DNA of 64,000 nt, taken from positions 62,001 to 126,000 of the forward strand of contig NZ_CP044543.1 in NCBI RefSeq assembly GCF_008932115.1. The letters run 5' to 3'. Below the pieces are notes generated by a model, which saw only the letters and a program-made list of their open reading frames with translations, ran no database searches and had not been told where the DNA came from. Of this stretch, positions 1 through 64,000 are shown piece by piece. The translations under genes and the position numbers were made by a program. Every line of letters begins with the position of its first letter. The first letter of the stretch is position 1. The stretch comes from Bradyrhizobium betae (GTDB lineage: Bacteria; Pseudomonadota; Alphaproteobacteria; Rhizobiales; Xanthobacteraceae).

Positions 1-1569
1 CCGCTGTTCTCGCGGATGGGCGTCGAGAGTCAGCTGGACGCGATGTTCTCGCCGACGGTGCAGCTGCGCTCCGGCGGCTATATCGTGATCAACCAGACCG
101 AGGCGCTGGTCTCGATCGACGTCAACTCCGGCCGATCGACCCGAGAGCATCACATCGAGGACACCGCGCTCAAGACCAATCTGGAGGCGTCCGAAGAGGT
201 CGCCCGCCAGCTTCGCCTGCGTGACCTCGCCGGCCTGATCGTCATCGACTTCATCGACATGGACGAGAAGCGCAACAACCGCGCGGTCGAGCGCAAGCTG
301 TCCGATTGCCTCAGGCAGGACCGCGCGCGCATCCAGGTCGGCCGCATCTCGCATTTCGGCCTGCTCGAGATGTCGCGCCAGCGCATCCGTGCCAGCATGC
401 TCGAGAGTTCGACTGATCCCTGCCCGCATTGCGGCGGCACCGGCCATTTGCGATCGGTGTCCTCGGTCGCGCTCCAGCTCCTGCGCGGCCTTGAAGAAAT
501 CCTGATGAAGGGCGCGACCCATAATCTGGTGGTCCGCACCCGCACCGACGTCGCGCTCTATGTGCTCAACCACAAGCGCGGTCATCTGCGCGATCTCGAA
601 AACGGCTTCAAGGTCTCTTTGTCGGTCATCGCCGACCCCAGCGTGAGCGGCCCGCAGGCCTATCTCATTGACCGCGGCGAGCAGGTGCACACGCTCGAAG
701 CCGCCAAGGCGCTGCTCGTGGCGCAGGCGGCCGTTAGCCCGCCGCTGGCCGTTGAAGAGGCCTATGACGACGAGGAATTCGATCCAGAGACCGAATCCGA
801 GGTCGAGACCGAGGAGACCGAAGGTCTCACCGAAGAGCAGGCTGCCGGCGACGCCGCGACCGAGCAGGACGGCCAGCGCCGCAAGCGCCGCCGCCGCCGC
901 CGCGGCCGTGGCCAGCGCGACGGTGAGCTTCGCGAGGACAGCCCGCCCACCCTTCCCGAACCGGCCATTGCGGCCGGCGAAGGCGAGGAGGATACCGAAT
1001 CCGAGCAGGATGGCGGCGAGGACGGCGAGGAGCAGGCAGCCCGTGGCGAGCAGCAGGGTAGCGGCGATCGCCGCCGCCGGCGCGGTCGCCGTGGCGGACG
1101 CCGTCGGCGCGGTGGCAACGAGGAAGGTCTCGCCGGCTCTATCGGCGACGAACTCGGCGGCAATGCGCCTCCGGAAGCGAGCGACGCCGTCGCCGATTTC
1201 GACGGGGCGAGCGGCGAGGCTGCGCCCTCGATCGCGCATTCCGAGCACGTCAACATTGTCGAGCCGCAGGTCGCTCAGCCTGAGCCACGCGTCGAGCCGC
1301 AAGCCGAAGCGCCGGCCCAGCCCCAGCTCCTGGTTGCAGACGAAGAGCCCGCCGACGATAAGGCCGCGCGGCGCCGCTCCACGGTCCGTGAAAAGGTGAG
1401 CTTCCTGTCGGGCAGCTCGAGCGAGCCCGCAGCACCGGTTGCATCGGCGCCGGAGCCGGTTGCTCCGCCTCCGCCTGCGCCTGAACCCGGACCGGAAGCG
1501 GCGACCGAAACATCGAGCGCACCGCGGCGCGCCGGCTGGTGGTCGCGCCGGTTCGGCGGCGGCGAATAA
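1..1569 (+). CDS. rne: Ribonuclease E/G, C-terminal part (5' end outside window)
   Basis: Endoribonuclease that processes rRNA and decays mRNA and scaffolds the degradosome. The reading frame is open from base 1, so the S1 domain and start lie upstream; 522 residues are visible. The two catalytic aspartates are at in-window residues 40 (VSIDVNSG) and 83 (IVIDF), and the zinc-link CPHC at 141-144. These spacings (43 and 101) equal those of D303, D346 and C404 in E. coli RNase E. After residue 245 the protein turns acidic, then arginine-rich (RRKRRRRRRGRG), then proline/alanine-rich, the low-complexity RNA- and partner-binding tail typical of alphaproteobacterial RNase E. A strong terminator follows. 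Confidence 0.97.
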   Translation, partial: PLFSRMGVESQLDAMFSPTVQLRSGGYIVINQTEALVSIDVNSGRSTREHHIEDTALKTNLEASEEVARQLRLRDLAGLIVIDFIDMDEKRNNRAVERKLSDCLRQDRARIQVGRISHFGLLEMSRQRIRASMLESSTDPCPHCGGTGHLRSVSSVALQLLRGLEEILMKGATHNLVVRTRTDVALYVLNHKRGHLRDLENGFKVSLSVIADPSVSGPQAYLIDRGEQVHTLEAAKALLVAQAAVSPPLAVEEAYDDEEFDPETESEVETEETEGLTEEQAAGDAATEQDGQRRKRRRRRRGRGQRDGELREDSPPTLPEPAIAAGEGEEDTESEQDGGEDGEEQAARGEQQGSGDRRRRRGRRGGRRRRGGNEEGLAGSIGDELGGNAPPEASDAVADFDGASGEAAPSIAHSEHVNIVEPQVAQPEPRVEPQAEAPAQPQLLVADEEPADDKAARRRSTVREKVSFLSGSSSEPAAPVASAPEPVAPPPPAPEPGPEAATETSSAPRRAGWWSRRFGGGE

Positions 1570-1585
1570 AAAGGGAATCCAGACG

Positions 1586-1612
1586 AAACCGCCCGGCCAA
1601 GCCGGGCGGTTT
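1586..1612 (+). terminator. Rho-independent terminator after rne
   Basis: Perfect inverted repeat AAACCGCCCGGC with a 3-base loop and GCCGGGCGGTTT, 16 bases after the rne stop and before the next start at 1634. The right arm ends in T residues. Confidence 0.85.
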
Positions 1613-1633
1613 TGATTTGGCGAGGTCATTCGA

Positions 1634-2866
1634 ATGAAAAGTGCGATCGTTCTCGGTGGCGGTATGGTGGGCGTGGGGGCCGCGCTCCATTTGCAACGGC
1701 GCGGCTGGTCGGTGATGCTGGTCGATCGCAGGGAGCCGGGCCGCGAGACCAGTTACGGCAATGCCGGCATGATCCAGGCGGAAGCCGTACGGCCCTATCC
1801 GATGCCGCGCGACCTCGCCACGCTGATGAAGATCGCGACCGGCCGCACCAACGACGTACGCTACAGCCTGTCCTCGCTTCACCTCCATATCGAGCCCCTG
1901 CTCCGCTATTGGTGGCATTCGGCGCCGAAGCGGCATCGCGAAGCGATCGCGGCGTGGGCGCGCCTGATCTCCTATGCGACCGGCGAGCACGACGTTCTCA
2001 TTCGCGAAGCCCATGCCGACAATCTCATCCGGCGCGCCGGCTACCGCATGCTGCATCGCGACCCCGCAGCATTCGATCTCGCGATCCAGACGGCGGAGGA
2101 AAACCGCCGCGATTTCGGCGTGAATTTTCGCGTGCTCTCGGGCAGCGAACTGACAAAGGCCGAGCCGATCCTGCGCGACGATCTCCCCGGCGCCATTCAC
2201 TGGCTCGACACCTGGACCGTGTCCGATCCCGGCGCGCTGGTCACGGCCTATGCCGATCTGTTCGAGCGCCTCGGCGGCACCATCCTGGTCGGCGATGCCC
2301 AGACCTTGCAGCAGACCGCGACCGGCTGGTCCGTCGACACGGACAGGGGCCGCATCGATGCCGCCGCAGCCGTCGTGACGCTCGGGCCGTGGTCGCCTGA
2401 TCTGTTGCAGAAGTTCGGCTACCGCATTCCGCTGGTGCGCAAGCGCGGCTACCACATGCATTACAGCGGCGGCAATTCGCTCGACCTGCCACTGGTCGAC
2501 ACCGCACGCGGCTACGCCATGGGCCCGATGGCCAAGGGCATCCGCATCACCACCGGCGCCGAGTTGACCGGGCCGGACGCGCTCGCAACACCCGTGCAGC
2601 TCACCAGCGCCGAAGCCTCCGGCCGCGAGCTGATCGACCTTGGCATGCGCGTCGAGCCTGATCCGTGGTTCGGCACGCGCCCCTGCACGCCCGACATGCT
2701 CCCCGTGCTCGGCCCCGCCCCGCGCCACCCCGGCCTCTGGATGAATTTCGGCCACGGCCACCAGGGCTTTACGCTCGGGCCGGCAACGGGACGCCTGCTC
2801 GCGGAGATGATGAACGGCGAGACGCCGGCGATCGATCCGGCGCCATACCGGCCGGACCGGTTCTAG
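1634..2866 (+). CDS. FAD-dependent D-amino acid dehydrogenase-like oxidoreductase (DadA family)
   Basis: 410-residue DAO-superfamily flavoprotein. The N-terminal Rossmann motif is [13 protein letters not shown] (residues 8-20), followed by the acidic ribose-binding VDRREPG and the family signature [10 protein letters not shown]. The C-terminal FAD contact is [15 protein letters not shown]. Length and motifs fit the DadA group that oxidises D-amino acids to 2-oxo acids at the membrane, but the substrate cannot be read from sequence; glycine or opine oxidases are alternatives. It has its own promoter space after the rne terminator. Its stop overlaps by 4 bases the stop of the convergent regulator. 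Confidence 0.88.
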
Positions 2867-3693
2867 CGCTCGGCCATGAGCTTTTTGATCCGCTCGGCGT
2901 CCTCCGGCGTCGCCGGGTTGTAGACGATCATGCTGAGGTCGGAGCGGCCCTCGACGTTGAAGCTCGAATATTCGAACGACATGGTGCCGTGGACGGGGTG
3001 CCTCAGCCGCTTGGTGCCGTCGCCATGATGGCGCACGTCGTTGTCGCGCCAGAGCGCGGCGAATTCCGGGCTGGTGCGGCAGAGCTCGTCGACGAAATCG
3101 GCGACATGCGAGACGGCGCCTGCCCGCGCCGCGTCCGCCCTGAAGGCCGCCACCACGAAGCGGGCGACACTGTCCCAATCATATTGCGCAGCACGCACGC
3201 GCGGATCGCAGAAGATGAAGCGCAGGATGTTGCGCTGTCCCGGCGGGATCGCGCCATAGTCCGTCAGCACGACGCTCGCCGCCCGGTTCCAGGCGACGAC
3301 GTCCCAGGTCGCGGTCCGCACCAGCGCCGGGCTGAAGGCGAGCGCATCGAGCACGCGCTGCAGCCGTGGCGAGACGCCTTCCGTGGCCTGGTAACGCACC
3401 TCGGGCGGGCGACCGAGCCCAATCAGGAACAGATGCTCGCGCTCGACGTCGGTCAGCATCAGCGCACGGGCGATGCGGTCGAGCACGTCCGCCGACGGCG
3501 CCCCGCCGCGTCCCTGCTCCAGCCACGTGTACCAGGTCGCGCTGATATTGGCGCGCTGGGCCACCTCCTCGCGGCGCAGCCCGGGCGTGCGCCTCCGGCT
3601 GCCGGCCAAGCCGAACGCGGCGGCATCGAGCCGGGTGCGGCGGTCCTTCAGGTAGGTCCCGAGCAGGTTTTCGGCGGTCGTGGTCTCGCTCAT
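2863..3693 (-). CDS. XRE-family transcriptional regulator with MmyB-type ligand-binding domain
   Basis: 276 residues. The N-terminal helix-turn-helix (about residues 8-75) includes [27 protein letters not shown], the typical start of this family. The C-terminal part (about 100-276) is the MmyB-like PAS-related domain ([29 protein letters not shown]). Such proteins usually regulate a divergent oxidoreductase gene. Here an epimerase-like gene lies divergently 93 bases away, and two direct repeats (3708-3741) in the shared promoter region are the natural binding sites. Ligand unknown. Confidence 0.9.
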
Positions 3694-3707
3694 CCTGTTA
3701 GCTATTA

Positions 3708-3741
3708 TACCCTGATAATATCACTACTTTACCCGGATAAT
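3708..3741. promoter_or_regulatory. Direct-repeat operator candidate between XRE regulator and epimerase-like gene
   Basis: TACCCTGATAAT (3708-3719) and TACCCGGATAAT (3730-3741) differ at one base and start 22 bases apart, about two helical turns. They lie in the 93-base divergent intergenic region. GATAAT within each resembles a -10 element, so a bound regulator would cover the promoter. Confidence 0.6.
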
Positions 3742-3786
3742 CGTAGCGCAGATGGTTGCCGCCACCAACCCTCTGGAGATTGCCTC

Positions 3787-4665
3787 ATGCGTGTATTCGT
3801 CACCGGCGCCACCGGCTTCGTCGGCTCCGCCGTCGTGCGGGACCTGATCGCCGCCGGCCACAGCGTCACCGGCCTGGCCCGCTCGGACGCGGGGGCCGCG
3901 ACGCTCGCGGCCATGGGCGCCGGCGTCCATCGCGGCTCGCTGGAAGATCATGCGTCGCTGCGCAGCGGCGCGGCCGCCTCCGACGGTGTCCTGCACCTCG
4001 GCTTCAATCATGACTTCTCGAAATTCCTCGACAATTGCGAGCTGGACCATCGCGCCATCCTGGCGCTCGGCGAGGAGTTGAAGGGCTCCGAACGGCCGCT
4101 CATCGTCACCTCAGGCGTCGCCCTGCTCGCGCCCGGACGGCTCGCGACCGAGGACGACGATGCCGCCAAACACTTCCCGCGCGTGTCGGAATCGGCCGCG
4201 TTGTCGCTGGCCGGCGTCCGCGCCGCCGCGGTCCGGCTTCCACCGTCCACGCATGGTGAAGGCGATCACGGCTTCGTTCCGATCCTCATCAATCTCGCGC
4301 GCGAGAAAGGCGTGGCCGCCTATATCGGCGACGGCAGCAACCGCTGGCCGGCCGCGCATCGCATCGATGCCGCGCGCGTCTACCGCCTCGCGCTGGAGCA
4401 AGGTGCCACCGCGAAGCACTATCATGCGATCGCCGAGGAAGGCGTGCCGTTCAAGGCGATTGTGGAAGTGATCGGCCGGCGGCTCGGCGTGCCCGTGGTC
4501 TCGAAATCCGCGGATGAAGCCGAAGCGCATTTCGGCTGGTTCGCGCGGTTCGCATCCGTCGACGTTCCGACCTCGAGTGCGAAGACGCGCGCTTTGCTCG
4601 GCTGGGAGCCCAAGGAAAAAGGGCTGATCGAGGATCTCGACCAGCCCTATTACTTCAAGGTCTGA
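3787..4665 (+). CDS. NAD-dependent epimerase/dehydratase-type atypical SDR
   Basis: 292 residues. The start ATG at 3787 puts the Rossmann motif [11 protein letters not shown] at residues 7-17, as expected. The protein resembles atypical short-chain dehydrogenases (NmrA / nucleoside-diphosphate-sugar epimerase-like) found beside MmyB-type regulators: a SLEDHASL segment, SGVAL after strand 5, and a C-terminal [12 protein letters not shown] tail. The usual YxxxK dyad is not evident, so the catalytic class is uncertain. It is divergent from the XRE regulator and is probably its target. The frame stays open far upstream, but that part is antisense to the regulator and has no conserved domain. Confidence 0.88.
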
Positions 4666-4699
4666 CGGCGCGTTGCGCCGTCCAAGACAGCAGACATTC

Positions 4700-4807
4700 C
4701 CGTCACTCTGAGGTGGCCGCGCCAGCGGCCCTCGAAGGGCGACGGCCCGGCCGCATCTCGGCCGTGCATCCTTCGAGGCTCGCTCCGCTCGCGCCTCAGG
4801 ATGACGG
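4700..4807. repeat. Dispersed palindromic intergenic repeat
   Basis: About 108 bases between two convergent genes. The outer arms are CCGTCACTCTGAGG (4700-4713) and CCTCAGGATGACGG (4794-4807), complementary except at two positions. Inner arms CCTCGAAGG and CCTTCGAGG nest inside. I recognise this layout as a common Bradyrhizobium intergenic repeat; copy number is not checked. Confidence 0.6.
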
Positions 4808-4818
4808 ATCGAACAAGA

Positions 4819-6156
4819 TCAGTCCGTCGTGATCGCGGTTTCCATGTCGGTCGGATCGATCTGCCTGGCGAGGGCAGCATTGAGCTTGTCGCGATCGAGC
4901 TCGCCCTCCCACCAGGCGACGATCACGCAGGCTACGCCGTTGCCGCAGAGGTTGGTCAGCGCGCGGCACTCGCTCATGAACTTGTCGATGCCGAGCACGA
5001 TCGCCATGCCCGGCACGAGCCGCGGATCGACCACGGCCAGCGTGGCGGCGAGCGTGATGAAGCCGGCGCCGGTGATGCCGGAAGCGCCCTTCGAGGTCAG
5101 CATCGCCACGACCAGGATCGTGAGCTGCTGGGCGAAGGTGAGGTCGAAACCAAGTGCCTGCGCGATGAAGAGCGTCGCCAGCGTCATGTAGATGTTGGTG
5201 CCGTCAAGGTTGAACGAATAGCCCGTGGGCACCACGAGGCCGACCACCGACTTGGAGCAGCCGAGCCGCTCGAGCTTTTCCATCAGCGACGGCAGCGCGC
5301 TTTCCGACGACGAGGTGCCGAGCACGATCAGCAGTTCGTCCTTGATGTAGGCCAGGAACTTGAAGATCGAGAATCCGGCGAACCGCGCGATGATGCCGAG
5401 CACGACGAAGATGAACAGCGCGGCGGTGACGTAGAACGTGGCGATCAGCCCGATCAGGTTGAGGATCGCGCCGGTGCCGAACTTGCCGATCGTGTAGGCC
5501 ATCGCGCCGAACGCGCCGATAGGCGCCGCACGCATCACGATGGAGATGACGCCGAACACCGCGTGCGCGGCGTCGTCGATGAAGCTGCGGATGGTGTGGC
5601 CGCGCTCGCCGAGGCTCATGATCGCGAAGCCGAACAGCACCGAGAACAGCAGCACCTGCAGGATCTCGCCCTGCGCGAAGGCGCCGACCACGGTGTCCGG
5701 AATGATATGCAGCACGAAGTCGACAGACTTCTGACCGGCGGCCTGCTTGGCGTAATTTGCAACCGCCGCCTCGTTGGCCGCCGCATTGCCGAAGCCTGCG
5801 CCCGGCTTCACCAGATTGCCGATGATGAGTCCGATCACCAGGGCGAATGTCGAGACGACCTCGAAATAGACCAGCGCCTTGACGCCGATGCGTCCGACCT
5901 TCTTGGCGTCCTGGATGTGGGCGATGCCCGAGACCACGGTGCAGAAGATGATCGGGGCGATCACCATCTTGATCAGCTTGATGAAGCCGTCGCCGAGCGC
6001 CTTGATCCACTCATTGGTGGCGACCGAGGGCCAGAGCCAGCCGACGATGGCGCCGAGCACGATGGCGATCAGCACCTGGACATAGAGGACCTTGTACCAC
6101 GGCTTGGCCGCGCTTGGCGCGACCGGCGTTCCCGCCGTCATCGTTGTCGTCGTCAT
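4819..6156 (-). CDS. dctA: C4-dicarboxylate:cation symporter DctA
   Basis: 445-residue inner-membrane transporter of the DAACS family that takes up succinate, malate and fumarate. Visible hallmarks are the serine-rich re-entrant loop [14 protein letters not shown], the [15 protein letters not shown] motif of TM7, and the C-terminal [15 protein letters not shown]. Length matches DctA (about 440). An SD-like run GAGGGGGGAG precedes the ATG. The gene stands alone; no dctBD two-component genes are nearby. In rhizobia DctA feeds bacteroids, but this copy may serve free-living growth. Confidence 0.95.
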
Positions 6157-6240
6157 CGTCTCACTCCCCCCTCAAACTCAGAGGCCAGCCAAGATCAACT
6201 TGGCCGGCCCTGTCAATTGGAACTGGTCGGAATCGACGCC

Positions 6241-6849
6241 TTACCGGCGATCGACGATCCGGCGCGCCGCCGGCATCAGTGTCGCGCCAAGCGCGTTCTT
6301 GACCAGCGAGCCGGCGATGAACGGCAACAAGCCGACCTGCCAGGCCTTGGCCACGCCAAGACCGAGACCAAAGGCCAGCCAGCCGAAGCCCGCGGCCAGA
6401 ATGACGACGTGGCCGACCGCCATCGCCGCAAACAGCCGCACGACGCTGCGATCCCAGCCGCGCTCGGCGAGCCAGCCGGTGACGAAGGCAGCACCAATGA
6501 AGCCGAACAGATAGCCGGCGGTCGGGCCGACCAGCGGTGCAATCCCACCGACCGGGCCGGCGAACACCGGCAGCCCCATCGCGCCTTCGGCGAGGTAGGC
6601 GATCATGGTTGCGCTGCCGAGGCGCCAGCCATAGGCGGCGCCGATCATCAGCACCACCAGCGTCTGCAACGTCATGGGCACATACGGCAGCGGCAGGTTC
6701 ACCTTGGCCGACAACGTCATCAAGGCGGTGCCGAGCGCGATCAGCACCACGGCGCGCAAGGCGCCTACGCTTTCGCCCGGACGGGTCGGCCACATCATTG
6801 CGGCGAGAGGAGAATGAGGGACGACGGTGGGCGCGGAACGGTCAGACAA
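6241..6849 (-). CDS. bioY: Biotin transporter S-component BioY
   Basis: 202 residues with about six membrane helices. Family motifs include the N-terminal KVNLPLPYVPMTLQTL, GLPVFAGPVGGIAPLVGPTAGYLFGF and the C-terminal PFIAGSLVKNALGATL. BioY is the membrane biotin-binding unit of ECF-type uptake and works alone in many alphaproteobacteria; no EcfA or EcfT genes are adjacent. The chosen start is TTG at 6849 because GGAG lies six bases upstream; an ATG at about residue 18 is the alternative. It follows the aminotransferase by 32 bases and is likely co-transcribed. No BioR site was recognised. Confidence 0.93.
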   Translation of the reverse strand: MSDRSAPTVVPHSPLAAMMWPTRPGESVGALRAVVLIALGTALMTLSAKVNLPLPYVPMTLQTLVVLMIGAAYGWRLGSATMIAYLAEGAMGLPVFAGPVGGIAPLVGPTAGYLFGFIGAAFVTGWLAERGWDRSVVRLFAAMAVGHVVILAAGFGWLAFGLGLGVAKAWQVGLLPFIAGSLVKNALGATLMPAARRIVDRR

Positions 6850-6881
6850 GATGCACTCCAGAAGGCTGTCGAAACTGGCGG

Positions 6882-8069
6882 CTATTTAAGCCAGTGAGCG
6901 ATCCGGTCAACCGCCTCCCGCATCTCATCAGCCGAGCGTGCATAGGAGAGCCGTACGAATGAGCGGCCGTGGATGGGGTCGAAATCGAGCCCTGGCGTTG
7001 CCGCAACATGGGCCTGCTCGAGCATCTGCTTGGCGAACTCGAAACTGTCGGAGGTGAAGTCGGAGACGTCGGCGTAGAGATAGAAGGCGCCATCGGCAGG
7101 CAGGAACTTGCTGAGGCCAGCCTTGGGCAGTCCCTCGATCAGAATCCGCCGGTTTTCCTGATAGCCGTGCTTGATCTCCTCCATCTCGGCCGCACCGTCG
7201 AAGGCCGCTTCGGCCGCGATCTGCGACAGCGACGGCACCGAGATCGACAGGTTCTGCTGGAGCCGTTCGATCGGCCGCACCAGCACGTCAGGCACGACCA
7301 TCCAGCCGACGCGCCAGCCGGTCATGCAAAAATACTTCGAGAACGAGTTGATCACGAGTGCGTGCTCGGACAGCGAGGCTGCTGTCACCGCCGGAAATGC
7401 GTAATCGAGCCCGTGATAGATCTCGTCGGAGATGAAGCGGATGCCGGCGTCCTCTGACGCCGCGATCAGGCCGGCGAGCGCCTCGCGGGACATCATCGTG
7501 CCCGTCGGGTTGGCCGGGCTTCCGACCAGCACGCCCTTCAGCGGCGCCTTGCGATGAGCGGCCAGCAGCGCCTCGCCGGTCAGCGCGTGGCGCGTCTCGT
7601 TGGTGGTCTCGATCAGCACCGGCTCGCAGCCGAGCGCGGTCAGGATATGACGGTAAGGCGGATAGCCCGGCACAGTCACGGCGACGCGATCGCCGGGCTC
7701 GAACATCGACAGGAAAGCGAGGATGAACCCGCCGGACGAGCCTGTGGTCACCACGATCCGCTCGGGGCTGACGTCGCAGCCATAGGCATCACGATAATGC
7801 TGCGCGATGCGTGCGCGCAGGCTGGGGATGCCGAGCGCAGAGGTATAATCGATCCGCCCCGCCTCAAGCGCCGCATGGGCGGCCGCAACCGCGGTCTTCG
7901 GAGCGCCCGTCGCGGGCTGGCCGACCTCCATATGGATGACATGGCCTCCGGCCGCCTCGATTCGGGCTGCCGCGGCCATTACGTCCATCACCATGAACGG
8001 GGGGACGTCGCTGCGGCGGGAGGGCTCGAGCCACTGCCCCAACCGGTTCCTCAATGTCGCATCGTGCAT
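6882..8069 (-). CDS. PLP-dependent class I/II aminotransferase
   Basis: 395 residues, fold-type I. The Schiff-base lysine is K245 in SFSKYFCMTGWRVGW. Other family residues are GSSGGFILAF (cofactor phosphate), SPANPTGTMMS and the C-terminal FVRLSYA arginine. It resembles the aspartate/aromatic or alanine aminotransferases common upstream of the M48 protease in Rhizobiales, but the amino donor cannot be deduced. The gene is divergent from the M48 protease gene and probably the first gene of a unit with bioY. Confidence 0.9.
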   Translation of the reverse strand: MHDATLRNRLGQWLEPSRRSDVPPFMVMDVMAAAARIEAAGGHVIHMEVGQPATGAPKTAVAAAHAALEAGRIDYTSALGIPSLRARIAQHYRDAYGCDVSPERIVVTTGSSGGFILAFLSMFEPGDRVAVTVPGYPPYRHILTALGCEPVLIETTNETRHALTGEALLAAHRKAPLKGVLVGSPANPTGTMMSREALAGLIAASEDAGIRFISDEIYHGLDYAFPAVTAASLSEHALVINSFSKYFCMTGWRVGWMVVPDVLVRPIERLQQNLSISVPSLSQIAAEAAFDGAAEMEEIKHGYQENRRILIEGLPKAGLSKFLPADGAFYLYADVSDFTSDSFEFAKQMLEQAHVAATPGLDFDPIHGRSFVRLSYARSADEMREAVDRIAHWLK

Positions 8070-8244
8070 CGAATTCTGCTATTTCGCTGGCGAACCGGTC
8101 GGTTCCGGTCCGGGAAACGGGGCGCTTGCGCCCCAGACTGGCCGCATTGTACGGCTCATAAGGATACGGCTTGGAAGGGCATATCGCGTATCCGGTCCGC
8201 CGCCAATCGCCAAAACCAAACACCAAACCGCTTTTCAAGACCGT

Positions 8245-8282
8245 TTGACCAAGCCCCTTGTTGACCAAGCCCCTTGTTGACC
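8245..8282 (+). repeat. 16-base tandem repeat in the leader of the M48 protease gene
   Basis: TTGACCAAGCCCCTTG occurs twice without mismatch (8245-8260, 8261-8276), followed by the first six bases of a third copy. It ends 12 bases before the protease ATG, where the ribosome binding site should be. Confidence 0.8.
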
Positions 8283-8293
8283 ATGTCCGCCTG

Positions 8294-9694
8294 ATGTTGC
8301 TCCAGATCGCTTTGCGCAAGACGGCCACTGCCCTCACCGCCCTCGTCACCGCGGCGGCGATCGCGCTGTTACCGATGCCGGCGGCGCATGCGCAGGGCAA
8401 GGGGCCACCGGTCTTGCGCGACACCGAGACCGAGCAGTTACTGCGCGAATATACCCGACCGATCCTGCGCGCCGCCGGCCTGGAGAAGCAGAACATCCAG
8501 ATGGTGATCGTCAACGATGGCTCGTTCAACGCCTTCGTCGCCGACGGCCGCCGCATCTTCGTCAATTACGGCGCGATCCTGCAGTCGGAGACGCCGAACC
8601 AGATCATCGGGGTGCTCGCGCACGAGACCGGGCATCTGGCCGGCGGCCATCTGTCCAAGCTGCGCGAGCAGCTCGCCAACGCCCAGACCCAGATGATCAT
8701 CGCGATGCTGCTCGGCGCCGGCGCGATGGTCGCCGGCACCACACGTGGCAGCAGCGCCGGCAACAACGGGCTTGCCAATGCCGGCGCCGCCGCGATCGCG
8801 GGCCCCCAGGAGATGATCCGCCGGACGCTGCTGTCCTACCAGCGCCAGCAGGAGGAGAATGCCGACCGCGCCGGCGTCAAGTTCCTGACCGCGACCCAGC
8901 AATCGCCGAAGGGCATGTACGAGACCTTCAAGCGCTTCACCAGCGAGAGCCTGTTCGCCGCGCGCGGCGCTGATCCCTATCTGCAGTCGCACCCGATGCC
9001 CGCCGAGCGCGTCGCCTCGCTTCAGGAGTTCGCCAGCTCGAGCCCCTATTGGGACAAGAAGGACGATCCGGCGCTGCAGCTCCGCCACGACATGGTGCGC
9101 GCCAAGATCTCGGCCTTCATGGAACGGCCGGAGACCGTGTATCGCCGCTATCCGCAGACCAACGACAGCATGCCGGCACGCTATGCCCGTGCCATCAGCA
9201 CCTATCTGCACGGTGATCTGCGCAGCGCGCTCGCCCAGATCGACGCGCTGATCCAGGTCCAGCCCAACAACGCGTATTTCTACGAGGTCCGCGGCCAGGC
9301 CCTGCTGGAGAGCGGCAAGCCTGCCGAGGCGATTCCTGCCCTGCGCAAGGCAGTGCAGCTCTCGAACAATTCGCCCCTCATCGAGATGTTACTTGGGCAG
9401 GCTCTGGTTGGAACTGATAATAAGGCCTACACGGACGACGCCGTTCGGATTCTCCGCGCCGCGGTGGCACGGGAGCCCGAGGCTGTGCTCGGCTATACCC
9501 AGCTTGCGATGGCCTATGGCCGGAAGGGCGACTATGCCGAGGCCGATCTGGCGTCCGCGCAGGCCGCTTACTTGCGCGGCGACAACAAGACCGCCCGCGA
9601 GCTCGCCACGCGCGCAAAAACCCGTTTCGCCGTCGGCACGCCCGGATGGGTCAAGGCCGACGACATCGTGGCGGCCAAGCCGTCCCGAAACTAG
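8294..9694 (+). CDS. Periplasmic M48 metalloprotease with TPR domain (BepA/YfgC-like)
   Basis: 466 residues. The start ATG at 8294 gives an immediate signal peptide ending AAHAQ near residue 34; the frame extends 12 codons further 5' to a TTG inside a tandem repeat. The zinc site is HETGH at residues 110-114 and the distal glutamate lies in EENADRAG. Residues about 300-450 form TPR repeats. This architecture is that of BepA, which degrades or assists misfolded outer-membrane proteins. The neighbour downstream is a periplasmic DsbA-like protein, consistent with envelope quality control. Confidence 0.92.
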   Translation: MLLQIALRKTATALTALVTAAAIALLPMPAAHAQGKGPPVLRDTETEQLLREYTRPILRAAGLEKQNIQMVIVNDGSFNAFVADGRRIFVNYGAILQSETPNQIIGVLAHETGHLAGGHLSKLREQLANAQTQMIIAMLLGAGAMVAGTTRGSSAGNNGLANAGAAAIAGPQEMIRRTLLSYQRQQEENADRAGVKFLTATQQSPKGMYETFKRFTSESLFAARGADPYLQSHPMPAERVASLQEFASSSPYWDKKDDPALQLRHDMVRAKISAFMERPETVYRRYPQTNDSMPARYARAISTYLHGDLRSALAQIDALIQVQPNNAYFYEVRGQALLESGKPAEAIPALRKAVQLSNNSPLIEMLLGQALVGTDNKAYTDDAVRILRAAVAREPEAVLGYTQLAMAYGRKGDYAEADLASAQAAYLRGDNKTARELATRAKTRFAVGTPGWVKADDIVAAKPSRN

Positions 9695-9791
9695 CTCGAC
9701 CCGAACGACGCCTGACACCACGACGTCACGACCCAAGCTTAAGTCCCCCGGGACGTTTTCCGAAACCTGCTTTGGATAAGAGGATTTGCCT

Positions 9792-10559
9792 ATGCCTTCG
9801 CTGCGCCTGCTTGCTCCCGCGCTGTTTGCGCTCGCCATGTTCGGTGCGACCGTGCCCGCGTCGGCCGACAGCTTCTCCGATACCCAGCGCACTGACATCG
9901 AGGCAATCGTCAAGAACTACCTCGTCACCCATCCCGAGGTGCTCGAGGAAGCGATGGCCGAGCTCACCAAGCGCCAGGCCGCGGCCGAGACGCAGAAGCA
10001 CGAGGCCAGCATCGCGCAGAACTCGGATGCAATCTTCAACTCGACGCATCAGGTCGTGCTCGGCAACAAGGACGGCGACGTCACCTTCGTCGAGTTCTTC
10101 GATTACAATTGCGGCTACTGCAAGCGCGCGATGGACGACATGCTCAACCTCATGAAGGGCGATCCCAAGCTGAAGGTCGTGCTCAAGGAGTTTCCGGTGC
10201 TGAGCCAGGGCTCGGTCGAAGCCGCGCAGGTCGCCGTCGCCGTCCGCATGCAGGATCCCTCCGGCAAGAAATATCTCGACTTCCACCAGAAGCTGCTCGG
10301 CGGCCGCGGTGCCGCCGACAAGGCGCGCGCGCTTCAGGCGGCCAAGGAAGCCGGCCTCGACACCGCGAAGATCGAGAAGGACCTCGGCAGTCCCGAGGTG
10401 CGCGCCACCATCGAGGAGAACTTCAAGCTCGCCGAGGCGATGGGCATGAACGGCACGCCGAGCTACGTGATCGGCAAGCAGATCGTGATCGGCGCCGTCG
10501 GCCTCGAGGGCCTTAGGGAAAAGATCGGCGTCGCCCGCTGCGGCAAGGCGACCTGCTAA
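9792..10559 (+). CDS. DsbA-family thiol:disulfide oxidoreductase
   Basis: 255 residues, exported (signal peptide ending ASADS near residue 24). After an N-terminal helical segment (SDTQRTDIEAIVKNYLVTHPEVLEEAM) comes a thioredoxin fold with the active site CGYC at residues 107-110 and a cis-proline at 223 in GTPSYVIG. This is the DsbA/Com1-like arrangement. A good AAGAGGA binding site precedes the ATG at 9792. It lies 97 bases after the M48 protease gene and ends at a terminator. Whether it oxidises or isomerises disulfides is not deducible. Confidence 0.93.
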   Translation: MPSLRLLAPALFALAMFGATVPASADSFSDTQRTDIEAIVKNYLVTHPEVLEEAMAELTKRQAAAETQKHEASIAQNSDAIFNSTHQVVLGNKDGDVTFVEFFDYNCGYCKRAMDDMLNLMKGDPKLKVVLKEFPVLSQGSVEAAQVAVAVRMQDPSGKKYLDFHQKLLGGRGAADKARALQAAKEAGLDTAKIEKDLGSPEVRATIEENFKLAEAMGMNGTPSYVIGKQIVIGAVGLEGLREKIGVARCGKATC

Positions 10560-10603
10560 CACGGCGGCGACCTGCTGATCGCATTCACGACATCGACCAT
10601 CAC

Positions 10604-10632
10604 AAAAGGCCGGCTGAGAAGCCGGCCTTTTC
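10604..10632 (+). terminator. Rho-independent terminator after the DsbA-like gene
   Basis: AAAGGCCGGC (10605-10614) and GCCGGCCTTT (10621-10630) form a perfect 10-base-pair stem with a six-base loop. Confidence 0.88.
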
Positions 10633-10704
10633 ATTGCGCCGAAATCGGACGCGCGCATTCATCTGGCGTTCAAGAAACAAATGCCGCGGAACCGCAGATG
10701 TTCC

Positions 10705-10729
10705 GGAACTCCTGATACCTCCTTTCGTT
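10705..10729 (+). promoter_or_regulatory. EcfG-type (general stress sigma) promoter of the DUF1236 gene
   Basis: GGAAC (10705-10709), 16 bases, then CGTT (10726-10729). This is the GGAAC-N16/17-CGTT consensus of EcfG sigma factors in alphaproteobacteria. It lies 44 bases before the DUF1236 start codon. Confidence 0.65.
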
Positions 10730-10773
10730 GTTGGCGCGGGCAATGACGCAAAGAAACACGTGAGGAGAAATTT

Positions 10774-11616
10774 ATGTCGAACCGCTTTATGATCTCGGTC
10801 GCCGCGCTCGCGCTCTTCGCCGGCACCGGTCTGGCGAACGCTCAGGGCACCATGAACCGCGACGGCGGCGGCGCCGCTGCGCAGCCGACGCAACATTCGC
10901 AGCCCGCCGGCGGCGCGGCTGAACGTGGCGCGATGGGCAAGGAATCCGCCGCTCCCGCCGAGAAGGGCACGGTCGGCCAGGCCGGCGGCGCCATGAAGCC
11001 CGGCGGAGCTGCCGAGGAGAAGTCGTCTGGTGCGATGGAGAAATCCGGCGCCATGGAGAAGTCCGGCGGGATGGAAAAGTCCGGCCCGATGAACAAGAAC
11101 GCGGCTGACGAGAAGGCCGGCGCGGCGAAGGGCGAGCACGCTCAGGGCGCGCAGGACAAGTCCATGCAGGACAAGTCGAAGAGCACGATGGACAAGTCCC
11201 AGATGGACAAGTCCAACAGCACTCAGAAGAGCACCGAGACCGACACCAAGAGCGGCAACATGAACGCCCAGACCAAGGGCGCGGACAGCAAGGCTGCTGC
11301 CGACACCAAGGCTGGTGACACGAAGTCCCAGACCACGACCGGCACCGCCTCGGCGACCGCTTCCGCTCCGCCGCCCGAGAAGCGGACCGAAATCACCACC
11401 GCGATCAAGTCGACCAAGATCGAAGAGACCACCAACGTCAACTTCAACATCTCGGTCGGTGCCGCCATCCCGGCGTCCGTTCGCTTCCACCCGCTCCCGC
11501 CCCGGATCGTCGAGATCTATCCGGAATGGCGCGGCTATGACGTGATCTACGTTCGCGGCCAGTACATCATCGTTCGTCCGCAGACGCGCGAGATCGTGTA
11601 CATCATCGAAGGCTAA
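10774..11616 (+). CDS. DUF1236 domain protein with lysine/serine-rich repeat region
   Basis: 280 residues. A signal peptide (MSNRFMISVAALALFAG, cleavage near ANA/QG) leads into a long hydrophilic region with short repeats of the type MEKSG (about residues 85-110) and DKS/MDKS (about 128-150). The C-terminal 80 residues are the DUF1236 domain (VRFHPLPPRIVEIYPEWRGYDVIYV). The middle looks disordered and is rich in K, S, A and G, like hydrophilin-type stress proteins. With the EcfG-type promoter it is probably a general-stress-induced periplasmic protein. Function of the domain is unknown. TGAGGAGA precedes the start. Confidence 0.88.
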   Translation: MSNRFMISVAALALFAGTGLANAQGTMNRDGGGAAAQPTQHSQPAGGAAERGAMGKESAAPAEKGTVGQAGGAMKPGGAAEEKSSGAMEKSGAMEKSGGMEKSGPMNKNAADEKAGAAKGEHAQGAQDKSMQDKSKSTMDKSQMDKSNSTQKSTETDTKSGNMNAQTKGADSKAAADTKAGDTKSQTTTGTASATASAPPPEKRTEITTAIKSTKIEETTNVNFNISVGAAIPASVRFHPLPPRIVEIYPEWRGYDVIYVRGQYIIVRPQTREIVYIIEG

Positions 11617-11638
11617 GCCGCCTGGCTGACGCACCAAT

Positions 11639-11670
11639 GAGCCCTTGCCGAGAGATCGGCAGGGGCTTTT
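11639..11670 (+). terminator. Probable terminator after the DUF1236 gene
   Basis: GCCCTTGCCG (11641-11650) and CGGCAGGGGC (11657-11666) pair with one mismatch, followed by TTTT. Confidence 0.7.
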
Positions 11671-11863
11671 GGCGTATTGGACGGCTCACCCGCCCGACAG
11701 CCATGCTTCGGACTGGTTAACAAGCAATTTCCGTAGCTTGCGCACAGGTTTTTGCACCCAGGATGAGGTGCCTGAAGGCCTCCGGGAGGCCCTTCAAGGC
11801 TTCCCCTCACGCGCTTTGTTACCTATAACCCCGCCACGCCGAAGCACCTCCGCCGGGATTTGA

Positions 11864-12331
11864 ATGGCTGAACCTGCAACCGACACGATCCTCGTTCTCA
11901 ACGGGCCGAACCTCAACATGCTGGGGACGCGCGAGCCCGAGAAGTACGGCCATGCCACGCTGGCCGACGTCGAGACGCTGTGCCGGGAGACGGCCGCGGC
12001 GTTCGGCCTCAAGGCCGACTGCCGGCAGTCCAACCGCGAGGGCGAGCTGATCGACTTCATCCACGAGGCGCATGCCCGCAGGATGAAGGGCATCATCATC
12101 AATGCCGGCGGTTATTCGCACACCTCGATCGCGCTGCACGACGCGCTGCTCGCGGTGCAGATTCCGACCGTCGAAGTGCACGTGACCAATATCCATGCCC
12201 GCGAAAGTTTCCGCCATCACTCCTACACCGCACGCGCGGCGTTCGCCTCGCTCTGCGGTTTCGGTATCGAGGGCTACCGCCTCGCCATTCAGGGCCTTGC
12301 CGCCAAGCTCGGCATCAAGCCCAAAGCCTGA
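11864..12331 (+). CDS. aroQ: 3-dehydroquinate dehydratase, type II
   Basis: 155-residue type II dehydroquinase, third step of the shikimate pathway. Characteristic motifs are [18 protein letters not shown] near the N-terminus, [30 protein letters not shown] containing the catalytic histidine region, and [11 protein letters not shown]. The length is standard. It is followed 36 bases later by accB, an arrangement common in Rhizobiales (aroQ-accB-accC). A 190-base untranslated region lies upstream; no regulator site was recognised there. Confidence 0.96.
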
Positions 12332-12367
12332 CGCTCCCTCTTCACACAGAACATTCGGATAAAGAAC

Positions 12368-12856
12368 ATGGCGCGCCAGCCAGACGACAAAGCAGCCGCA
12401 AAGTTTTCCAGCGAGGATTCCGCGCTCGTCCGCGAGCTCGCACTCCTGCTCGACGAGACCAGCCTCACCGAGATCGAGATCGAACGCGCCGGCCTGCGCC
12501 TGCGCGTCGCCCGCAACATCAGCGTCGCCGCGACGATGCCGGCGCCGATGGCGCACGCAGCGCCCGTGGCGATCGCCACAGCCGCCGCACCTGCGGCTGC
12601 CGCGCCCGACCTGTCGAAGCATCCGGGCGCCGTGACATCCCCGATGGTCGGCACCGCCTATTGGGCGCCGGAGCCCGGCGCAAAACCGTTCATCGAGGTC
12701 GGCAGCAAGGTCTCGGTCGGCCAGACGCTGCTGATCATCGAAGCCATGAAGACCATGAACCAGATCCCCTCGCCGCGCGCCGGCACGGTGACGCAGATCC
12801 TGGTCGAGGACGGCCAACCCGTCGAGTTCGGTGAGCCGCTCGTTATTATTGAGTGA
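12368..12856 (+). CDS. accB: Biotin carboxyl carrier protein of acetyl-CoA carboxylase
   Basis: 162 residues. The N-terminal part (1-55) is the AccB dimerisation region, followed by an alanine/proline linker (about 58-80) and the biotinyl domain (about 82-162). The biotinylated lysine is K128 in EAMKTMN; most AccB proteins have EAMKMMN, so the T is a minor variant. It works with AccC and the carboxyltransferase (not in the window) to form malonyl-CoA. accC follows after 81 bases that carry an imperfect palindromic repeat. Confidence 0.97.
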
Positions 12857-12860
12857 GGGA

Positions 12861-12925
12861 GTGGCGAAGTGCGAGTAGCGAATAGCTGCTCCGCCCCATT
12901 CGCCATTCGCTATTCCCTATTCGCC
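12861..12925. repeat. Palindromic repeat between accB and accC
   Basis: The left arm contains GCGAGTAGCGAATAGC (12871-12886). The right arm contains CCATTCGCTATTCCCTATTCGCC (split reading of 12903-12925), an imperfect complement. It lies inside the accB-accC operon, so it is transcribed. It looks like a dispersed REP-like element. Confidence 0.5.
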
Positions 12926-12937
12926 CCCTGAGGCAAA

Positions 12938-14296
12938 ATGTTCGACAAGATCCTCATAGCCAATCGCGGCGAGATCGCCCTTCGCATCCTGCGCGCCTGC
13001 AAGGAGCTCGGGATCGCCACCGTCGCCGTGCACTCGACCGCCGACGCCGACGCCATGCATGTGCGCCTGTCGGACGAAAGCGTGTGCATCGGACCGCCGC
13101 CGTCCAAGGATAGCTATCTCAACGTGCCCGCGCTGCTCGCGGCCTGCGAGATCACCGGCGCGGACGCCGTGCATCCCGGCTACGGCTTCCTGTCCGAGAA
13201 CGCGCGCTTCGCGGAGATCCTCGGCGAGCACAATCTGCATTTCATCGGCCCCAAGGCCGAGCATATCCGCCTGATGGGCGACAAGATCGAGGCCAAGAAG
13301 ACCGCCAGGAAGCTCGGCATTCCCGTGGTACCCGGCTCCGACGGCGCGGTCGGCCCCGAGGACGACGCGATGGCGATCGCCCGGAAGATCGGCTTTCCCG
13401 TGCTGGTGAAAGCGGCGGCCGGCGGCGGCGGACGCGGCATGAAGGTCGCGCAGAGCGAGGCCGACCTTCAGGTGGCATTGTCGACGGCGGCCAACGAGGC
13501 CAAATCCGCCTTTGGCGATGCATCCGTCTATCTCGAAAAATATCTCCAGAAGCCGCGCCACATCGAAATCCAGATCCTCGGCGACGGCCGCGGCGGCGCG
13601 ATCCATCTCGGCGAGCGCGATTGCTCGCTGCAGCGCCGTCACCAGAAGGTCTGGGAGGAAGGCCCCTCGCCCGTGCTGGCCGCGGCGGCGCGCGCCAAGA
13701 TCGGCGAGACCTGCGCCAAGGCGATGCGCGAGATGAAATATCTCGGCGTCGGCACCATCGAATTCCTGTTCGAGGACGGCGAGTTCTACTTCATCGAAAT
13801 GAACACCCGCATCCAGGTCGAGCATCCCGTTACCGAGAGCATCACCGACATCGACCTCGTGCTGGAGCAGATCCGCATCGCCGCCGGCGGCGATCTGCCG
13901 GCCAAGCAGAACGAGATCCAGATCATCGGCCACGCGATCGAGTGCCGCATCAACGCCGAGAACCCGCAGACCTTCCGGCCTTCGCCGGGCCGCATCACGC
14001 AATACCACCCGCCGGGCGGGCTCGGTGTCCGCATCGATTCCGCGGTCTATCAGGGCTACACCATCCCGCCCTATTACGACTCCCTCGTCGGCAAGCTGAT
14101 CGTGCACGGCAAGACCCGCGCCGAATGCCTGATGCGGCTGCGCCGGGCGCTGGACGAGATGGTGGTCGAGGGCATCGAGACGACGCTGCCGCTGTTCCGC
14201 GACCTGGTGCGCGAAGGCGACATCATCAACGGCGACTACCACATCCACTGGCTGGAGCAGTATCTCGCCGGCAAGGCAGCCCCCGCCGCGAAATAA
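12938..14296 (+). CDS. accC: Acetyl-CoA carboxylase, biotin carboxylase subunit
   Basis: 452 residues. It has the N-terminal [14 protein letters not shown] motif, the ATP-grasp glycine loop [12 protein letters not shown], the HIEIQILGD strand, and the catalytic [20 protein letters not shown] region, read here as [13 protein letters not shown]. The C-terminal domain has [11 protein letters not shown] and [10 protein letters not shown]. Full length. It carboxylates the biotin on AccB. In related genomes aat usually follows, but here a signalling operon intervenes. Confidence 0.97.
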
Positions 14297-14310
14297 TTCT
14301 TCCCACGCAT

Positions 14311-14335
14311 GGAACCCCTGGTCCCCGGCCGCGTT
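14311..14335 (+). promoter_or_regulatory. EcfG-type promoter of the CHASE3 kinase operon
   Basis: GGAAC (14311-14315), 16 bases, CGTT (14332-14335). It lies 69 bases before the kinase GTG and 15 bases after the accC stop. It suggests general-stress control of the signalling genes independent of accBC. Confidence 0.6.
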
Positions 14336-14403
14336 CTGGACGGTTGGGGACAGTTCCAAGGGGCTAGTTTGCACTTCACTCAGCGTTACAAGGTTGAACA
14401 ATC

Positions 14404-15921
14404 GTGACGGCCGACGCACAGCGGCGGCGCACCGTGATGCAAATCCTGCTGCTTTCGGCGGGGTTTTTGGTGCTGGTCGCGATCAGCGTCGCGTCGATCC
14501 TGCTGGTCAACAAGGCGCGGGAAGACAATTCCTGGGTCGTGCATACGGTCGAGTCGGAGAACCAGATCTCGACCGTCCTGCTGGAAATTCGCCGGGCGGA
14601 AAGTGCCACCCGGGCCTATCTGCTGTCCGGCGGGCCCCAGTTCCTTGCGGAATACCAAACGGCGGCCGCCAACGTTCTGCCGGCCCTCGATCAGCTCGGC
14701 CGGCTCACGCGCGACAATGCGGCGCAGATCCAGAACATGGCCAAGCTGCGCAAGGCCGTCGAGCAGCGGCTGTCGGAATTCGCCCGCAGCATCGAGCGTG
14801 TCACCAACAACGATGTCGCGACCGCCGTGACCGCGCTGCGCAACGGCACCTCGACCGGAGCGGTCGAGACCATCGCCCAGGTCGGCCGCGAGATGCGGAG
14901 CGAAGAGGACCGTCTGTTCAGGGAGCGGACCGAGACCGCCGACCGGACCCAGAAGCTCGCCTCCTCCGTGACCATTGCCGGCTCGGGGATGGTCCTGGCC
15001 CTCGCCTTCGGGTCGGTCCTGCTGGTGCGCCAGTCCTCGCGCGCCCGCGACCGGGCCGAGTCACGCCTGCGCGACGCCAATCTCAACCTGGAGGCCACCG
15101 TCGACGAGCGCACGGCTGACCTGCGCGAGGCCAACAACGAGATCCAGCGCTTTGCCTATATCGTCAGCCACGATCTGCGCTCGCCTCTGGTCAACATCAT
15201 GGGCTTTACCAGCGAACTCGAGGAGCTCAGCGGCGACATCTTCCGCCGCATCGGCGGCCTCACCCAGGCCGCGAACGGCGGGCCGCCGCCGGCCGCCGGC
15301 GAGATCGCGCTCGAAGGCCCCGACAAGCAGCTTTCGGCGGATTTCTCCGAAGCGCTCGGCTTCATCAAGTCGTCGATCGCCAAGATGGACCGCCTGATCT
15401 CGGCGATCCTCAATCTCACCCGCGAGGGCCGGCGCGAATTCGAGCCGGTGAAGATCGACACGCGGGATCTGATCGAGGCGATCGTGTCGACGCTGGCGCA
15501 TCAGGCCTCCGAGGCGCAGGCCGAGATCCACGTCGAACCGCTGCCCAATATCGTCAGCGACCGCCTTGCGCTGGAGCAGATCTTCTCCAACCTGATCGAC
15601 AACGGGATTAAGTATCTCAACAACGGCGTTCCCGGCGAGATCAGAATCCGGGGGCGCACCAAGCTCGGATACGCTATCTTCGAGATCAGCGATAACGGCC
15701 GCGGCATCGACCCGAAGGATCATCAGCGGATCTTCGATCTGTTCCGGCGTGCGGGAACCCAGGACAAACCCGGTCAGGGCATCGGTCTTGCGCATGTGCG
15801 TGCACTTGTACGCCGCCTCGGGGGCACCATGTCGGTATCGTCGGAACTGAATACGGGCAGCACCTTCACCATTACGCTGCCCATCAACTGGAACGCCAGC
15901 AACCGGAACTCGGACCAATGA
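14404..15921 (+). CDS. CHASE3-domain sensor histidine kinase
   Basis: 505 residues, GTG start. TM1 at about 12-35 and TM2 at about 195-213 flank a periplasmic CHASE3 domain (ENQISTVLLEIRRAESATRAYLLSG). A coiled linker is followed by HisKA with H256 in SHDLRSPLVNIMGF. An insertion of about 35 residues with GGPPPAAGEIALEG follows, then the HATPase (N box SNLIDNGIKYLNN, G1 DNGRGID, G2 GQGIGLAHV). The ATGA overlap with the next gene implies translational coupling. The signal sensed is unknown. Confidence 0.92.
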   Translation: MTADAQRRRTVMQILLLSAGFLVLVAISVASILLVNKAREDNSWVVHTVESENQISTVLLEIRRAESATRAYLLSGGPQFLAEYQTAAANVLPALDQLGRLTRDNAAQIQNMAKLRKAVEQRLSEFARSIERVTNNDVATAVTALRNGTSTGAVETIAQVGREMRSEEDRLFRERTETADRTQKLASSVTIAGSGMVLALAFGSVLLVRQSSRARDRAESRLRDANLNLEATVDERTADLREANNEIQRFAYIVSHDLRSPLVNIMGFTSELEELSGDIFRRIGGLTQAANGGPPPAAGEIALEGPDKQLSADFSEALGFIKSSIAKMDRLISAILNLTREGRREFEPVKIDTRDLIEAIVSTLAHQASEAQAEIHVEPLPNIVSDRLALEQIFSNLIDNGIKYLNNGVPGEIRIRGRTKLGYAIFEISDNGRGIDPKDHQRIFDLFRRAGTQDKPGQGIGLAHVRALVRRLGGTMSVSSELNTGSTFTITLPINWNASNRNSDQ

Positions 15922-16358
15922 CTCTGCCTGTCAGCATCATCATGATCGAGGACGACGAGGGACATGCGCGGCTGATCGAGCGCAACATCCGCCGTTCCGG
16001 CGTCAACAACGAGATCATCCCCTTCACCAACGGCACCGATGCGATGAAGCACCTGTTCGGCGCCGACGGCAGCGGGCTTGCGCAGAAGGGCAACGCGCTG
16101 CTGATCCTGCTCGACCTCAATCTCCCCGACATGACCGGGATCGATATCCTCAAGCAGATCAAGGAAAACAAATATCTGAAGGCCTCGCCCGTGGTGGTGC
16201 TGACCACCACCGACGACTCCCAGGAAATCAAGCGCTGCTACGAGCTCGGCTGCAACGTCTACATCACCAAGCCCGTCAACTACGAGAATTTCGCCAACGC
16301 CATCCGGCAACTCGGTCTGTTCTTCTCGGTCATCCAGGTCCCGCCCGCCGCCTCATGA
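15918..16358 (+). CDS. Single-domain response regulator (Rcp1-like)
   Basis: 146 residues, receiver domain only. The acidic pocket is E11/D12/D13, the phospho-acceptor D66 in LLDLNLPDM, the switch T/TTTDD and the lysine in ITKPVN. The extended beta4-alpha4 region and the NLPDMTGIDIL motif fit the phytochrome-partner (Rcp1) class. It overlaps the genes on both sides by four bases (ATGA), so stoichiometric expression with the kinase before it and the receiver-kinase after it is likely. Confidence 0.93.
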   Translation: MTLPVSIIMIEDDEGHARLIERNIRRSGVNNEIIPFTNGTDAMKHLFGADGSGLAQKGNALLILLDLNLPDMTGIDILKQIKENKYLKASPVVVLTTTDDSQEIKRCYELGCNVYITKPVNYENFANAIRQLGLFFSVIQVPPAAS

Positions 16359-17458
16359 ACCAGCGCACGCCCACATTGCTCTACATCGACGACGACGCGG
16401 CGCTGGCGCGCCTGGTCGATCGCGGCCTGACGCGGCGCGGCTACAAGGTCGTCCATGCCGCCAGCGGCGAGGAAGGCCTCGAGCGCATCCGTCGCGCGCT
16501 GATCGAGGGCGGCATCGACGTCGTGGCGCTCGACCAGTACATGCCCGGCCTCGATGGGCTGGAGACGCTCGAGCAGATCATGGCGATCGCCGGCGCGCCG
16601 CCCGTGGTGTTCGTCACCGCGTCGCAGGATTCCAGCATCGCGGTTACCGCGCTGAAGGCGGGCGCGGCCGACTATCTCGTCAAGGACGTCAAGGGCGACT
16701 TCATCCCGCTGCTCCACGTCGCCGCCGACGGCGCGCTGCGCCAGGCCGAATTGCAGAAGGCGCGCGAGGAAGCCGAAGCCGAGATCCACGCCTCGCGCGA
16801 CCGCTACGCGGCGCTCGCCGCCGAACGCGAGCTGTTGCTGCGCGAGGTCAACCACCGCGTCGGCAACTCGCTCCAGATCATCGCCTCGCTGCTGCATCTT
16901 CAGGCAAGCTCCGCCGGCCAGGACGAGGTCAAGGCGGCGCTCACCAATGCGATGGGCCGCGTCGCCGCGGTGGCGCAGGTGCATCGCCGCCTATACACCT
17001 CCCAAGATCTGAAGAGCGTCGTCCTCAATCAATATCTGGACTCCCTGCTCGAGGATTTGCGCCGCTCGGCCGAAGGCAACCGGATGTCGCGCCTGACGGT
17101 GAAGGCCGAGGCGATCGAGATCGATCCGGACCGCGCGGTCGCCGTCGGCATCATCGTCAACGAGCTGGTGATGAACGCGGTGAAATACGCCTATCCCGAC
17201 GGCGCCGGCCCGATCCATGTCGAGCTGACCTCGCAGGGCGACGATCTCCTGCTGTCGATCGCCGATGACGGCGTCGGCGACAAGGTCAAGGCCGATCCGC
17301 GCTCCACCGGCATGGGCCAGCGCATCGTCGCGGCGATGGCCACCAAGCTGGATGCCACCGTCGAGCGCGACCCCGCCCATTCCGGCACCCGCATTCTCCT
17401 CAAGTTCCGCCGCGTGCCAACGACGCTCGACCGGGCGAGCAGCGCCGCGGCGAGCTGA
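16355..17458 (+). CDS. Receiver domain fused to HisKA_2-type histidine kinase
   Basis: 367 residues. The N-terminal receiver has D12/D13 and phospho-acceptor D60 ([13 protein letters not shown]). A short coiled coil (about 125-160) leads to the HisKA_2 dimerisation domain with H167 in [18 protein letters not shown], then an HATPase with [15 protein letters not shown] and ADDGVGD. Soluble, no membrane helix. HisKA_2/HWE-type kinases often phosphorylate PhyR in the general-stress pathway. Together with the EcfG-like promoter upstream, a role in that pathway is plausible but inferred. Confidence 0.92.
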
Positions 17459-17522
17459 CCCGCGATTGCACGGGGTTTCTCACCATCGCAACCCCACCGC
17501 GATCCTGCTATTGTTGCGAACC

Positions 17523-18203
17523 ATGACTTCGCGCGACTCCGCTTCGTCTGAAATCACGCCGGCCGTGCTGCTGCGGGCCTATGCCTGCGGCATCTTTCCG
17601 ATGGCCGAAAGCGCCGATGATCCGACCCTGTTCTGGGTCGAGCCTGAATTGCGCGGCGTGATCCCGCTCGCGGGATTTCGCGTCGCCTCGCGGCTCGCGC
17701 GCTCCGTGCGTTCGGATTTGTTTCGCGTGACCGTCAACACCGCGTTCAAGGCGACCATCGCCGGCTGCGCCGCGCCGCAGGCCGGACGCGAAGACACCTG
17801 GATCAACAAGCGCATCCGTGACCTCTATGGCGGCCTCTACGACCTCGGCCATTGCCACAGCGTCGAGGCCTGGCAGGGCGACGATCTCGTCGGCGGCCTC
17901 TACGGCGTCAGCCTCGGACGCGCTTTCTTCGGCGAGAGCATGTTTCACACCGCGCGCGATGCCTCGAAGGTCGCGCTGGTGCACCTGGTCGCGCGGCTCA
18001 TCCATGGCGGCTTCGAGCTGCTCGACACGCAATACGTCACTGAGCATTTGAAGAGTTTTGGCGCGGTCGAGATTCCGCGGCGGCGCTACACCGTGCTGCT
18101 CGACAAGGCGCTCGCCGGCGAGCCCGGCGATTTCCTCAGGCTCGCCGACGGCGCCGCGATCCCGGGCGCACGCGCGCTCGAGATCATCGCTTCACGGCAA
18201 TAA
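17523..18203 (+). CDS. aat: Leucyl/phenylalanyl-tRNA--protein transferase
   Basis: 226 residues. The enzyme adds Leu or Phe to proteins with N-terminal Arg or Lys, marking them for ClpS/ClpAP. Signatures are the N-terminal [42 protein letters not shown], and the [23 protein letters not shown] motif. The ATG at 17523 is preferred over further-upstream codons because the protein then begins just before the conserved [13 protein letters not shown]. It is convergent with the DUF2155 gene. Confidence 0.96.
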
Positions 18204-18221
18204 TCGGCGACGGGACTCTGT

Positions 18222-18282
18222 TCACCTCTCCCCGTCGGGGAGAGGTTGACCAAGGGCAGCTTGCCGAACCCAATAAGGTGAG
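18222..18282. repeat. Palindromic intergenic repeat with a perfect hairpin after aat
   Basis: ACCTCTCCCC (18224-18233) and GGGGAGAGGT (18237-18246) pair perfectly around a GTC loop. The outer bases TCACCT and AGGTGA (about 18277-18282) also pair. It probably doubles as a bidirectional terminator for aat and the convergent DUF2155 gene. Confidence 0.6.
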
Positions 18283-18284
18283 CC

Positions 18285-19277
18285 TTACCGGCCAAACCCG
18301 GGAATACCGAACAGACCCGGACGCTGCTCCGGCGGCGGAGGCGGTGGCGGCGCCGGTTGCTGCTGCTGGATCGGCGGCAAGGGCTGCGGCGGGCGCTGCT
18401 GCACGGCCTGCTTGGGCGCGGCCTTCTTCTGCGCGGGCGGCGGCGGTGGCGTGGCCGGCTTGTTCGCGGGATCGGGCGCCGCGGTCGCGATGGTTTGCTG
18501 CGGCTCTTTGCAGTCGGTCAGCCAGATGTCGTAGATCGGATGCTCGACGCCGTGCAGGCCCGGGCTTGCCGCATACATCCAGCCCGAGAAGATGCGCTTC
18601 ACCTCGCCCTGCAAGGTGATCTCGTCGACCTCGACGAAGGCGTCGGTGTTGGTGGCCTCCGTCGCCGGCCGTGTGTAGCAGGCGTTGGTCTTGACCCTGA
18701 GCGCGCCGAACTGGACGGTCTCGCCGATATCCTCGTCGAAATTGATGATGCGCCCGGTGATCTTGTCGAGGCCCGAGAAGGTCGCCTTCTTGTTCACGAT
18801 CTTCTGGGCCGGCGGCTCGGTCACGACCTCGTCGCCCGGCTGCAGGCTCGCCGGCGTCTGCGGCACCGGCCCGCCCTTCTGCTGGGGCTGGCGCTGACCG
18901 GGCGCACCCGGGGCGCCCTGCGGATTGGACGGCGCGACCGCGACGGGCGGCACCTGGTTTGGCGGCGCGGCGGTGGAGCCCGGCGGCGGCGCCAGCGGCT
19001 GGGTCTCGACCGGCCCCGGCATCACGTTACCCTGCCGTCCCGGCGGCGGCGCCATCGGGCGCGACGGCAGCACACGGCCCTGCGGCGGCAGTTCGGGGAC
19101 CTCTTCGTCGTCGTCGGGGATCTGCGGCTGCGGCTGGCCACGCGGGATCGCGCCGGGCGGCCGCGGCGGCGGATCGGAGAAGATCGTGCCGATCTGCGCC
19201 TGCGCGGGAGTCGCAACCGTCAATGCGGTGGCGGCCAGAAGCGCCGCAAGACCTGTCAGGGTAAAGGTTCGAACCAT
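18285..19277 (-). CDS. DUF2155 domain protein, exported, proline-rich
   Basis: 330 residues from the ATG at 19277; an in-frame ATG at 19319 would add 14 residues in front of the signal peptide. The chosen start gives MVRTFTLTGLAALLAATALTV ending AQA. Residues about 25-150 are a proline/glutamine-rich linker. The DUF2155 core (about 160-270) contains FSGLDKITGRIINFDEDIGE and FSGWMYAASPGLHGVEHPIYDIWLTDC. A second proline-rich tail ends the protein. The family is confined mainly to alphaproteobacteria, usually beside accC/aat/NDUFA12 genes. Function unknown; envelope location is likely. Confidence 0.87.
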   Translation of the reverse strand: MVRTFTLTGLAALLAATALTVATPAQAQIGTIFSDPPPRPPGAIPRGQPQPQIPDDDEEVPELPPQGRVLPSRPMAPPPGRQGNVMPGPVETQPLAPPPGSTAAPPNQVPPVAVAPSNPQGAPGAPGQRQPQQKGGPVPQTPASLQPGDEVVTEPPAQKIVNKKATFSGLDKITGRIINFDEDIGETVQFGALRVKTNACYTRPATEATNTDAFVEVDEITLQGEVKRIFSGWMYAASPGLHGVEHPIYDIWLTDCKEPQQTIATAAPDPANKPATPPPPPAQKKAAPKQAVQQRPPQPLPPIQQQQPAPPPPPPPEQRPGLFGIPGFGR

Positions 19278-19525
19278 TGTCTCGCGCGGCTTCAACAGCG
19301 AATCGGGCTTGCTGGACATTCTACAGGGGATACCGCCGCTCGCAGGCCATCCGGTTAACACGGCGAATACGGCGGGGAAAGGGCGGCATTCCTGCCCTGC
19401 CCGGTGCCATCTGGCCAGAGCGGCGGCCGAATGGGATAGTCGAGACGCTCCTCCCCGGGGCCGAGGCGGGCATCGCCCCCGAAGATTGCGTCCAACCATA
19501 ACCAGAACCTCAAGGGTCCCCCGCC

Positions 19526-20473
19526 ATGCCCGTCGTGCTCGATCCCGATGCCGCCGCCGTCTACAAGGCCTTCCAGGAGGCCGGCCGCCCCGCCTACGAG
19601 AGCCTGACCGCGGACGAAGCGCGCGCCTATTACGCGCAGGCGCGCTTTGCCACCAATCCTGACGCGCCGGAGTTGGCGCGCGTGGCGCCGCTTGCGATCC
19701 CGGCGCCGCACGGCACGATCCCGGCACGCATCTATGTGCCGAAGCAGCCACGTCTGCAGAACGGCCTGTCGCCCGCGCTGGTGTTCTTCCACGGCGGCGG
19801 CTGGGTGATCGGCGACCTCGACTCCCACGACGTCGTCTGCCGCCAGCTCGCCGTTTCAGGCGCGCTGATCGTGATCTCGGTCGACTATCGCCTCGCGCCC
19901 GAGCACAAATTTCCGGCCGCCGCCGATGACGCGATCGCCGCCACGACATGGATCGCCGCGAACGCGCGCGAGCTCGGCATCGACGCCGCGCGCCTCTCGA
20001 TCGGCGGCGACAGCGCCGGCGGCAACCTTGCGGCCGTGGTCGCGCTCGCGGCGCGTGACGGCGATGGTCCGAAAATCGCCGGCCAGGTCCTGATCTACCC
20101 GGCGACCGATTTCGCCATGACGCACGGCTCGCACAGCGAGCCCGAGACCAGCGTGCTGCTGACCCATTCGGTGATCCGCTGGTTCCGCGATCATTATCTG
20201 AACGGCGTCGCCGATATCCACGACTGGCGGGCCTCGCCGGCGCGCGCGCAGAACCTTGCCGGCCTGCCGCCGGCCTATGTGCTGACCGCCGGCGCCGATC
20301 CCTTGCGCGACGAAGGCGACGAATATGCCGCGCGCCTCAAGCAGGCCGGCGTGCCCGTCACGACCAAGCACTATCCCGGCCAGTTCCATGGCTTCTTCAC
20401 GATGGGCAAATTGCTGCAACAGGCCAATGTCGCCGTCAGCGAGATTGGCGCGTGGCTGAAGGGATTGGGCTAG
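19526..20473 (+). CDS. Alpha/beta hydrolase of the hormone-sensitive lipase family
   Basis: 315 residues. The oxyanion-hole motif HGGGW lies at about residues 91-95, and the nucleophile elbow GDSAGGN contains the catalytic serine. The catalytic Asp lies in TAGADPLRDEGD and the His in HYPGQFHGF. This is the HSL/type IV carboxylesterase group acting on short acyl esters; the natural substrate is unknown. It stands alone between the DUF2155 gene (divergent) and the toxin-antitoxin pair. Confidence 0.92.
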   Translation: MPVVLDPDAAAVYKAFQEAGRPAYESLTADEARAYYAQARFATNPDAPELARVAPLAIPAPHGTIPARIYVPKQPRLQNGLSPALVFFHGGGWVIGDLDSHDVVCRQLAVSGALIVISVDYRLAPEHKFPAAADDAIAATTWIAANARELGIDAARLSIGGDSAGGNLAAVVALAARDGDGPKIAGQVLIYPATDFAMTHGSHSEPETSVLLTHSVIRWFRDHYLNGVADIHDWRASPARAQNLAGLPPAYVLTAGADPLRDEGDEYAARLKQAGVPVTTKHYPGQFHGFFTMGKLLQQANVAVSEIGAWLKGLG

Positions 20474-20538
20474 ATGCGTGATGGTCCGCGGGCGTTGGCC
20501 TGTCCCTTGACGAAGCCACCGGCGAGCTGCATATTTTA

Positions 20539-20553
20539 GCTAGAATTTCTAGC
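20539..20553. promoter_or_regulatory. Operator palindrome of the Phd/VapC operon
   Basis: GCTAGAATTTCTAGC is a perfect 7+1+7 inverted repeat, 14 bases before the antitoxin ATG. Its position fits autorepression by a toxin-antitoxin complex. Confidence 0.7.
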
Positions 20554-20567
20554 CAGAAAGACCAAGC

Positions 20568-20825
20568 ATGTCCAAGCGAGTCTGGTCCGTGCAGGACGCA
20601 AAAAACCGCTTCAGCGAGGTGGTCAATGCGGCGCAGCGCGCGCCGCAGACGGTGACGCGGCATGGCAAACCCACTGTGGTCATCCTGAATGCCGCGGAGT
20701 TTGAACGCTTGCAGGAACTGCAACGCGCGCGGGCGCCCTCTCTTTCCGATCTGCTTCTTGAAATGCCGCAAGACGACGAGGAATTTCCACGCGCACGCAT
20801 CGCAAATCGTGACATCGGCCTCTGA
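20568..20825 (+). CDS. Type II antitoxin, Phd/YefM family
   Basis: 85 residues. The N-terminal Phd/YefM DNA-binding fold reads VWSVQDAKNRFSEVVNAAQRAPQTVTRHGKPTVVILNAAEFERL. The C-terminal half (about 55-85) is the acidic toxin-wrapping segment. It overlaps the toxin by one base (TGATG). It should neutralise the VapC-type RNase encoded next and repress the operon at the palindrome upstream. Confidence 0.93.
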   Translation: MSKRVWSVQDAKNRFSEVVNAAQRAPQTVTRHGKPTVVILNAAEFERLQELQRARAPSLSDLLLEMPQDDEEFPRARIANRDIGL

Positions 20826-21235
20826 TGTTTCTGCTCGACACCGTCACGCTGTCCGAACTGCGTCGGACCAGACGCAACCCGTCCGTGGTCGCCTGGATGG
20901 AGCGGCAGCGAACGCCCGATCTTTTCCTGAGTGTCGTCAGCATCGGCGAAATCGAACGCGGAATCGCGCGTCAACGCGCTGCGGATCCGAGCTTTGCAGA
21001 TGCGCTCGCCGCCTGGCTGGATCGCCTTCTCGCTCTCTACGGCGCACAAATCTTGCCGTTTGATCTCCAGACCGCACGCCGCTGGGGGACTCTCAGTGCC
21101 GCGCTCGGCAACGAAAGCGCCGACCTCATGATCGCCGCCACGGCCCTCGAACACGGGCTGACCGTCGTGACGCGCAATGTGTCGGACTTCAAGCCGGCCG
21201 GAGTCCGCATCGTCAATCCATTTGAAGGCAAGTAG
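20825..21235 (+). CDS. Type II toxin, VapC-type PIN-domain ribonuclease
   Basis: 136 residues. PIN-domain acidic residues are visible: D5 in FLLDTVTLSEL, E in VSIGEIERGI, D in NESADLMIAATA, and TRNVSDF at the end. It should cleave specific RNAs (tRNA or rRNA in known VapC proteins) in a Mg-dependent way when not bound by antitoxin. All catalytic positions are present, so the module looks intact. Confidence 0.93.
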   Translation: MFLLDTVTLSELRRTRRNPSVVAWMERQRTPDLFLSVVSIGEIERGIARQRAADPSFADALAAWLDRLLALYGAQILPFDLQTARRWGTLSAALGNESADLMIAATALEHGLTVVTRNVSDFKPAGVRIVNPFEGK

Positions 21236-21274
21236 CCAGCCTCGCCCTCGCGTCGCTATCCCGGACACTCCAGA

Positions 21275-22348
21275 ATGAACTCTGCTGTTTTGCGCGCCTT
21301 CCCCCTGCGCGCACTGACCTGGCTCGGCGGCCAGGGCACCCGCGCGGTCGCCGCCGTCGTGTTCGTCGCAGTCGCGGTGCCGCCACTGGGCGTGCTGCTG
21401 CGGCCCTACATCACCGAAGCGATCTTCGTTCTGCTCAGCATCTCCTTCATGCGGGTCGATCTCGCCGCGCTCCACCACCATCTGCGCCGGCCGGCGCTGG
21501 TCGCGACCGCGACGGTCTGGACCACGATCGGCGTGCCGCTGATCGTCGGGCTGATCGCCCATGCCACCGGGCTCACCAGCCGCTCGCCCGGCCTGTTCCT
21601 CGCGCTGATGCTGCAGGGCATGGCCTCGCCGATGATGGCAGCGCCCGCGCTGGCCGCGCTGATGGGCCTCGATGCCACGCTCGTGCTGGTCACGCTGGTG
21701 GCTTCGACCGCGCTGGTGCCATTCACGGCCTCGCTGTTCGCCGGCCTCTTCCTCGGCGACATGCTTAGCATCTCGCCGCCGGCACTGGGCTTGAAGCTAT
21801 CAGGCATCCTCGCGGCATCGCTGTTGGCCGCGACCTTGATCCGATGGACCTTCGGCGCGGAGGCGATCCAGCGTCACAAGAAGCCAATCGACGGCTTCAA
21901 CATCATCATCCTGCTGGTCTTCGCGGCCGCGATCATGGGTGATGTCGTGACCGACCTCTTGACTCAGCCGCTGTTCACGATCGGCCTCGCGGCGCTGTCC
22001 TTCGCGATCTATTTCACGCTGCTCGCAGTGACCACGCTGCTGTTCCGCCGCATCGGCTATGAGCGCGCGCTGGCGCTCGGCCTGATGGTGTCACAGCGCA
22101 ATCTGGGCCTGATGCTGGCCGCGACCGCCGGCGCGCTGCCGCCCACCACCTGGCTCTATTTCGCGATGACGCAGTTTCCGATCCATCTGGCACCCTACAT
22201 GCTGACGCCGATCGCGCGGCGGCTGACGGCACGGGCGGAGACGGCTAGAGCGTTTTCGAGCGAAGTGGATACCGGTTCGCGTGAAGAAAACGCGTCAAAA
22301 CAAGAATCTAGAGCTTCAGTTCTGATTCAATCAGAACCGAAGCTCTAG
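21275..22348 (+). CDS. Bile acid:sodium symporter-like membrane protein with repeat-derived C-terminus
   Basis: 357 residues with about nine to ten membrane helices. It resembles the SBF/arsenite-permease (BART) superfamily: a paired-repeat layout with LQGMASPMMAAPALAALMGLD and MVSQRNLGLMLAATAGALPP as the two crossover motifs. The substrate is unknown. The last 34 or so residues, from about 22245, are encoded by a dispersed intergenic repeat. They are hydrophilic and unlike the rest, so the ancestral stop was probably near 22245. The stop codon TAG is the last three bases of the repeat's hairpin. Confidence 0.8.
   Translation: MNSAVLRAFPLRALTWLGGQGTRAVAAVVFVAVAVPPLGVLLRPYITEAIFVLLSISFMRVDLAALHHHLRRPALVATATVWTTIGVPLIVGLIAHATGLTSRSPGLFLALMLQGMASPMMAAPALAALMGLDATLVLVTLVASTALVPFTASLFAGLFLGDMLSISPPALGLKLSGILAASLLAATLIRWTFGAEAIQRHKKPIDGFNIIILLVFAAAIMGDVVTDLLTQPLFTIGLAALSFAIYFTLLAVTTLLFRRIGYERALALGLMVSQRNLGLMLAATAGALPPTTWLYFAMTQFPIHLAPYMLTPIARRLTARAETARAFSSEVDTGSREENASKQESRASVLIQSEPKL
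22245..22348. repeat. Dispersed repeat plus 41-base hairpin, read through by the upstream gene
   Basis: The first part (22245-22307) matches a second copy at 61266-61327 with few substitutions (AGCGTTTTCGAGCGAAGTGG at the start; CGTCAAAACAAGAATC at the end). Internal arms CGTTTTC (22251) and GAAAACG (22286) pair. The second part (22308-22348) is an almost perfect palindrome, CTAGAGCTTC...GAAGCTCTAG, with one mismatch, and could act as a terminator. Confidence 0.8.
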
Positions 22349-22574
22349 CGCAGCCGCCGCGGGCAGTTCGCCGTAGGCTCTCTCGAGCCTGCCTACTTTT
22401 GAGGCGACGTACGAAAAATGGATCGTCCGAGGCTTGGGCTCGCCCCGCTACCTTAGACTGTAAATTCACAGGTGTGGCGAGCGCACAACAGCAAAGCCCA
22501 ACGTCCCGTGATTTAATGTCCACGGCGATTCCATCAAGCCGTCGGCACGCCGTACCTACATTGGAATTATTCAT
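22349..22574. other. Non-coding leader of the double-barrel porin gene
   Basis: 226 bases with no credible gene. A possible start region with A/T-rich TTAGACTGTAAATTCAC lies near 22453. No defined operator was recognised. Confidence 0.4.
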
Positions 22575-24014
22575 ATGAAGCTTGCTGGCTTCTCTACAGC
22601 GATTTTGCTCGCATCCTGTTGCGCAGCGTCTGCCGCCGACCTCCCCGTAAAATACAAGGCCCCGCCGCCGGCTCTCTGGAGCTGGAGCGGCCTCTATGGC
22701 GGCGTCAACGCAGGCTACAGCTTCGGACGGGATACGGTTCGGGAATATCCCGACCTCGCTCTGCCACCGGCGCAGGGGCGCGTCCTGCCATCGGGCGCCA
22801 TCTTCGGCGCGCAACTCGGCTACAACTGGCAGATGGGCCGTTTCGTATGGGGTCTCGAAGGGGACTTGCAATGGAGCGGTCAGCGCGACACCGCCTGCGG
22901 AGGCGTGGAGTGCTTCCAGAACTGGAACCAGGAGAACGCCGCCAATCTGTATCAACACGACGTTCAATGGTTCTCGACGGCGCGAGGCCGGGTCGGTCTG
23001 GCGAATGCTGACACCTTGCTGTACCTGACCGGCGGTGCGGCTTGGGCTGGCGTCCGTGAGACGACAACCGTGGTGCGTGATGATCTTCCCTCGTCACTGA
23101 TTCAACGGCATGTCCTGGGTGGCTGGGCGCTCGGCGGCGGCATAGAAGGACGCTTGTCCCAGGCATGGACTGTCAAATTTGAATATCTTCATCTCGAATT
23201 CAAACCCAGCACAGTGGCGGGACGCGTTTCCGCTTCCAGCGGCAACTTCGGCTTCGACTTCGTCGATCGTGTCGATAGCCGCGTCACCGACAACATCGTT
23301 CGCATCGGTCTGAACTACCGTCTGCTGGATGGATCTGGCACAGGCTTGCCTCAGCCCGATCCGGCCATGACGGCTTGGCGCTGGAGCGGACTTTACGCTG
23401 GCCTCAACGGCGGCTACGGCGCCGGCAACACATCGTTCAAGCAATTCTACTATTTCGACCCAGCCGCTGCTCCGCTTCCCGGCGAGCTCACGCATTACAC
23501 CTCGTCTTATGCGCGAGATAAGGCCTCACTGCAGGGCGCGCTCGCAGGAGGCCAGATTGGCTATGCCTGGCAACTTGATCACATCGTGTTCGGCCTCGAG
23601 GGCGATGCGGCCTGGAGCGGACAGAAGGACACCGTTGCCTACGACACTCTTTCCCAGAAGTTCAACTGGTTCGCAACGGCGCGCGCACGAGTGGGCTGGG
23701 CGCAACGCGGCTATCTGCTGTATGTCACCGGGGGCGCTGCTTTCGCCGAGATCGGCGAGACCGACGTTGGACTGGGAACGGACGTCGCGAACTTCAAGCT
23801 GACCAAGACCGGTTGGGTGGCAGGCGCAGGCTTGGAAGCGTGGCTGACCGGACGGTGGACCGGCAAGATCGAATATCTGCACGCCGATCTCGGCAACATG
23901 AACAACACCTTCAATTATCAGGCCGTCGTGTTCGGGACCGCCGCGCAAGGAACGCAGTCCACTGTTCGCAACGATCTCATTCGCATCGGCCTGAACTACA
24001 AGCTGATGGACTGA
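22575..24014 (+). CDS. Outer-membrane beta-barrel protein with two tandem barrel domains
   Basis: 479 residues. The signal peptide ends near ASA/AD (residue 21), with the typical DLPVKYKAPPP linker. Domain 1 starts WSWSGLYGGVNAGYSFG (residue 35) and ends IRIGLNYRLLD (about 253). Domain 2 starts WRWSGLYAGLNGGYGAG (residue 268) and ends IRIGLNYKLMD (479). Both contain the Omp25/RopB-like strands (WFSTARGRVG / WFATARARVG; KFEYLHLE / KIEYLHAD). Single-barrel relatives are about half this size, so the gene arose by internal duplication or fusion. Confidence 0.9.
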   Translation: MKLAGFSTAILLASCCAASAADLPVKYKAPPPALWSWSGLYGGVNAGYSFGRDTVREYPDLALPPAQGRVLPSGAIFGAQLGYNWQMGRFVWGLEGDLQWSGQRDTACGGVECFQNWNQENAANLYQHDVQWFSTARGRVGLANADTLLYLTGGAAWAGVRETTTVVRDDLPSSLIQRHVLGGWALGGGIEGRLSQAWTVKFEYLHLEFKPSTVAGRVSASSGNFGFDFVDRVDSRVTDNIVRIGLNYRLLDGSGTGLPQPDPAMTAWRWSGLYAGLNGGYGAGNTSFKQFYYFDPAAAPLPGELTHYTSSYARDKASLQGALAGGQIGYAWQLDHIVFGLEGDAAWSGQKDTVAYDTLSQKFNWFATARARVGWAQRGYLLYVTGGAAFAEIGETDVGLGTDVANFKLTKTGWVAGAGLEAWLTGRWTGKIEYLHADLGNMNNTFNYQAVVFGTAAQGTQSTVRNDLIRIGLNYKLMD

Positions 24015-24079
24015 GCTGTCGCTCCGCGAGCGCGAGCAGGCCCAGCCTGCGCCGGGACTAACGCACGACCTGCATTCTC

Positions 24080-25021
24080 CTACCCCGCCCGCGCCGCACG
24101 CCGCAGCGCCTGCGGCGGCTGGCCGAACGCGCGGATGAAGGCGCGGCGCATGCGCTCGGGGTCGCGGAAGCCGGTCGCTTCCGCAACCAGTTCAATCGCT
24201 TCGCGCGAGGACTGCACGCGCTCGCGCGCAACCTCGATCCGCAACCGTTCGATCGCCTTGGATGGCGTCGTGCCGGTCTCGGCGGCGAAGGCTCGGGCAA
24301 AATGCCGTGCGCTCATGCCGGCGCGGTCGGCGAGATCTTCCACGGTCAATCGCGCATCCAGATTCTCGCGCGCCCAGGACAGCAGCGCGCCGAAGCGGCC
24401 GTTCGGCGTCTTCAATTCCAGCAGCGAGGAGAATTGCGACTGGCCACCGCTGCGGCGATGATACAGCACGAGTTGCCGCGCGACCTGCTGCGCGATCTCC
24501 TCGCCATGGTCCTCAGTGACCATCGCGAGCGCCAGATCGATGCCCGCGGAGATGCCCGCCGACGTCCAGACGTTGCCGTCGTGCGTGAAGATCTGGTCCG
24601 GCTCGAACTTCACCTTGGGATAGCGTGCGACGAAGTCCCGCGTGCGTCCCCAATGCGTGGTGGCGCGGCGGCCGTCGAGCAATCCGGCCTCGGCCAGCAC
24701 ATAGGCGCCCGAGCAGACGCTGGCGACCCGCACGCCGCGCCTGGCCAGCCGCTGCACGAAAGCGCGCGTGACCTCGCAGCGGGCCGCATCCGCCACGCCC
24801 GCGCCGCCCGCGATGACGAGTGTCGTGATCGCATTCGCCGACTTGAAGTCCCGCGCCATCATCTCGACGCCGGACGAGCTGCGCACCAGTCCCGCGTTCA
24901 GCGCCAGCACCTTGATCCCGGTCGTCGTCTTGCCGCTGGCGCGCGCCGCGATCTCGAACACCGAGATGGGACCTGCCGCATCGAGCAACTGGAAATCGGG
25001 GAAGATCAGGATGCCGATCAT
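24080..25021 (-). CDS. GlxA-family transcriptional regulator (DJ-1/PfpI + AraC HTH)
   Basis: 313 residues. Residues about 1-185 are a class I glutamine-amidotransferase-like (DJ-1/PfpI) domain with the elbow SVCSGAYVLAEAGLLDGRRATTHW. Residues about 215-313 are an AraC helix-turn-helix pair (LTVEDLADRAGMSARHFARAFAAETG; VAEATGFRDPERMRRAF). Such regulators respond to small molecules and often control the neighbouring PfpI-type enzyme, which lies divergently 91 bases away. Confidence 0.92.
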   Translation of the reverse strand: MIGILIFPDFQLLDAAGPISVFEIAARASGKTTTGIKVLALNAGLVRSSSGVEMMARDFKSANAITTLVIAGGAGVADAARCEVTRAFVQRLARRGVRVASVCSGAYVLAEAGLLDGRRATTHWGRTRDFVARYPKVKFEPDQIFTHDGNVWTSAGISAGIDLALAMVTEDHGEEIAQQVARQLVLYHRRSGGQSQFSSLLELKTPNGRFGALLSWARENLDARLTVEDLADRAGMSARHFARAFAAETGTTPSKAIERLRIEVARERVQSSREAIELVAEATGFRDPERMRRAFIRAFGQPPQALRRAARAG

Positions 25022-25112
25022 GGTGATGTCCGAAAGTGAGGGAATTACGCCATTTCGGACAGAAGGGCATCATGCCAGGCTGCGTCCGTCAAGCTCATAG
25101 TTGGAGGCTCTC

Positions 25113-25799
25113 ATGTCGTCACCGCTCCAGATCGGACTTCTGGTGTTTCCGCGCGTCACCCAGCTCGACTTCACCGGCCCCTTGCAGGTTTTCGCGATGG
25201 TTCCGGGTGCCAAGCTGCATCTGATCTGGAAACGGATCGAGCCGGTGCCAAGCGATTCCGTGATGACGCTAATGCCGACCACGACGTTCGCCGACTGCCC
25301 GCAACTCGACGTGATCTGCGTGCCCGGCGGCGGCCGCACCAACGATCTGCTCAATGACGAGGAGGTGCTGGATTTCCTGCGCAAGCAGGCCGAAGGCGCG
25401 AAGTACGTCACCTCGGTCTGCACGGGATCGCTGGCGCTCGGGGCCGCCGGTCTCTTGAAGGGCTATCGCGCCGCGACCCATTGGAGCGCGATGGAGATGC
25501 TGAGCCAGTTCGGCGCGACGCCGACCAAGACGCGCGTCTGCGTCGACCGCAACCGCATCACCGGCGGCGGCGTCACTGCGGGAATCGATTTCGCGCTGAC
25601 GCTGGTGTCGATCCTGGTCGACCGCACCACGGCGGAAGCGATCCAGCTCCAGATCGAATACAACCCCGCACCGCCGTTCAACTCGGGCTCGCCCGACACA
25701 GCGCCGGCCGAAGTGCTGGCGCTGCTCAGGGAACGCGGCGCGCAAAACCAGGCGCGTCGCCTCGAGGCGGTGAAGCGCGCGGCCGAGCGGGTGAAGTAG
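25113..25799 (+). CDS. DJ-1/PfpI family protein, isonitrile hydratase-like
   Basis: 228 residues. The ATG at 25113 follows TTGGAGG. The DJ-1/PfpI fold carries the nucleophile cysteine in [24 protein letters not shown]-type context (here RAATHW). The N-terminal [21 protein letters not shown] is typical of cyclohexyl-isocyanide hydratase (InhA). The natural substrate is unknown. The divergent GlxA-type regulator shares the same fold in its sensor domain and probably controls this gene. Confidence 0.87.
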   Translation: [228 protein letters not shown]

Positions 25800-25810
25800 T
25801 TTCTGCTCTC

Positions 25811-25928
25811 GTGTCCCGGACGCGGTGCAGCGTGTAACGCTGCTCCGCTGGGCCGGGACCCAGAACGCGGCCCCTGGGCCCCGGCTCTGCAGCGCAACGC
25901 TTTGGCGGCGCACTGCGTCCGGGGCACG
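25811..25928. repeat. Dispersed intergenic repeat with inverted ends
   Basis: The ends CGTGTCCCGGACGC (25811-25824) and GCGTCCGGGGCACG (25915-25928) are inverted repeats with one mismatch. The interior is GC-rich with several short palindromes. I recognise this type as frequent between Bradyrhizobium genes; copy number is not checked. Confidence 0.6.
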
Positions 25929-25946
25929 TGACTCAACACAAAAGAA

Positions 25947-25976
25947 AAAGGCCGCCCGGTTTCCCGAGCGGCCTTT
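25947..25976. terminator. Bidirectional terminator between the PfpI gene and NDUFA12 gene
   Basis: AAAGGCCGC (25947-25955) pairs perfectly with GCGGCCTTT (25968-25976). Runs of A before and T after suit termination from both sides. The following stretch to 26273 contains no credible gene. Confidence 0.75.
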
Positions 25977-26273
25977 CCTGTCTTACGGCGGCTGCACATT
26001 TCATCGGACGATTTCGGAGCTTCCAGACCGGGGGCCTATCTCCCGATCGAGTCCTGGTCGGCGGCCGCTGCATCTCGGGACAGTCGCGAACTGTTGCCCG
26101 AACCGAACGCAATGGTCTCCCATCTCCGTAAGATCGGGCCATTGAGCCGCATCGCCTGCGGGGCGGCAATGGGCGCGCAGGCGCCATCCCCGCTGTTCCC
26201 GTTGTCCACAGCGGCGTGAGGCGGATGCTGGTGCATCCAGTCGGACGGTGAAGATTCGGCGGAGACCGGCAGC

Positions 26274-26681
26274 CTAGCCGGGCGTCCAGGGCTGGTAGTC
26301 GCCGGTCGCCTTCGGGCGCTTGCCGCTGGCGAGGGTCGAGCCCGAGGGCCGGTAGGCGTTGGCGGTGCCAGTGAGATTCGGCTGGTGCGGCTTTTCCCAC
26401 TCGCGCGGCTGATAGTTGTCTTGCGTCGGCGGCACATCGACGACGTGATGCATCCAGCCGTGCCAGGACGGGGGGATTCGGCTCGCTTCGGCGTAGCCGT
26501 TGTAGATCACCCAGCGCCGCTCGAAGCCGAGCGTCGGATCGATCACCCCGCCGCGGGTGCGATAGTAGAGGTTGCCCTGCTCGTCCTGGCCGACCAGCTC
26601 TCCGTACCGCTTGGTCCAGAGCTGGGTGCCAAACGTCTGGCCACTCCACCAGGTGAAGAACTTGAGAAAGAACTGTTTCAT
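26274..26681 (-). CDS. NADH:ubiquinone oxidoreductase subunit NDUFA12 family protein
   Basis: 135 residues, from MKQFFLKFFTWWSGQTFGT; the frame is open further upstream but the family begins here. Conserved features are GTQLWTKRYGELVGQDEQGNLYYRTR, RRWVIYNG, and the PPSWHGWMHH motif. It is the bacterial counterpart of complex I accessory subunit B17.2, which binds the peripheral arm. In related genomes it sits next to the DUF2155 gene; here about 7 kb separate them. Confidence 0.94.
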   Translation of the reverse strand: MKQFFLKFFTWWSGQTFGTQLWTKRYGELVGQDEQGNLYYRTRGGVIDPTLGFERRWVIYNGYAEASRIPPSWHGWMHHVVDVPPTQDNYQPREWEKPHQPNLTGTANAYRPSGSTLASGKRPKATGDYQPWTPG

Positions 26682-26864
26682 GCGGCAAGGGCCCTGCTTC
26701 GTCTGGCCCTGATGCCATCCGGGCGGCGAAATGTCCAGTTCGGCCGCAGCGGCCTTGCCCCACGCAAACGCGTGCCCGCCCCAAATCGGACGCGATCCGT
26801 TCATGCCGGGTACAGCGACGACGTGAAAATCTGCCCCTTACACGCGCACAGCCGCGTGAACCCA

Positions 26865-26889
26865 GGAACTACAGCCCATTCGATGGGTT
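26865..26889 (+). promoter_or_regulatory. EcfG-type promoter candidate of the BA14K gene
   Basis: GGAAC (26865-26869), 16 bases, GGTT (26886-26889). The -10 has G instead of C at the first position. It lies 25 bases before the ATG, leaving a short leader with AAAGGAG. Confidence 0.5.
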
Positions 26890-26914
26890 TGCTTCCGGGA
26901 AAAGGAGTTTGAAT

Positions 26915-27523
26915 ATGAACAGTCTGAAGGTTTTAAGCGCCGCTGCAGCGCTGGCGCTGGTTCTTCCGTTGGCGACGCCGAGCTTCGCCCAGGGCCCCGG
27001 CCATGGCGGCCGTGGCGGTGGTGGCGGCGCTCATTTCGGCGGTGGCGGCGGTGGCGCCCACTTCGGCGGCGGCGGCCCGCGCATTGGCGGGGGCGGCTTC
27101 GGTGGCGGTGCGCGGATCGGTGGCGGTGGCAATTTCGCGGCCGGCCCGGCGATGCGTCCGAGCGCCGGACCCGGCTTCGGTGGCGGTGGCCGTCCGGTCG
27201 CGACCGCGGGCAACAATTGGCATGGCGGCGGCGGTAACTGGCACGGCGGCGGCTGGCGTCGCCATGGCGGCGGTGGCTTCTGGCCCGGCTTCGCGGCGGG
27301 TGCCGCGATCGGCGGCATCGGCTCGTACGCCTATTACGGCGGCGGCTACTACAACGACCCCTACTACTACGGCGAAGACAGCTATTATGACGAGCCGACA
27401 GTTGCGGTGGTCCCCGACAGCGGCGGAGATTCGTCGGCCTATTGCGCGCAGCGCTACAGGTCCTACGACCCGGCCTCGGGCACGTATCTCGGCTATGACG
27501 GCCTGCGCCATCCCTGTCCGTAA
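26915..27523 (+). CDS. BA14K family protein with glycine-rich region
   Basis: 202 residues. The signal peptide ends TPSFAQ. Residues about 28-125 are low complexity, built of GGGG, HFGG and WHGG units. A short hydrophobic stretch GFAAGAAIGGIGSYAYYGG follows, then tyrosine-rich sequence. The C-terminal 35 residues are the BA14K motif (YCAQRYRSYDPASGTYLGYDGLRHPC). Family founder is a Brucella immunoreactive protein with lectin-like activity. Likely envelope-associated; an EcfG-like promoter precedes it. Confidence 0.88.
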   Translation: MNSLKVLSAAAALALVLPLATPSFAQGPGHGGRGGGGGAHFGGGGGGAHFGGGGPRIGGGGFGGGARIGGGGNFAAGPAMRPSAGPGFGGGGRPVATAGNNWHGGGGNWHGGGWRRHGGGGFWPGFAAGAAIGGIGSYAYYGGGYYNDPYYYGEDSYYDEPTVAVVPDSGGDSSAYCAQRYRSYDPASGTYLGYDGLRHPCP

Positions 27524-27545
27524 GCTGATCGACAACATCTAGAGG

Positions 27546-27577
27546 AAGAGGCGTCGCATTCAAGCGACGCCTCTTTC
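27546..27577 (+). terminator. Rho-independent terminator after the BA14K gene
   Basis: AAGAGGCGTCGC (27546-27557) and GCGACGCCTCTT (27564-27575) form a perfect 12-base-pair stem with a six-base loop and T residues after it. The 196 bases from here to 27773 show no gene. Confidence 0.9.
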
Positions 27578-27773
27578 GTTTGTCGCGCGCGCATCGCCCG
27601 TTACGCGCGTCGCGCGCGCATCATCCTTGCGACGTTCTCTACATTTTTATCGTCGATGGACCCGTATTCACGACACCGTGCATATCGACAATGATCCAAT
27701 CCCAAATTGACCCATTGCTTGATTCGCCTATATCACCGACAGGTATGGGGACTTCGATCTACTGGGAAATGTC

Positions 27774-28196
27774 ATGCCGCGTATCCTCGTGGTAGATGAC
27801 GATCCGATGGTCGGCGCGACCATCGAGGTCCTGCTCCAACGTCAGGGCTTCGACGTCACGCTGGCCGACGGCGGAGAAACGGGGCTGGCTGCGCTCGAAG
27901 CGCAGACGTTCGATGTGATGCTGGTCGACATTTTCATGCCGCATATGCGCGGCTTCGAATCCATCCGCATCTTTCACGAGCGCGCGCCCGCAATTCCGCT
28001 GATCGCGATGTCAGGCTACGCGTTCGCATCATCCGCCTCGCCCTCTCCCGACTTCCTCCGCATGGCGCTGGAGCTCGGGGCTGCGCGCTGCCTGCGCAAG
28101 CCCTTCACACCGGACGCGCTGCTGGCCACGATCCGGGAATGCCTCGGCGGCTCCGGCGAGGCCGCACAGCCGAAGGACAAGAAAGAAGCACCTTGA
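27774..28196 (+). CDS. Response regulator, receiver domain only
   Basis: 140 residues. The acidic pocket is D8/D9/D10 and the phospho-acceptor D52 in LVDIFMPHMRGFE; the switch serine lies in AMSGYA and the lysine in CLRKPF. There is no output domain. Its TGA stop overlaps the TTG start of the hybrid kinase (TTGA), so the two form one unit. It may be the phosphate acceptor of that kinase. Confidence 0.92.
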   Translation: MPRILVVDDDPMVGATIEVLLQRQGFDVTLADGGETGLAALEAQTFDVMLVDIFMPHMRGFESIRIFHERAPAIPLIAMSGYAFASSASPSPDFLRMALELGAARCLRKPFTPDALLATIRECLGGSGEAAQPKDKKEAP

Positions 28197-30451
28197 TCCC
28201 CTCGCAGCGTGTCATTCTCGGTGCTGGACTTGCAATCCTCCTGATCATCACCGCCGCCTCGATCGGACTCGACGTCAAGTCGCGGTCGGACGCTGCCCGC
28301 GTCAACCGCACCGTCGAGGTGTTGAAGAAGATTTCGGATGTGCACCTGCTGGTTCGCCGCGCCGAGAGTGCGGTGCGCGGCTACGACATCTACCGCACGG
28401 CCGGCTTTGCCGATGAATTCCAGGCGACCCGCAGCCGGATCGCACCGGCGCTCGGCGACCTCAAGCTCGCGGTCCGCGACAATTCCGATCAGTTGACGCT
28501 GTTCGAAGCCACCGAGCCCCTCATCCTCCGCCGCATCGAGGTCGCGGCCGAGGCGCTGCGGCTGCGCACGAATGGCGATGCCGACGGCTTCAATGCGCTG
28601 AGAGACCGCGCCGAGGGCCGCGGCCTGATGGAAGCGCTGACAGCAAATCTGGAGCGGCTTGCCGCAGGCGAGCAGAAGCTGCTTGCCGACCGCGAGGCCG
28701 ACTCGCGCCGGACCGGCATCGTGCTGCTCGGGATCGACGTCATCGGTGCGCTGGTGATCCTGCTGCTGGTCGTCATGCTGCTGCGCGAGAGCCGGCGCAC
28801 GACGGTTCAGCTCCAGAGCTGGCTGCACGCGACGCAGGCCGCCAAGGAGGCGCTCGAGGCGGCGGTCGCCGAGCGGACCGCGCACCTCGTCACCGCACAT
28901 GACGAGCTGCGCCTGTCGGTCAACGTGCTGCAGAGCACGTTCCACAGCATGGCGGAGGCGGTGCTGGTGATCGACGCCGACAGCACCATCCTGTTGTCCA
29001 ATCCGGCGGCGGAGCGCATGCTGTTGCATCGCACCGGCATGGGCCTCGGCAGTTTGCGCGCGATGTCGGACGTCTATCATGGCGACGGCGTCACGCCGCT
29101 CAAGCCCGACGAACTGCCGTCGGCGCGCGTGCTGCGCGGCGAGCAGTTCGAAGAGCTGGAGATGATCGTCCGCCCGCACAGCGGCAATGGCGTGCGCCAT
29201 CTCATGATCAGCGGTCGTCCGATGCGTGACGGGCAAGGCAAGGTCACCGGCGCCGTGCTGGTCTATCACGATGCGACGACCTCGCGCGAGATCGAGCGGC
29301 AACTGCACCAGTCGCAGAAGCTCGATGCCATCGGCAAGCTGACCGGCGGCGTCGCGCACGACTTCAACAACATGCTGACCGTGATCTCCGGCAACACCGA
29401 GACGCTGGTCGCGAGCTTGAAGCAGCAGCCCGAGCTGCAGCGCGTGGCGCGCCTGATCGACGATGCCACCGAGCGCTGCGCCGAGCTGATCCAGCACCTG
29501 CTCGCCTTCGCGCGCCGGCAGCCGCTGCAGCCGCGTGATGTCGAGATCAACGGCGCGATCGCCGACATCGCAAAACTGCTGCGCCCCACCCTCGGCGAGC
29601 AGATCCAGATCGAGACCGTGCTCGAACAGGGGCCGATGACGGCGCATATCGATCCGTCGCGGCTGACCAATGCCGTGCTCAACATGGCGATCAACGCCCG
29701 CGACGCGATGCCGAACGGCGGCAAGCTGCTGCTGGAGACCCACCGCGTCGTGCTGGACGAGGCCTATGCGCAGGCCAATGCGGAGGTGCGGCCCGGCCCC
29801 TACGTGATGCTCGCGGTCAGCGACACCGGCAGCGGCATGTCGGCGGACATCCAGCAGAAGGCCTTCGAGCCGTTCTTCACCACCAAGGAGGTCGGCAAGG
29901 GAAGCGGCCTCGGCCTCTCCATGGTCTACGGCTTCGTCAAGCAGTCCGGCGGCCACATCAAGATCTACAGCGAGCAAGGCCACGGCACCACGATCAAGCT
30001 CTATCTGCCGCCGGGCGAAGGCATGATCGAAGCAGCCGCCGCCACGACGACGCCGGCCGAAGGCGGCGCCGAGACCATCTTCGTGGTCGAGGACGATGCC
30101 ATGGTGCGCAACTTCGTCACCACGCAATTGCAGAGCCTCGGCTACAAGACGGTCGCCGCCGCCGACGGCCACGCCGCGCTGCAACTGATCGAGGCCGGCC
30201 AGGCCTTCGATCTCCTGTTCACCGACGTCGTCATCCCCGGCGGCATGAGCGGACGCGAGCTCGCCGACGAAGTGGCCAAGCGCCGGCCGGGCGTGAAGGT
30301 GCTCTACACCTCCGGCTACACCGACAACGCCATCGTCCATCACGGCAAGCTCGACGACGGCGTGATGCTGCTGACAAAACCGTATCGCCGCAACCAGCTC
30401 GCCGAGATGATCAGGAAGGCACTGGGCGGCGGGGGGATGGCGGCGGGCTGA
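28193..30451 (+). CDS. CHASE3-PAS hybrid sensor histidine kinase
   Basis: 752 residues from a TTG overlapping the previous stop; no ATG lies near the natural N-terminus. TM1 spans about 10-27 and TM2 about 181-201. The periplasmic CHASE3 domain carries LVRRAESAVRGYDIYRTAG. Then come a coiled linker, a PAS domain (about 245-370), HisKA with H389 in GGVAHDFNNMLTVISGNTE, an HATPase (DTGSGM; GKGSGLGLSMV), and a C-terminal receiver with D678 (FTDVVIP). The output is probably the preceding single receiver or an unlinked protein. Confidence 0.9.
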   Translation: MIPSQRVILGAGLAILLIITAASIGLDVKSRSDAARVNRTVEVLKKISDVHLLVRRAESAVRGYDIYRTAGFADEFQATRSRIAPALGDLKLAVRDNSDQLTLFEATEPLILRRIEVAAEALRLRTNGDADGFNALRDRAEGRGLMEALTANLERLAAGEQKLLADREADSRRTGIVLLGIDVIGALVILLLVVMLLRESRRTTVQLQSWLHATQAAKEALEAAVAERTAHLVTAHDELRLSVNVLQSTFHSMAEAVLVIDADSTILLSNPAAERMLLHRTGMGLGSLRAMSDVYHGDGVTPLKPDELPSARVLRGEQFEELEMIVRPHSGNGVRHLMISGRPMRDGQGKVTGAVLVYHDATTSREIERQLHQSQKLDAIGKLTGGVAHDFNNMLTVISGNTETLVASLKQQPELQRVARLIDDATERCAELIQHLLAFARRQPLQPRDVEINGAIADIAKLLRPTLGEQIQIETVLEQGPMTAHIDPSRLTNAVLNMAINARDAMPNGGKLLLETHRVVLDEAYAQANAEVRPGPYVMLAVSDTGSGMSADIQQKAFEPFFTTKEVGKGSGLGLSMVYGFVKQSGGHIKIYSEQGHGTTIKLYLPPGEGMIEAAAATTTPAEGGAETIFVVEDDAMVRNFVTTQLQSLGYKTVAAADGHAALQLIEAGQAFDLLFTDVVIPGGMSGRELADEVAKRRPGVKVLYTSGYTDNAIVHHGKLDDGVMLLTKPYRRNQLAEMIRKALGGGGMAAG

Positions 30452-30595
30452 CGCACCTGCTTGCGTTGCGTCAAGGCGGCTCGCGACGTGCAGGCCTAGG
30501 GTCGTTTCCGCAAAAAGGGGCAAAGGGAAAGACCAGTCATTTTCATTTCGCCAGACGATTTCAGAATCAAAGCAGAGAATTTCGACCTCACGCGC

Positions 30596-31024
30596 ATGGA
30601 GAACATCGTTCGCATCGCGTGCGGCGCCTTCTACCTTCCGCACGTCGCGGGAAAATTCGCCGGCTTCGGCGTTCTCAATCCGCCCATCGTCAAGTTCTTC
30701 GCCGCCGCCGGCCTGTCGCCGCCCGAAGCCTGGGTCTACATCGCCGCTGCCGCCGAACTGTCGGTCGCCATCACGTTGACGCTCGGCATCTGCACGCGTT
30801 TCGCCGCGCTCGGCTCGGCTGCGCTGATGGTCGTGGCGGTCTACTCGCTGCAGGTCGTGAAGGGTTTCGGCTGGACCTGGAACACGGGCGGATACGAATA
30901 CCCGGTGTTCTGGGGCATCTGCTCGCTCGCCGTGGCCGTGCAGGCCTGGAGGGTCTGGCTGAACGCACGCCAGAGCGCCGTGCAGGCCGGCAGCGGCGCG
31001 GTGCGGATTGTGCCCGCGACATAG
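30596..31024 (+). CDS. DoxX-like membrane protein
   Basis: 142 residues with about four membrane helices. The N-terminal RIACGAFYLPHVAGKF and the central AAAELSVAITLTLGICTRFAALGSAALM match the DoxX/DoxD-like family. The family name comes from thiosulfate:quinone oxidoreductase, but most members are uncharacterised. No strong SD precedes the ATG. It is convergent with an EamA transporter, leaving four bases between stops. Confidence 0.78.
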   Translation: MENIVRIACGAFYLPHVAGKFAGFGVLNPPIVKFFAAAGLSPPEAWVYIAAAAELSVAITLTLGICTRFAALGSAALMVVAVYSLQVVKGFGWTWNTGGYEYPVFWGICSLAVAVQAWRVWLNARQSAVQAGSGAVRIVPAT

Positions 31025-31028
31025 CGGC

Positions 31029-31925
31029 CTACCGCGTCGCCAGCACCACGGCCACCAGCGTGAACATCAGCGCCGCGATCTGCCCGGGCCCGAGTGGCTC
31101 GTGCAGCGCGATCGCGGAGGCCGCGACGCCGATCACCGGCACCGCCATGGTGCCGATCGCCGCCACCGAGGCCGGCAGGCGCGACAGCGCGGCGAACCAG
31201 CTGACATAGGCGATGCAGAACTGCACCACGGTCGAATAGACCAGCAGCCACCAGCCGACCGGCGTCACCAGCTCGATATGCGAGGTCTCGAAGGCGAGGC
31301 CGACGATCGCGATCGGAAAGCAGCCGAGCCCGATCTGCCAGGCCGCCGCCGTCACCGGCGGCAGGCGGATCGGGTATTTCTTCAGCAGCACCGTGCCGAG
31401 CGCAAAGCCCGCCGCGCCACACAGCGCCATGATGATGCCGGGCAGCTTCGCCGCGCTGGCGGCGATGCCGTTGCCGCCCATGATCGAGGCCAGCCCGACA
31501 AAGGCCATCAGCAGCGACAGCGTGCGCAACAGGGTCGGCCGCTCGCCCAGCACCGGCCAGGCGATGATCGAGGCCCAGACCGGCATGGTGTAGGCGATCA
31601 GCGCCGCCTCGCTGGCCGGCAGCCAGAGCAGCGCCAGCCCCATCAGCACCATCCAGCCGGTGACGTTGAGAAGCCCGGCCAGCACCAGCCGCGGCCAGAT
31701 CTCGCGCGCGACCCTCAGGCTGTCGCCGCGGACCAAGGCGAGCGCGGCCAGCAGCAACGCGCCGAGCACGCCGGTGACCCCACGCAGGGTCAGCGGCGGC
31801 AGCTCGGAGAGCAGGAACTTCGTCACCGGCCAGTTGAAGCCCCAGCCGATCGAGGTGATGGCGAGGAACATCAGGCCGGCCGGGGCGATGCGCGGTCGCG
31901 CATCCCGGCGAGTCGAATCAAGCAT
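31029..31925 (-). CDS. EamA/DMT-family transporter
   Basis: 298 residues with ten predicted membrane helices, two EamA halves. The motif GWGFNWPVTKFLLSELPPLTLRG starts the first half and GFALGTVLLKKYPIRLPPV the second. The ATG at 31925 gives a usual-length protein; an upstream start at 32009 would add 28 non-homologous residues. The substrate is unknown; members export amino acids or other metabolites. Confidence 0.88.
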   Translation of the reverse strand: MLDSTRRDARPRIAPAGLMFLAITSIGWGFNWPVTKFLLSELPPLTLRGVTGVLGALLLAALALVRGDSLRVAREIWPRLVLAGLLNVTGWMVLMGLALLWLPASEAALIAYTMPVWASIIAWPVLGERPTLLRTLSLLMAFVGLASIMGGNGIAASAAKLPGIIMALCGAAGFALGTVLLKKYPIRLPPVTAAAWQIGLGCFPIAIVGLAFETSHIELVTPVGWWLLVYSTVVQFCIAYVSWFAALSRLPASVAAIGTMAVPVIGVAASAIALHEPLGPGQIAALMFTLVAVVLATR

Positions 31926-32009
31926 GTGGGGACCCCGGCGGAAAACGGCGCCAGCTTGGCGCGGATTCGCCGGCACCACCACCACCTCGGCGGGCATGCC
32001 TGCCCTCAC

Positions 32010-32689
32010 CGTCCGTAGCCCTACGTGAGTCCCCCCTGCGCAACCCCGTCGGCCAAAAATATACCTGCCCTGTGAAGAGCGGGAGGAAGCGTCCGGAACA
32101 CCACGGGATGAAAATTTTTTCGGTTGGGAATCCCTGAGGACTCACTGATACTTGCTTCAACAACAGGCGCGGGCTTGCCCCCTGTTATCCCCCACAATCC
32201 ACCATATTTAGTATTTGATTCAGGAACTCGCACTAGTTCTTGACGGGCTCAACGGAGAGTCCTAGCTTTCGAACCGTTCGGCGCGAGTGAGTTTGCGTCC
32301 CGCCGGCACTCCCCAAAGGGTCTCGCAAATCGCCACTCCGCCAGGCCAGCCAAAGGCAGCGGGATAAGGGCTTGTCTGCCCGGCGAAGCAGACTTTTCGG
32401 GCGCCAGAACGGGCCGGCAACAGGCTCGAATGGCACGGTAGACGTTGTGATGTTGTGGGGCGTTGAACGCATGTCACGCACATCCCCTTGGGGGCGGATG
32501 GGTGTGGGCATGCCGGCCGATGAAAGGTGCACGCACCGACCCATCGCGCCGGGAGAAACTGGGCCGGAACCACCGGCTGAACTGCGAAGCCTTTGGGCCG
32601 GCACGGCCGCTGGAGGACTCGCCAACCGAAATATCGACCCGGTCGCCTTGCGGAGGCGCGCCGGTTAAAAATAAGGACGGGGCAATACG
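32010..32689 (+). other. Long structured leader of nrdJ
   Basis: About 680 bases without a convincing gene. The part from 32374 on is packed with hairpins: GTCTGC/GCAGAC followed by TTTT (32374-32397), CCCCTTGGGG within 32481-32510, GGTGC-AC-GCACC (32526-32537), and CGCCT-TGCGG-AGGCG (32644-32658). AAGGACG near 32673 is the ribosome binding site. The spacing of hairpins before a B12-dependent enzyme suggests a regulatory RNA. The canonical cobalamin-riboswitch boxes were not found. Confidence 0.45.
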
Positions 32690-35600
32690 ATGCGGATTGA
32701 GCGGCGCCACACCACTTCGGGACAATCACCTTACGCCGGGATCGAATTCCGGCACACCACGTCGGAGATCAGGAATCCCGACGGCTCGGTCGTGTTCAAG
32801 CTGGAGAACGTCGAGGTGCCGACCGCGTGGTCGCAGGTCGCCTCCGACGTGCTGGCCCAGAAGTATTTCCGCAAAGCCGGCGTTGCCGCGCGCCTGAAGA
32901 AGGTCGAGGAGGAATCCGTCCCCTCCTTCCTGTGGCGCTCCGTGCCCGACACCGAAGCGCTCGCGGCCCTGCCCGAGAAGGAGCGCTATGTCAGCGAGCT
33001 CTCGGCCAAGCAGGTGTTCGACCGCCTCGCCGGCTGCTGGACCTATTGGGGCTGGAAGGGCGGCTACTTCACCTCCGACGCGGACGCCCAGACCTTCTAC
33101 GACGAGCTCCGCTACATGCTGACCATGCAAATGGTCGCGCCGAACTCGCCGCAATGGTTCAACACCGGCCTGCACTGGGCCTATGGCATCGACGGCCCCG
33201 GCCAGGGCCATTATTACGTCGACCCCTTCAGCGGCAAGCTGACCAAGTCCAAGTCGGCCTACGAGCACCCGCAGCCGCACGCCTGCTTCATCCAGGGCGT
33301 CGGTGACGACCTCGTCAACGAGGGCGGCATCATGGACCTCTGGGTCCGCGAGGCCCGCCTGTTCAAGTACGGCTCCGGCACCGGCTCCAACTTCTCGCGC
33401 CTGCGCGGGGAAGGCGAAAAGCTCTCCGGCGGTGGCCGCTCGAGCGGCCTGATGAGCTTCCTCAAGATCGGCGACCGCGCCGCGGGCGCGATCAAGTCGG
33501 GCGGCACCACGCGCCGCGCCGCCAAGATGGTCGTCGTCGACGTCGATCACCCTGACATCGAGACCTATATCGACTGGAAGGTGAAGGAGGAGCAGAAGGT
33601 CGCCGCGCTGGTCACCGGCTCCAAGATCAACCAGAAGCACCTCAAGGCGGTGCTGAAGGCCTGCGTCAACTGCGAAGGCTCGGGCGACGATTGCTTCGAC
33701 CCCGAGAAGAACCCTGCGCTCCGCCGCGAGATCAAGCTGGCGCGCCGCAGCCTCGTGCCTGACAATTACATCAAGCGCGTCATCCAGTTCGCCAAGCAAG
33801 GCTACAAGGACATCCAGTTCGACGTCTACGACACCGACTGGGATTCGGAAGCCTATCTCACCGTCTCCGGCCAGAACTCCAACAACTCGGTGTCGCTGAA
33901 GGACGACTTCCTGCGCGCGGTCGAGACCGACGGCGACTGGAATCTCGTCGGACGCACCACCAAGAAGATCACCAAGACGCTGAAGGCGCGCGACCTCTGG
34001 GAAAAAATTGGTTACGCCGCCTGGGCGTCGGCCGACCCGGGCCTGCACTTCAACACCACCATGAACGACTGGCACACCTGCAAGGCGTCCGGCGACATCC
34101 GCGCCTCCAATCCGTGCTCGGAATACATGTTCCTGGACGACACGGCGTGCAACCTCGCATCGGCGAACCTGCTGACGTTCTATGACATCGAGGCCAAGCG
34201 CTTCGACGTCGAGGGCTACGAGCATCTCTGCCGGCTCTGGACCATCGTGCTCGAAATCTCGGTGATGATGGCGCAGTTCCCGTCCAAGGCGATCGCCGAG
34301 CTCTCCTACGAGTTCCGCACCCTCGGCCTCGGCTATGCCAACATCGGCGGCCTCCTGATGACCATGGGCCTGCCCTATGACAGCAAGGAAGGCCGTGCCA
34401 TCGCCGGCGCGCTGACCGCGATCATGACCGGCATCACCTACAAGACCTCGGCGGAGATGGCTGGCGAGCTCGGCACCTTCCCCGGCTACAAGAAGAACGC
34501 CGCGCACATGCTGCGCGTGATCCGCAACCACCGCCGCGCCGCCCACGGCCAGTCCAACGGCTATGAGGCGCTCTCGGTCAACCCGGTGCCGATGGACCTC
34601 GTGTCCTGCCCGCAGACCGATCTGGTCACCCACGCCCAGGCCGCCTGGGATGCGGCGCTCGAGCTCGGCGAGAAGCACGGCTATCGCAACGCCCAGACCA
34701 CGGTGATCGCGCCCACGGGCACGATCGGCCTCGTGATGGATTGCGACACCACCGGCATCGAGCCCGACTTCGCCCTGGTGAAATTCAAGAAGCTCGCCGG
34801 CGGCGGCTACTTCAAGATCATCAACCGCGCGGTGCCCGCGGCGCTGCGTGCGCTCGGCTATCGCGAGAGCGAGATCGCGGAGATCGAAGCCTACGCCGTC
34901 GGCCACGGCTCGCTCTCCAACGCCCCCGGCATCAACGCCTCGACGCTGAAGTCCAAGGGCTTCACCGACGAAGCGATCGCCAAGGTCGAAAAGGCCCTGC
35001 CGACCGCCTTCGACATCAAGTTCGCCTTCAACAAATGGACCTTCGGCGAGGATTTCATCCGCGACCAGCTCGGCATCGGTGCCGAGGCGATCGCGGCCCC
35101 CGGCTTCGACCTGCTCCAGGCCGTCGGATTTACAAAACGCGAGATCGAGGCGGCTAACGTCCACATCTGCGGCGCGATGACGGTGGAAGGTGCCCCGCAC
35201 CTGAAGGCCGAGCACTATCCGGTGTTCGACTGCGCCAATCCCTGCGGCAAGATCGGCAAGCGCTATCTGTCGGTCGAGAGCCACATCCGCATGATGTCGG
35301 CGGCGCAGCCCTTCATCTCGGGCGCGATCTCCAAGACCATCAACATGCCGAACGACGCCACGGTGGAGGACTGCAAGTCCGCCTACATGCTGTCGTGGAA
35401 GCTGGCGCTGAAGGCCAACGCGCTCTATCGCGACGGCTCCAAGCTCAGCCAGCCGCTCAACTCGCAGCTCATCAGCGATGATGAGGACGAGGACGATGCA
35501 GTCGAGAGCCTCTACGAGAAGCCGATGGCGGCGCGTGCCGCCCAGGTCTCGGAGAAGATCGTCGAGAAGCTGGTCGAGCGCATCATCGTGATGCGCGAGC

Positions 35601-36457
35601 GCGAGAAGATGCCGGACCGCCGCAAGGGCTACACCCAGAAGGCGGTCGTCGGCGGCCACAAGGTGTACTTGCGGACCGGCGAATATGACGACGGCCGTCT
35701 CGGCGAGATCTTCATCGACATGCACAAGGAAGGCGCGGCGCTGCGCTCCTTCATCAACAACTTCGCCATCGCGGTGTCGCTGGGCCTGCAATACGGCGTG
35801 CCGCTCGAGGAATATGTCGACGCCTTCACCTTCACCCGCTTCGAGCCGGCGGGCCCCGTGCAGGGCAACGACAGCATCAAGTACGCGACCTCGATCCTCG
35901 ACTACGTCTTCCGCGAGCTCGCGGTGAGCTACATGTCGCGCTTCGACCTCGCCCATGTCGATCCCACCGAGTCCAACTTCGACGCGCTCGGCAAGGGCGT
36001 CGAGGAAGGCAAGGAGCCGGAGGAGCCGAGCCACCAGGCGAACAGGCTCGTGTCGCGCGGCCTCACCCGCTCCCGCACCGACAATCTGTTCGTGATGCGC
36101 GGCGGCTCCGCCGCTGTCACGCAAGGCAACGACAGCGCGCCCTCAGGCGGCAGCAAGGTCACAGCCTTGGCCGGCCACGGCGCGAGCGCCCGGGTCGGCG
36201 ACGTCCTCGAAGGCGCGGTCGCGCTGAAGCAGGAAGTCCAGCACGACCTCTCCCCCACCGAGAAGCTGGAAGCCCTGCAGTGGAGCAAGTCCGGCAGCGC
36301 CGCGCAGGCAGTGCCCAGCAAGGCCGAGCGCCGCGCCGAAGCCAAGGCCAAGGGCTATGAGGGCGAGATGTGCAGCGAGTGCGGCAACTTCACGCTGGTG
36401 CGGAATGGGACGTGTATGAAGTGCGATACGTGCGGCAGCACGACGGGGTGTTCGTGA
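32690..36457 (+). CDS. nrdJ: Vitamin B12-dependent (class II) ribonucleoside-diphosphate reductase
   Basis: 1255 residues, the long alphaproteobacterial NrdJ type. It reduces ribonucleotides with adenosylcobalamin and needs no oxygen. The active-site loop reads [22 protein letters not shown], with the N-P-C-S-E catalytic motif. APTGTIG and QNSNNSVSL are further reductase motifs. The C-terminus has a zinc-type cluster CSECG...CMKCDTCGS and a terminal GCS, the redox-relay cysteines. It is a single-gene unit with its own long leader and terminator. Confidence 0.96.
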
Positions 36458-36488
36458 GTAGCGACCCACAATAGTCTGTGAATTCACG

Positions 36489-36516
36489 AAGGGCGGCCGG
36501 AAGGTCGCCCTTTTTG
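36489..36516 (+). terminator. Rho-independent terminator after nrdJ
   Basis: AAGGGCGGCC and GGTCGCCCTT form a 10-pair stem with one G-U and a GGAA tetraloop, followed by TTTTT. Confidence 0.9.
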
Positions 36517-36583
36517 CCAATCTGATCTACAACTTTGCCGCGAGTTATGGTGATTCGCCAATAAAACGAAGGCTCTGGGAAGG

Positions 36584-37051
36584 ATGCGGGCAATAGGTCT
36601 GAATTTCCAAAAAGGACGTATTCGGGTTTCGGTCATGGATCGAGACTCGAACGGATCGATAACTCTGCTTTACGCGCGACAGATAACAATCGATCCAGAC
36701 CTCCCGCTGCCGGAACTCATGGAGCGTTATGCCAGCCAATTCCGAATTCTGATTGATGAATATGGCCCAGACTTAGTTGCAGCACGCCAAGTCTGGGACA
36801 TAAACGGAGTCGACGCAGCCGTCAGTCAGGTAGCGCCGTTTGGAATAGCTGCGTATGTATGCAACGAGAGGGATATAAGGTTTTGCCATTATACGCCGCA
36901 GGCCCTCAAACAACCGACGCGGTTCAATCTCGCCAAGGGAGTCAATCCGCTGAGCGCGGTTGATGGGACTTTTGGATCGCACCCACCATACTGGGACGAT
37001 ATCCAGAAAACATCGCTGCTCGTTGCTTGGCGCGCCCCGTTGGATCATTGA
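36584..37051 (+). CDS. RuvC/RNase H-fold-like protein of unknown function, first gene of cassette
   Basis: 155 residues. The pattern follows RuvC: strand IGLNFQKGRIRVSVMDRD (residues 4-21), PDLVAARQVW..N (62-74), and YTPQALKQ (103-110), which matches the RuvC YTP..VK motif. The RuvC acids are not conserved: position 7 is N and the second acid position is R68. So it may be a non-catalytic RNase H-fold protein, or the alignment is a coincidence of fold. Base composition is clearly lower in G+C than nrdJ. Three bases separate it from the kinase gene. Confidence 0.6.
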   Translation: MRAIGLNFQKGRIRVSVMDRDSNGSITLLYARQITIDPDLPLPELMERYASQFRILIDEYGPDLVAARQVWDINGVDAAVSQVAPFGIAAYVCNERDIRFCHYTPQALKQPTRFNLAKGVNPLSAVDGTFGSHPPYWDDIQKTSLLVAWRAPLDH

Positions 37052-37054
37052 AGC

Positions 37055-38068
37055 ATGCCAATTCATCTCACGGTTGGTCAACAGATTGGAAAGTACACCA
37101 CCTCCGACTTTCTCGGTGCTGGCGTCTTCGGTTCAGTATACCGGATGCGCGACAACCTCATGAATCGTGAAGTCGCCGTCAAGTTCGTTGAGAATCAGAA
37201 CCCATCAGCCTTTGTTGCTCACTACGAGGCCCAGATACTCCATCAATGCCGGCATGATCGAATTGTCACGGTCAACTCGGTCGACGTTCTGCAAGACACT
37301 CAAGCTCGATACTATGCCGCGATTGATATGGAGTATGCTGCGAACGGATCTGCTCAAAGACTGATCGACACCTCACACATTTCTGTTCGCCAGGCGATAA
37401 AATTGACCATAGACCTACTGTTTGCGTTAGGGCACGCACACCGTCAGGGCGTATTGCATCGCGATGTCAAACCGGCCAACATCCTCTTGGCGGGTACGAG
37501 GGGCAAATTGTCTGATTTTGGCTTGGCCGCCAATGCATCTGCCTCCCTAACGGCAAGCGGAGCTGGCTCCCCTGTCTACTGCGCCCCAGAGGTAGTCAAC
37601 GACGACAAAACTAACCCACGCACTGATATCTTTTCAGCAGGAATGACCCTCTTCCAACTGGTGAATAACATATCAAGCTTAGCTGCCTTGGTGCCGTCTT
37701 TGGACACCATCAAATTAGGTCGGGTTATTTCACACATTGGATACGCAAAATATGTCCCTCGACGTTTGCGATATATCTGCAACAAGGCGTGCGAGACAGA
37801 CCCGACCGATCGCTACGAGTCGGCCGATCAGATGCGACAAGCATTGGAAAAGCTTCACGTCGAACAAGATTGGATCAGATCAAACGCGACCACGTGGAGC
37901 GCGACGGTAAATAGCCAGCAGCACGAAATGACGATCGAGCACTCTAGCCAGTATGAAATGGTGTACAGAGTAAATGGGCGAAGACGAAATGCGCACTGTA
38001 CTTTGTGTGGCAGTCAGGCCTCCGCCTCACAGGCTCAAGAAGATTGGGTGTACAAAAACACGTTCTAG
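37055..38068 (+). CDS. Hanks-type serine/threonine protein kinase
   Basis: 337 residues. The kinase domain is about 12-270: glycine loop GAGVFGSVY (21-29), K43 in VAVKF, catalytic HRDVKPANIL (H135, D137), DFG at 154-156 and the APE-type CAPEVV. All catalytic residues are present. A C-terminal extension of about 60 residues ends with CTLCGS, one half of a possible zinc knuckle. There is no membrane helix. It lies between a RuvC-like and a nuclease-like gene in a low-G+C segment, unlike housekeeping PknB kinases. Confidence 0.92.
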   Translation: MPIHLTVGQQIGKYTTSDFLGAGVFGSVYRMRDNLMNREVAVKFVENQNPSAFVAHYEAQILHQCRHDRIVTVNSVDVLQDTQARYYAAIDMEYAANGSAQRLIDTSHISVRQAIKLTIDLLFALGHAHRQGVLHRDVKPANILLAGTRGKLSDFGLAANASASLTASGAGSPVYCAPEVVNDDKTNPRTDIFSAGMTLFQLVNNISSLAALVPSLDTIKLGRVISHIGYAKYVPRRLRYICNKACETDPTDRYESADQMRQALEKLHVEQDWIRSNATTWSATVNSQQHEMTIEHSSQYEMVYRVNGRRRNAHCTLCGSQASASQAQEDWVYKNTF

Positions 38069-38160
38069 TTCGGTTACACACTGGCAAGTCAAACTGCCGG
38101 ATCAATTCGCCGACCCAAGGTTCAAAGGGCGCGAAACGCGTACGGCACCGGTCTCCAATT

Positions 38161-39198
38161 TTGCGCGTTGGACTACAGATACTTCAAAGCGACGAATTTG
38201 ACGCCAACCTTGTGGATGAGACTCTATTTTCAAGGGTGCATCAGGCCATGGCCAAGCAGCAACGAAAATTGTCGCCCCTCTTCACTTATAGTCCCGCATC
38301 TGACCCCGGCTATGTGAACGTTAGAGACGCGAGCGATGGTCCATTAAAGTCAGCTCGCTGGCTCTGCGAATATCTCTGGATCATTTATCAGAATCACGCA
38401 GACGAACAATTTCGTACCGAATTTCGCAGCAATTTCGACCAGCGTTTTTGGGAGATGTATCTCACGATGACTCTGATCTTTTCGGGGTATGAGGTGACTT
38501 GTCCTAATCCAGGCCCAGATATCGGGGTAATACATCGCGGTCGCCGAATTTGGTTTGAAGCGACGACACCGCACAAAGGCGCTCCAACCAATCCCGACAG
38601 GGTCCCTACCCCAGCGGGGGGAATGCTGGAAGATGTTCCAGAGGACAAGCTGGTTCTTCGACACCTGTCAGCAGTATCGGCGAAGTGCAGCGAACAACAT
38701 AAGGCTTGGCTTGCTCGCGGGATTATTGCCAAAGAGGACGCATATATCGTTGCAATAAATACTCGTGAGCTAGGTTTTCATGATCCTAAGGCGGATCCAC
38801 CCATTATTCTGCAGACAGCCTACGGGATTGGAAAGCCTTTCTTCGAAATAGATCGCCAAACCGGGACTGTAGTTGCAAAGAAATATGAGCAGCGATCACA
38901 CATTTCTCGAACTCCGACTACACTGTCCACTAGCTCAGACAAGACCGCCCCCAGCAAACAGAAAGCACCAGTGGAAACCGGCGTTTTTCAGGATAAGCAA
39001 TATGCTTTCCTCAGCGGTCTTGTATGTTCGCACGTTGATGCCGCAAACTGCGCTGGAGAGATGGGGTCGGACTTTCAAGTGGCTAGCAACCCGAACGCTG
39101 AGGTATTGTTGCCCGATGACATTCGCTTACGAGGCAATCACTACGAAGGAAGGCGACAAGGGAGCGAAATTCAGGTCGTCAGGAAGTTCCGATCATAG
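38161..39198 (+). CDS. PD-(D/E)XK nuclease-like protein, last gene of cassette
   Basis: Start uncertain: TTG at 38161 gives 345 residues, ATG at 38248 gives 316; the frame is open even into the kinase gene. The core has FWEMYLTMTLIFSGYEVTCPNPGPDIGVIHRGR then RIWFEATTPHKG. With the 38161 start, PD is residues 119-120 and E133-A-T135 replaces the usual (D/E)xK. This is the PD-(D/E)XK arrangement with a non-standard third residue. Conserved-looking DAYIVAINTRELGF follows. Nuclease activity is inference only. Low G+C like its two upstream neighbours. Confidence 0.6.
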   Translation: MRVGLQILQSDEFDANLVDETLFSRVHQAMAKQQRKLSPLFTYSPASDPGYVNVRDASDGPLKSARWLCEYLWIIYQNHADEQFRTEFRSNFDQRFWEMYLTMTLIFSGYEVTCPNPGPDIGVIHRGRRIWFEATTPHKGAPTNPDRVPTPAGGMLEDVPEDKLVLRHLSAVSAKCSEQHKAWLARGIIAKEDAYIVAINTRELGFHDPKADPPIILQTAYGIGKPFFEIDRQTGTVVAKKYEQRSHISRTPTTLSTSSDKTAPSKQKAPVETGVFQDKQYAFLSGLVCSHVDAANCAGEMGSDFQVASNPNAEVLLPDDIRLRGNHYEGRRQGSEIQVVRKFRS

Positions 39199-39498
39199 CA
39201 AGCACGTAAGGTAAGTGAATGAAACGTACCCACCACTTGCTTTCCCCCGTCGATCACGCCTTCAGCTAACCCCGCCGACATTACACTCCGCGTCCGTCGG
39301 TCGCGGAATCGCGGTAACAGTGCACATTGATACCTCGCTCCGTCCTACGGATCGGCGGCTTCGCTCGAGTTTGGTTCCGGCTTCGATGCTCACAATGCTC
39401 GACCGGTGAATTACCTTTGCGGCTGCGCCCTTCTCTCCTAAACTCCCAACCCCGTCGGCATCAGTTCCGACGGGCCCGGTAGAAGCGGAGTTGACGTT
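39199..39498. other. Intergenic stretch before the ParB-like gene
   Basis: 300 bases with no credible gene. The only clear structure is the hairpin at 39451-39474. Composition returns to high G+C, marking the end of the low-G+C cassette. Confidence 0.4.
39451..39474. promoter_or_regulatory. Perfect inverted repeat before the ParB-like gene
   Basis: CCCGTCGG (39451-39458) and CCGACGGG (39467-39474) with eight bases between. It lies 24 bases before the start codon, where a repressor or a hairpin in the mRNA could control translation. Confidence 0.5.
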
Positions 39499-40014
39499 AT
39501 GCCCAAACCGGAAAGCTTCCCGATCGAGAAGATCTTCGTTCCCACGAAGCAGAAGAAGGCCCTCAGGCCGGAGAGCGTCGCGGAGATCGCGGAAAGCATG
39601 CTGGACATCGGACAGCAGGAACCCATTTCTGTTCGGCTCGACGGAGACCGCCTCGTTCTGGTCGAGGGACTGCATCGGTTAGAGGCCTGCAAGGCGCTCG
39701 GCGAGACGACCATTCTCGGGGTCGTCGTCCCGGCCGAACTGGCTCAACCCAAGCCGCTGCTCGCGGAGCGACCCGAGGTCGAGGCTGAGCGCCTCAAGAT
39801 GGCGCGATTGAAGCAGTTGCGCCTAGAGAAGGAAGCCGCGGAGGCATCGACGGCCGCCTTTAAGGGCGCTGGCGCAACGGAAGCGTCGCGCGCCCGTTCG
39901 GCGAAAGGCGTCCGCGACAATGCGAAGGCATCGCTGGGCCGGGCCGCGAAATCGGCGCCGAAATCATTGTCGGCCTGGATCAATCAGCAAAAGGGCAGCG
40001 GCGAACGCTATTGA
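39499..40014 (+). CDS. Small ParB/Srx N-terminal domain protein
   Basis: 171 residues. Residues about 5-80 resemble the ParB N-terminal/sulfiredoxin-like domain: FPIEKIFVPTKQKKALRPESVAEIAESMLDIGQQEPISVR and then VEGLHRLEACKALGE with the GxHR-type nucleotide-binding motif. The rest is alanine/lysine-rich with a basic end (SAWINQQKGSGERY). There is no helix-turn-helix, so it is not a chromosome-partition ParB. ParB-like ATPase or nuclease domains of this size occur in accessory regions. A 69-base copy of its 3' end recurs at 41447. Confidence 0.8.
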   Translation: MPKPESFPIEKIFVPTKQKKALRPESVAEIAESMLDIGQQEPISVRLDGDRLVLVEGLHRLEACKALGETTILGVVVPAELAQPKPLLAERPEVEAERLKMARLKQLRLEKEAAEASTAAFKGAGATEASRARSAKGVRDNAKASLGRAAKSAPKSLSAWINQQKGSGERY

Positions 40015-40028
40015 TGGCCGTCGAGGAC

Positions 40029-40070
40029 CTATTCGACCTTCACGTTCGTCTCTTCCGCGATCTGTTTCCA
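40029..40070 (-). pseudogene. Remnant of the 3' end of a Bug solute-binding gene
   Basis: Bases 40021-40070 match 41656-41705, the end of the intact Bug gene, at 45 of 50 positions (counted by hand). In the minus frame it reads WKQIAEETNVKVE and a stop, against WKKIVEETGVKVE in the intact gene. It lies six bases after the ParB-like gene. Confidence 0.75.
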
Positions 40071-40265
40071 AGATTACGGCGACAGTGCATAAAACCATGC
40101 ACGATGGCTTGGCGGCAAGAGCCGGTCATGTGCGGCGGCTGGCGGTGAGCGATTCGTCCGCCAGTTGTCACGCCAGGAAACCAGGCATCGACGCCCTTCA
40201 AATCCGGGCCACTGTCAGGTAGCCTTGGCACCACTGCCCGATCCGTGATTGCCTGAAGGCCCGGA

Positions 40266-40784
40266 ATGACCCTAGCGCCCACCAACGTTACCTTCGACGA
40301 AGCCACCATGCGGGTCGAACTGGCCGATGGGCGGACCATTGCCGTGCCGCTTGTCGCGTTCCCGCGACTGATGCAGGCGACGCCGGCCCAGCGCGAGCAG
40401 ATAGAGTTCGGTCGTCACGGGCTGCATTGGGAGGCCCTCAACGAAGATATCTCGATTGCGGGCCTGCTTGCAGCATTCGGCGAGGACAAGAGAGCATTGC
40501 AGATCGACGATCTCGTGCTCGGCACGACCAACGCGCCTTATCGTCGGTCGATCGCGGCGATCGAGCTAGCGAACGCCGTGACCGGCGCTGACGTCAGCGA
40601 TTGGCGGGTGCACGTCGCAACCTTCTTCACCGAAGTTCGTCCGGAACTCGTGGTCGCGTTCGCCCGGGCTCACGGCATCTCGCTGCCTGAGCTGACGCGC
40701 GCGTATCACACAATGAGGGGGGCGACCGGCGAAGCCAATCCCGCGCTGGAGAAGCTGATTGAGCAACTGGCGCCAACTGCTTGA
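40266..40784 (+). CDS. DUF2442-domain protein, probable partner of the AbiEii-type protein
   Basis: 172 residues. Residues about 5-85 follow the DUF2442 pattern (VTFDEATMRVELADGRTIAVPLVAFPRLMQATPAQR...HWEALNEDISIAGLLAAFG). The C-terminal half is helical with no recognised family (DWRVHVATFFTEVRPELVVAFARAHGISLPELTRAY). The next gene starts inside its 3' end. By position it is the candidate antitoxin or regulator of the nucleotidyltransferase downstream, but known AbiE systems use an AbiEi winged-helix protein instead. Confidence 0.75.
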   Translation: MTLAPTNVTFDEATMRVELADGRTIAVPLVAFPRLMQATPAQREQIEFGRHGLHWEALNEDISIAGLLAAFGEDKRALQIDDLVLGTTNAPYRRSIAAIELANAVTGADVSDWRVHVATFFTEVRPELVVAFARAHGISLPELTRAYHTMRGATGEANPALEKLIEQLAPTA

Positions 40785-41412
40785 CCGGATGCTGCGGGGG
40801 CTCGACCAACTCGGGTGCCGCGGGCAGCCCGTGCCGGATTGGATCCTCGGCGGCGGCACCGCGCTCATGATCCACACGGATCATCGCCTGAGCAAGGACA
40901 TCGATGCGTTCATCGACGATCCCCAGTATCTGGCGCTGCTGTCGCCCGACACAACCGACGTTTGGTCTTGCTCGGCTTGGGACTGCGCGGCCAACTATCT
41001 GAAGCTGAAATATCCGGAAGGCGAGATCGACTTCATAGTCACGGCGGCGATCTCGACTTTGCCAGCGATCGAGCAAACCATCGATCTGGATGGTGCGCGG
41101 CCATTGATCCGGTTGGATGCGCCGGCCGAGATCGCGCTCAAGAAGCTGCACTACCGCGCGACCATGCTGAAAGCGCGCGACATCTTCGATATCGCCGTGA
41201 TCGACGCAACCAGCGGCGATACACTCAGCGCGCATCTTCATGAGGTCACCGACAAGAAGTCCGATCTGCTGCGTCGTCTGGACGGCATGAAGGAGGATTA
41301 CCTCCGGGACGAACTCGCGGAGCTCGACATTCGACCGCGATGGGAAAAGCAGAAGCAGACTTGCCTGGAGACCGTCAAAGCTCTCGTCGCGCGGATACCA
41401 GATAGCGCCTAG
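40759..41412 (+). CDS. Nucleotidyltransferase AbiEii/AbiGii-like toxin family protein
   Basis: 217 residues from a TTG that overlaps the upstream gene by 26 bases; an ATG at 40789 is the alternative. The nucleotidyltransferase core is WILGGGTALMIHTDHRLSKDIDAFIDDP, with the GG-T and S-KDID motif (two acidic residues for Mg). Later EIALKKLHYRATMLKARDIFDIAV matches the family. AbiEii toxins inactivate growth by transferring nucleotides to tRNA or other targets. Here it pairs with a DUF2442 protein rather than AbiEi. Confidence 0.85.
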   Translation: MSNWRQLLDRMLRGLDQLGCRGQPVPDWILGGGTALMIHTDHRLSKDIDAFIDDPQYLALLSPDTTDVWSCSAWDCAANYLKLKYPEGEIDFIVTAAISTLPAIEQTIDLDGARPLIRLDAPAEIALKKLHYRATMLKARDIFDIAVIDATSGDTLSAHLHEVTDKKSDLLRRLDGMKEDYLRDELAELDIRPRWEKQKQTCLETVKALVARIPDSA

Positions 41413-41446
41413 AGCCACTCGAAGTGGTGCCGCGACCTTGCGTACT

Positions 41447-41515
41447 GCGAAATCGGCACCGAAAACAATGTCGGCCCGGATCACTCAGCAAAAGGGCAGC
41501 GGCAGCCGCTATTGA
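41447..41515 (+). pseudogene. Remnant of the 3' end of a ParB-like gene
   Basis: 69 bases matching 39946-40014 at 61 positions by hand count, including the stop codon. The encoded tail would be AKSAPKTMSARITQQKGSGSRY-like, read in pieces, against KSAPKSLSAWINQQKGSGERY in the intact gene. Nothing of the rest of the gene is present upstream. Confidence 0.75.
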
Positions 41516-41552
41516 GTGCCGGCTCCAGAATTTATCGTGCCGACGCGTACGC

Positions 41553-41650
41553 GGTGCCGTAGGGTGGGCAAAGGCGCACTTGCGCCGTGCCCACGACCTG
41601 TCTCGATCACGTACACGGCGTGGGCACGCTTCGCTTTGCCCAACCTACGA
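41553..41650. repeat. Dispersed palindromic repeat, copy A
   Basis: GTGCCGTAGGGTGGGCAAAG at the start and its near complement CTTTGCCCAACCTACG at the end, with internal GGCGCACTTGCGCC. A second copy lies at 44090-44187. It interrupts the right-hand copy of the duplicated junction between the ParB-like and Bug genes. Confidence 0.85.
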
Positions 41651-41663
41651 GAGCATCGCGGAC

Positions 41664-42674
41664 CTATTCGACCTTCACGCCCGTCTCTTCCACGATCTTT
41701 TTCCAGAACCCGGTCTCTTCGACCAGGATGCGGGAAAATTCGGCCGGGCCCTTGTTCACGACCTCGAAGCCGACCTCGGCCAGGCGCTGCTGCGCCGCCG
41801 GCTGTTGCAGGAACTCGGTGATCGCATTGTTGATGATCCCGACGACGCTGTCCGGCGTCCCCTTCGGCGCCATGACGCCGACCCAGGTATCGCCCTGGAT
41901 CTCCGGGAAGCCCTGCTCGATCATCGTGGGAACATCGGGAAGCAGTTTCGAGCGCGTCTTGCCGGTGACCGCGAGCGCGTTGAGTTGCCGCCCTGATATC
42001 ATCGGGCCGGCGGATGCCATGGTGCTCCACCCGATCGGCACATGGTTGCCGACCACGGCCTGAACCGCCGGGCCCGCGCCTGGAAACGGCACGCCGACGA
42101 TATCGAGCTTCTGGCTCACCCTGAATCGCTCCGCGAGAAGATGCGCCTGGGTCCCGACGCCGCCATGCGCGTAATTCTGATTGGAACGCGCTTTCAGGTA
42201 AGCGACCAGCTCCTTCGCATCCTTGACCGGGACGGAAGGATTGACGGACACCACGTGGGTCGAGGAGACCGACAGGTTGATGGCGACGAAATCGGCGATC
42301 GGATCATATGGAATGTTGGTGAAGACCGACGCGTTGACCGCATGCGTGCTCAACGCGAACAGGATGGTGTAGCCATCAGGCTCCGACCGCGCCGCCTGGA
42401 CCGTTCCGCGGTTGCCGGTCGCACCCGCGATGTTCTCCACCACGAAGCGCTGTCCAAGCTTTTCCGAAAGATACTGGCAGGCCAGGCGCGCATAGACATC
42501 GGCGGTGCCGCCGGGCGCGAAGGTGACGATGGCGCGAACCGGGCGATCAGGATAGGCCTGCGCCGATGCGATCCGCGGCGCGGCCAGCAGTGCTGCGGAG
42601 CCACCGACGATCCCCATGAACCGCCGGCGGCCGATCATGGTCTTCTGCTGTCCAAACGACGACGTCTTGCTCAT
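41664..42674 (-). CDS. Tripartite tricarboxylate transporter substrate-binding protein (Bug family)
   Basis: 336 residues from the ATG at 42674, which has GGAG eight bases upstream; a start 12 bases earlier lacks an SD. The twin-arginine-like RRRFMGIVGG leads a signal peptide ending ASAQAYP. The Bug fold is shown by VTFAPGGTADVYARL, FVVENIAGATGNRGT and DVPTMIEQGFPEI. It should capture a carboxylate in the periplasm. No TctA/TctB membrane genes are adjacent, as is common for Bug proteins. Confidence 0.92.
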   Translation of the reverse strand: MSKTSSFGQQKTMIGRRRFMGIVGGSAALLAAPRIASAQAYPDRPVRAIVTFAPGGTADVYARLACQYLSEKLGQRFVVENIAGATGNRGTVQAARSEPDGYTILFALSTHAVNASVFTNIPYDPIADFVAINLSVSSTHVVSVNPSVPVKDAKELVAYLKARSNQNYAHGGVGTQAHLLAERFRVSQKLDIVGVPFPGAGPAVQAVVGNHVPIGWSTMASAGPMISGRQLNALAVTGKTRSKLLPDVPTMIEQGFPEIQGDTWVGVMAPKGTPDSVVGIINNAITEFLQQPAAQQRLAEVGFEVVNKGPAEFSRILVEETGFWKKIVEETGVKVE

Positions 42675-42719
42675 CCTGCGCTCCATTGCGTATCGCGTGC
42701 GACACGCGTTGATATCCGT

Positions 42720-43697
42720 TCAACGCGGCAATCTCGTTCCGATGCCCTTGGCGCGTGCCGCTTCATAGATGAAGGCCGCAGCAGCGAGATCCGCGAGGCC
42801 CGCGCCCGAAAAGATCAATGCATTGCGCTCGTCGCGATGGGTGCGCCCGGCGATGCGACCGGACACGAGATCGGCGATATCGCCGGCGAACGGTCCGTCG
42901 TAATTCAGAATTCCGTTTGGACCGGCGGTGCTCTGCTCGCGGTCGTCGGTCACGGTGCGATCGAAGGCGGCAAGACTGTCGCGTTTCCAGCCGAAGCCGA
43001 GATCCACCGAAGAGACGAAAGTCCCCGGCTCGACCCAGTTGGCGTCGAGTTGTCTGTTATCCGCCACACCATGCGGAATGGAGCTGATGACGATGTCACA
43101 GCCTTCTATCGCCGCGCGCGGATCGGACACGGCGCGAGCTTGCAGGCCTTTCTCGCGGGCTTTGGCGGCAAATGCCTCTGAAGTCTCGAGGCGGCGGCTG
43201 AACGCAACGACATGGGTCAAAGGAAACGCCGCGGCAAATACGTCGAGATGGCTTCGCGCCTGGGCGCCACACGCCAGAAAACCGATCGTGCCCGCGTCAG
43301 TGCGCGCCATGGCGCGAGCCGCCACCAGCGAGATGAGCGCTGTGCGGATCGCCGAAATCCAGACACCGTCCATGATGGCCACCGGCCGTCCGGTTTCGAT
43401 CTCGTTGAGAACGATCAGCGGCATGAAGTCCGGCACACCATTGCTGTTGCCGGGGAAATAGCCGAACCATTTGAAAGCCGCATAGCCCGGGCGATCCATC
43501 ACCGCGCCTTTGCCGCGGAAGATGTTGGCCCCGCCGGCGCTGATCGTGACCTTGGGATGCGACCAGACCCCGCCTTCCGCGCGGCGAAGGAAGGCATGCC
43601 GGAGTGCTGCCTCCAACTCGCCGACCTGCGCATCGCATGCAACGACATCCGCCTGCGACAGGTACAGCAGCTCATCAGTCGCGACATTCAGCGTCAT
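42720..43697 (-). CDS. Ornithine cyclodeaminase / mu-crystallin family protein
   Basis: 325 residues. The start ATG at 43697 follows GAAGG. The NAD-binding part has GFLACGAQARSHLDVF and the dinucleotide-fold edge VVAFSRRLETSEAFAAKA; the family residues DGVWISAIRTALISLVAARA and SSVDLGFGWKRD are clear. Members reduce or deaminate amino acids (ornithine, alanine, ketimines); the substrate is not deducible. The Bug gene follows 45 bases downstream on the same strand, so the two may be co-transcribed. Confidence 0.9.
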   Translation of the reverse strand: MTLNVATDELLYLSQADVVACDAQVGELEAALRHAFLRRAEGGVWSHPKVTISAGGANIFRGKGAVMDRPGYAAFKWFGYFPGNSNGVPDFMPLIVLNEIETGRPVAIMDGVWISAIRTALISLVAARAMARTDAGTIGFLACGAQARSHLDVFAAAFPLTHVVAFSRRLETSEAFAAKAREKGLQARAVSDPRAAIEGCDIVISSIPHGVADNRQLDANWVEPGTFVSSVDLGFGWKRDSLAAFDRTVTDDREQSTAGPNGILNYDGPFAGDIADLVSGRIAGRTHRDERNALIFSGAGLADLAAAAFIYEAARAKGIGTRLPR

Positions 43698-43876
43698 GGC
43701 GCAGCCTTCGCAGCGCTCAACCAATCTATCGCCATCGCCGCACGCATGTGATCCATCTCCGAACTATTCCTGTATTCAGACAAAAATTCAATGCTGTCTT
43801 CTAGGCAGTCACGTCCTGAAATCTTAGGGAAAGCGGGCACATCTGAAGGGAATTTGAGCGCTGCGACGTTTTTTTA

Positions 43877-44099
43877 GCCACGCCCGACGCCAACTGCGGA
43901 GACGTGAACGCCGGGACTGCTTCCGAGACGCGGGTGGGCTGGAGCGCGGGTGCCGGCGTTGCGAAGGCCTTCGGCAACTGAATGTCGGCGTCGAATATCT
44001 CTACGTCGATCTCGGGCGCTCGTCGTCGAAACCGCCCGCCTCACCGTCAACGACAGGTTCGGCGCCACGTCGCTCGTCGTGAAGTATTGGGTGCCGTAG
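43877..44099 (+). pseudogene. Decayed outer-membrane beta-barrel gene fragment
   Basis: Reading across three frames gives a C-terminal barrel end: TPDANCGDV..TRVGWSAGAGVAKAFGN in frame one; LNVGVEYLYVDLGRSS after a +1 shift at about 43977; and RLTVNDRFGATSLVVKYW after another shift near 44035. These strands match the end of porin-like barrels such as the gene at 22575. There is no start, and the fragment ends where dispersed repeat copy B begins. So it is a remnant with at least two frameshifts and loss of its 5' part. Confidence 0.75.
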
Positions 44100-44187
44100 G
44101 GTGGGCAAAGGCGCACTTGCGCCGTGCCCACCATTTTTCCATGACCATGACAGCGGTGGGCACGCTTCCGCTTTGCCCACCCTACGA
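44090..44187. repeat. Dispersed palindromic repeat, copy B
   Basis: Same element as at 41553: GTGCCGTAGGGTGGGCAAAG at the start and CTTTGCCCACCCTACG at the end, near-perfect complements. Internal GGCGCACTTGCGCC is identical. It abuts the barrel remnant. Confidence 0.85.
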
Positions 44188-44198
44188 ATGATTGCCCG

Positions 44199-44474
44199 TC
44201 ACCACCAATACGGCCACCGCCATCCCTCATAGCGAACATACGACGACACCAGCGGCGGGCCGTAGGGATCGACGCGGTCGTCTTCGGGGCGATAGCGATA
44301 GCGCGGAACGACGTTGTAATCCCACGGCGTCGGCCTGAGCACGGGGGCATCCACCCTGAGCCGCGGTTCGGAAACCACTTGCGCCCTCCGCGTCCGGGCT
44401 TCGGCATCGGAGGTTGCGAGATTGCCCAGCACCAGCGCGGTTCCCAGCGCGCACGCGACAGTCATGATTTTCAT
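44199..44474 (-). CDS. Small exported protein of unknown function
   Basis: 91 residues. AAGGAGA precedes the ATG at 44474. The signal peptide is MKIMTVACALGTALVLG, with cleavage near DAEA. The mature part is rich in arginine, proline, tyrosine and tryptophan and ends YEGWRWPYWW. It is not assignable to a named family by eye. It is divergent from the PhzF-like gene. Confidence 0.7.
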   Translation of the reverse strand: MKIMTVACALGTALVLGNLATSDAEARTRRAQVVSEPRLRVDAPVLRPTPWDYNVVPRYRYRPEDDRVDPYGPPLVSSYVRYEGWRWPYWW

Positions 44475-44553
44475 GCGTTTGTCTCCTTGGTCTGAGAGTG
44501 CAAAAGGACGCAAAGCAAGGCAAGCTATTTCGCTGACAACCGGGATCACATCC

Positions 44554-45390
44554 ATGACGACAGTGCTCCGCATCGCCGCCTTCTCGGACGGCAATTCAGG
44601 CGGCAATCCCGCCGGCGTCTGGATCGGCGAGGCCTTGCCGGATGCAACGACGATGCAGGCGATCGCGGCGGAGGTCGGTTTCTCCGAGACGGCCTTCGCG
44701 GCGCCCGAAGGCGAGGCCTGGCGCGTCCGCTACTTCTCGCCGACGATGGAGGTGCCGTTCTGCGGGCACGCCACCATCGCCCTCGGCGCGGCGCTGGCGC
44801 ACCGCCACGGCGATCGCAGTTTCGAGCTGCATCTGAACAACGCCGTCATTTCCGTATCGGGGCGCCGCGACTGCAACACCATCGCGGCGGCGCTGCAATC
44901 GCCGCCGACGCGCAGCGCTGCGCTCGAGCCCGCGCTGCGGGCTGCGCTTCTGCACCTGTTCGGCTACGCCCCCTCCGATCTCGACCCCGCGCTGCCGCCG
45001 GCGAAAATTCACGGCGGGGCCGATCATGCCGTGCTGGTGCTGCGATCGCGCGAGGCGCTGGCGCGCATGGCGTATGACTTCGAACGGGGCCGCGCCCTGA
45101 TGGACGAGGCGGGGCTGGTCACCGTCGCGCTCGTCACCGTGGAGAGGCCGCAACTGTTCCATGTGCGCAATGCGTTTGCCGCCGGCGGTGTCGTCGAGGA
45201 TCCTGCCACGGGCGCGGCAGCCGCCGCGCTCGCGGGCTATCTGCGCGACATCGGCTGGCCGCATGGCGGCGCCATCGACATCGTGCAGGGCGAGGAAATG
45301 GGGGCGCGGTCGCTGATCCGAGCCGAGATCGGTGAGGCCACCGGCAGCTCGATCCGGGTGTCGGGCACGGCGCGTTTCATGGAGGTGTGA
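44554..45390 (+). CDS. PhzF-family isomerase/epimerase-like protein
   Basis: 278 residues. The start at 44554 puts the catalytic glutamate at E45 (GFSETAF), the same number as in PhzF. Other motifs are FSDGNSGGNPAGVWIG, FSPTMEVPFCGHATIALG and DPATGAAAAALAGYL. The fold has two diaminopimelate-epimerase-like halves. PhzF makes phenazine precursors, but no other phenazine genes are present, so this is a member of unknown substrate. Confidence 0.9.
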   Translation: MTTVLRIAAFSDGNSGGNPAGVWIGEALPDATTMQAIAAEVGFSETAFAAPEGEAWRVRYFSPTMEVPFCGHATIALGAALAHRHGDRSFELHLNNAVISVSGRRDCNTIAAALQSPPTRSAALEPALRAALLHLFGYAPSDLDPALPPAKIHGGADHAVLVLRSREALARMAYDFERGRALMDEAGLVTVALVTVERPQLFHVRNAFAAGGVVEDPATGAAAAALAGYLRDIGWPHGGAIDIVQGEEMGARSLIRAEIGEATGSSIRVSGTARFMEV

Positions 45391-45538
45391 AGCATAGCCG
45401 CCGCTCTTGCCCACCATGCCATCATGCCCCTGTTTTGCCCGACGGGTCAAGTCTTATTCGGTATTCCCGAAAGTCTGAAATCCCCAGCGATTTCTACTGT
45501 GCATGGGGTTGTTTTCGCGACTTTTGCCGGACGCCACC

Positions 45539-45886
45539 TCAATCGCCGCGCAAGCTCAGGATGTAGCTCGATAGCGCATCGGCCTGCGCCGGCGAGATCA
45601 CCAAATTCGGCATGGTCTGGTGGCTGGTCTTCCAGAACACTTTCAGCGACAGCGCGGTGGTGCCGTTGCGCTCCGCGATGGCCTGGAAGCTCGGGGCGCG
45701 GTCGAACAGTCCGGCCATGCCGGGCTCGACGGTGTGACAGGTCTGGCACCAGGCCTGCGCGAGGCGATGGCCCTCCGCGGCCGCGCGCGAGGCGCCCGCG
45801 GCGGTGTGGACGACGCTGACGAGAAACAGCACCGACAACCCGATCAGCACGGCAAGGCCGAGATAGATTCGAACGCTGCGCGACAT
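45539..45886 (-). CDS. Membrane-anchored monoheme cytochrome c
   Basis: 115 residues. GAGGGCAGGG precedes the ATG. An N-terminal helix (residues 7-30) acts as signal or anchor. The heme site is CQTCH at 47-51, and the axial methionine probably lies in HQTMPNLVIS. The C-terminal ADALSSYILSLR is the usual last helix of class I cytochrome c. The partner oxidase or dehydrogenase is not in the window. Confidence 0.9.
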   Translation of the reverse strand: MSRSVRIYLGLAVLIGLSVLFLVSVVHTAAGASRAAAEGHRLAQAWCQTCHTVEPGMAGLFDRAPSFQAIAERNGTTALSLKVFWKTSHQTMPNLVISPAQADALSSYILSLRGD

Positions 45887-46034
45887 CACCCTGCCCTCGC
45901 CTTCGCTTCGCTGGCCTGATAAGCGTACGGCTGCGCGTGCGGGCCAGGATTGATCTGCATCAAGCGATCGGCGCAACGCTCGTAGGACAAGGCGCGCAGC
46001 CAGCAGCGGCGCGCCATCCCGCGGAAGGATCAGC

Positions 46035-46208
46035 ATGAACGAGAATCGATATTACGGCGTCCGCGTCGAGGGCGCCAAATACGGCGTCGGCTTCGGCTCG
46101 GCGCTCGCCATCGCGATCTCCTACACCAACAACCATTCGATCCTGTGGGCGATCATCCACGGCATCCTCGGCTGGCTCTACGTGATCTTCGTCGCGTTGT
46201 TTCGATGA
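46035..46208 (+). CDS. Small membrane protein (57 aa)
   Basis: Starts [20 protein letters not shown] after GGAAGGA. One hydrophobic segment, then [23 protein letters not shown], a second helix to the end. High-G+C codon use and a clear SD support a real gene. The pattern resembles small conserved membrane proteins of rhizobia. Function unknown. Confidence 0.7.
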
Positions 46209-46278
46209 CGCCTCGCCCGCGTCCAGCCTGACGCGGCGACCTCTTCCCCTTGTTGACTTGCGAAAGACTGGAACTGCC

Positions 46279-46629
46279 ATGACCGACGCTACCAAATGCC
46301 CGAAATGCAATTCGGAGCATGCCTATCAGGATCGCGATCTCTGGATCTGCCCGGAATGCGCCCATGAATGGAGCGCCGCGGGCGATGCGGCGGCGGAAGC
46401 CACGCAGGAGGCCGGCGTGCGCGATGCCCATGGCAATGTGCTGACCGATGGCGACAGCGTCATCGTGATGAAGGACCTCAAGGTCAAGGGCTCCTCCTCG
46501 GTGGTCAAGGGCGGCACCAAGGTCCGCAACATCCGCCTCCAGGACGCCACCGACGGCCACAACATCGCCTGCAAGATCGACGGCATCGGCGCGATGAATT
46601 TGAAGTCGGAGTTCGTGAAGAAGGCCTGA
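46279..46629 (+). CDS. yjdM: Zinc-ribbon protein YjdM (PhnA family)
   Basis: 116 residues. The N-terminal zinc ribbon has C7, C10, C24 and C27 (CPKC...CPEC). The C-terminal PhnA domain has [31 protein letters not shown] and [17 protein letters not shown]. The family was once linked to phosphonate use by name, but the role of YjdM is unclear, and no phosphonate genes are near. Confidence 0.94.
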
Positions 46630-46696
46630 GGCGCGCTGCGCGATCTGAACTTTTCGACGACTCGGCCGTTCTCTGTGTCAACAGAGGATGGCGAGA

Positions 46697-46897
46697 ATGT
46701 TTGATTTGCGGACGGTCGTGATCGCGGCGAGTTTTATCCTGGCGTCGATCGCCGTTGCGGCCGCGGAAGGCGCGCAGCAGCAACCGCCGGCGCCCAGGGC
46801 GGAAACTGCCGGCGAGGCCCGTCCCATCCGGGTCGTACTCCCGGCCCCCTGGCAAACCGCCGCTCCGGAGGCCAGGTCACCGCTGCCTTTGCGCTAG
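46697..46897 (+). CDS. Small exported protein, hypothetical
   Basis: 66 residues. The start at 46697 is preferred to 46688 because AGAGG lies about ten bases upstream. The signal peptide is MFDLRTVVIAASFILASIAVAAAEG. The mature part is short and proline/alanine-rich. The 3' end overlaps the convergent EamA gene by 21 bases. It could be a spurious frame; the signal peptide is the only evidence. Confidence 0.45.
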   Translation: MFDLRTVVIAASFILASIAVAAAEGAQQQPPAPRAETAGEARPIRVVLPAPWQTAAPEARSPLPLR

Positions 46898-47797
46898 GTA
46901 AAATCCGCACAGCACCGTCACCAGGCCCGCCGCCTGCAACGCCGTCGGCGGCTCGCCGAGCAGCAGCCAGCCGGTGAGCAGCGTCAGCGCCGGCACGCAG
47001 GCCGGGAACACGGCCGCGCGGGCGACGCCGAGGCGCTGGACCGAGACCACGAACAGATAGAGCGCGGCGGGGCCCGCGAGCACGCCCTGCGCCAGCGCCT
47101 GGATGGCGTTCTCACTGAGGCCGATCGCCGTGATGCGAGCGATCCCTCCGGTGAACAGATAGATCGGCAACAGCAGCAGCGACAGCACGTTGATGACCAG
47201 CGCGGCCGACACCGCGGAGACGCGCCAGTGCCGTAGCAGCGTGCCGAAGCCCGCGAACATGAAACCGGTAGCCACGAAGATCAGATCGCCCAGCACGCCG
47301 TCGGCGCCGATATGGCCGATCGACTCGATGCCGATCACGCCGAGGCCGCCGACGATCATGATCGCGCCGGCGAGGCGCGAGGGCGAGATCCTCTCCTTCA
47401 GGAACATCGCGGCGAGGAACAATCCACCGAGCGTCGCCGACGACGGCTGGATCACGCTGCCATGACCGAGCGGAACGAACAGGAACCCGCAGTAGGAGAT
47501 CAGCGACATCACAGGGCCGCCGAGCACCATCAGCACGAGGCCCCTGCCCCAGCCGATGCCGCAGAGATCGGAGACTCCAGCGCGCAGCACCAGCGGCAGG
47601 AACACGATGCCGGACCAGACGAAGCGATGCAGCAGCAGATCGACCGGCGTGAAGCCGACCTTGAGGCCATGCCGCGTGCCGGCAAAGCCGAGCGCCCAGA
47701 ACAGCGCAGCCGACAGGCCGCAGACGACGCCAAGCAGCGCCGGTGCCGTGTCATTCTTCTGAGTGAGAGCGTCAGCGCCGCTCGTCCGCTGATCCAT
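46877..47797 (-). CDS. EamA/DMT-family transporter
   Basis: 306 residues, ten predicted helices in two EamA halves. Starts LGVVCGLSAALFWALGFAGTRHGLKVGFTPVDLLLHRFVW and continues with the conserved LVLMVLGGPVMSLISYCGFLFVPLGHGSVIQPSSATLGGLFLAAMFLKERIS. The substrate is unknown. It is only distantly similar to the EamA protein at 31029, so this is not a recent duplicate. Confidence 0.88.
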   Translation of the reverse strand: MDQRTSGADALTQKNDTAPALLGVVCGLSAALFWALGFAGTRHGLKVGFTPVDLLLHRFVWSGIVFLPLVLRAGVSDLCGIGWGRGLVLMVLGGPVMSLISYCGFLFVPLGHGSVIQPSSATLGGLFLAAMFLKERISPSRLAGAIMIVGGLGVIGIESIGHIGADGVLGDLIFVATGFMFAGFGTLLRHWRVSAVSAALVINVLSLLLLPIYLFTGGIARITAIGLSENAIQALAQGVLAGPAALYLFVVSVQRLGVARAAVFPACVPALTLLTGWLLLGEPPTALQAAGLVTVLCGFYLAQRQR

Positions 47798-47915
47798 GGA
47801 TCAAGCGTTAGGGCGCTGGAGGCGTTGGCTCAACCCACGTGCCTGCAAGGCTGGCACGCGAAGGCTGGCACGCGGCGGTCGTATCGAAGCTGCGTGGGAG
47901 GGAGCGAGCAACCGC

Positions 47916-48062
47916 TCAGAAGAATCCGGGGCTGAGATCGAGCCCATAGGTCAGGCTCAGCACGAACACGAACAGCGCGGCGCCGGCGAACAGCGCCAGG
48001 TGCCTGACGATGACTTCACGCAGCGAGGTGGTTGCAACAACGACTTTTTGCGCAACGGGCAT
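47916..48062 (-). CDS. Small single-pass membrane protein (48 aa)
   Basis: Reads MPVAQKVVVATTSLREVIVRHLALFAGAALFVFVLSLTYGLDLSPGFF in pieces: a polar N-terminus and one strong helix (about 22-40). ATGGAGGCCGTC upstream supplies GGAGG at the right distance from this ATG, which decides the start over upstream ATGs. Too small for family assignment. Confidence 0.6.
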   Translation of the reverse strand: MPVAQKVVVATTSLREVIVRHLALFAGAALFVFVLSLTYGLDLSPGFF

Positions 48063-48235
48063 GACGGCCTCCATATGAAAACGATTCTTGGCCGCCAATC
48101 AGCGGCGCCCGCATCAAGCGCCGCGATCTGCAAAGCAACTATTAAAGAGATCACACTGGTCTTGAACGGCCGTACACAATGAAGGCTCCGAGCTGATCTT
48201 TTTCAGCATCGGCTTCTCGATCCGCGCACGAGCAA

Positions 48236-48269
48236 CAAAAAAGCCGCGCCCCCCGAAGGGAACGCGGCC
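48236..48269 (-). terminator. Rho-independent terminator after the 84-aa exported protein gene
   Basis: On the minus strand GCCGCG and CGCGGC enclose a smaller CCC-TTC-GGG hairpin and are followed by TTTTTT. It lies about 75 bases after the stop codon. Confidence 0.85.
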
Positions 48270-48343
48270 TGATGCGGAAACGGCGTCTTCTAAAAACCCG
48301 AATCCCGCGCTATGCACGATGCGCCTTTCGCCGGACGCTCGGG

Positions 48344-48598
48344 TTAGCGGGCGGAGCCCGTGGTCACCGTCGCGGTCTTCACCTTGCGCGGCGTCAGGAC
48401 GCTGGCCTGCAGCACCGTCACGCTGGAGGCGGGCGCGCTCGCCTGCTGCTCGACATGGTTAGCGCCGAGCACGCGGACCTGCACGGGCGAAACGGTGATG
48501 CCGTTGGCCTCATAAGCCGGCAGCTCGGCGGCGAAGGTGGCAGTCGTGCCCGCGATTACGAGGGCGGCGGCTGCGATCGAAAGGATCTTCTTGTTCAT
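48344..48598 (-). CDS. Small exported protein of unknown function
   Basis: 84 residues. GGAG lies ten bases before the ATG. The signal peptide is MNKKILSIAAAALVIAG, cleaved near TFA/AE. The mature protein is rich in V, T, S and A with the pair LPAYEANGITVSPVQVRVLGA, suggesting a beta-rich fold. No named family recognised. A strong terminator downstream confirms the orientation. Confidence 0.75.
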   Translation of the reverse strand: MNKKILSIAAAALVIAGTTATFAAELPAYEANGITVSPVQVRVLGANHVEQQASAPASSVTVLQASVLTPRKVKTATVTTGSAR

Positions 48599-48753
48599 TG
48601 GTGATGCTCCAAAGGAATAGCTCGGAGCAAATGTAATCCTGATTTGCTGCATTGCGACATGCATTGCTGCATCGCAACAACGCGTCCCGTGCATGGGGCA
48701 ATCGTTAACTTTCACAACGAGTTACTCCGCCCGCCCAGGCGAGCGGAGCCACC

Positions 48754-48924
48754 CTATTTCAGCGCCGTCGCCAGCGCTTGCAGCTTGGCGACGAGATTGG
48801 TGCCAAGCGCATAGATCACTTCGATGATCGCAAGCGCGATCGCCGCTGCGATCAGGCCGTATTCGATCGCGGTCGCGCCGGATTCATCGGCGGCAAATTC
48901 GGCCAACAGGCATTTCAATTTCAC
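48754..48924 (-). CDS. Flp-family type IVb pilin
   Basis: 56 residues from a GTG with GGAAGG upstream. The prepilin pattern is visible: a short leader KLKCLLAEFAADESG, then ATAIEYGLIAAAIALAIIEVI, the conserved hydrophobic helix with E at position 5 and Y at 6. Size and motif are those of Flp1 pilins assembled by Tad systems. No tad, cpa or rcp genes are adjacent, so this is an orphan pilin gene. Confidence 0.9.
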   Translation of the reverse strand: MKLKCLLAEFAADESGATAIEYGLIAAAIALAIIEVIYALGTNLVAKLQALATALK

Positions 48925-49245
48925 AGTCCGTGTCCTTCCCAACTCTACCGGACGTTGCCGGCACGCGAGAAATGCCACGTCGCAATCCAAGATTGAGTAA
49001 ATTCGGCTTTCTCAATTTGACGACAATCAGCGCCGCTTTTGCAGGCCATACCGGCTTGGAGAGCCCATGGAACCAGCGGGAACCCGCGTTGCAGATGCGC
49101 AACACCCGCGTGAAAAGCCCTGCCACGACGAATTGCGCCATTGCGCCGCCACACCGTCGTCCGAACAATTGACGCACCGCGTGCCTGACTATGCAAATCT
49201 GTTCCGACAAGGCTGGTTCAACCGAACCTTTTGGAGGCAGGGATC
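48925..49245. other. Intergenic stretch between Flp pilin and M15-like gene
   Basis: 321 bases without a credible gene. It contains the promoters of the divergent neighbours, but no clear repeat or operator was recognised. Confidence 0.4.
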
Positions 49246-50547
49246 ATGAACGATCGGCGGTCTCTTCTGGTGGCAGTCTCGTGCCCTTCGGCCGTGATGG
49301 CCGGCTGGCTGGCACTCTCTTTGTCTGCCTACGCGCCTGCCCTCATCGAGAACAGCGGCGCCAATGCCGCGGCCGTCTCCCGCGCGAAAGACCTCAGCCG
49401 GTTCGAGCTCGCCGACATCCCGCGCGCTGCGACGATCGAGGATGGCGTCGCCTTGACCGCCGACATCGCGGCGGCTGTCGCAGCGACGCCAGTCGTGGCG
49501 ATCGCCGAGACCGCACCGCCCGAAATCCCCGCTCCCGCCATCAGGCTCGCCTCGGCCGATCCGGCGCTGGTCTTGCCGATGGAAGCGCCGCCCGCACCGC
49601 AGATTTTGCCGGACCTTACCGCCGCCGTCAGCGAAGCCGCGCCGACGCCGGAGCCCGCGATCAAGCTCGCATCCGCCGATCCCACCGAGATCGTGACGAC
49701 GGACGCACTATCAGCGGCAGCGATCGCGACGGGTCCTGCGCCCGCCGCGAGCAAGGCCTCGCCGCCCGCCGACACCGTCGCCGTGCTCGACGAGTGCTTC
49801 GTCATGGACGCCTGCATCGACCGCTATCTCTGGGCGCTCTATCAGCGCACGCCCAAGGAAGACTCGGTCAAGGTCGAGGAGCGCCGGGCCGTTACCGTCA
49901 AGCGCAAGGGCAAGATGGTCACGGTGATGCGCAGCTTCACCAAGCTGGTCGACGAGGATTTCGGCTGGAAGGATCCGAAGGCGGCCGAGCACGCCGGCAT
50001 GTCGATGATGGACTACGTCATCGGCGGCATGGACAAGAGCTTCAAGCGCAAGCTGTTCCGGACGCTGCTCGCGGCTGAAGCCGCCGGCCTCTCGCCGGGC
50101 ATCACCAGCGCGTTCCGCGACGACTATCGCCAGTCGATCGCGAGCGGTCTGAAGGCGGCCTCGGACCGTTCCTATCACGGCGGCAGCACGCGCGGGGGCT
50201 ACGGCCACGGCATGGCAGCCGACATCGTCAGCACCCAGGGCAGCAACCGCGCCCAGCGCTGGGTCTCGACCGAGATCCTGTGGAAGTGGGTCGACGCCAA
50301 CGGCAAGCCGCTCGGCATCGGCCGGCCCTATCTCGGCCGCGATCCGCCGCATGTCGGCCCCGTCGACGGTCCGGAATACATCTCGCGGCGTGGCACCGCG
50401 GACCGCAAGGAAGCCGCCAACGTCAAGCCGAAGAAGGCGCGGGCGGTGGCCAGCGCGAGGCCGCCGAAGGCGCAGGCCGCGCGCGAGCAGAAGGTCTTGG
50501 CCAAGCCGCAGAAATCGGCGCAAACTGCCGCCAAGCGCGCGACCTGA
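49246..50547 (+). CDS. Exported M15-like peptidoglycan peptidase domain protein
   Basis: 433 residues after GGAGG. An N-terminal membrane anchor (about 7-30) is followed by a long alanine/proline linker with repeats such as IKLASADP (residues 45-175). The C-terminal domain (about 235-370) shows the LD/DD-carboxypeptidase pattern: ITSAFRDDYRQ, then SYHGGSTRGGYGHGMAADIVS, then DPPHVGP, supplying the zinc ligands H, D and H. The tail is basic and alanine-rich. Role in cell-wall trimming is inferred from the fold. Confidence 0.8.
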   Translation: MNDRRSLLVAVSCPSAVMAGWLALSLSAYAPALIENSGANAAAVSRAKDLSRFELADIPRAATIEDGVALTADIAAAVAATPVVAIAETAPPEIPAPAIRLASADPALVLPMEAPPAPQILPDLTAAVSEAAPTPEPAIKLASADPTEIVTTDALSAAAIATGPAPAASKASPPADTVAVLDECFVMDACIDRYLWALYQRTPKEDSVKVEERRAVTVKRKGKMVTVMRSFTKLVDEDFGWKDPKAAEHAGMSMMDYVIGGMDKSFKRKLFRTLLAAEAAGLSPGITSAFRDDYRQSIASGLKAASDRSYHGGSTRGGYGHGMAADIVSTQGSNRAQRWVSTEILWKWVDANGKPLGIGRPYLGRDPPHVGPVDGPEYISRRGTADRKEAANVKPKKARAVASARPPKAQAAREQKVLAKPQKSAQTAAKRAT

Positions 50548-50551
50548 GCGG

Positions 50552-51370
50552 TTACGGCTGCCGCCCCGGCGTCGGCAGCGGCACCAGGCGCATCTCGGCG
50601 GTGCCGGCTTCCAGCGTGCGCACCAGCACCGCAAAGACGGTCTCGACCGCAAGCCGCACTGCCGCTTCCATCGCCCTGCCCTTGGCCAGATGCGCCGCGA
50701 TCAGGCCGGTCAGCAGGTCGCCGGTGCCGGAGGGACGGATCGGCAGGCGCGGCGTCGCAAAGCGCGACAATTGCCCGTCCGCGCAGAGGATCGTCTCCAC
50801 CTGTCCGGCTGGTGTGTCCGCGAGCGTGCAGCCGGTGGCGACGACGTCGATGCGGCGCTGGCCCGCAAGCGCCGCGCACGCCGCGCGCAAGCCTTGCGCG
50901 TCCGCGATGGTGGTGCCCGAGAGCAGCTCGAGCTCGAACTGGTTCGGTGTGATCAGATTCGCTGCCGGCAGCAGGCGGTGGCGGAGCACGTCCAGAATGC
51001 CATCGGCAACATAGACGCGGCCGTCGTCGCCGATCACGGGGTCGCAGACATAGACCAGCTTCGAATTGCGCGTCAGCGCCCGCTCGGCGAAATCGGCGAT
51101 CGCCGCGGCGTTGCCGGGCGAGCCGAGATACCCGGTGACAAGCACCGCGGCCTCGTCGACGAGATCGCGCTCCTCCACGCCTCTCAAGAGATCGGCAACG
51201 AGCTCTGTCTCCAGCACCCGTCCGCGCAAGGTCGGATAGCGCGGATGGTTCGACAGCAGTGTCGTCGGCACCGCCGCGACGTTCACGCCTTCCGCCTGCA
51301 TCGCATAGGCGGCCGCGCTGTTGCCGACATGGCCGTGGACCACCTGGCTTTGAATGGAGATGACGAGCAT
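50552..51370 (-). CDS. pdxY: Pyridoxal kinase
   Basis: 272 residues, ribokinase fold. The N-terminal VISIQSQVVHGHVGNSAAAYAMQ is the PdxY/PdxK signature. YVCDPVIGDDGRVYV and the anion-hole motif PSGTGDLLTGLIAAHL with the catalytic aspartate follow. It phosphorylates pyridoxal for B6 salvage. The start at 51370 gives the standard length. It is convergent with the M15-like gene and shares an orientation with the PaiB gene 48 bases upstream. Confidence 0.94.
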   Translation of the reverse strand: MLVISIQSQVVHGHVGNSAAAYAMQAEGVNVAAVPTTLLSNHPRYPTLRGRVLETELVADLLRGVEERDLVDEAAVLVTGYLGSPGNAAAIADFAERALTRNSKLVYVCDPVIGDDGRVYVADGILDVLRHRLLPAANLITPNQFELELLSGTTIADAQGLRAACAALAGQRRIDVVATGCTLADTPAGQVETILCADGQLSRFATPRLPIRPSGTGDLLTGLIAAHLAKGRAMEAAVRLAVETVFAVLVRTLEAGTAEMRLVPLPTPGRQP

Positions 51371-51418
51371 GCAGAGGTCCGTAAGGTCAATCGCGGTGCA
51401 AGGCAAGCGTCGCCGGGA

Positions 51419-52060
51419 TCACAAAAGATCGTATCCAAGCCCCGGCCGTAGCGCCTGCATCTTCCGCGCCAGCCGCCGGTGTCCGCTCTCCTCCGACTGC
51501 GCCAGACGGCCCGCCACCGCGATATGGTCCGCATCGCTCTTGTGTTGATTGAGCTTGGCCTGCCCCTCGACTTGATCCACCACGAGATCGACGACGCGGA
51601 TCGCAGCCAGCATGCTCTCGCGTTTGCCCGGCTCCATCTGCGCGAGGTCCCAGGGCTGTTTCGTCAGCCGCGCCTCGGAGACCGCGAGCAGAGCATCGCC
51701 ATGGCCGCGGTTGTCGTCGAGCTCGCGCAGATGCGCCACCCCGGACAGGTGCACGGCCTCGTACAGCCAGGTCGAGACGTTGTCGGGCGACGAATACCAG
51801 TCGTTGGAGATGTAGGCATCGTCGCCCGCTACGATCAGCAGGAAGCGCCTGATGCCGTCCGCGAGCGGAACGGGCGGATTCCTCGCCGTGAAATGGATCT
51901 GCACGATCGTCCGCCCGTCGCGTTGATCCAGCACGAACGGCACATGCGAGGCGCGCGGCCCGCGCTCGTCGGCCGCCACGATCATGCCGAAGCCGCGTTG
52001 CCTGGCAAACTCCAGCGCACGCTGCTCTTCGATGCGAAACTGCGGGCGAAGGACATGCAT
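51419..52060 (-). CDS. FMN-binding negative transcriptional regulator (PaiB family)
   Basis: 213 residues. Split-barrel FMN-binding fold, with ISNDWYSSPDNVSTWLYEAVHLSG corresponding to the conserved VPTWNYEAVH segment, KLNQHKSDADHIAVAGRL near the end and an N-terminal RGFGMIVAADERGPRASHVPFVLD. PaiB represses sporulation and protease genes in Bacillus; in proteobacteria its role is unknown. Likely co-transcribed with pdxY; both relate to flavin or B6 cofactors, which may be chance. Confidence 0.92.
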   Translation of the reverse strand: MHVLRPQFRIEEQRALEFARQRGFGMIVAADERGPRASHVPFVLDQRDGRTIVQIHFTARNPPVPLADGIRRFLLIVAGDDAYISNDWYSSPDNVSTWLYEAVHLSGVAHLRELDDNRGHGDALLAVSEARLTKQPWDLAQMEPGKRESMLAAIRVVDLVVDQVEGQAKLNQHKSDADHIAVAGRLAQSEESGHRRLARKMQALRPGLGYDLL

Positions 52061-52150
52061 GGCGCGACACTCGAGCTGGATAAAGGACGATTCGAAGCTA
52101 CCCCATCATCGGGCGAAACCCGAAGCGATATTGGGCCGAAAACGCAGATG

Positions 52151-52795
52151 TCAGGAATGATCTCGACGACGCGCAAGCTCACCGAGATAGGCGCACAACA
52201 TGTCGGCAAGCGCGTCGGCATGACGCACGATCTCCACCTCGCTGCGCGGCTTCTCCGAGAATCGCTTGCCGACCTCGCTCAACGTCGTCTTGATCAATTC
52301 GCCGGCGAGCCCTCGCGTCGCATCCGAGGCTTTGGGCAGCGCCTCCCGCATGAAGGCCGCAACGATGCCCTCGCCGGCCGACCGCGCGTCCCGCGCCTCA
52401 GGCGCATCGCGATAGAGTGGCGCGGCGTCATCGAGCGCGCCACGGATCGCAGCCTCTTCGCATTCGGACCGAATGAACGCATGGACAAGCGCGCGCAGCC
52501 GCTCCAGCGGCGGCTTTACCCGGTCCGCAAGAAGGTCGCGCAACAGCTCGCTCGTGCGCCGCCACTCGTCGCTCTGGAGGCGGAACAGGATCGCGGCCTT
52601 GTTCGGAAAATATTGGTAGAGCGATCCCACGCTCACCCCAGCCCGCTCGGCCACCCGCGCCGTGGTGAAACGCTGTGCGCCCTCCTTCGCCAGGACCTGA
52701 ACAGCGGCATCCAAAATGGCCGCCACCAAGCCGCTGGAACGAGCCTGCTGCGGCTGTTTTCGTGAGGAAACTGAACGGCTTCGGCGGTCTGCCAT
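52151..52795 (-). CDS. TetR-family transcriptional regulator
   Basis: 214 residues. The HTH region is about 20-66 (AILDAAVQVLAKEGAQRFTTARVAERAGVSVGSLYQYFPNKAAIL). The C-terminal domain has the TetR_C pattern (EWRRTSELLRDLLADRV; RSAGEGIVAAFMREALPKASDATR). It is divergent from a methyltransferase gene with an 18-base inverted repeat in between (52829-52846), the probable operator. The inducer is unknown. Confidence 0.92.
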   Translation of the reverse strand: MADRRSRSVSSRKQPQQARSSGLVAAILDAAVQVLAKEGAQRFTTARVAERAGVSVGSLYQYFPNKAAILFRLQSDEWRRTSELLRDLLADRVKPPLERLRALVHAFIRSECEEAAIRGALDDAAPLYRDAPEARDARSAGEGIVAAFMREALPKASDATRGLAGELIKTTLSEVGKRFSEKPRSEVEIVRHADALADMLCAYLGELARRRDHS

Positions 52796-52828
52796 GGCGC
52801 CCCCATGCAACGCGAATAGCGAATGCGA

Positions 52829-52846
52829 CGAAATAGTCGTATTTCG
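52829..52846. promoter_or_regulatory. TetR operator candidate between TetR gene and methyltransferase
   Basis: CGAAATA (52829-52835), GTCG, TATTTCG (52840-52846): seven-base perfect arms around four bases. It lies in the 97-base divergent promoter region. Confidence 0.65.
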
Positions 52847-52892
52847 GTCCCCACGCAAGCACGCGCTTTGCGGCGAACTCTGGAGACACAAA

Positions 52893-53558
52893 ATGACCAC
52901 CCCAACGATCACCTTGCTAGCGCCCTTGCTGGATCGCCTGTTCGACCAGGACGAAGCATCACGCGGCGCAACGCGAGCTGCCTTTGCCGATGTGACCGAC
53001 GCTGACCGGGTGCGGATGATGCGGAGCAAGACCGATTACCGCAACCTCTATGGGCGGCTGAAGGACGCTCCGCTCGCGGTATCCCGCGAGACCGGAGCAC
53101 TGCTTTACATGCTCGCCCGCAGTTCCCGAGCCACAGCGATCGTCGAGTTCGGCACCTCGTTCGGCATCTCGACCCTGCATCTTGCCGCAGGCTTGCGCGA
53201 CAATGGCGGCGGGCGTCTCGTCACTACCGAGTTCGAGCCGTCGAAGGCGGCGCGTGCGCGGGAGAATCTTTCGGCGGGCGGGCTGCTCGATCTCGTCGAT
53301 ATCCGCGAGGGCGATGCGCTGAAGACGCTCGGCGCTGATCTGCCCGATACGATCGATCTCGTCCTGCTCGACGGTGCCAAGGCGCTCTACCCGGAGATCC
53401 TGGATCTGGTCGAAAGCCACCTCAACCCGGGAGCGATCATCATCGCGGACAACGCCGACGACAGCCCCGACTATCTCGCACGCGTCCGCAAGCCCGGAAG
53501 TGGCTACATGTCCACGCCCTTCGCTGAAGACGTCGAGCTCTCCGTGCGGATCACCTAG
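52893..53558 (+). CDS. O-methyltransferase (SAM-dependent, Methyltransferase_3)
   Basis: 221 residues after TGGAGA. Residues about 50-221 form the catechol-type methyltransferase fold: IVEFGTSFGISTLHLAAGLR is the SAM loop, TTEFEPSKAARARENLSAGGL the acidic edge, and VLLDGAKALYPEILDLV the metal/substrate region. The substrate is probably an oxygenated small molecule. The divergent TetR gene is its likely regulator. Confidence 0.9.
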   Translation: MTTPTITLLAPLLDRLFDQDEASRGATRAAFADVTDADRVRMMRSKTDYRNLYGRLKDAPLAVSRETGALLYMLARSSRATAIVEFGTSFGISTLHLAAGLRDNGGGRLVTTEFEPSKAARARENLSAGGLLDLVDIREGDALKTLGADLPDTIDLVLLDGAKALYPEILDLVESHLNPGAIIIADNADDSPDYLARVRKPGSGYMSTPFAEDVELSVRIT

Positions 53559-53695
53559 CGCAACTCGGGACCGCACCCCTCCGGAGCCGCTGCGCGATCC
53601 ATCGCACGGCGGCTTCACGAGAGTTCCTTCCTGTCGCAGGCTCGTCACGCACGCGTGATAGTAGCGTCTGGCAAAAGCCACGTTCTGAACATACC

Positions 53696-53707
53696 TACCG
53701 CGCGGTA
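53696..53707. promoter_or_regulatory. Palindrome upstream of the SMR/TetR operon
   Basis: TACCGCGCGGTA is a perfect 12-base palindrome, 25 bases before the transporter ATG. The TetR protein encoded at the end of the operon is a natural candidate to bind it. Confidence 0.55.
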
Positions 53708-53732
53708 TCTTTCGTGCTTTTCCAGGTCCGCC

Positions 53733-54077
53733 ATGACGTCCGCCTTCAACGCCTACGCCGCGCTCGCCCTCGCCATCGTCCTCGAGGTGACGGCATCCGC
53801 CTTCTTGCAGCAATCCGCCCAGTTCACCCGTCCCTGGCCGACGCTGGCCATGGTGCTGTTCTACGTCGCCTCGTTCTATGCGCTGTCGATCGCGATCCGG
53901 GTCATCCCGCTGAGCATCGCCTATGCAATCTGGGGCGGAGTCGGCATCATCCTGACCGCCACAGTCTCCTTCGTGCTGTTCCGCCAGATGCTGGACGCCG
54001 CAGCCTTCGTCGGGATCGCCCTGATCGTATCCGGGGTCGTGATCATCAACTTGTTCTCGGAGACAACGGTGCATTGA
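53733..54077 (+). CDS. Small multidrug resistance (SMR) family transporter
   Basis: 114 residues, four helices. The essential glutamate is E18 in AIVLEVTASAFL (position 14 in EmrE). Later motifs are FYALSIAIRVIPLSIAYAIWGGVGIILTA. Such proteins export cationic drugs, guanidinium or polyamines; the exact type is not deducible. The stop overlaps the start of the TetR gene by one base (TGATG), so it is co-translated with its probable regulator. Confidence 0.94.
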   Translation: MTSAFNAYAALALAIVLEVTASAFLQQSAQFTRPWPTLAMVLFYVASFYALSIAIRVIPLSIAYAIWGGVGIILTATVSFVLFRQMLDAAAFVGIALIVSGVVIINLFSETTVH

Positions 54078-54646
54078 TGCCGGCGAGCGCCTACACCCGC
54101 GCCAAGCAGCCCGAGCAGGTGCGACGCGCCCTGCTCGACCACGCCGCGTCGATCGCCATGGACCACGGCGTCGCCGGCGTCACGGTGCAGGCTGTCGCAG
54201 CGGCGGCCGGTGTCACCAAGGGCGGACTGTTTCATCATTTCGGCAGCAAGCAGGCGCTGATCGAGGGCCTGTTCGCCGATCTGCTCGCCCGCGTCGATGC
54301 CGAGATCGACGCCGCCATCGAAGCCGACCCCAGGGCGCGTGGCAGCTTTACGCGCGCTTATGTCAATGCGGTGTTCACCGGCAAGGCCTTCGGTTTTGCG
54401 ACGCCATGGGCGGCGCTGAGCATGGTCGTCGTCACCGATCCGTCGCTCCGCCGGCTCTGGAACGACTGGCTGAAGGCACGCCTGAAGCGGCACCGCGCAA
54501 CCGACGGCACGCCCGATCTGCAGATTGTCCGCCTCGCCGCGGACGGTGCCTGGCTGTCCTATGTCACGACGGGGCAGACACGCATGAGCGCGGATTTCCG
54601 CGCCGTGCGCGACCGGCTGATCGCGCAGACCCGTCGGCGCGGATAA
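54077..54646 (+). CDS. TetR-family regulator of the SMR operon
   Basis: 189 residues. The HTH is about 15-60 (ALLDHAASIAMDHGVAGVTVQAVAAAAGVTKGGLFHHFGSKQALIEGLF). The C-terminal part has the TetR_C_33-like pattern WAALSMVVVTDPSLRRLWNDWL. It is co-transcribed with the SMR gene, so it is likely an autorepressor that senses an exported compound. Confidence 0.92.
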   Translation: MPASAYTRAKQPEQVRRALLDHAASIAMDHGVAGVTVQAVAAAAGVTKGGLFHHFGSKQALIEGLFADLLARVDAEIDAAIEADPRARGSFTRAYVNAVFTGKAFGFATPWAALSMVVVTDPSLRRLWNDWLKARLKRHRATDGTPDLQIVRLAADGAWLSYVTTGQTRMSADFRAVRDRLIAQTRRRG

Positions 54647-54661
54647 CGAAGCGCCGCGCGG

Positions 54662-54841
54662 TCACGCCGCCGATAGCTGATCGAATTCGGCGGGCGCGTA
54701 GTCCTTGCCATCCTGGTCGGTGATGACCACCCGCCATCCCTCGCTCGCCCACACCTTCGCCTTCGCCACGATGAGCAACCGGCTCTCACGGGCAAAGCTG
54801 CACTTCTCATTGTCGCGTTCTGCGATCATCTTGTACGCCAA
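54662..54841 (-). CDS. Small conserved-looking hypothetical protein (59 aa)
   Basis: Start TTG at 54841 with AAGGGG eight bases upstream. The product contains AERDNEKCSFARESRLLIVAKAKVWASEGW and ends ITDQDGKDYAPAEFDQLSAA, with an even mix of charged and hydrophobic residues typical of a folded protein. The frame is open further upstream but the extra residues are arginine-rich and unlikely. Function unknown. Confidence 0.6.
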   Translation of the reverse strand: MAYKMIAERDNEKCSFARESRLLIVAKAKVWASEGWRVVITDQDGKDYAPAEFDQLSAA

Positions 54842-54980
54842 TTCGCGTCCCCTTGCGTTGCCCTGCACCCGTTCCCCTCGTGGCAGCGGGCTTTGGCGGC
54901 AATTCGCCGGGAGCATGGCAATTTGGTGCCATCCACGGCAGCATTGTGCTTTGGTGCCAACAGAGCGCCGGAGGTTGATC

Positions 54981-55268
54981 GTGCGACCCATCATGAATGC
55001 GATTCTGCTTGCGGCGGGCTTGCCTGGCGTGGCTCTGTTTGGCGCCGCGCCGGCAGATGCGCAAACCTATGATCCGCGCTATCCCGTCTGCATGGAGGTC
55101 TACACCATCGACGGCAGCACCATCGATTGCAGCTTCACGTCGATCGCGCAGTGCGCCGCGACCGCCTCCGGGCAATCCGCGCAGTGCTACGCCAATCCTT
55201 ATGCCATGCAAAGCCGCCAGCCGGGCCCGGGTCCATCGCCGCCGCGAAGGAACCGCGAGCGCCCGTGA
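54981..55268 (+). CDS. DUF3551 domain exported protein
   Basis: 95 residues from GTG at 54981 with GGAGG seven bases before it. The signal peptide ends APADAQ. The DUF3551 core is YDPRYPVCMEVYTIDGSTIDCSFTSIAQC and CYANPY, with four cysteines that probably form two disulfides. Small proteins of this kind are numerous in Bradyrhizobium. Function unknown. Confidence 0.85.
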   Translation: MRPIMNAILLAAGLPGVALFGAAPADAQTYDPRYPVCMEVYTIDGSTIDCSFTSIAQCAATASGQSAQCYANPYAMQSRQPGPGPSPPRRNRERP

Positions 55269-55273
55269 TCTGC

Positions 55274-55552
55274 TCAGTGCACGCGGATGACGTGCGGGCG
55301 GCCGAGATCGATCAACCCCTGCACCGCCGAGAGGCGATCGTCCAGGGCTGCGATGGTGAGCAGCAGATTGTTGCGGCGTTCGTCGAGCACGCCCATCTCG
55401 GCGCCGGAGAGCTTCATGCTCGCCCGCTGCTTGTGAATGTCATCGAGCGATATGCGCAACCCGGCGATCAGACCGGTCAGCTGCTTGGCCTCTTTGGTCA
55501 TCGACCGCTTCGCGACATTTTGGCGGCGCGACTCCGCCTGGCTCTGTCTCAT
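55274..55552 (-). CDS. Small coiled-coil protein of unknown function
   Basis: 92 residues. The second of two ATGs (55552) is chosen because GGAGG lies seven bases upstream of it. The sequence is mostly helical and heptad-like (LTGLIAGLRISLDDIHKQRASMKLSGAEMGVLDERRNNLLLTIAALDDRLSAV). Convergent with the DUF3551 gene, with five bases between the stops. No family recognised. Confidence 0.65.
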   Translation of the reverse strand: MRQSQAESRRQNVAKRSMTKEAKQLTGLIAGLRISLDDIHKQRASMKLSGAEMGVLDERRNNLLLTIAALDDRLSAVQGLIDLGRPHVIRVH

Positions 55553-55661
55553 CGTCATCCTCCGGTGCCCCGCTGCCCCGAGTGGATGCTTGCAGCTTTC
55601 GGTAGAGGTCTTACGATCGATGAAATGCGCCCGCGACGATCTATCTTAAATTGTAATTTCT

Positions 55662-57584
55662 TCAGCGTGCAGGCAGCATGATCCCGTCGAAATAGGCAGC
55701 GAGCCCGGCAAAATCATCGAGCGGCAGCACGTGTCCCACGTACTGATCCGGCCGCACGACGACCATGCAGCCGGCCTTGCGATCGATCCCGCGCATGGCG
55801 AAGACGTCGTGGCCGCTCTTGAAGTCGGGACAGAACATCTTCTCGTAGTCGAGCAAACCATAGCGGCCCTTGCGAGGCAGCAGCAGGACGGGCATTGCCG
55901 CGACGGCGAGCGCGCGATGATCCTGCTGGAAGACAGCGCGTAGGTCGATCACGCTGTCGACGTCGACGCCCAGGGGCGTGTAGCGCCTCAGCGGCGATTG
56001 CCGGGCTTCGCTCAGGAAATTGCACAAGGCGCGAATGGCTAAGCCGGCAGCCGCAGGATCTTCCGCGGGCGAAAACGCGTAAACTCGGAAGCGGCCGTCC
56101 GCCTGCCCTGCATGGCCGAGATGGACCGGCTTGGCGTCGCCAAGCCGAATGACCGGCGCGGAATGGAAGCGCTTTCCGATCACGAAGCCTTCGGCGAGAT
56201 GCTGATGGGACGCAGCGCCCGTGAGGATCGATCGCGTGTAATGCGTCGCCGTGCCAGCCGTATAGCGGCCGTGCCTGACGAAATAGTCCTGCGTCCTGGC
56301 GGCATCGGCGCCGCCCGCTTTCGCTGCGGACGCCAAAATCCCCGCCCATTCGCGGTCGAAATCGATCAGCTCTTTCGCAACCGCCTGACGTTCCGCCGAA
56401 TAGGAATGCAGCAGGCTCGGCGCGCACTGCTTGCGCAGCACGGCGGCGAGCTTCCAGCCGAGGTTGAAGGCGTCCTGCATCGAGACGTTCATGCCCTGCC
56501 CGGCCTTCGGGCTGTGGGTATGGCAGGCATCGCCGGCGATGAAGATGCGCGGCAGGCGCGTCGCGATCTCGGCCTCCGGCACGTCGTCGAACTTGTCGGT
56601 CAGGCGCTGGCCGATCTCGTAGACCGACCACCACGCAATCTCCTTCACCTCGAGCGTATGCGGCTTCAGGATCAGCCGCGCCTTCGCGATCACGTTGTCG
56701 GCGGTGATGTTGCGGTTGGCAACGCGCTCACCGACATCGAGTTTTGCAAGCTCGACATAGAGGCGGACCATGTAGCCGCCTTCGCGGGGAATGATGAGCA
56801 GGCTGCCGTCCTTCGCCGACTGGATCAGCGATTTGAACCGGATGTCCGGAAAATCGGTCACCGCCAGCACGTCCATCACGCCCCAGGCATGGTTGGCGGA
56901 ATCGCCGTGCAGCTCACGACCTATCGACTTGCGCACCGTGCTGCGGGCACCGTCACAGCCGACCACATAGCGCGCCCTGATCGTTTCGAGCTTGCCCTCG
57001 CTTCCGGCATCGACGCGTTCGAGACGCACAGTCACGGCGTGATCGGCGGGACCTGCCGCCGGATCGGCCCGGACGTCGAGCAGGCGGCGGCTGTAATAAG
57101 GCTCGAGCTTCGCCTGCGATTTGCGCATGACGTCGAGAAAGCCGTCATGGATGCGCGCCTGATTGAGGATGACGTGCGGGAATTCGGACAGCCCGTCCTC
57201 GACGTCCTGCACCCGTCCGCTGCGGACGATCGTCTCCGGCGCCCGCTCGTCGGGCTTCCAGAACGTCGTCTCGTTGACCCAATAGGCCTCCTTCAGCACG
57301 CGCTCGCTGAAGCCGTAGGCGTGGAACATCTCCATGGTGCGGCAGGCGACGCCGTCGGCCTGCCCGACCAGCAGGCGGTCCGGCTTCTGCTCGACGATGC
57401 AGGTCTTGATGTCGGGGAATTGCGCAAGCTGCGCGGCGAGCGTCAGGCCCGCAGGACCACAGCCGACGATGAGGACATCGACCTCCTCAGGCACGGCGCC
57501 CGCAGCGCCGGATGCCTGAATGCGGTCGGCGGGATCGGCGATCTCGGGATCGCCCGGCTGAAATCCATTGAGATGGAATTGCAT
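55662..57584 (-). CDS. FAD-dependent aromatic hydroxylase, 3-hydroxybenzoate 4-monooxygenase-like
   Basis: 640 residues after GGGAGAGG. It has the PHBH fold: VLIVGCGPAGLTLAAQLA (about residues 36-53), CDGARSTVRKSIG, and GDACHTHSPKAGQGMNVSMQDAFNLGWKLA. The C-terminal thioredoxin-like dimerisation domain of phenol hydroxylases (about 440-640) is present. The N-terminus MQFHLNGFQPGDP resembles MobA of Comamonas, which turns 3-hydroxybenzoate into protocatechuate. Substrate assignment remains inference. The divergent MarR regulator and its operator fit aromatic-induced control. Confidence 0.85.
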   Translation of the reverse strand: MQFHLNGFQPGDPEIADPADRIQASGAAGAVPEEVDVLIVGCGPAGLTLAAQLAQFPDIKTCIVEQKPDRLLVGQADGVACRTMEMFHAYGFSERVLKEAYWVNETTFWKPDERAPETIVRSGRVQDVEDGLSEFPHVILNQARIHDGFLDVMRKSQAKLEPYYSRRLLDVRADPAAGPADHAVTVRLERVDAGSEGKLETIRARYVVGCDGARSTVRKSIGRELHGDSANHAWGVMDVLAVTDFPDIRFKSLIQSAKDGSLLIIPREGGYMVRLYVELAKLDVGERVANRNITADNVIAKARLILKPHTLEVKEIAWWSVYEIGQRLTDKFDDVPEAEIATRLPRIFIAGDACHTHSPKAGQGMNVSMQDAFNLGWKLAAVLRKQCAPSLLHSYSAERQAVAKELIDFDREWAGILASAAKAGGADAARTQDYFVRHGRYTAGTATHYTRSILTGAASHQHLAEGFVIGKRFHSAPVIRLGDAKPVHLGHAGQADGRFRVYAFSPAEDPAAAGLAIRALCNFLSEARQSPLRRYTPLGVDVDSVIDLRAVFQQDHRALAVAAMPVLLLPRKGRYGLLDYEKMFCPDFKSGHDVFAMRGIDRKAGCMVVVRPDQYVGHVLPLDDFAGLAAYFDGIMLPAR

Positions 57585-57622
57585 GCGCACCTCTCCCGTC
57601 AACGTCTTCTTCGATATTGCTC

Positions 57623-57645
57623 AGTATACTGACTATCAGTATACT
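57623..57645. promoter_or_regulatory. MarR operator between hydroxylase and MarR genes
   Basis: AGTATACTGA (57623-57632) and its exact complement TCAGTATACT (57636-57645) are separated by three bases. Each arm contains the palindrome AGTATACT. It lies in the 101-base divergent intergenic region. Confidence 0.75.
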
Positions 57646-57685
57646 TGTCAATAATGGCACACCTCCCTGCCGCGAGGAAAATTCG

Positions 57686-58150
57686 GTGAAAGACAACAAC
57701 GACATGCCCGGGCATCTCGCGCGCCGGTTCCAGCAGATCGCGGTGGCGGTGTTTCTGGCCGAGGTCGGCGAAGCCGGCTTCGACCTGACGCCGGTGCAAT
57801 TCGCGGCGCTCGCGACTATCAAGGCCAACCCGGGGCTCGACCAGGTCACGCTCGCGGGACTGATCGCTTACGACCGCACCACCATCACCGGCGTGATCGA
57901 TCGCCTCGTGCAGAAGGGCCTCATTGAGCGCCGCGCCTCGAGCCGCGACCGCCGCGCGCGCGAGCTGGAGATCACCGACGCCGGCAAACGCACGCTGCGC
58001 AAGATCGCGCCGGCGGTGGAATCCGCCCAGCGCATCATGCTGCGTGGCCTGAGCGCCAAGGAAGGCGATGAGCTGATGCGGTTGTTGCGCAAGGTGATTG
58101 CCGCCGGCAACGAGCTCAGCCGCGCGCCCTTGCGCGAGGCGCAGGCATGA
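57686..58150 (+). CDS. MarR-family transcriptional regulator
   Basis: 154 residues from GTG at 57686 with GAGGAAAA upstream. The winged helix has LTPVQFAALATIKANPGLDQVTLAGLIAYDRTTITGVIDRLVQKGLIERRASSRDRRARELEITDAGKRTL, covering DNA-recognition helix and wing. The C-terminal helices dimerise. It is divergent from the aromatic hydroxylase gene and probably releases the operator when the phenolic substrate binds. Confidence 0.92.
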   Translation: MKDNNDMPGHLARRFQQIAVAVFLAEVGEAGFDLTPVQFAALATIKANPGLDQVTLAGLIAYDRTTITGVIDRLVQKGLIERRASSRDRRARELEITDAGKRTLRKIAPAVESAQRIMLRGLSAKEGDELMRLLRKVIAAGNELSRAPLREAQA

Positions 58151-58271
58151 GGCGGTATTCCGGTGCGCAATTGTCGCAGTGCCGCGAAACGCGGAGCTAA
58201 CTTTCGGCTGCTACGGTCTGCCCCATTCTGCGCTTAACGCGCGATTAACTTTGCCGTTCGGGAGCTTTCCG

Positions 58272-58715
58272 ATGTTCAGGTGTCTCATCGTGGCCGCAGC
58301 CATCGCACTTTCGGCCGGCCATGCGCTCGCAAACGGCGGCCACGGCGGTGGCGGCGGTTCTCCTCCTCCGACGCCGAAAACCGAATCGCCGCCCGTACCG
58401 GCAAAGGTGATCCTGACCAAGCAGGGCCCCAAGCTCGTCGATCTCAAGGGCATGACGCTGTACCATTACGAGCGCGACACCACCGGCAAGACGTCCACCT
58501 GCAACGGCAAGTGCACTGAAAGCTGGCTGCCGCTTCCCGCGACAGCCGACGCCAAGGCCGTCGGCGACTTCACCGTGATCGACCGCGACGACGGCAGCAA
58601 GATGTGGGCCTACCGCTATCGCCCGCTCTACACCTCGCCCGCCGACAAGGCACCGGGCGACGTCAACGGCACCGCCACGACGCTGCAATGGCGCATCGCG
58701 CGGCCCGTGGAGTAG
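58272..58715 (+). CDS. Exported COG4315-type secreted repeat protein (YX4D-motif family)
   Basis: 147 residues. The signal peptide is MFRCLIVAAAIALSAGHALA. A glycine/proline linker follows, then two repeats of the family: LVDLKGMTLYHYERDTTGKTSTCNGKCTESWLPL and KMWAYRYRPLYTSPADKAPGDVNG. The motif Y-x4-D (YHYERD) and a CxxxC pair are clear. Function unknown; the family is often annotated as a lipoprotein. ATG at 58272 places the signal peptide first. Confidence 0.85.
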   Translation: MFRCLIVAAAIALSAGHALANGGHGGGGGSPPPTPKTESPPVPAKVILTKQGPKLVDLKGMTLYHYERDTTGKTSTCNGKCTESWLPLPATADAKAVGDFTVIDRDDGSKMWAYRYRPLYTSPADKAPGDVNGTATTLQWRIARPVE

Positions 58716-58727
58716 CGCGCGAAGCGC

Positions 58728-59384
58728 TTACCCGCGCCAGCTGGTGCCGGTTTCAACCCGTGCGTTCTGCCCGGGCGGCAGCACCACCACCATCGAGTTG
58801 AGCTTCACCCGGTCGTAGAGATCGATCACGTCCTCGTTGCGCATGCGGATGCAGCCGGACGAGATCGCCTGCCCGATATATTCGGGCTGGTTGGTGCCGT
58901 GGATGCGGTAGAGCGTGTCCTTGTTGCCGGCATAGAGATAGATGCCCCGCGCGCCCAGCGGATTGGCCGGGCCACCGGCAACGCGCGCCGGATACGGCCC
59001 GAGCCGCGCCTGGATGTCCGCGGTCGGAACCCAGTCCGGCCATTCCGCCAGGCGACCGACGCGCGCGACGCCCGAGAAGGCCATCGCCTCCTCGCCGACC
59101 GCGACGCCGTAGCGGATCGCCTTGCCGTCCGGCAGCACGAAATACAGATAGCGCGCATCGGTATCGACCAGGATCGTGCCCGGCTGCTCCTTGCGCGGAT
59201 AGTCGACGATGTGACGCAGAAATTGATCGGGTACATCGGCCTTCGCATAAGGCGCGTGCGCCAGCAACTGACGGTCGCGGGCCGTCATGCTCGCATCCGT
59301 CGATGGCGATAGCGTCGTCTGCATGCAGCCGCCGAGCGGCAGCAAGGCAAGGAGGAACAAGGCGAATAAGGATCTTGGCACCAC
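58728..59384 (-). CDS. L,D-transpeptidase (YkuD domain) lipoprotein
   Basis: 218 residues from GTG at 59384. The lipobox LGGC puts the lipidated cysteine at residue 20. The YkuD domain (about 60-200) has the active site HGTNQPEYIGQAISSGCIRMRNEDVIDLYDRV with catalytic C178. It forms 3-3 cross-links in peptidoglycan or attaches proteins to it; alphaproteobacteria often carry many paralogues. The outer-membrane anchor is inferred from the lipobox. Confidence 0.93.
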   Translation of the reverse strand: MVPRSLFALFLLALLPLGGCMQTTLSPSTDASMTARDRQLLAHAPYAKADVPDQFLRHIVDYPRKEQPGTILVDTDARYLYFVLPDGKAIRYGVAVGEEAMAFSGVARVGRLAEWPDWVPTADIQARLGPYPARVAGGPANPLGARGIYLYAGNKDTLYRIHGTNQPEYIGQAISSGCIRMRNEDVIDLYDRVKLNSMVVVLPPGQNARVETGTSWRG

Positions 59385-59648
59385 CGGCCCCCGATAGCGA
59401 TTGGCAGCGCCCCCAGCAACGCGACATGTTGCCCAAATCGTGCTGAATGCAAGGCAATCCGGAACAATTCCGCGTGTTGGATGGAACGGGTTCCATCACC
59501 ACAAACGGCGGACAAGCGTCGCACAGTCTCCATCCCCTCGCCTTGCTTTGGTCAAACCCGGCTGGACTCGTGCCCCCTGGGCTTGGGATGGGCCACGTCA
59601 ACAGATCGGCTCGCGCCAATGCGGACGACCAGAGTGCAAGGAGCTGCG

Positions 59649-60641
59649 ATGCTCGCGACGCTGAACAGCAGTCAAATCGTCGATGCGATCGTGAAGGACG
59701 CGGTCAGGGACAACGACCCGCACGACGCCGTGCAGATTTCGCCCGACATGGTGCGGGCCTCGCGTCCCGTCAGCGTCGCTCCTTCGCTGGCGCCGGAGAT
59801 CGTGAGCCGTCCGGAGCCGACATTCGCACCGGATCCCCAAATTAATCCGGAGCCGACGTTCGGTCCTGCGGCCGAGCCCCAAGCGGCCGTTCCCTCCGTC
59901 GACACCGCCGTGCGCGTTGCGGCGAGCGATGGTCACGGCCCGCGCAAGCGATCCGCCGCGAGCAAATGGCTGCGCGGCGCGTTCCTCACGTTTCTGTTCG
60001 CGGGCGGCAGCGCGGCCGCCACCATCGCCTGGGAGCAACACGGCGACAGAGTCAAACCGATGCTCGCGCAATGGACGCCGGCCCTGGCATCGCTGCTGCC
60101 TGCGACATCGCAGACCGCGCCGGTCGCCGCAGCGCAAGCCGCCGCGACCGATCAAACCGGCGATCAATCTACGGCGGCCGCCCCCGCAGCTCAAATTGCA
60201 GCAGCCGCGCCCGCGGCGACGCAGCCCGATCCAACGCAGTCTGTGCAATCGATGACGCGCGATATCGGCTTGATGGCGCAGCAGATCGAAGCGCTCAAGG
60301 CCAGCATCGCCGAGTTGAAAGCCGGACAGGAGCAGATGGCACGCGAGATGGCGAAGCCGCCTGCACCGAAGCCCGTGACCGAAGCGAGACCGCCGATCGA
60401 TCCGCGTGCGCGCGTGTCTGCGCTGCCGCCGCGAGCTTCGGCCCCGACACAGCCGCCGGTTCGCAAGCCGAAGCCTGTGGTGTCGCACACTTACGTGCCG
60501 GCCTATTCACCTGCGCCGCTCGCACCGCCGCCGCCTTCGCAGGCTGCCGCCGTACCGCCGCCAGCGGCACCCGTCACGACGACGCAAGCCGTTGCCGACG
60601 ACGACGGTCCTGTCGTGCGCCCGCCGATGCCGCTGCGCTAA
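59649..60641 (+). CDS. Single-pass membrane protein with alanine/proline-rich periplasmic region
   Basis: 330 residues. The start ATG at 59649 has AAGGAG upstream; in-frame codons further 5' give no extra domain. Residues about 1-95 are cytoplasmic and proline-rich, with PEPTFAP / PEPTFGP repeats. The membrane segment is about 106-125 (LRGAFLTFLFAGGSAAATIAW). A coiled coil lies about 195-235 (SMTRDIGLMAQQIEALKASIAELKAGQEQM), and a proline-rich tail follows. No named family recognised; layout is that of rhizobial envelope proteins. Confidence 0.75.
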   Translation: MLATLNSSQIVDAIVKDAVRDNDPHDAVQISPDMVRASRPVSVAPSLAPEIVSRPEPTFAPDPQINPEPTFGPAAEPQAAVPSVDTAVRVAASDGHGPRKRSAASKWLRGAFLTFLFAGGSAAATIAWEQHGDRVKPMLAQWTPALASLLPATSQTAPVAAAQAAATDQTGDQSTAAAPAAQIAAAAPAATQPDPTQSVQSMTRDIGLMAQQIEALKASIAELKAGQEQMAREMAKPPAPKPVTEARPPIDPRARVSALPPRASAPTQPPVRKPKPVVSHTYVPAYSPAPLAPPPPSQAAAVPPPAAPVTTTQAVADDDGPVVRPPMPLR

Positions 60642-60747
60642 AGCGACGAGACAGCATCGCCACAGCGGCGTCGCGCGCGACGTCCGCGGTCGACATGACG
60701 CGTCGAGTCCGGGTTACTACGGGAGGCGATGTTTGATCGTCATCGAT

Positions 60748-60791
60748 CAAGAGAAAAGGCCGTCGGGATCTATGCCGGCGGCCTTCTCTTG
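60748..60791. terminator. Strong hairpin, probable terminator after the membrane protein gene
   Basis: CAAGAGAAAAGGCCG (60748-60762) pairs with CGGCCTTCTCTTG (60779-60791), leaving two bulged A. The run of T expected of a terminator is short, so activity is less certain. Confidence 0.65.
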
Positions 60792-61030
60792 CAGCTGCCG
60801 GTTCCCGGAGCCCGGTTCTGCTGCAATTCCATGCCTAATGATCGCGCTGACATGCTTAATGAAATCTTAATGTGCTCGCGCGTTGCACATCATTTCTGCG
60901 CCATAAGCACAGAGATTGCGCGGCCCGTTCACCCGATAGACATCGACTCAGTGGTACCATCAAGCATGTTCTGAAGCCTTCCGTTGCGGGCTTCTTTTGG
61001 AAATTTGGGTCGTCACACCGGGAAATTCGG

Positions 61031-61261
61031 ATGCCTTACTATTCCTTCGATCTCGTGGTCGGTGAAGAGTTCAAGAACCAGGGCGAAATCATCCTCGAAG
61101 ACATCGAGGTCGCCTCCGATCGCGCCGTTCAATTGGCCAATGAGCTGTCGCAGGTGAAGCCTGAGCTGCAGCAGAAGGGCTGCGCAGTGCGCGTCACCGA
61201 TCGCGATCACAACGAGGTCTATCGCACGCCGCTCGATCCCGTGCCCGCCTGGCAGCGCTAG
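61031..61261 (+). CDS. DUF6894 family protein
   Basis: 76 residues. Starts MPYYSFDLVVGEEFKNQGEIILEDIEVASDRAVQLANEL and ends VRVTDRDHNEVYRTPLDPV, the pattern of DUF6894 (the MPRYYFDL family abundant in Bradyrhizobium). It is cytosolic, with a beta-alpha-beta-like layout. Function unknown. The dispersed repeat copy follows five bases after the stop. Confidence 0.82.
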   Translation: MPYYSFDLVVGEEFKNQGEIILEDIEVASDRAVQLANELSQVKPELQQKGCAVRVTDRDHNEVYRTPLDPVPAWQR

Positions 61262-61265
61262 GCCA

Positions 61266-61327
61266 TAGCGTTTTCGAGCGAAGTGGACACCGGTTCGCAT
61301 AAGGAAAACGCGTCAAAACAAGAATCG
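61266..61327. repeat. Second copy of the dispersed repeat also found at 22245
   Basis: AGCGTTTTCGAGCGAAGTGG followed by CGGTTCGCATAAGGAAAACG and CGTCAAAACAAGAATC, matching the other copy with only a few substitutions. In this position it lies outside any gene. CGTTTTC and GAAAACG are the internal arms. Confidence 0.85.
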
Positions 61328-61355
61328 TGAGGCCCGTTCCGACCGGAATGGGGCT

Positions 61356-62141
61356 TTACGCATCCAGCACAGGCGCTTCGAACCAGTTCGTCAGCGACAA
61401 GCCGCCGTCGATCACGAAGGCTGCGCCGGTGACGTACGCCGAGAGATTGTTCGACAGCACCGTGAGCGCCATCGGCGCGAGATCATCGGCCGCGCCGAGA
61501 CGCCCGAGCGGAATGTGTTTCGCCAGCGAAGCATCCGCGACGAACCCGCCCGCAGCGATCGCACCCGGCACCAGCGCGTTGACACGAATGCCGTGACGAC
61601 CAAAGCTCTTCGCGAGCTCCTTCACAAGCATCGCCATTGCCGCCTTCGCCGTCGAGTAATGCGGCAGGTTTCGCGGCGTGCCCGCATGAAGCGAGGTGAG
61701 AAACAGGAACGAGCCGGGCTGCTTTGCCGCGATCAGCCGTTTTGCGATCTCGCGCGCCAGGTGAAAGCCGGCATCGAGATTGACGGCATGCATCTCCTGC
61801 CAGGTCTTGCGATCGACCGCGAGCGCGTGATCGGCCTCGCGCCGCGGCGGCGATGCGCTGTGCACGAAATGCGAGACCTCGCCCAGTGCGGCATGTGCGG
61901 CAACCAGCAGCTCGTCGCACGCCTCGAGCCTCGCGAGATCGCCAACCCACGGCACCGCCAATTCAGGCTTGCTGCTCGCGCTGATCGCGGCCCTCACACG
62001 CTCCGCATTGACATCGGCGAACACGGTCCGCACGCCCTCGCCGATCAGCGCCTGTGCGATCGCGCGGCCGATGCCTTTGCCGGCGCCGGTGACGAGCGCC
62101 GTGTCGCGTGCAGGATCGAACGGCGTGCTGAACAGGCTCAT
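61356..62141 (-). CDS. Short-chain dehydrogenase/reductase (classical SDR)
   Basis: 261 residues after AAGGAGAGTG. The cofactor motif is TGAGKGIGRAIA, the catalytic S and Y-x3-K lie in SLHAGTPRNLPHYSTAKAAMAML, and the family's GGF..DGGLSLTNW ends the protein. The NAG motif is replaced by HSASPP. The substrate is unknown. It stands alone. Confidence 0.92.
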   Translation of the reverse strand: MSLFSTPFDPARDTALVTGAGKGIGRAIAQALIGEGVRTVFADVNAERVRAAISASSKPELAVPWVGDLARLEACDELLVAAHAALGEVSHFVHSASPPRREADHALAVDRKTWQEMHAVNLDAGFHLAREIAKRLIAAKQPGSFLFLTSLHAGTPRNLPHYSTAKAAMAMLVKELAKSFGRHGIRVNALVPGAIAAGGFVADASLAKHIPLGRLGAADDLAPMALTVLSNNLSAYVTGAAFVIDGGLSLTNWFEAPVLDA

Positions 62142-62271
62142 GTCACTCTCCTTGAGCAGGATGCCGGCCACGATAGCGCACCGCAGTGCGAAGCGACAAA
62201 TGCGCCCCGGCACCATTGCGGAGCGGCCCGCCGGACGCTAGCCTCTCAAAAAAATGAAGGAGGACCCAAGG

Positions 62272-62661
62272 ATGCGCACCGGTTTCCTGATGGCAGGCCT
62301 GTTGCTGATCGCCACATCGGCCCAGGCCGAGGACCGTCCACGCTCGACCTATGTGACACTGGTCTTGCAGGCCTTCGCGGCCAAGGTCGAATGCCCGGGC
62401 ACGGATGTCGTCTACCAGGACCTGGTGCAGAAGGCGGAGCAGATGCACCTGCCCGACGGCACCACCGAGAAGGTGCGCAAGGCGATTGCCTGGATGCACA
62501 CCGGCGGCAAGATGGGCGAGAAGCAGGACGACGATTTGATGGCCGAGGTCGCGGTGGCGACCCAGGCGACCGATCTCAACCAGCGCCGCCTCGGCATGCC
62601 CAGCTGGTGCGAGGCCCAGAAGACCAACCTCGCCGGTCTGATCCGCGCCAAGGGCGGCTAG
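62272..62661 (+). CDS. Small exported protein of unknown function
   Basis: 129 residues from the ATG at 62272, preceded by GGAGG; an ATG 18 bases upstream lies before this SD. The signal peptide MRTGFLMAGLLLIATSAQA is typical. The mature part has two cysteines (VECPGTD; PSWCEAQ), probably forming one disulfide, and is mostly helical. No named family recognised. Confidence 0.75.
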   Translation: MRTGFLMAGLLLIATSAQAEDRPRSTYVTLVLQAFAAKVECPGTDVVYQDLVQKAEQMHLPDGTTEKVRKAIAWMHTGGKMGEKQDDDLMAEVAVATQATDLNQRRLGMPSWCEAQKTNLAGLIRAKGG

Positions 62662-62759
62662 TTCCTATCGGGTTGAGCACGCCGCGACGGAACCGCCGCC
62701 GCGGCAAATAATCGTCACATTCGTCGCCAGCATACGGGCTCTTTGAACAGGAGACCCCC

Positions 62760-63011
62760 ATGCGGATTGCCCATTTCGTTTTCGCCGGTGCGCTCGTGGC
62801 CAGCGCCGCGCTGACCGTCCCCGTGCTGGCGAAGAATTCCGACGCCCCGAAGAGCGAGGACAAGTCGGCCTCGCCGTCGTCCTGCAGCGCCTATCAGCAG
62901 GCGCCGGACGGCTCGTGGGAGCCGCTTCCCTGCAAGGAGACAGGTGAGCGCAGCCAGCCGCAGACCCAGCACAAGTCCGGGGCACAGGGCGCCGATCAGG
63001 GGGAGCACTGA
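62760..63011 (+). CDS. Small exported lysine/serine-rich protein
   Basis: 83 residues after AGGAGA. The signal peptide is MRIAHFVFAGALVASAALTVPVLA. The mature part is hydrophilic (KNSDAPKSEDKSASPSSCSAYQQAPDGSWEPLPC), with two cysteines. Probably periplasmic. No named family recognised. Confidence 0.75.
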   Translation: MRIAHFVFAGALVASAALTVPVLAKNSDAPKSEDKSASPSSCSAYQQAPDGSWEPLPCKETGERSQPQTQHKSGAQGADQGEH

Positions 63012-63012
63012 G

Positions 63013-63037
63013 GGAACCCGCAGGTTCCATCGACGTT
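63013..63037 (+). promoter_or_regulatory. EcfG-type promoter of the PAS sensor gene
   Basis: GGAAC (63013-63017), 16 bases, CGTT (63034-63037). It lies immediately after the previous stop and 104 bases before the GTG of the sensor gene. Confidence 0.6.
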
Positions 63038-63141
63038 GTCGCTGGCGGCTTGCCGCGATGCGTACGACCGCTAGAATGCCGTGCTAATACCTTGGGCAGG
63101 GCCAGAGACGGCCCCTGGAAACGCCAACACCGCGAGCGCTT

Positions 63142-64000
63142 GTGGATTCGATCGAGTTTGAGGACCTTCAACGCCGTCTGAGGACGCTGGAGGAGGAAAA
63201 CGCACGCCTCAAGGCTCTCGGAGCGGCTGAGCTCACCGAGCGGCAGAACGCGGAGTCCGCCCTCGCCGAGCGCGAGGAGCGCTATTGGACGCTGTTCAAC
63301 TCGATCGACGAGGGATTCTGTATCATCGAGTTCTTCGACGGCCCGCATGGCCCGCTCAGCGACTACGTTCATATCGAAGCCAATCCTGCCTACTCCAAGC
63401 ATGCCGGCATTCCTGACGTCGTCGGCCAGAAGGTCCGTGAGATGGTTCCGGGCGAGGCCGGCGGCTGGGTCGAGCTCTATGGCGGCGTATTGCGGACCGG
63501 CCAGCCGATCCGCTTCGAGCGCGAGCTGGTCGCGACCGGCCGCTACCTCGAGCTTGCCGCGTTCAGGGTCGAGCCCGCCAGCCGCAAGCAAGTCGCAGTG
63601 CTGTTCCAGGACATCACCGCACGCAAGCGGGCCGAGCGAGAGCTGAAGCAGCTCAACGAAACGCTGGAAGCGCGCGTGCTCGCGGCGCTGGCCGAGCGGA
63701 AGCTGATGGCCGACCTCGTCGAGGGCACCGATGCCTTCGTCCAGGTCGTTGACACCGACTTCCGCTGGCTGGCCATCAACGGCGCCGCGGCCCAGGAATT
63801 TCATCGCATCTACGGCATCTTGCCGAAGGTCGGTGACAACATGCTCGAGCTGCTTGAAGATCAACCGGAGCATCGCGACGCCATCCGCACCGTCTGGTCG
63901 CGGGCGCTCACCGGAGAGGCCTTCGTCGAGATCGCCGGGTTTGGCGAACCCGGGCGTGCCCGCCGCTTCTACGAGATGCGCTTCAACGGCCTGCGCGACG
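63142..64000 (+). CDS. PAS-domain sensor protein, probable histidine kinase (3' end outside window)
   Basis: 286 residues are visible, open to the window end. GTG start at 63142. An N-terminal coiled coil (about 1-45: IEFEDLQRRLRTLEEENARLKAL) is followed by PAS1 (about 47-165: YWTLFNSIDEGFCIIEFFDG, ending AVLFQDITARKRAERELKQLNETLEARV) and PAS2 (about 195-286). No membrane helix precedes the PAS domains, so it senses something inside the cell. Kinase or other output domains lie downstream. Confidence 0.8.
   Translation, partial: MDSIEFEDLQRRLRTLEEENARLKALGAAELTERQNAESALAEREERYWTLFNSIDEGFCIIEFFDGPHGPLSDYVHIEANPAYSKHAGIPDVVGQKVREMVPGEAGGWVELYGGVLRTGQPIRFERELVATGRYLELAAFRVEPASRKQVAVLFQDITARKRAERELKQLNETLEARVLAALAERKLMADLVEGTDAFVQVVDTDFRWLAINGAAAQEFHRIYGILPKVGDNMLELLEDQPEHRDAIRTVWSRALTGEAFVEIAGFGEPGRARRFYEMRFNGLRD

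Follow-up and report, generated by a model that had tools for sequence, protein, structure and literature searches.

The window analysed here, a 64,000-nucleotide stretch of Bradyrhizobium betae DNA, contains nrdJ (32690–36457, + strand), named by eye and in the original prediction as the gene for a class II (B12-dependent) ribonucleotide reductase and 71–72% identical over its full length to genes at three other loci (L058, L060, and L061; tblastn). The nrdJ stop codon forms the left edge of a variable low-G+C insert (36458–39311; 0.516 G+C; right edge approximate), and the conserved right-hand neighbor of this site is a ParB-like gene (39499–40014, + strand; NCBIfam parB_part, E = 1.5e-6, under the cut-off). 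Between these two genes, the list of open reading frames gives three co-directional + strand frames: 36584–37051 (155 aa), encoding a RuvC-like protein; 37055–38068 (337 aa), encoding a Hanks-type Ser/Thr kinase; and 38005–39198, the third gene, with a PD-(D/E)XK-like product. The coordinates, common direction, and 3-base first gap of the original prediction were thus confirmed. The third frame overlaps the kinase gene solely with a GTG start at 38005; relatives of its product align from the ATG at 38248, giving a 316-aa protein (38248–39198, + strand) and probably a gap of 179 bases behind the kinase gene.

The block had been called foreign-looking on the basis of hand counts, which proved exact (29 G/C of 60 at 37381–37440 in the kinase frame; 40 of 60 at 34681–34740 in nrdJ). 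The G+C fractions of the RuvC-like, kinase, and third genes are 0.526, 0.512, and 0.508, respectively, compared to 0.651 for nrdJ, and a 1-kb profile of the window drops to 0.51 at the block only, with every other bin at 0.597 or above, in agreement with that description. An Rfam scan of 35900–42000 gave no match, and the number of promoter and terminator sites predicted did not exceed that in shuffled sequence. A further accessory module had been placed beside the block at 39499–41412; its first gene, the ParB-like gene, is better seen as a conserved neighbor of the site (37 of 64 flanks, see below). The remainder, 40266–41412, encodes a DUF2442 protein and, behind it, a nucleotidyltransferase of the AbiEii type (Pfam). 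Because the homology shared with 36 other flanks goes no further than the ParB-like stop codon (40014–40030), this stretch may form another variable segment next to the ParB-like gene.

The RuvC-like protein and its kinase partner

The RuvC-like protein passes the Pfam RuvC model (PF02075) narrowly, with 24.6 bits (cut-off 22.2), and is predicted to have a RuvC/RNase H-like fold. As the original description of a degenerate RuvC-like protein implied, the catalytic residues are gone: in an alignment of 95 members, Asp7 and Glu66 are absent from all 95, Arg or Lys replaces Glu66 in 92, and the positions aligned to Asp138 and Asp141 hold other residues in most members, with an Asp two columns ahead of position 138 retained in 93. 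Prediction and alignment thus show a putative RuvC fold that lacks the catalytic tetrad of the RuvC endonuclease. Loss of catalytic residues does not show that the protein binds DNA. PADLOC gave no match for this protein, and PHROGs gave none for the four members scanned.

The kinase was correctly described as complete. It matches Pfam Pkinase (PF00069) at E = 9.6e-41 and carries every motif of a Hanks Ser/Thr protein kinase, namely the glycine loop (GAGVFG), the catalytic Lys in AVK, HRD, DFG, and APE. Six kinases from other loci align with it through to its end, and the seven share a conserved C-terminal extension of ~60 residues containing a Trp and an NGRR-like motif. Its PADLOC matches, PD-T4-6 and MAD6, are unspecific, as a PASTA kinase model scores about equally (E = 1.5e-41), and neither Pfam nor NCBIfam gave a HipA-family match.

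We found the RuvC-like protein in 13 genomes: that of the window, G171 (loci L030, L032, and L039), G053, those of loci L033 (Neorhizobium), L034 (Desulfobacteraceae), L035 (Accumulibacter), L036 (Pirellula), and L037 (SZUA-421), G488, G487, G431, G864, and G646. A kinase gene is the next gene on the same strand in 12 of the 13, in a sample that was driven by the RuvC-like protein and from which partnerless kinases would escape; the exception, G646, is a locus (L059) whose contig ends 723 bases past the RuvC-like gene, with no kinase before the end. The taxonomic range of the pair spans Alphaproteobacteria, Accumulibacter, Desulfobacteraceae, Pirellula, and one unplaced bacterium. Within this range the RuvC-like family is rare, with the window's genome included in each count: 3 of 265 genomes in the genus, 5 of 397 in the order, and, at E ≤ 1e-12, 2 of 289 in the class and 2 of 398 in the phylum. 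The order count fell from 10 to 5 when the weak RuvC matches at L053–L057 were rejected as housekeeping ruvC genes on the basis of a GIDPG start and, by eye at some loci, a ruvA-like neighbor.

Pairwise identities of the RuvC-like proteins and kinases correlate across nine pairs (Pearson 0.93, Spearman 0.77), as is expected for co-inherited genes, and this correlation says nothing about binding. The kinase gene is frameshifted in 2 of the 13 genomes (L039 and L060), with a stop codon in the RuvC-like gene of L039 as well, indicating that the module is dispensable. Neighbors of RuvC-like loci include a SIR2-STAND gene at L035, AlbA_2 at L034, and a DNA methylase at L038. By eye, no defence gene adjoins L033 or L063 (beside groEL, 3.4 kb examined). 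In G646, the RuvC-like gene lies in an island (L059, 558–9290) with multiubiquitin/E2, ThiF-JAB, and deaminase genes. Limited searches of plasmids, phages, and viral contigs found no RuvC-like relative, and we rejected phage or plasmid cargo as an explanation for the pair on these grounds.

The arrangement of the pair bears on the main rival to a sensor role for the inactive RuvC-like protein, in which the kinase would be a toxin that arrests growth, kept in check by the RuvC-like protein and freed once a phage product has removed or displaced this inhibitor, with no sensing of DNA. We regard this toxin–antitoxin or guard mechanism as rather unlikely, although many toxin–antitoxin pairs likewise have the small gene first and close spacing (the two genes lie 3 bases apart in the window and overlap in L035), and toxin–antitoxin-type genes, assigned by eye as Xre-RES, also lie behind nrdJ at L098 and L099. 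The sample contains no intact kinase beside a broken RuvC-like gene, both genes being broken in L039 and only the kinase gene in L060, but this test is biased because sampling began at the RuvC-like protein. The basic residue in place of Glu66 would fit binding of a nucleic acid or phosphate, and a 150-residue RuvC fold would, to our knowledge, be unusual for an antitoxin.

The PD-(D/E)XK-like gene

The third gene has no Pfam family. PADLOC matched its product to PD-T7-5 (E = 5e-10) and PD-T7-1 (E = 8e-8), and an AlphaFold2 model (pLDDT 86) gave a weak Foldseek match to the PD-(D/E)XK Holliday junction resolvase Hjc (best E = 0.096). In the alignment of relatives, a G-P-D motif and Lys146 are present in 29 of 29 rows and E104 in 28 of 29; E69 and D91 are also conserved, but residue 106 is Thr or Val. 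The PD-(D/E)XK-like core originally proposed, with its D...(D/E)xK motif, is weakly supported by alignment, PADLOC, and modeling.

The original prediction also joined the three genes into one cassette, and this part failed. A profile of the third gene found no match at the 12 other RuvC-like loci (3.4–18 kb each), and the RuvC-like and kinase profiles found none at 35 loci of third-gene relatives (3.2–16 kb each, the larger L040–L047 duplicating eight of the small ones). A check for co-occurrence of all three homologs therefore held for the RuvC-like/kinase pair and not for the triplet, and we rejected the three-gene cassette, since the third gene and the pair were never found at each other's other loci. 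A true three-gene system, with the PD-(D/E)XK-like protein as an effector controlled by the kinase, would account for the shared strand and similar G+C, but these separate distributions and the 179-base gap make it the least probable of the explanations that we considered. The neighbors of third-gene relatives also argue against it; these include a C5 DNA methylase (L041), a SIR2-like protein under the Pfam cut-off (L040), HNH and OLD-like genes assigned by eye, and a phage tail cluster (L165).

Counting that of the window, 24 of 265 genus genomes have a relative of the third gene, many of the matches being weak. None was found in the phages searched, and three lie on viral contigs. One of these, on an uncultivated viral contig (L165, 6010–6885), is 52% identical, low in G+C, and surrounded by tail-like genes (by eye), resembling a phage-borne accessory gene. 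From its distribution, the third gene is likely to be an independently acquired nuclease-like cassette.

The variable site behind nrdJ

nrdJ was present in 115 of 117 genus genomes examined. Favoring long contigs, we collected its downstream flanks from 60 of these 115 genomes and from 40 of the 170 genomes of the order that had a match; the 60 genus flanks, three from the order set, and the window make up 64 genus flanks. Neither the pair nor the third gene occurs in any of the first 40 order flanks. The ParB-like gene lies 0.27–4.5 kb behind nrdJ (within 4.6 kb) in 37 of the 64 genus flanks, window included, and in 35 of these 37 the interval between the two genes has a lower G+C fraction than the 2 kb that follow (medians 0.548 and 0.624). 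Likewise, the first 1.5 kb behind nrdJ is lower in G+C than the stretch at 4.5–6 kb in 62 of 64 flanks.

As representative cargo we took one open reading frame of at least 100 aa, G+C below 0.60, and a start within ~900 bases of the nrdJ stop codon, which yielded 49 proteins from 63 flanks, the 14 flanks without one being left out. These 49 proteins fall into 42 clusters, or 45 with the three window proteins added. Pfam matched 27 of the 49 above cut-off. By a list of immune domains that we compiled ourselves, 19 of the 49 are of immune type: AAA_21 with DUF4435 (L066, L155, and L163), AAA_21 or AAA_15 ATPases (L111, L117, L141, and L153), nSTAND3 (L104), SEFIR (L112), TIR (L114 and L146), reverse transcriptase (L116), KAP (L133), AlbA_2 (L134), DUF4062 (L154), SIR2 (L158 and L162), a kinase (L110), and RelA_SpoT (L107). 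The cargo behind nrdJ includes TIR, SIR2, STAND, PARIS-like, OLD-like, and reverse transcriptase genes. PADLOC assigned 223 families to the 49 cargo proteins, with PARIS AriA and AriAB at the top among the 25 families listed (best E = 2.8e-200), suggesting that PARIS-like systems are likely to use the nrdJ site. For 29 downstream control genes PADLOC gave 50 families, the best 25 being 24 GajB and one RTasHel, one member each and helicase-type models; these controls were chosen by a rule of G+C at or above 0.60, with 20 flanks lacking one, and are thus core genes not matched to the cargo.

Individual flanks gave additional observations. The AAA_21/DUF4435 proteins lie directly behind nrdJ (L066, 4337–5935; L155, 5142–6812; L163, 5205–6923). 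The other kinase behind nrdJ (L110, 203–2760; Pkinase E = 1.8e-20) stands beside an HD-domain-like gene by eye, and one flank (L082, genome G374) carries E1/E2-like and patatin-like genes by eye, as in CBASS.

A conserved flank, variable cargo, and many defence-type genes, the hallmarks of a chromosomal defence hotspot, were all found here, with a control that was not G+C-matched. We conclude from these sequence comparisons that the nrdJ-linked site in the genus appears to be a defence hotspot, in line with the defence-type setting suggested originally.

In 56 of the 63 other genus flanks, DNA homology with the window breaks off no later than 36458; homology with 36 other flanks restarts between 39312 and 39485. 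This sharp edge might be read as site-specific insertion, exact to the base, at the stop codon of nrdJ, but we rejected that reading, since applying the test to the ParB-like stop codon gives a similar edge, with homology ending within 16 bases in 36 of 36; the edge between species thus mostly reflects divergence outside genes. Better support for insertion comes from three other comparisons, all of sequence. Within one genus, nrdJ is followed by a lexA-like gene in G404, whereas in G431 ~1.9 kb containing the pair lies between the two. Copies of the nrdJ end occur behind cargo at L147 (74 bases, 92%), L078 (51 residues, 69%), and L080 (30 residues, 47%). Genomes also differ in the last Ser codon of nrdJ, some using TCN and some AGY. 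The copies behind cargo suggest that cassettes enter by recombination at the end of nrdJ; those at L078 and L080 are degenerate and are possible traces of insertion. In the window block, we found no copy of the nrdJ end and saw no recombinase gene.

Four of the 13 genomes (that of the window, G488, G487, and G431), from four families of the order, have the pair immediately behind nrdJ. The RuvC-like proteins of G488, G487, and G431 are 34–46% identical among themselves and 20–23% identical to that of the window, which is 27–39% identical to versions at sites not linked to nrdJ; the G488 protein is 51–55% identical to versions at other sites. From the low identity to the window and the closer match of G488 to other-site versions, we infer at least two arrivals at the nrdJ site.

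This recurrence behind nrdJ, together with the lexA-like gene that follows the pair in G431, could also mean that the pair regulates ribonucleotide reductase or DNA repair by phosphorylating or otherwise controlling NrdJ or the SOS response. We consider such a role very improbable, ranking it barely above a three-gene system: the window protein is less similar to the other nrdJ-linked versions than to those at other sites, the pair is low in G+C and occurs in 3 of 265 genus genomes compared to the near-universal nrdJ, and the same site elsewhere holds TIR, SIR2, PARIS-like, and other genes.

Proposed function and relation to known systems

We favor, with somewhat better than even confidence, the interpretation that the block is a low-G+C insert comprising a two-gene RuvC-like/kinase module and a likely separate PD-(D/E)XK-like gene, and that the module is likely anti-phage, with the inactive RuvC-like protein as a predicted sensor of branched phage DNA that switches on the kinase. 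We infer the defence role from mobility, site, and neighbors; as the site holds different, often defence-like genes in almost every related genome, the pair is likely to be an undescribed anti-viral system. In the proposed mechanism, the RuvC-like protein would bind four-way or replication-fork DNA of the invader without cutting it and would dock on the kinase, perhaps through the C-terminal extension of the latter; the released kinase would phosphorylate host proteins, so that growth would stop ahead of phage release, and the nuclease-like product of the third gene would work independently of the pair.

A fuller version of this proposal, which we offer tentatively and would not bet on, is that a Holliday junction resolvase whose active site is lost throughout the family senses branched phage DNA and licenses a kinase that shuts down the infected cell, in a two-gene immune system that ranges from Rhizobiales to Planctomycetes and, carried on a small cassette, has come to occupy the fast-changing site at the stop codon of nrdJ, itself a main defence exchange point of Bradyrhizobium chromosomes. 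If this is true, the known immune systems would gain a kinase-based one whose partner is an inactive enzyme of DNA junctions, and the switching-on of bacterial defence kinases would become directly testable, since the module has one small partner and a single predicted ligand, namely branched DNA. For a large group of nitrogen-fixing soil bacteria, the site behind nrdJ would also offer a simple place in which to seek defence genes not yet known, as 22 of the 49 representative cargo proteins have no Pfam match above cut-off.

Compared to the Holliday junction resolvase RuvC (PF02075), the window protein lacks Asp7 and Glu66, and its gene adjoins a kinase gene outside any ruv operon. Stk2 and PD-T4-6 are single-gene, stand-alone kinases. 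Stk2 of staphylococci and PD-T4-6 of E. coli are anti-phage Ser/Thr kinases (PMC9519451; PMC11514479); the window kinase shares the Hanks domain and matches PADLOC profiles of this kind, if unspecifically, but has a RuvC-fold partner in 12 of 13 genomes and a C-terminal extension that is short and of another kind. In type 2 BREX, PglW joins a kinase to nucleic-acid modules (PMC12839542) in a fusion of 1400–1600 residues within the BREX operon. The window also combines a kinase with a predicted nucleic-acid module, but in two separate genes, and a scan of six proteins, from the three block genes and the three behind them, found no pglX, pglZ, or brxC. DS-6, as described in PMC13092281, pairs a HipA-type kinase with a DUF3037/DUF1829 partner predicted to bind the kinase and DNA; the window has the same kinase-plus-partner layout, but with a Hanks kinase (PF00069) and a RuvC fold. 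Kinase–kinase–phosphatase (KKP) systems consist of two kinases and one phosphatase; among the same six proteins there is a single kinase, and none matches a phosphatase family.

For E. coli and Pseudomonas aeruginosa, defence hotspots lying between core genes of the chromosome have been described. The site studied here resembles them in its conserved flank gene and fast turnover of small defence cargo but differs in the flank itself, which is nrdJ, and in the bacteria that carry it, namely Bradyrhizobium and further families of its order. Among the papers listed by our literature searches, which excluded most subscription papers and are thus weak evidence on this point, none described a RuvC-like/kinase defence pair or an nrdJ-linked defence site. 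Kinase-based defence and chromosomal hotspots are kinds known already; the window adds a candidate two-gene kinase system of the first kind, located in an nrdJ-linked hotspot of the second.
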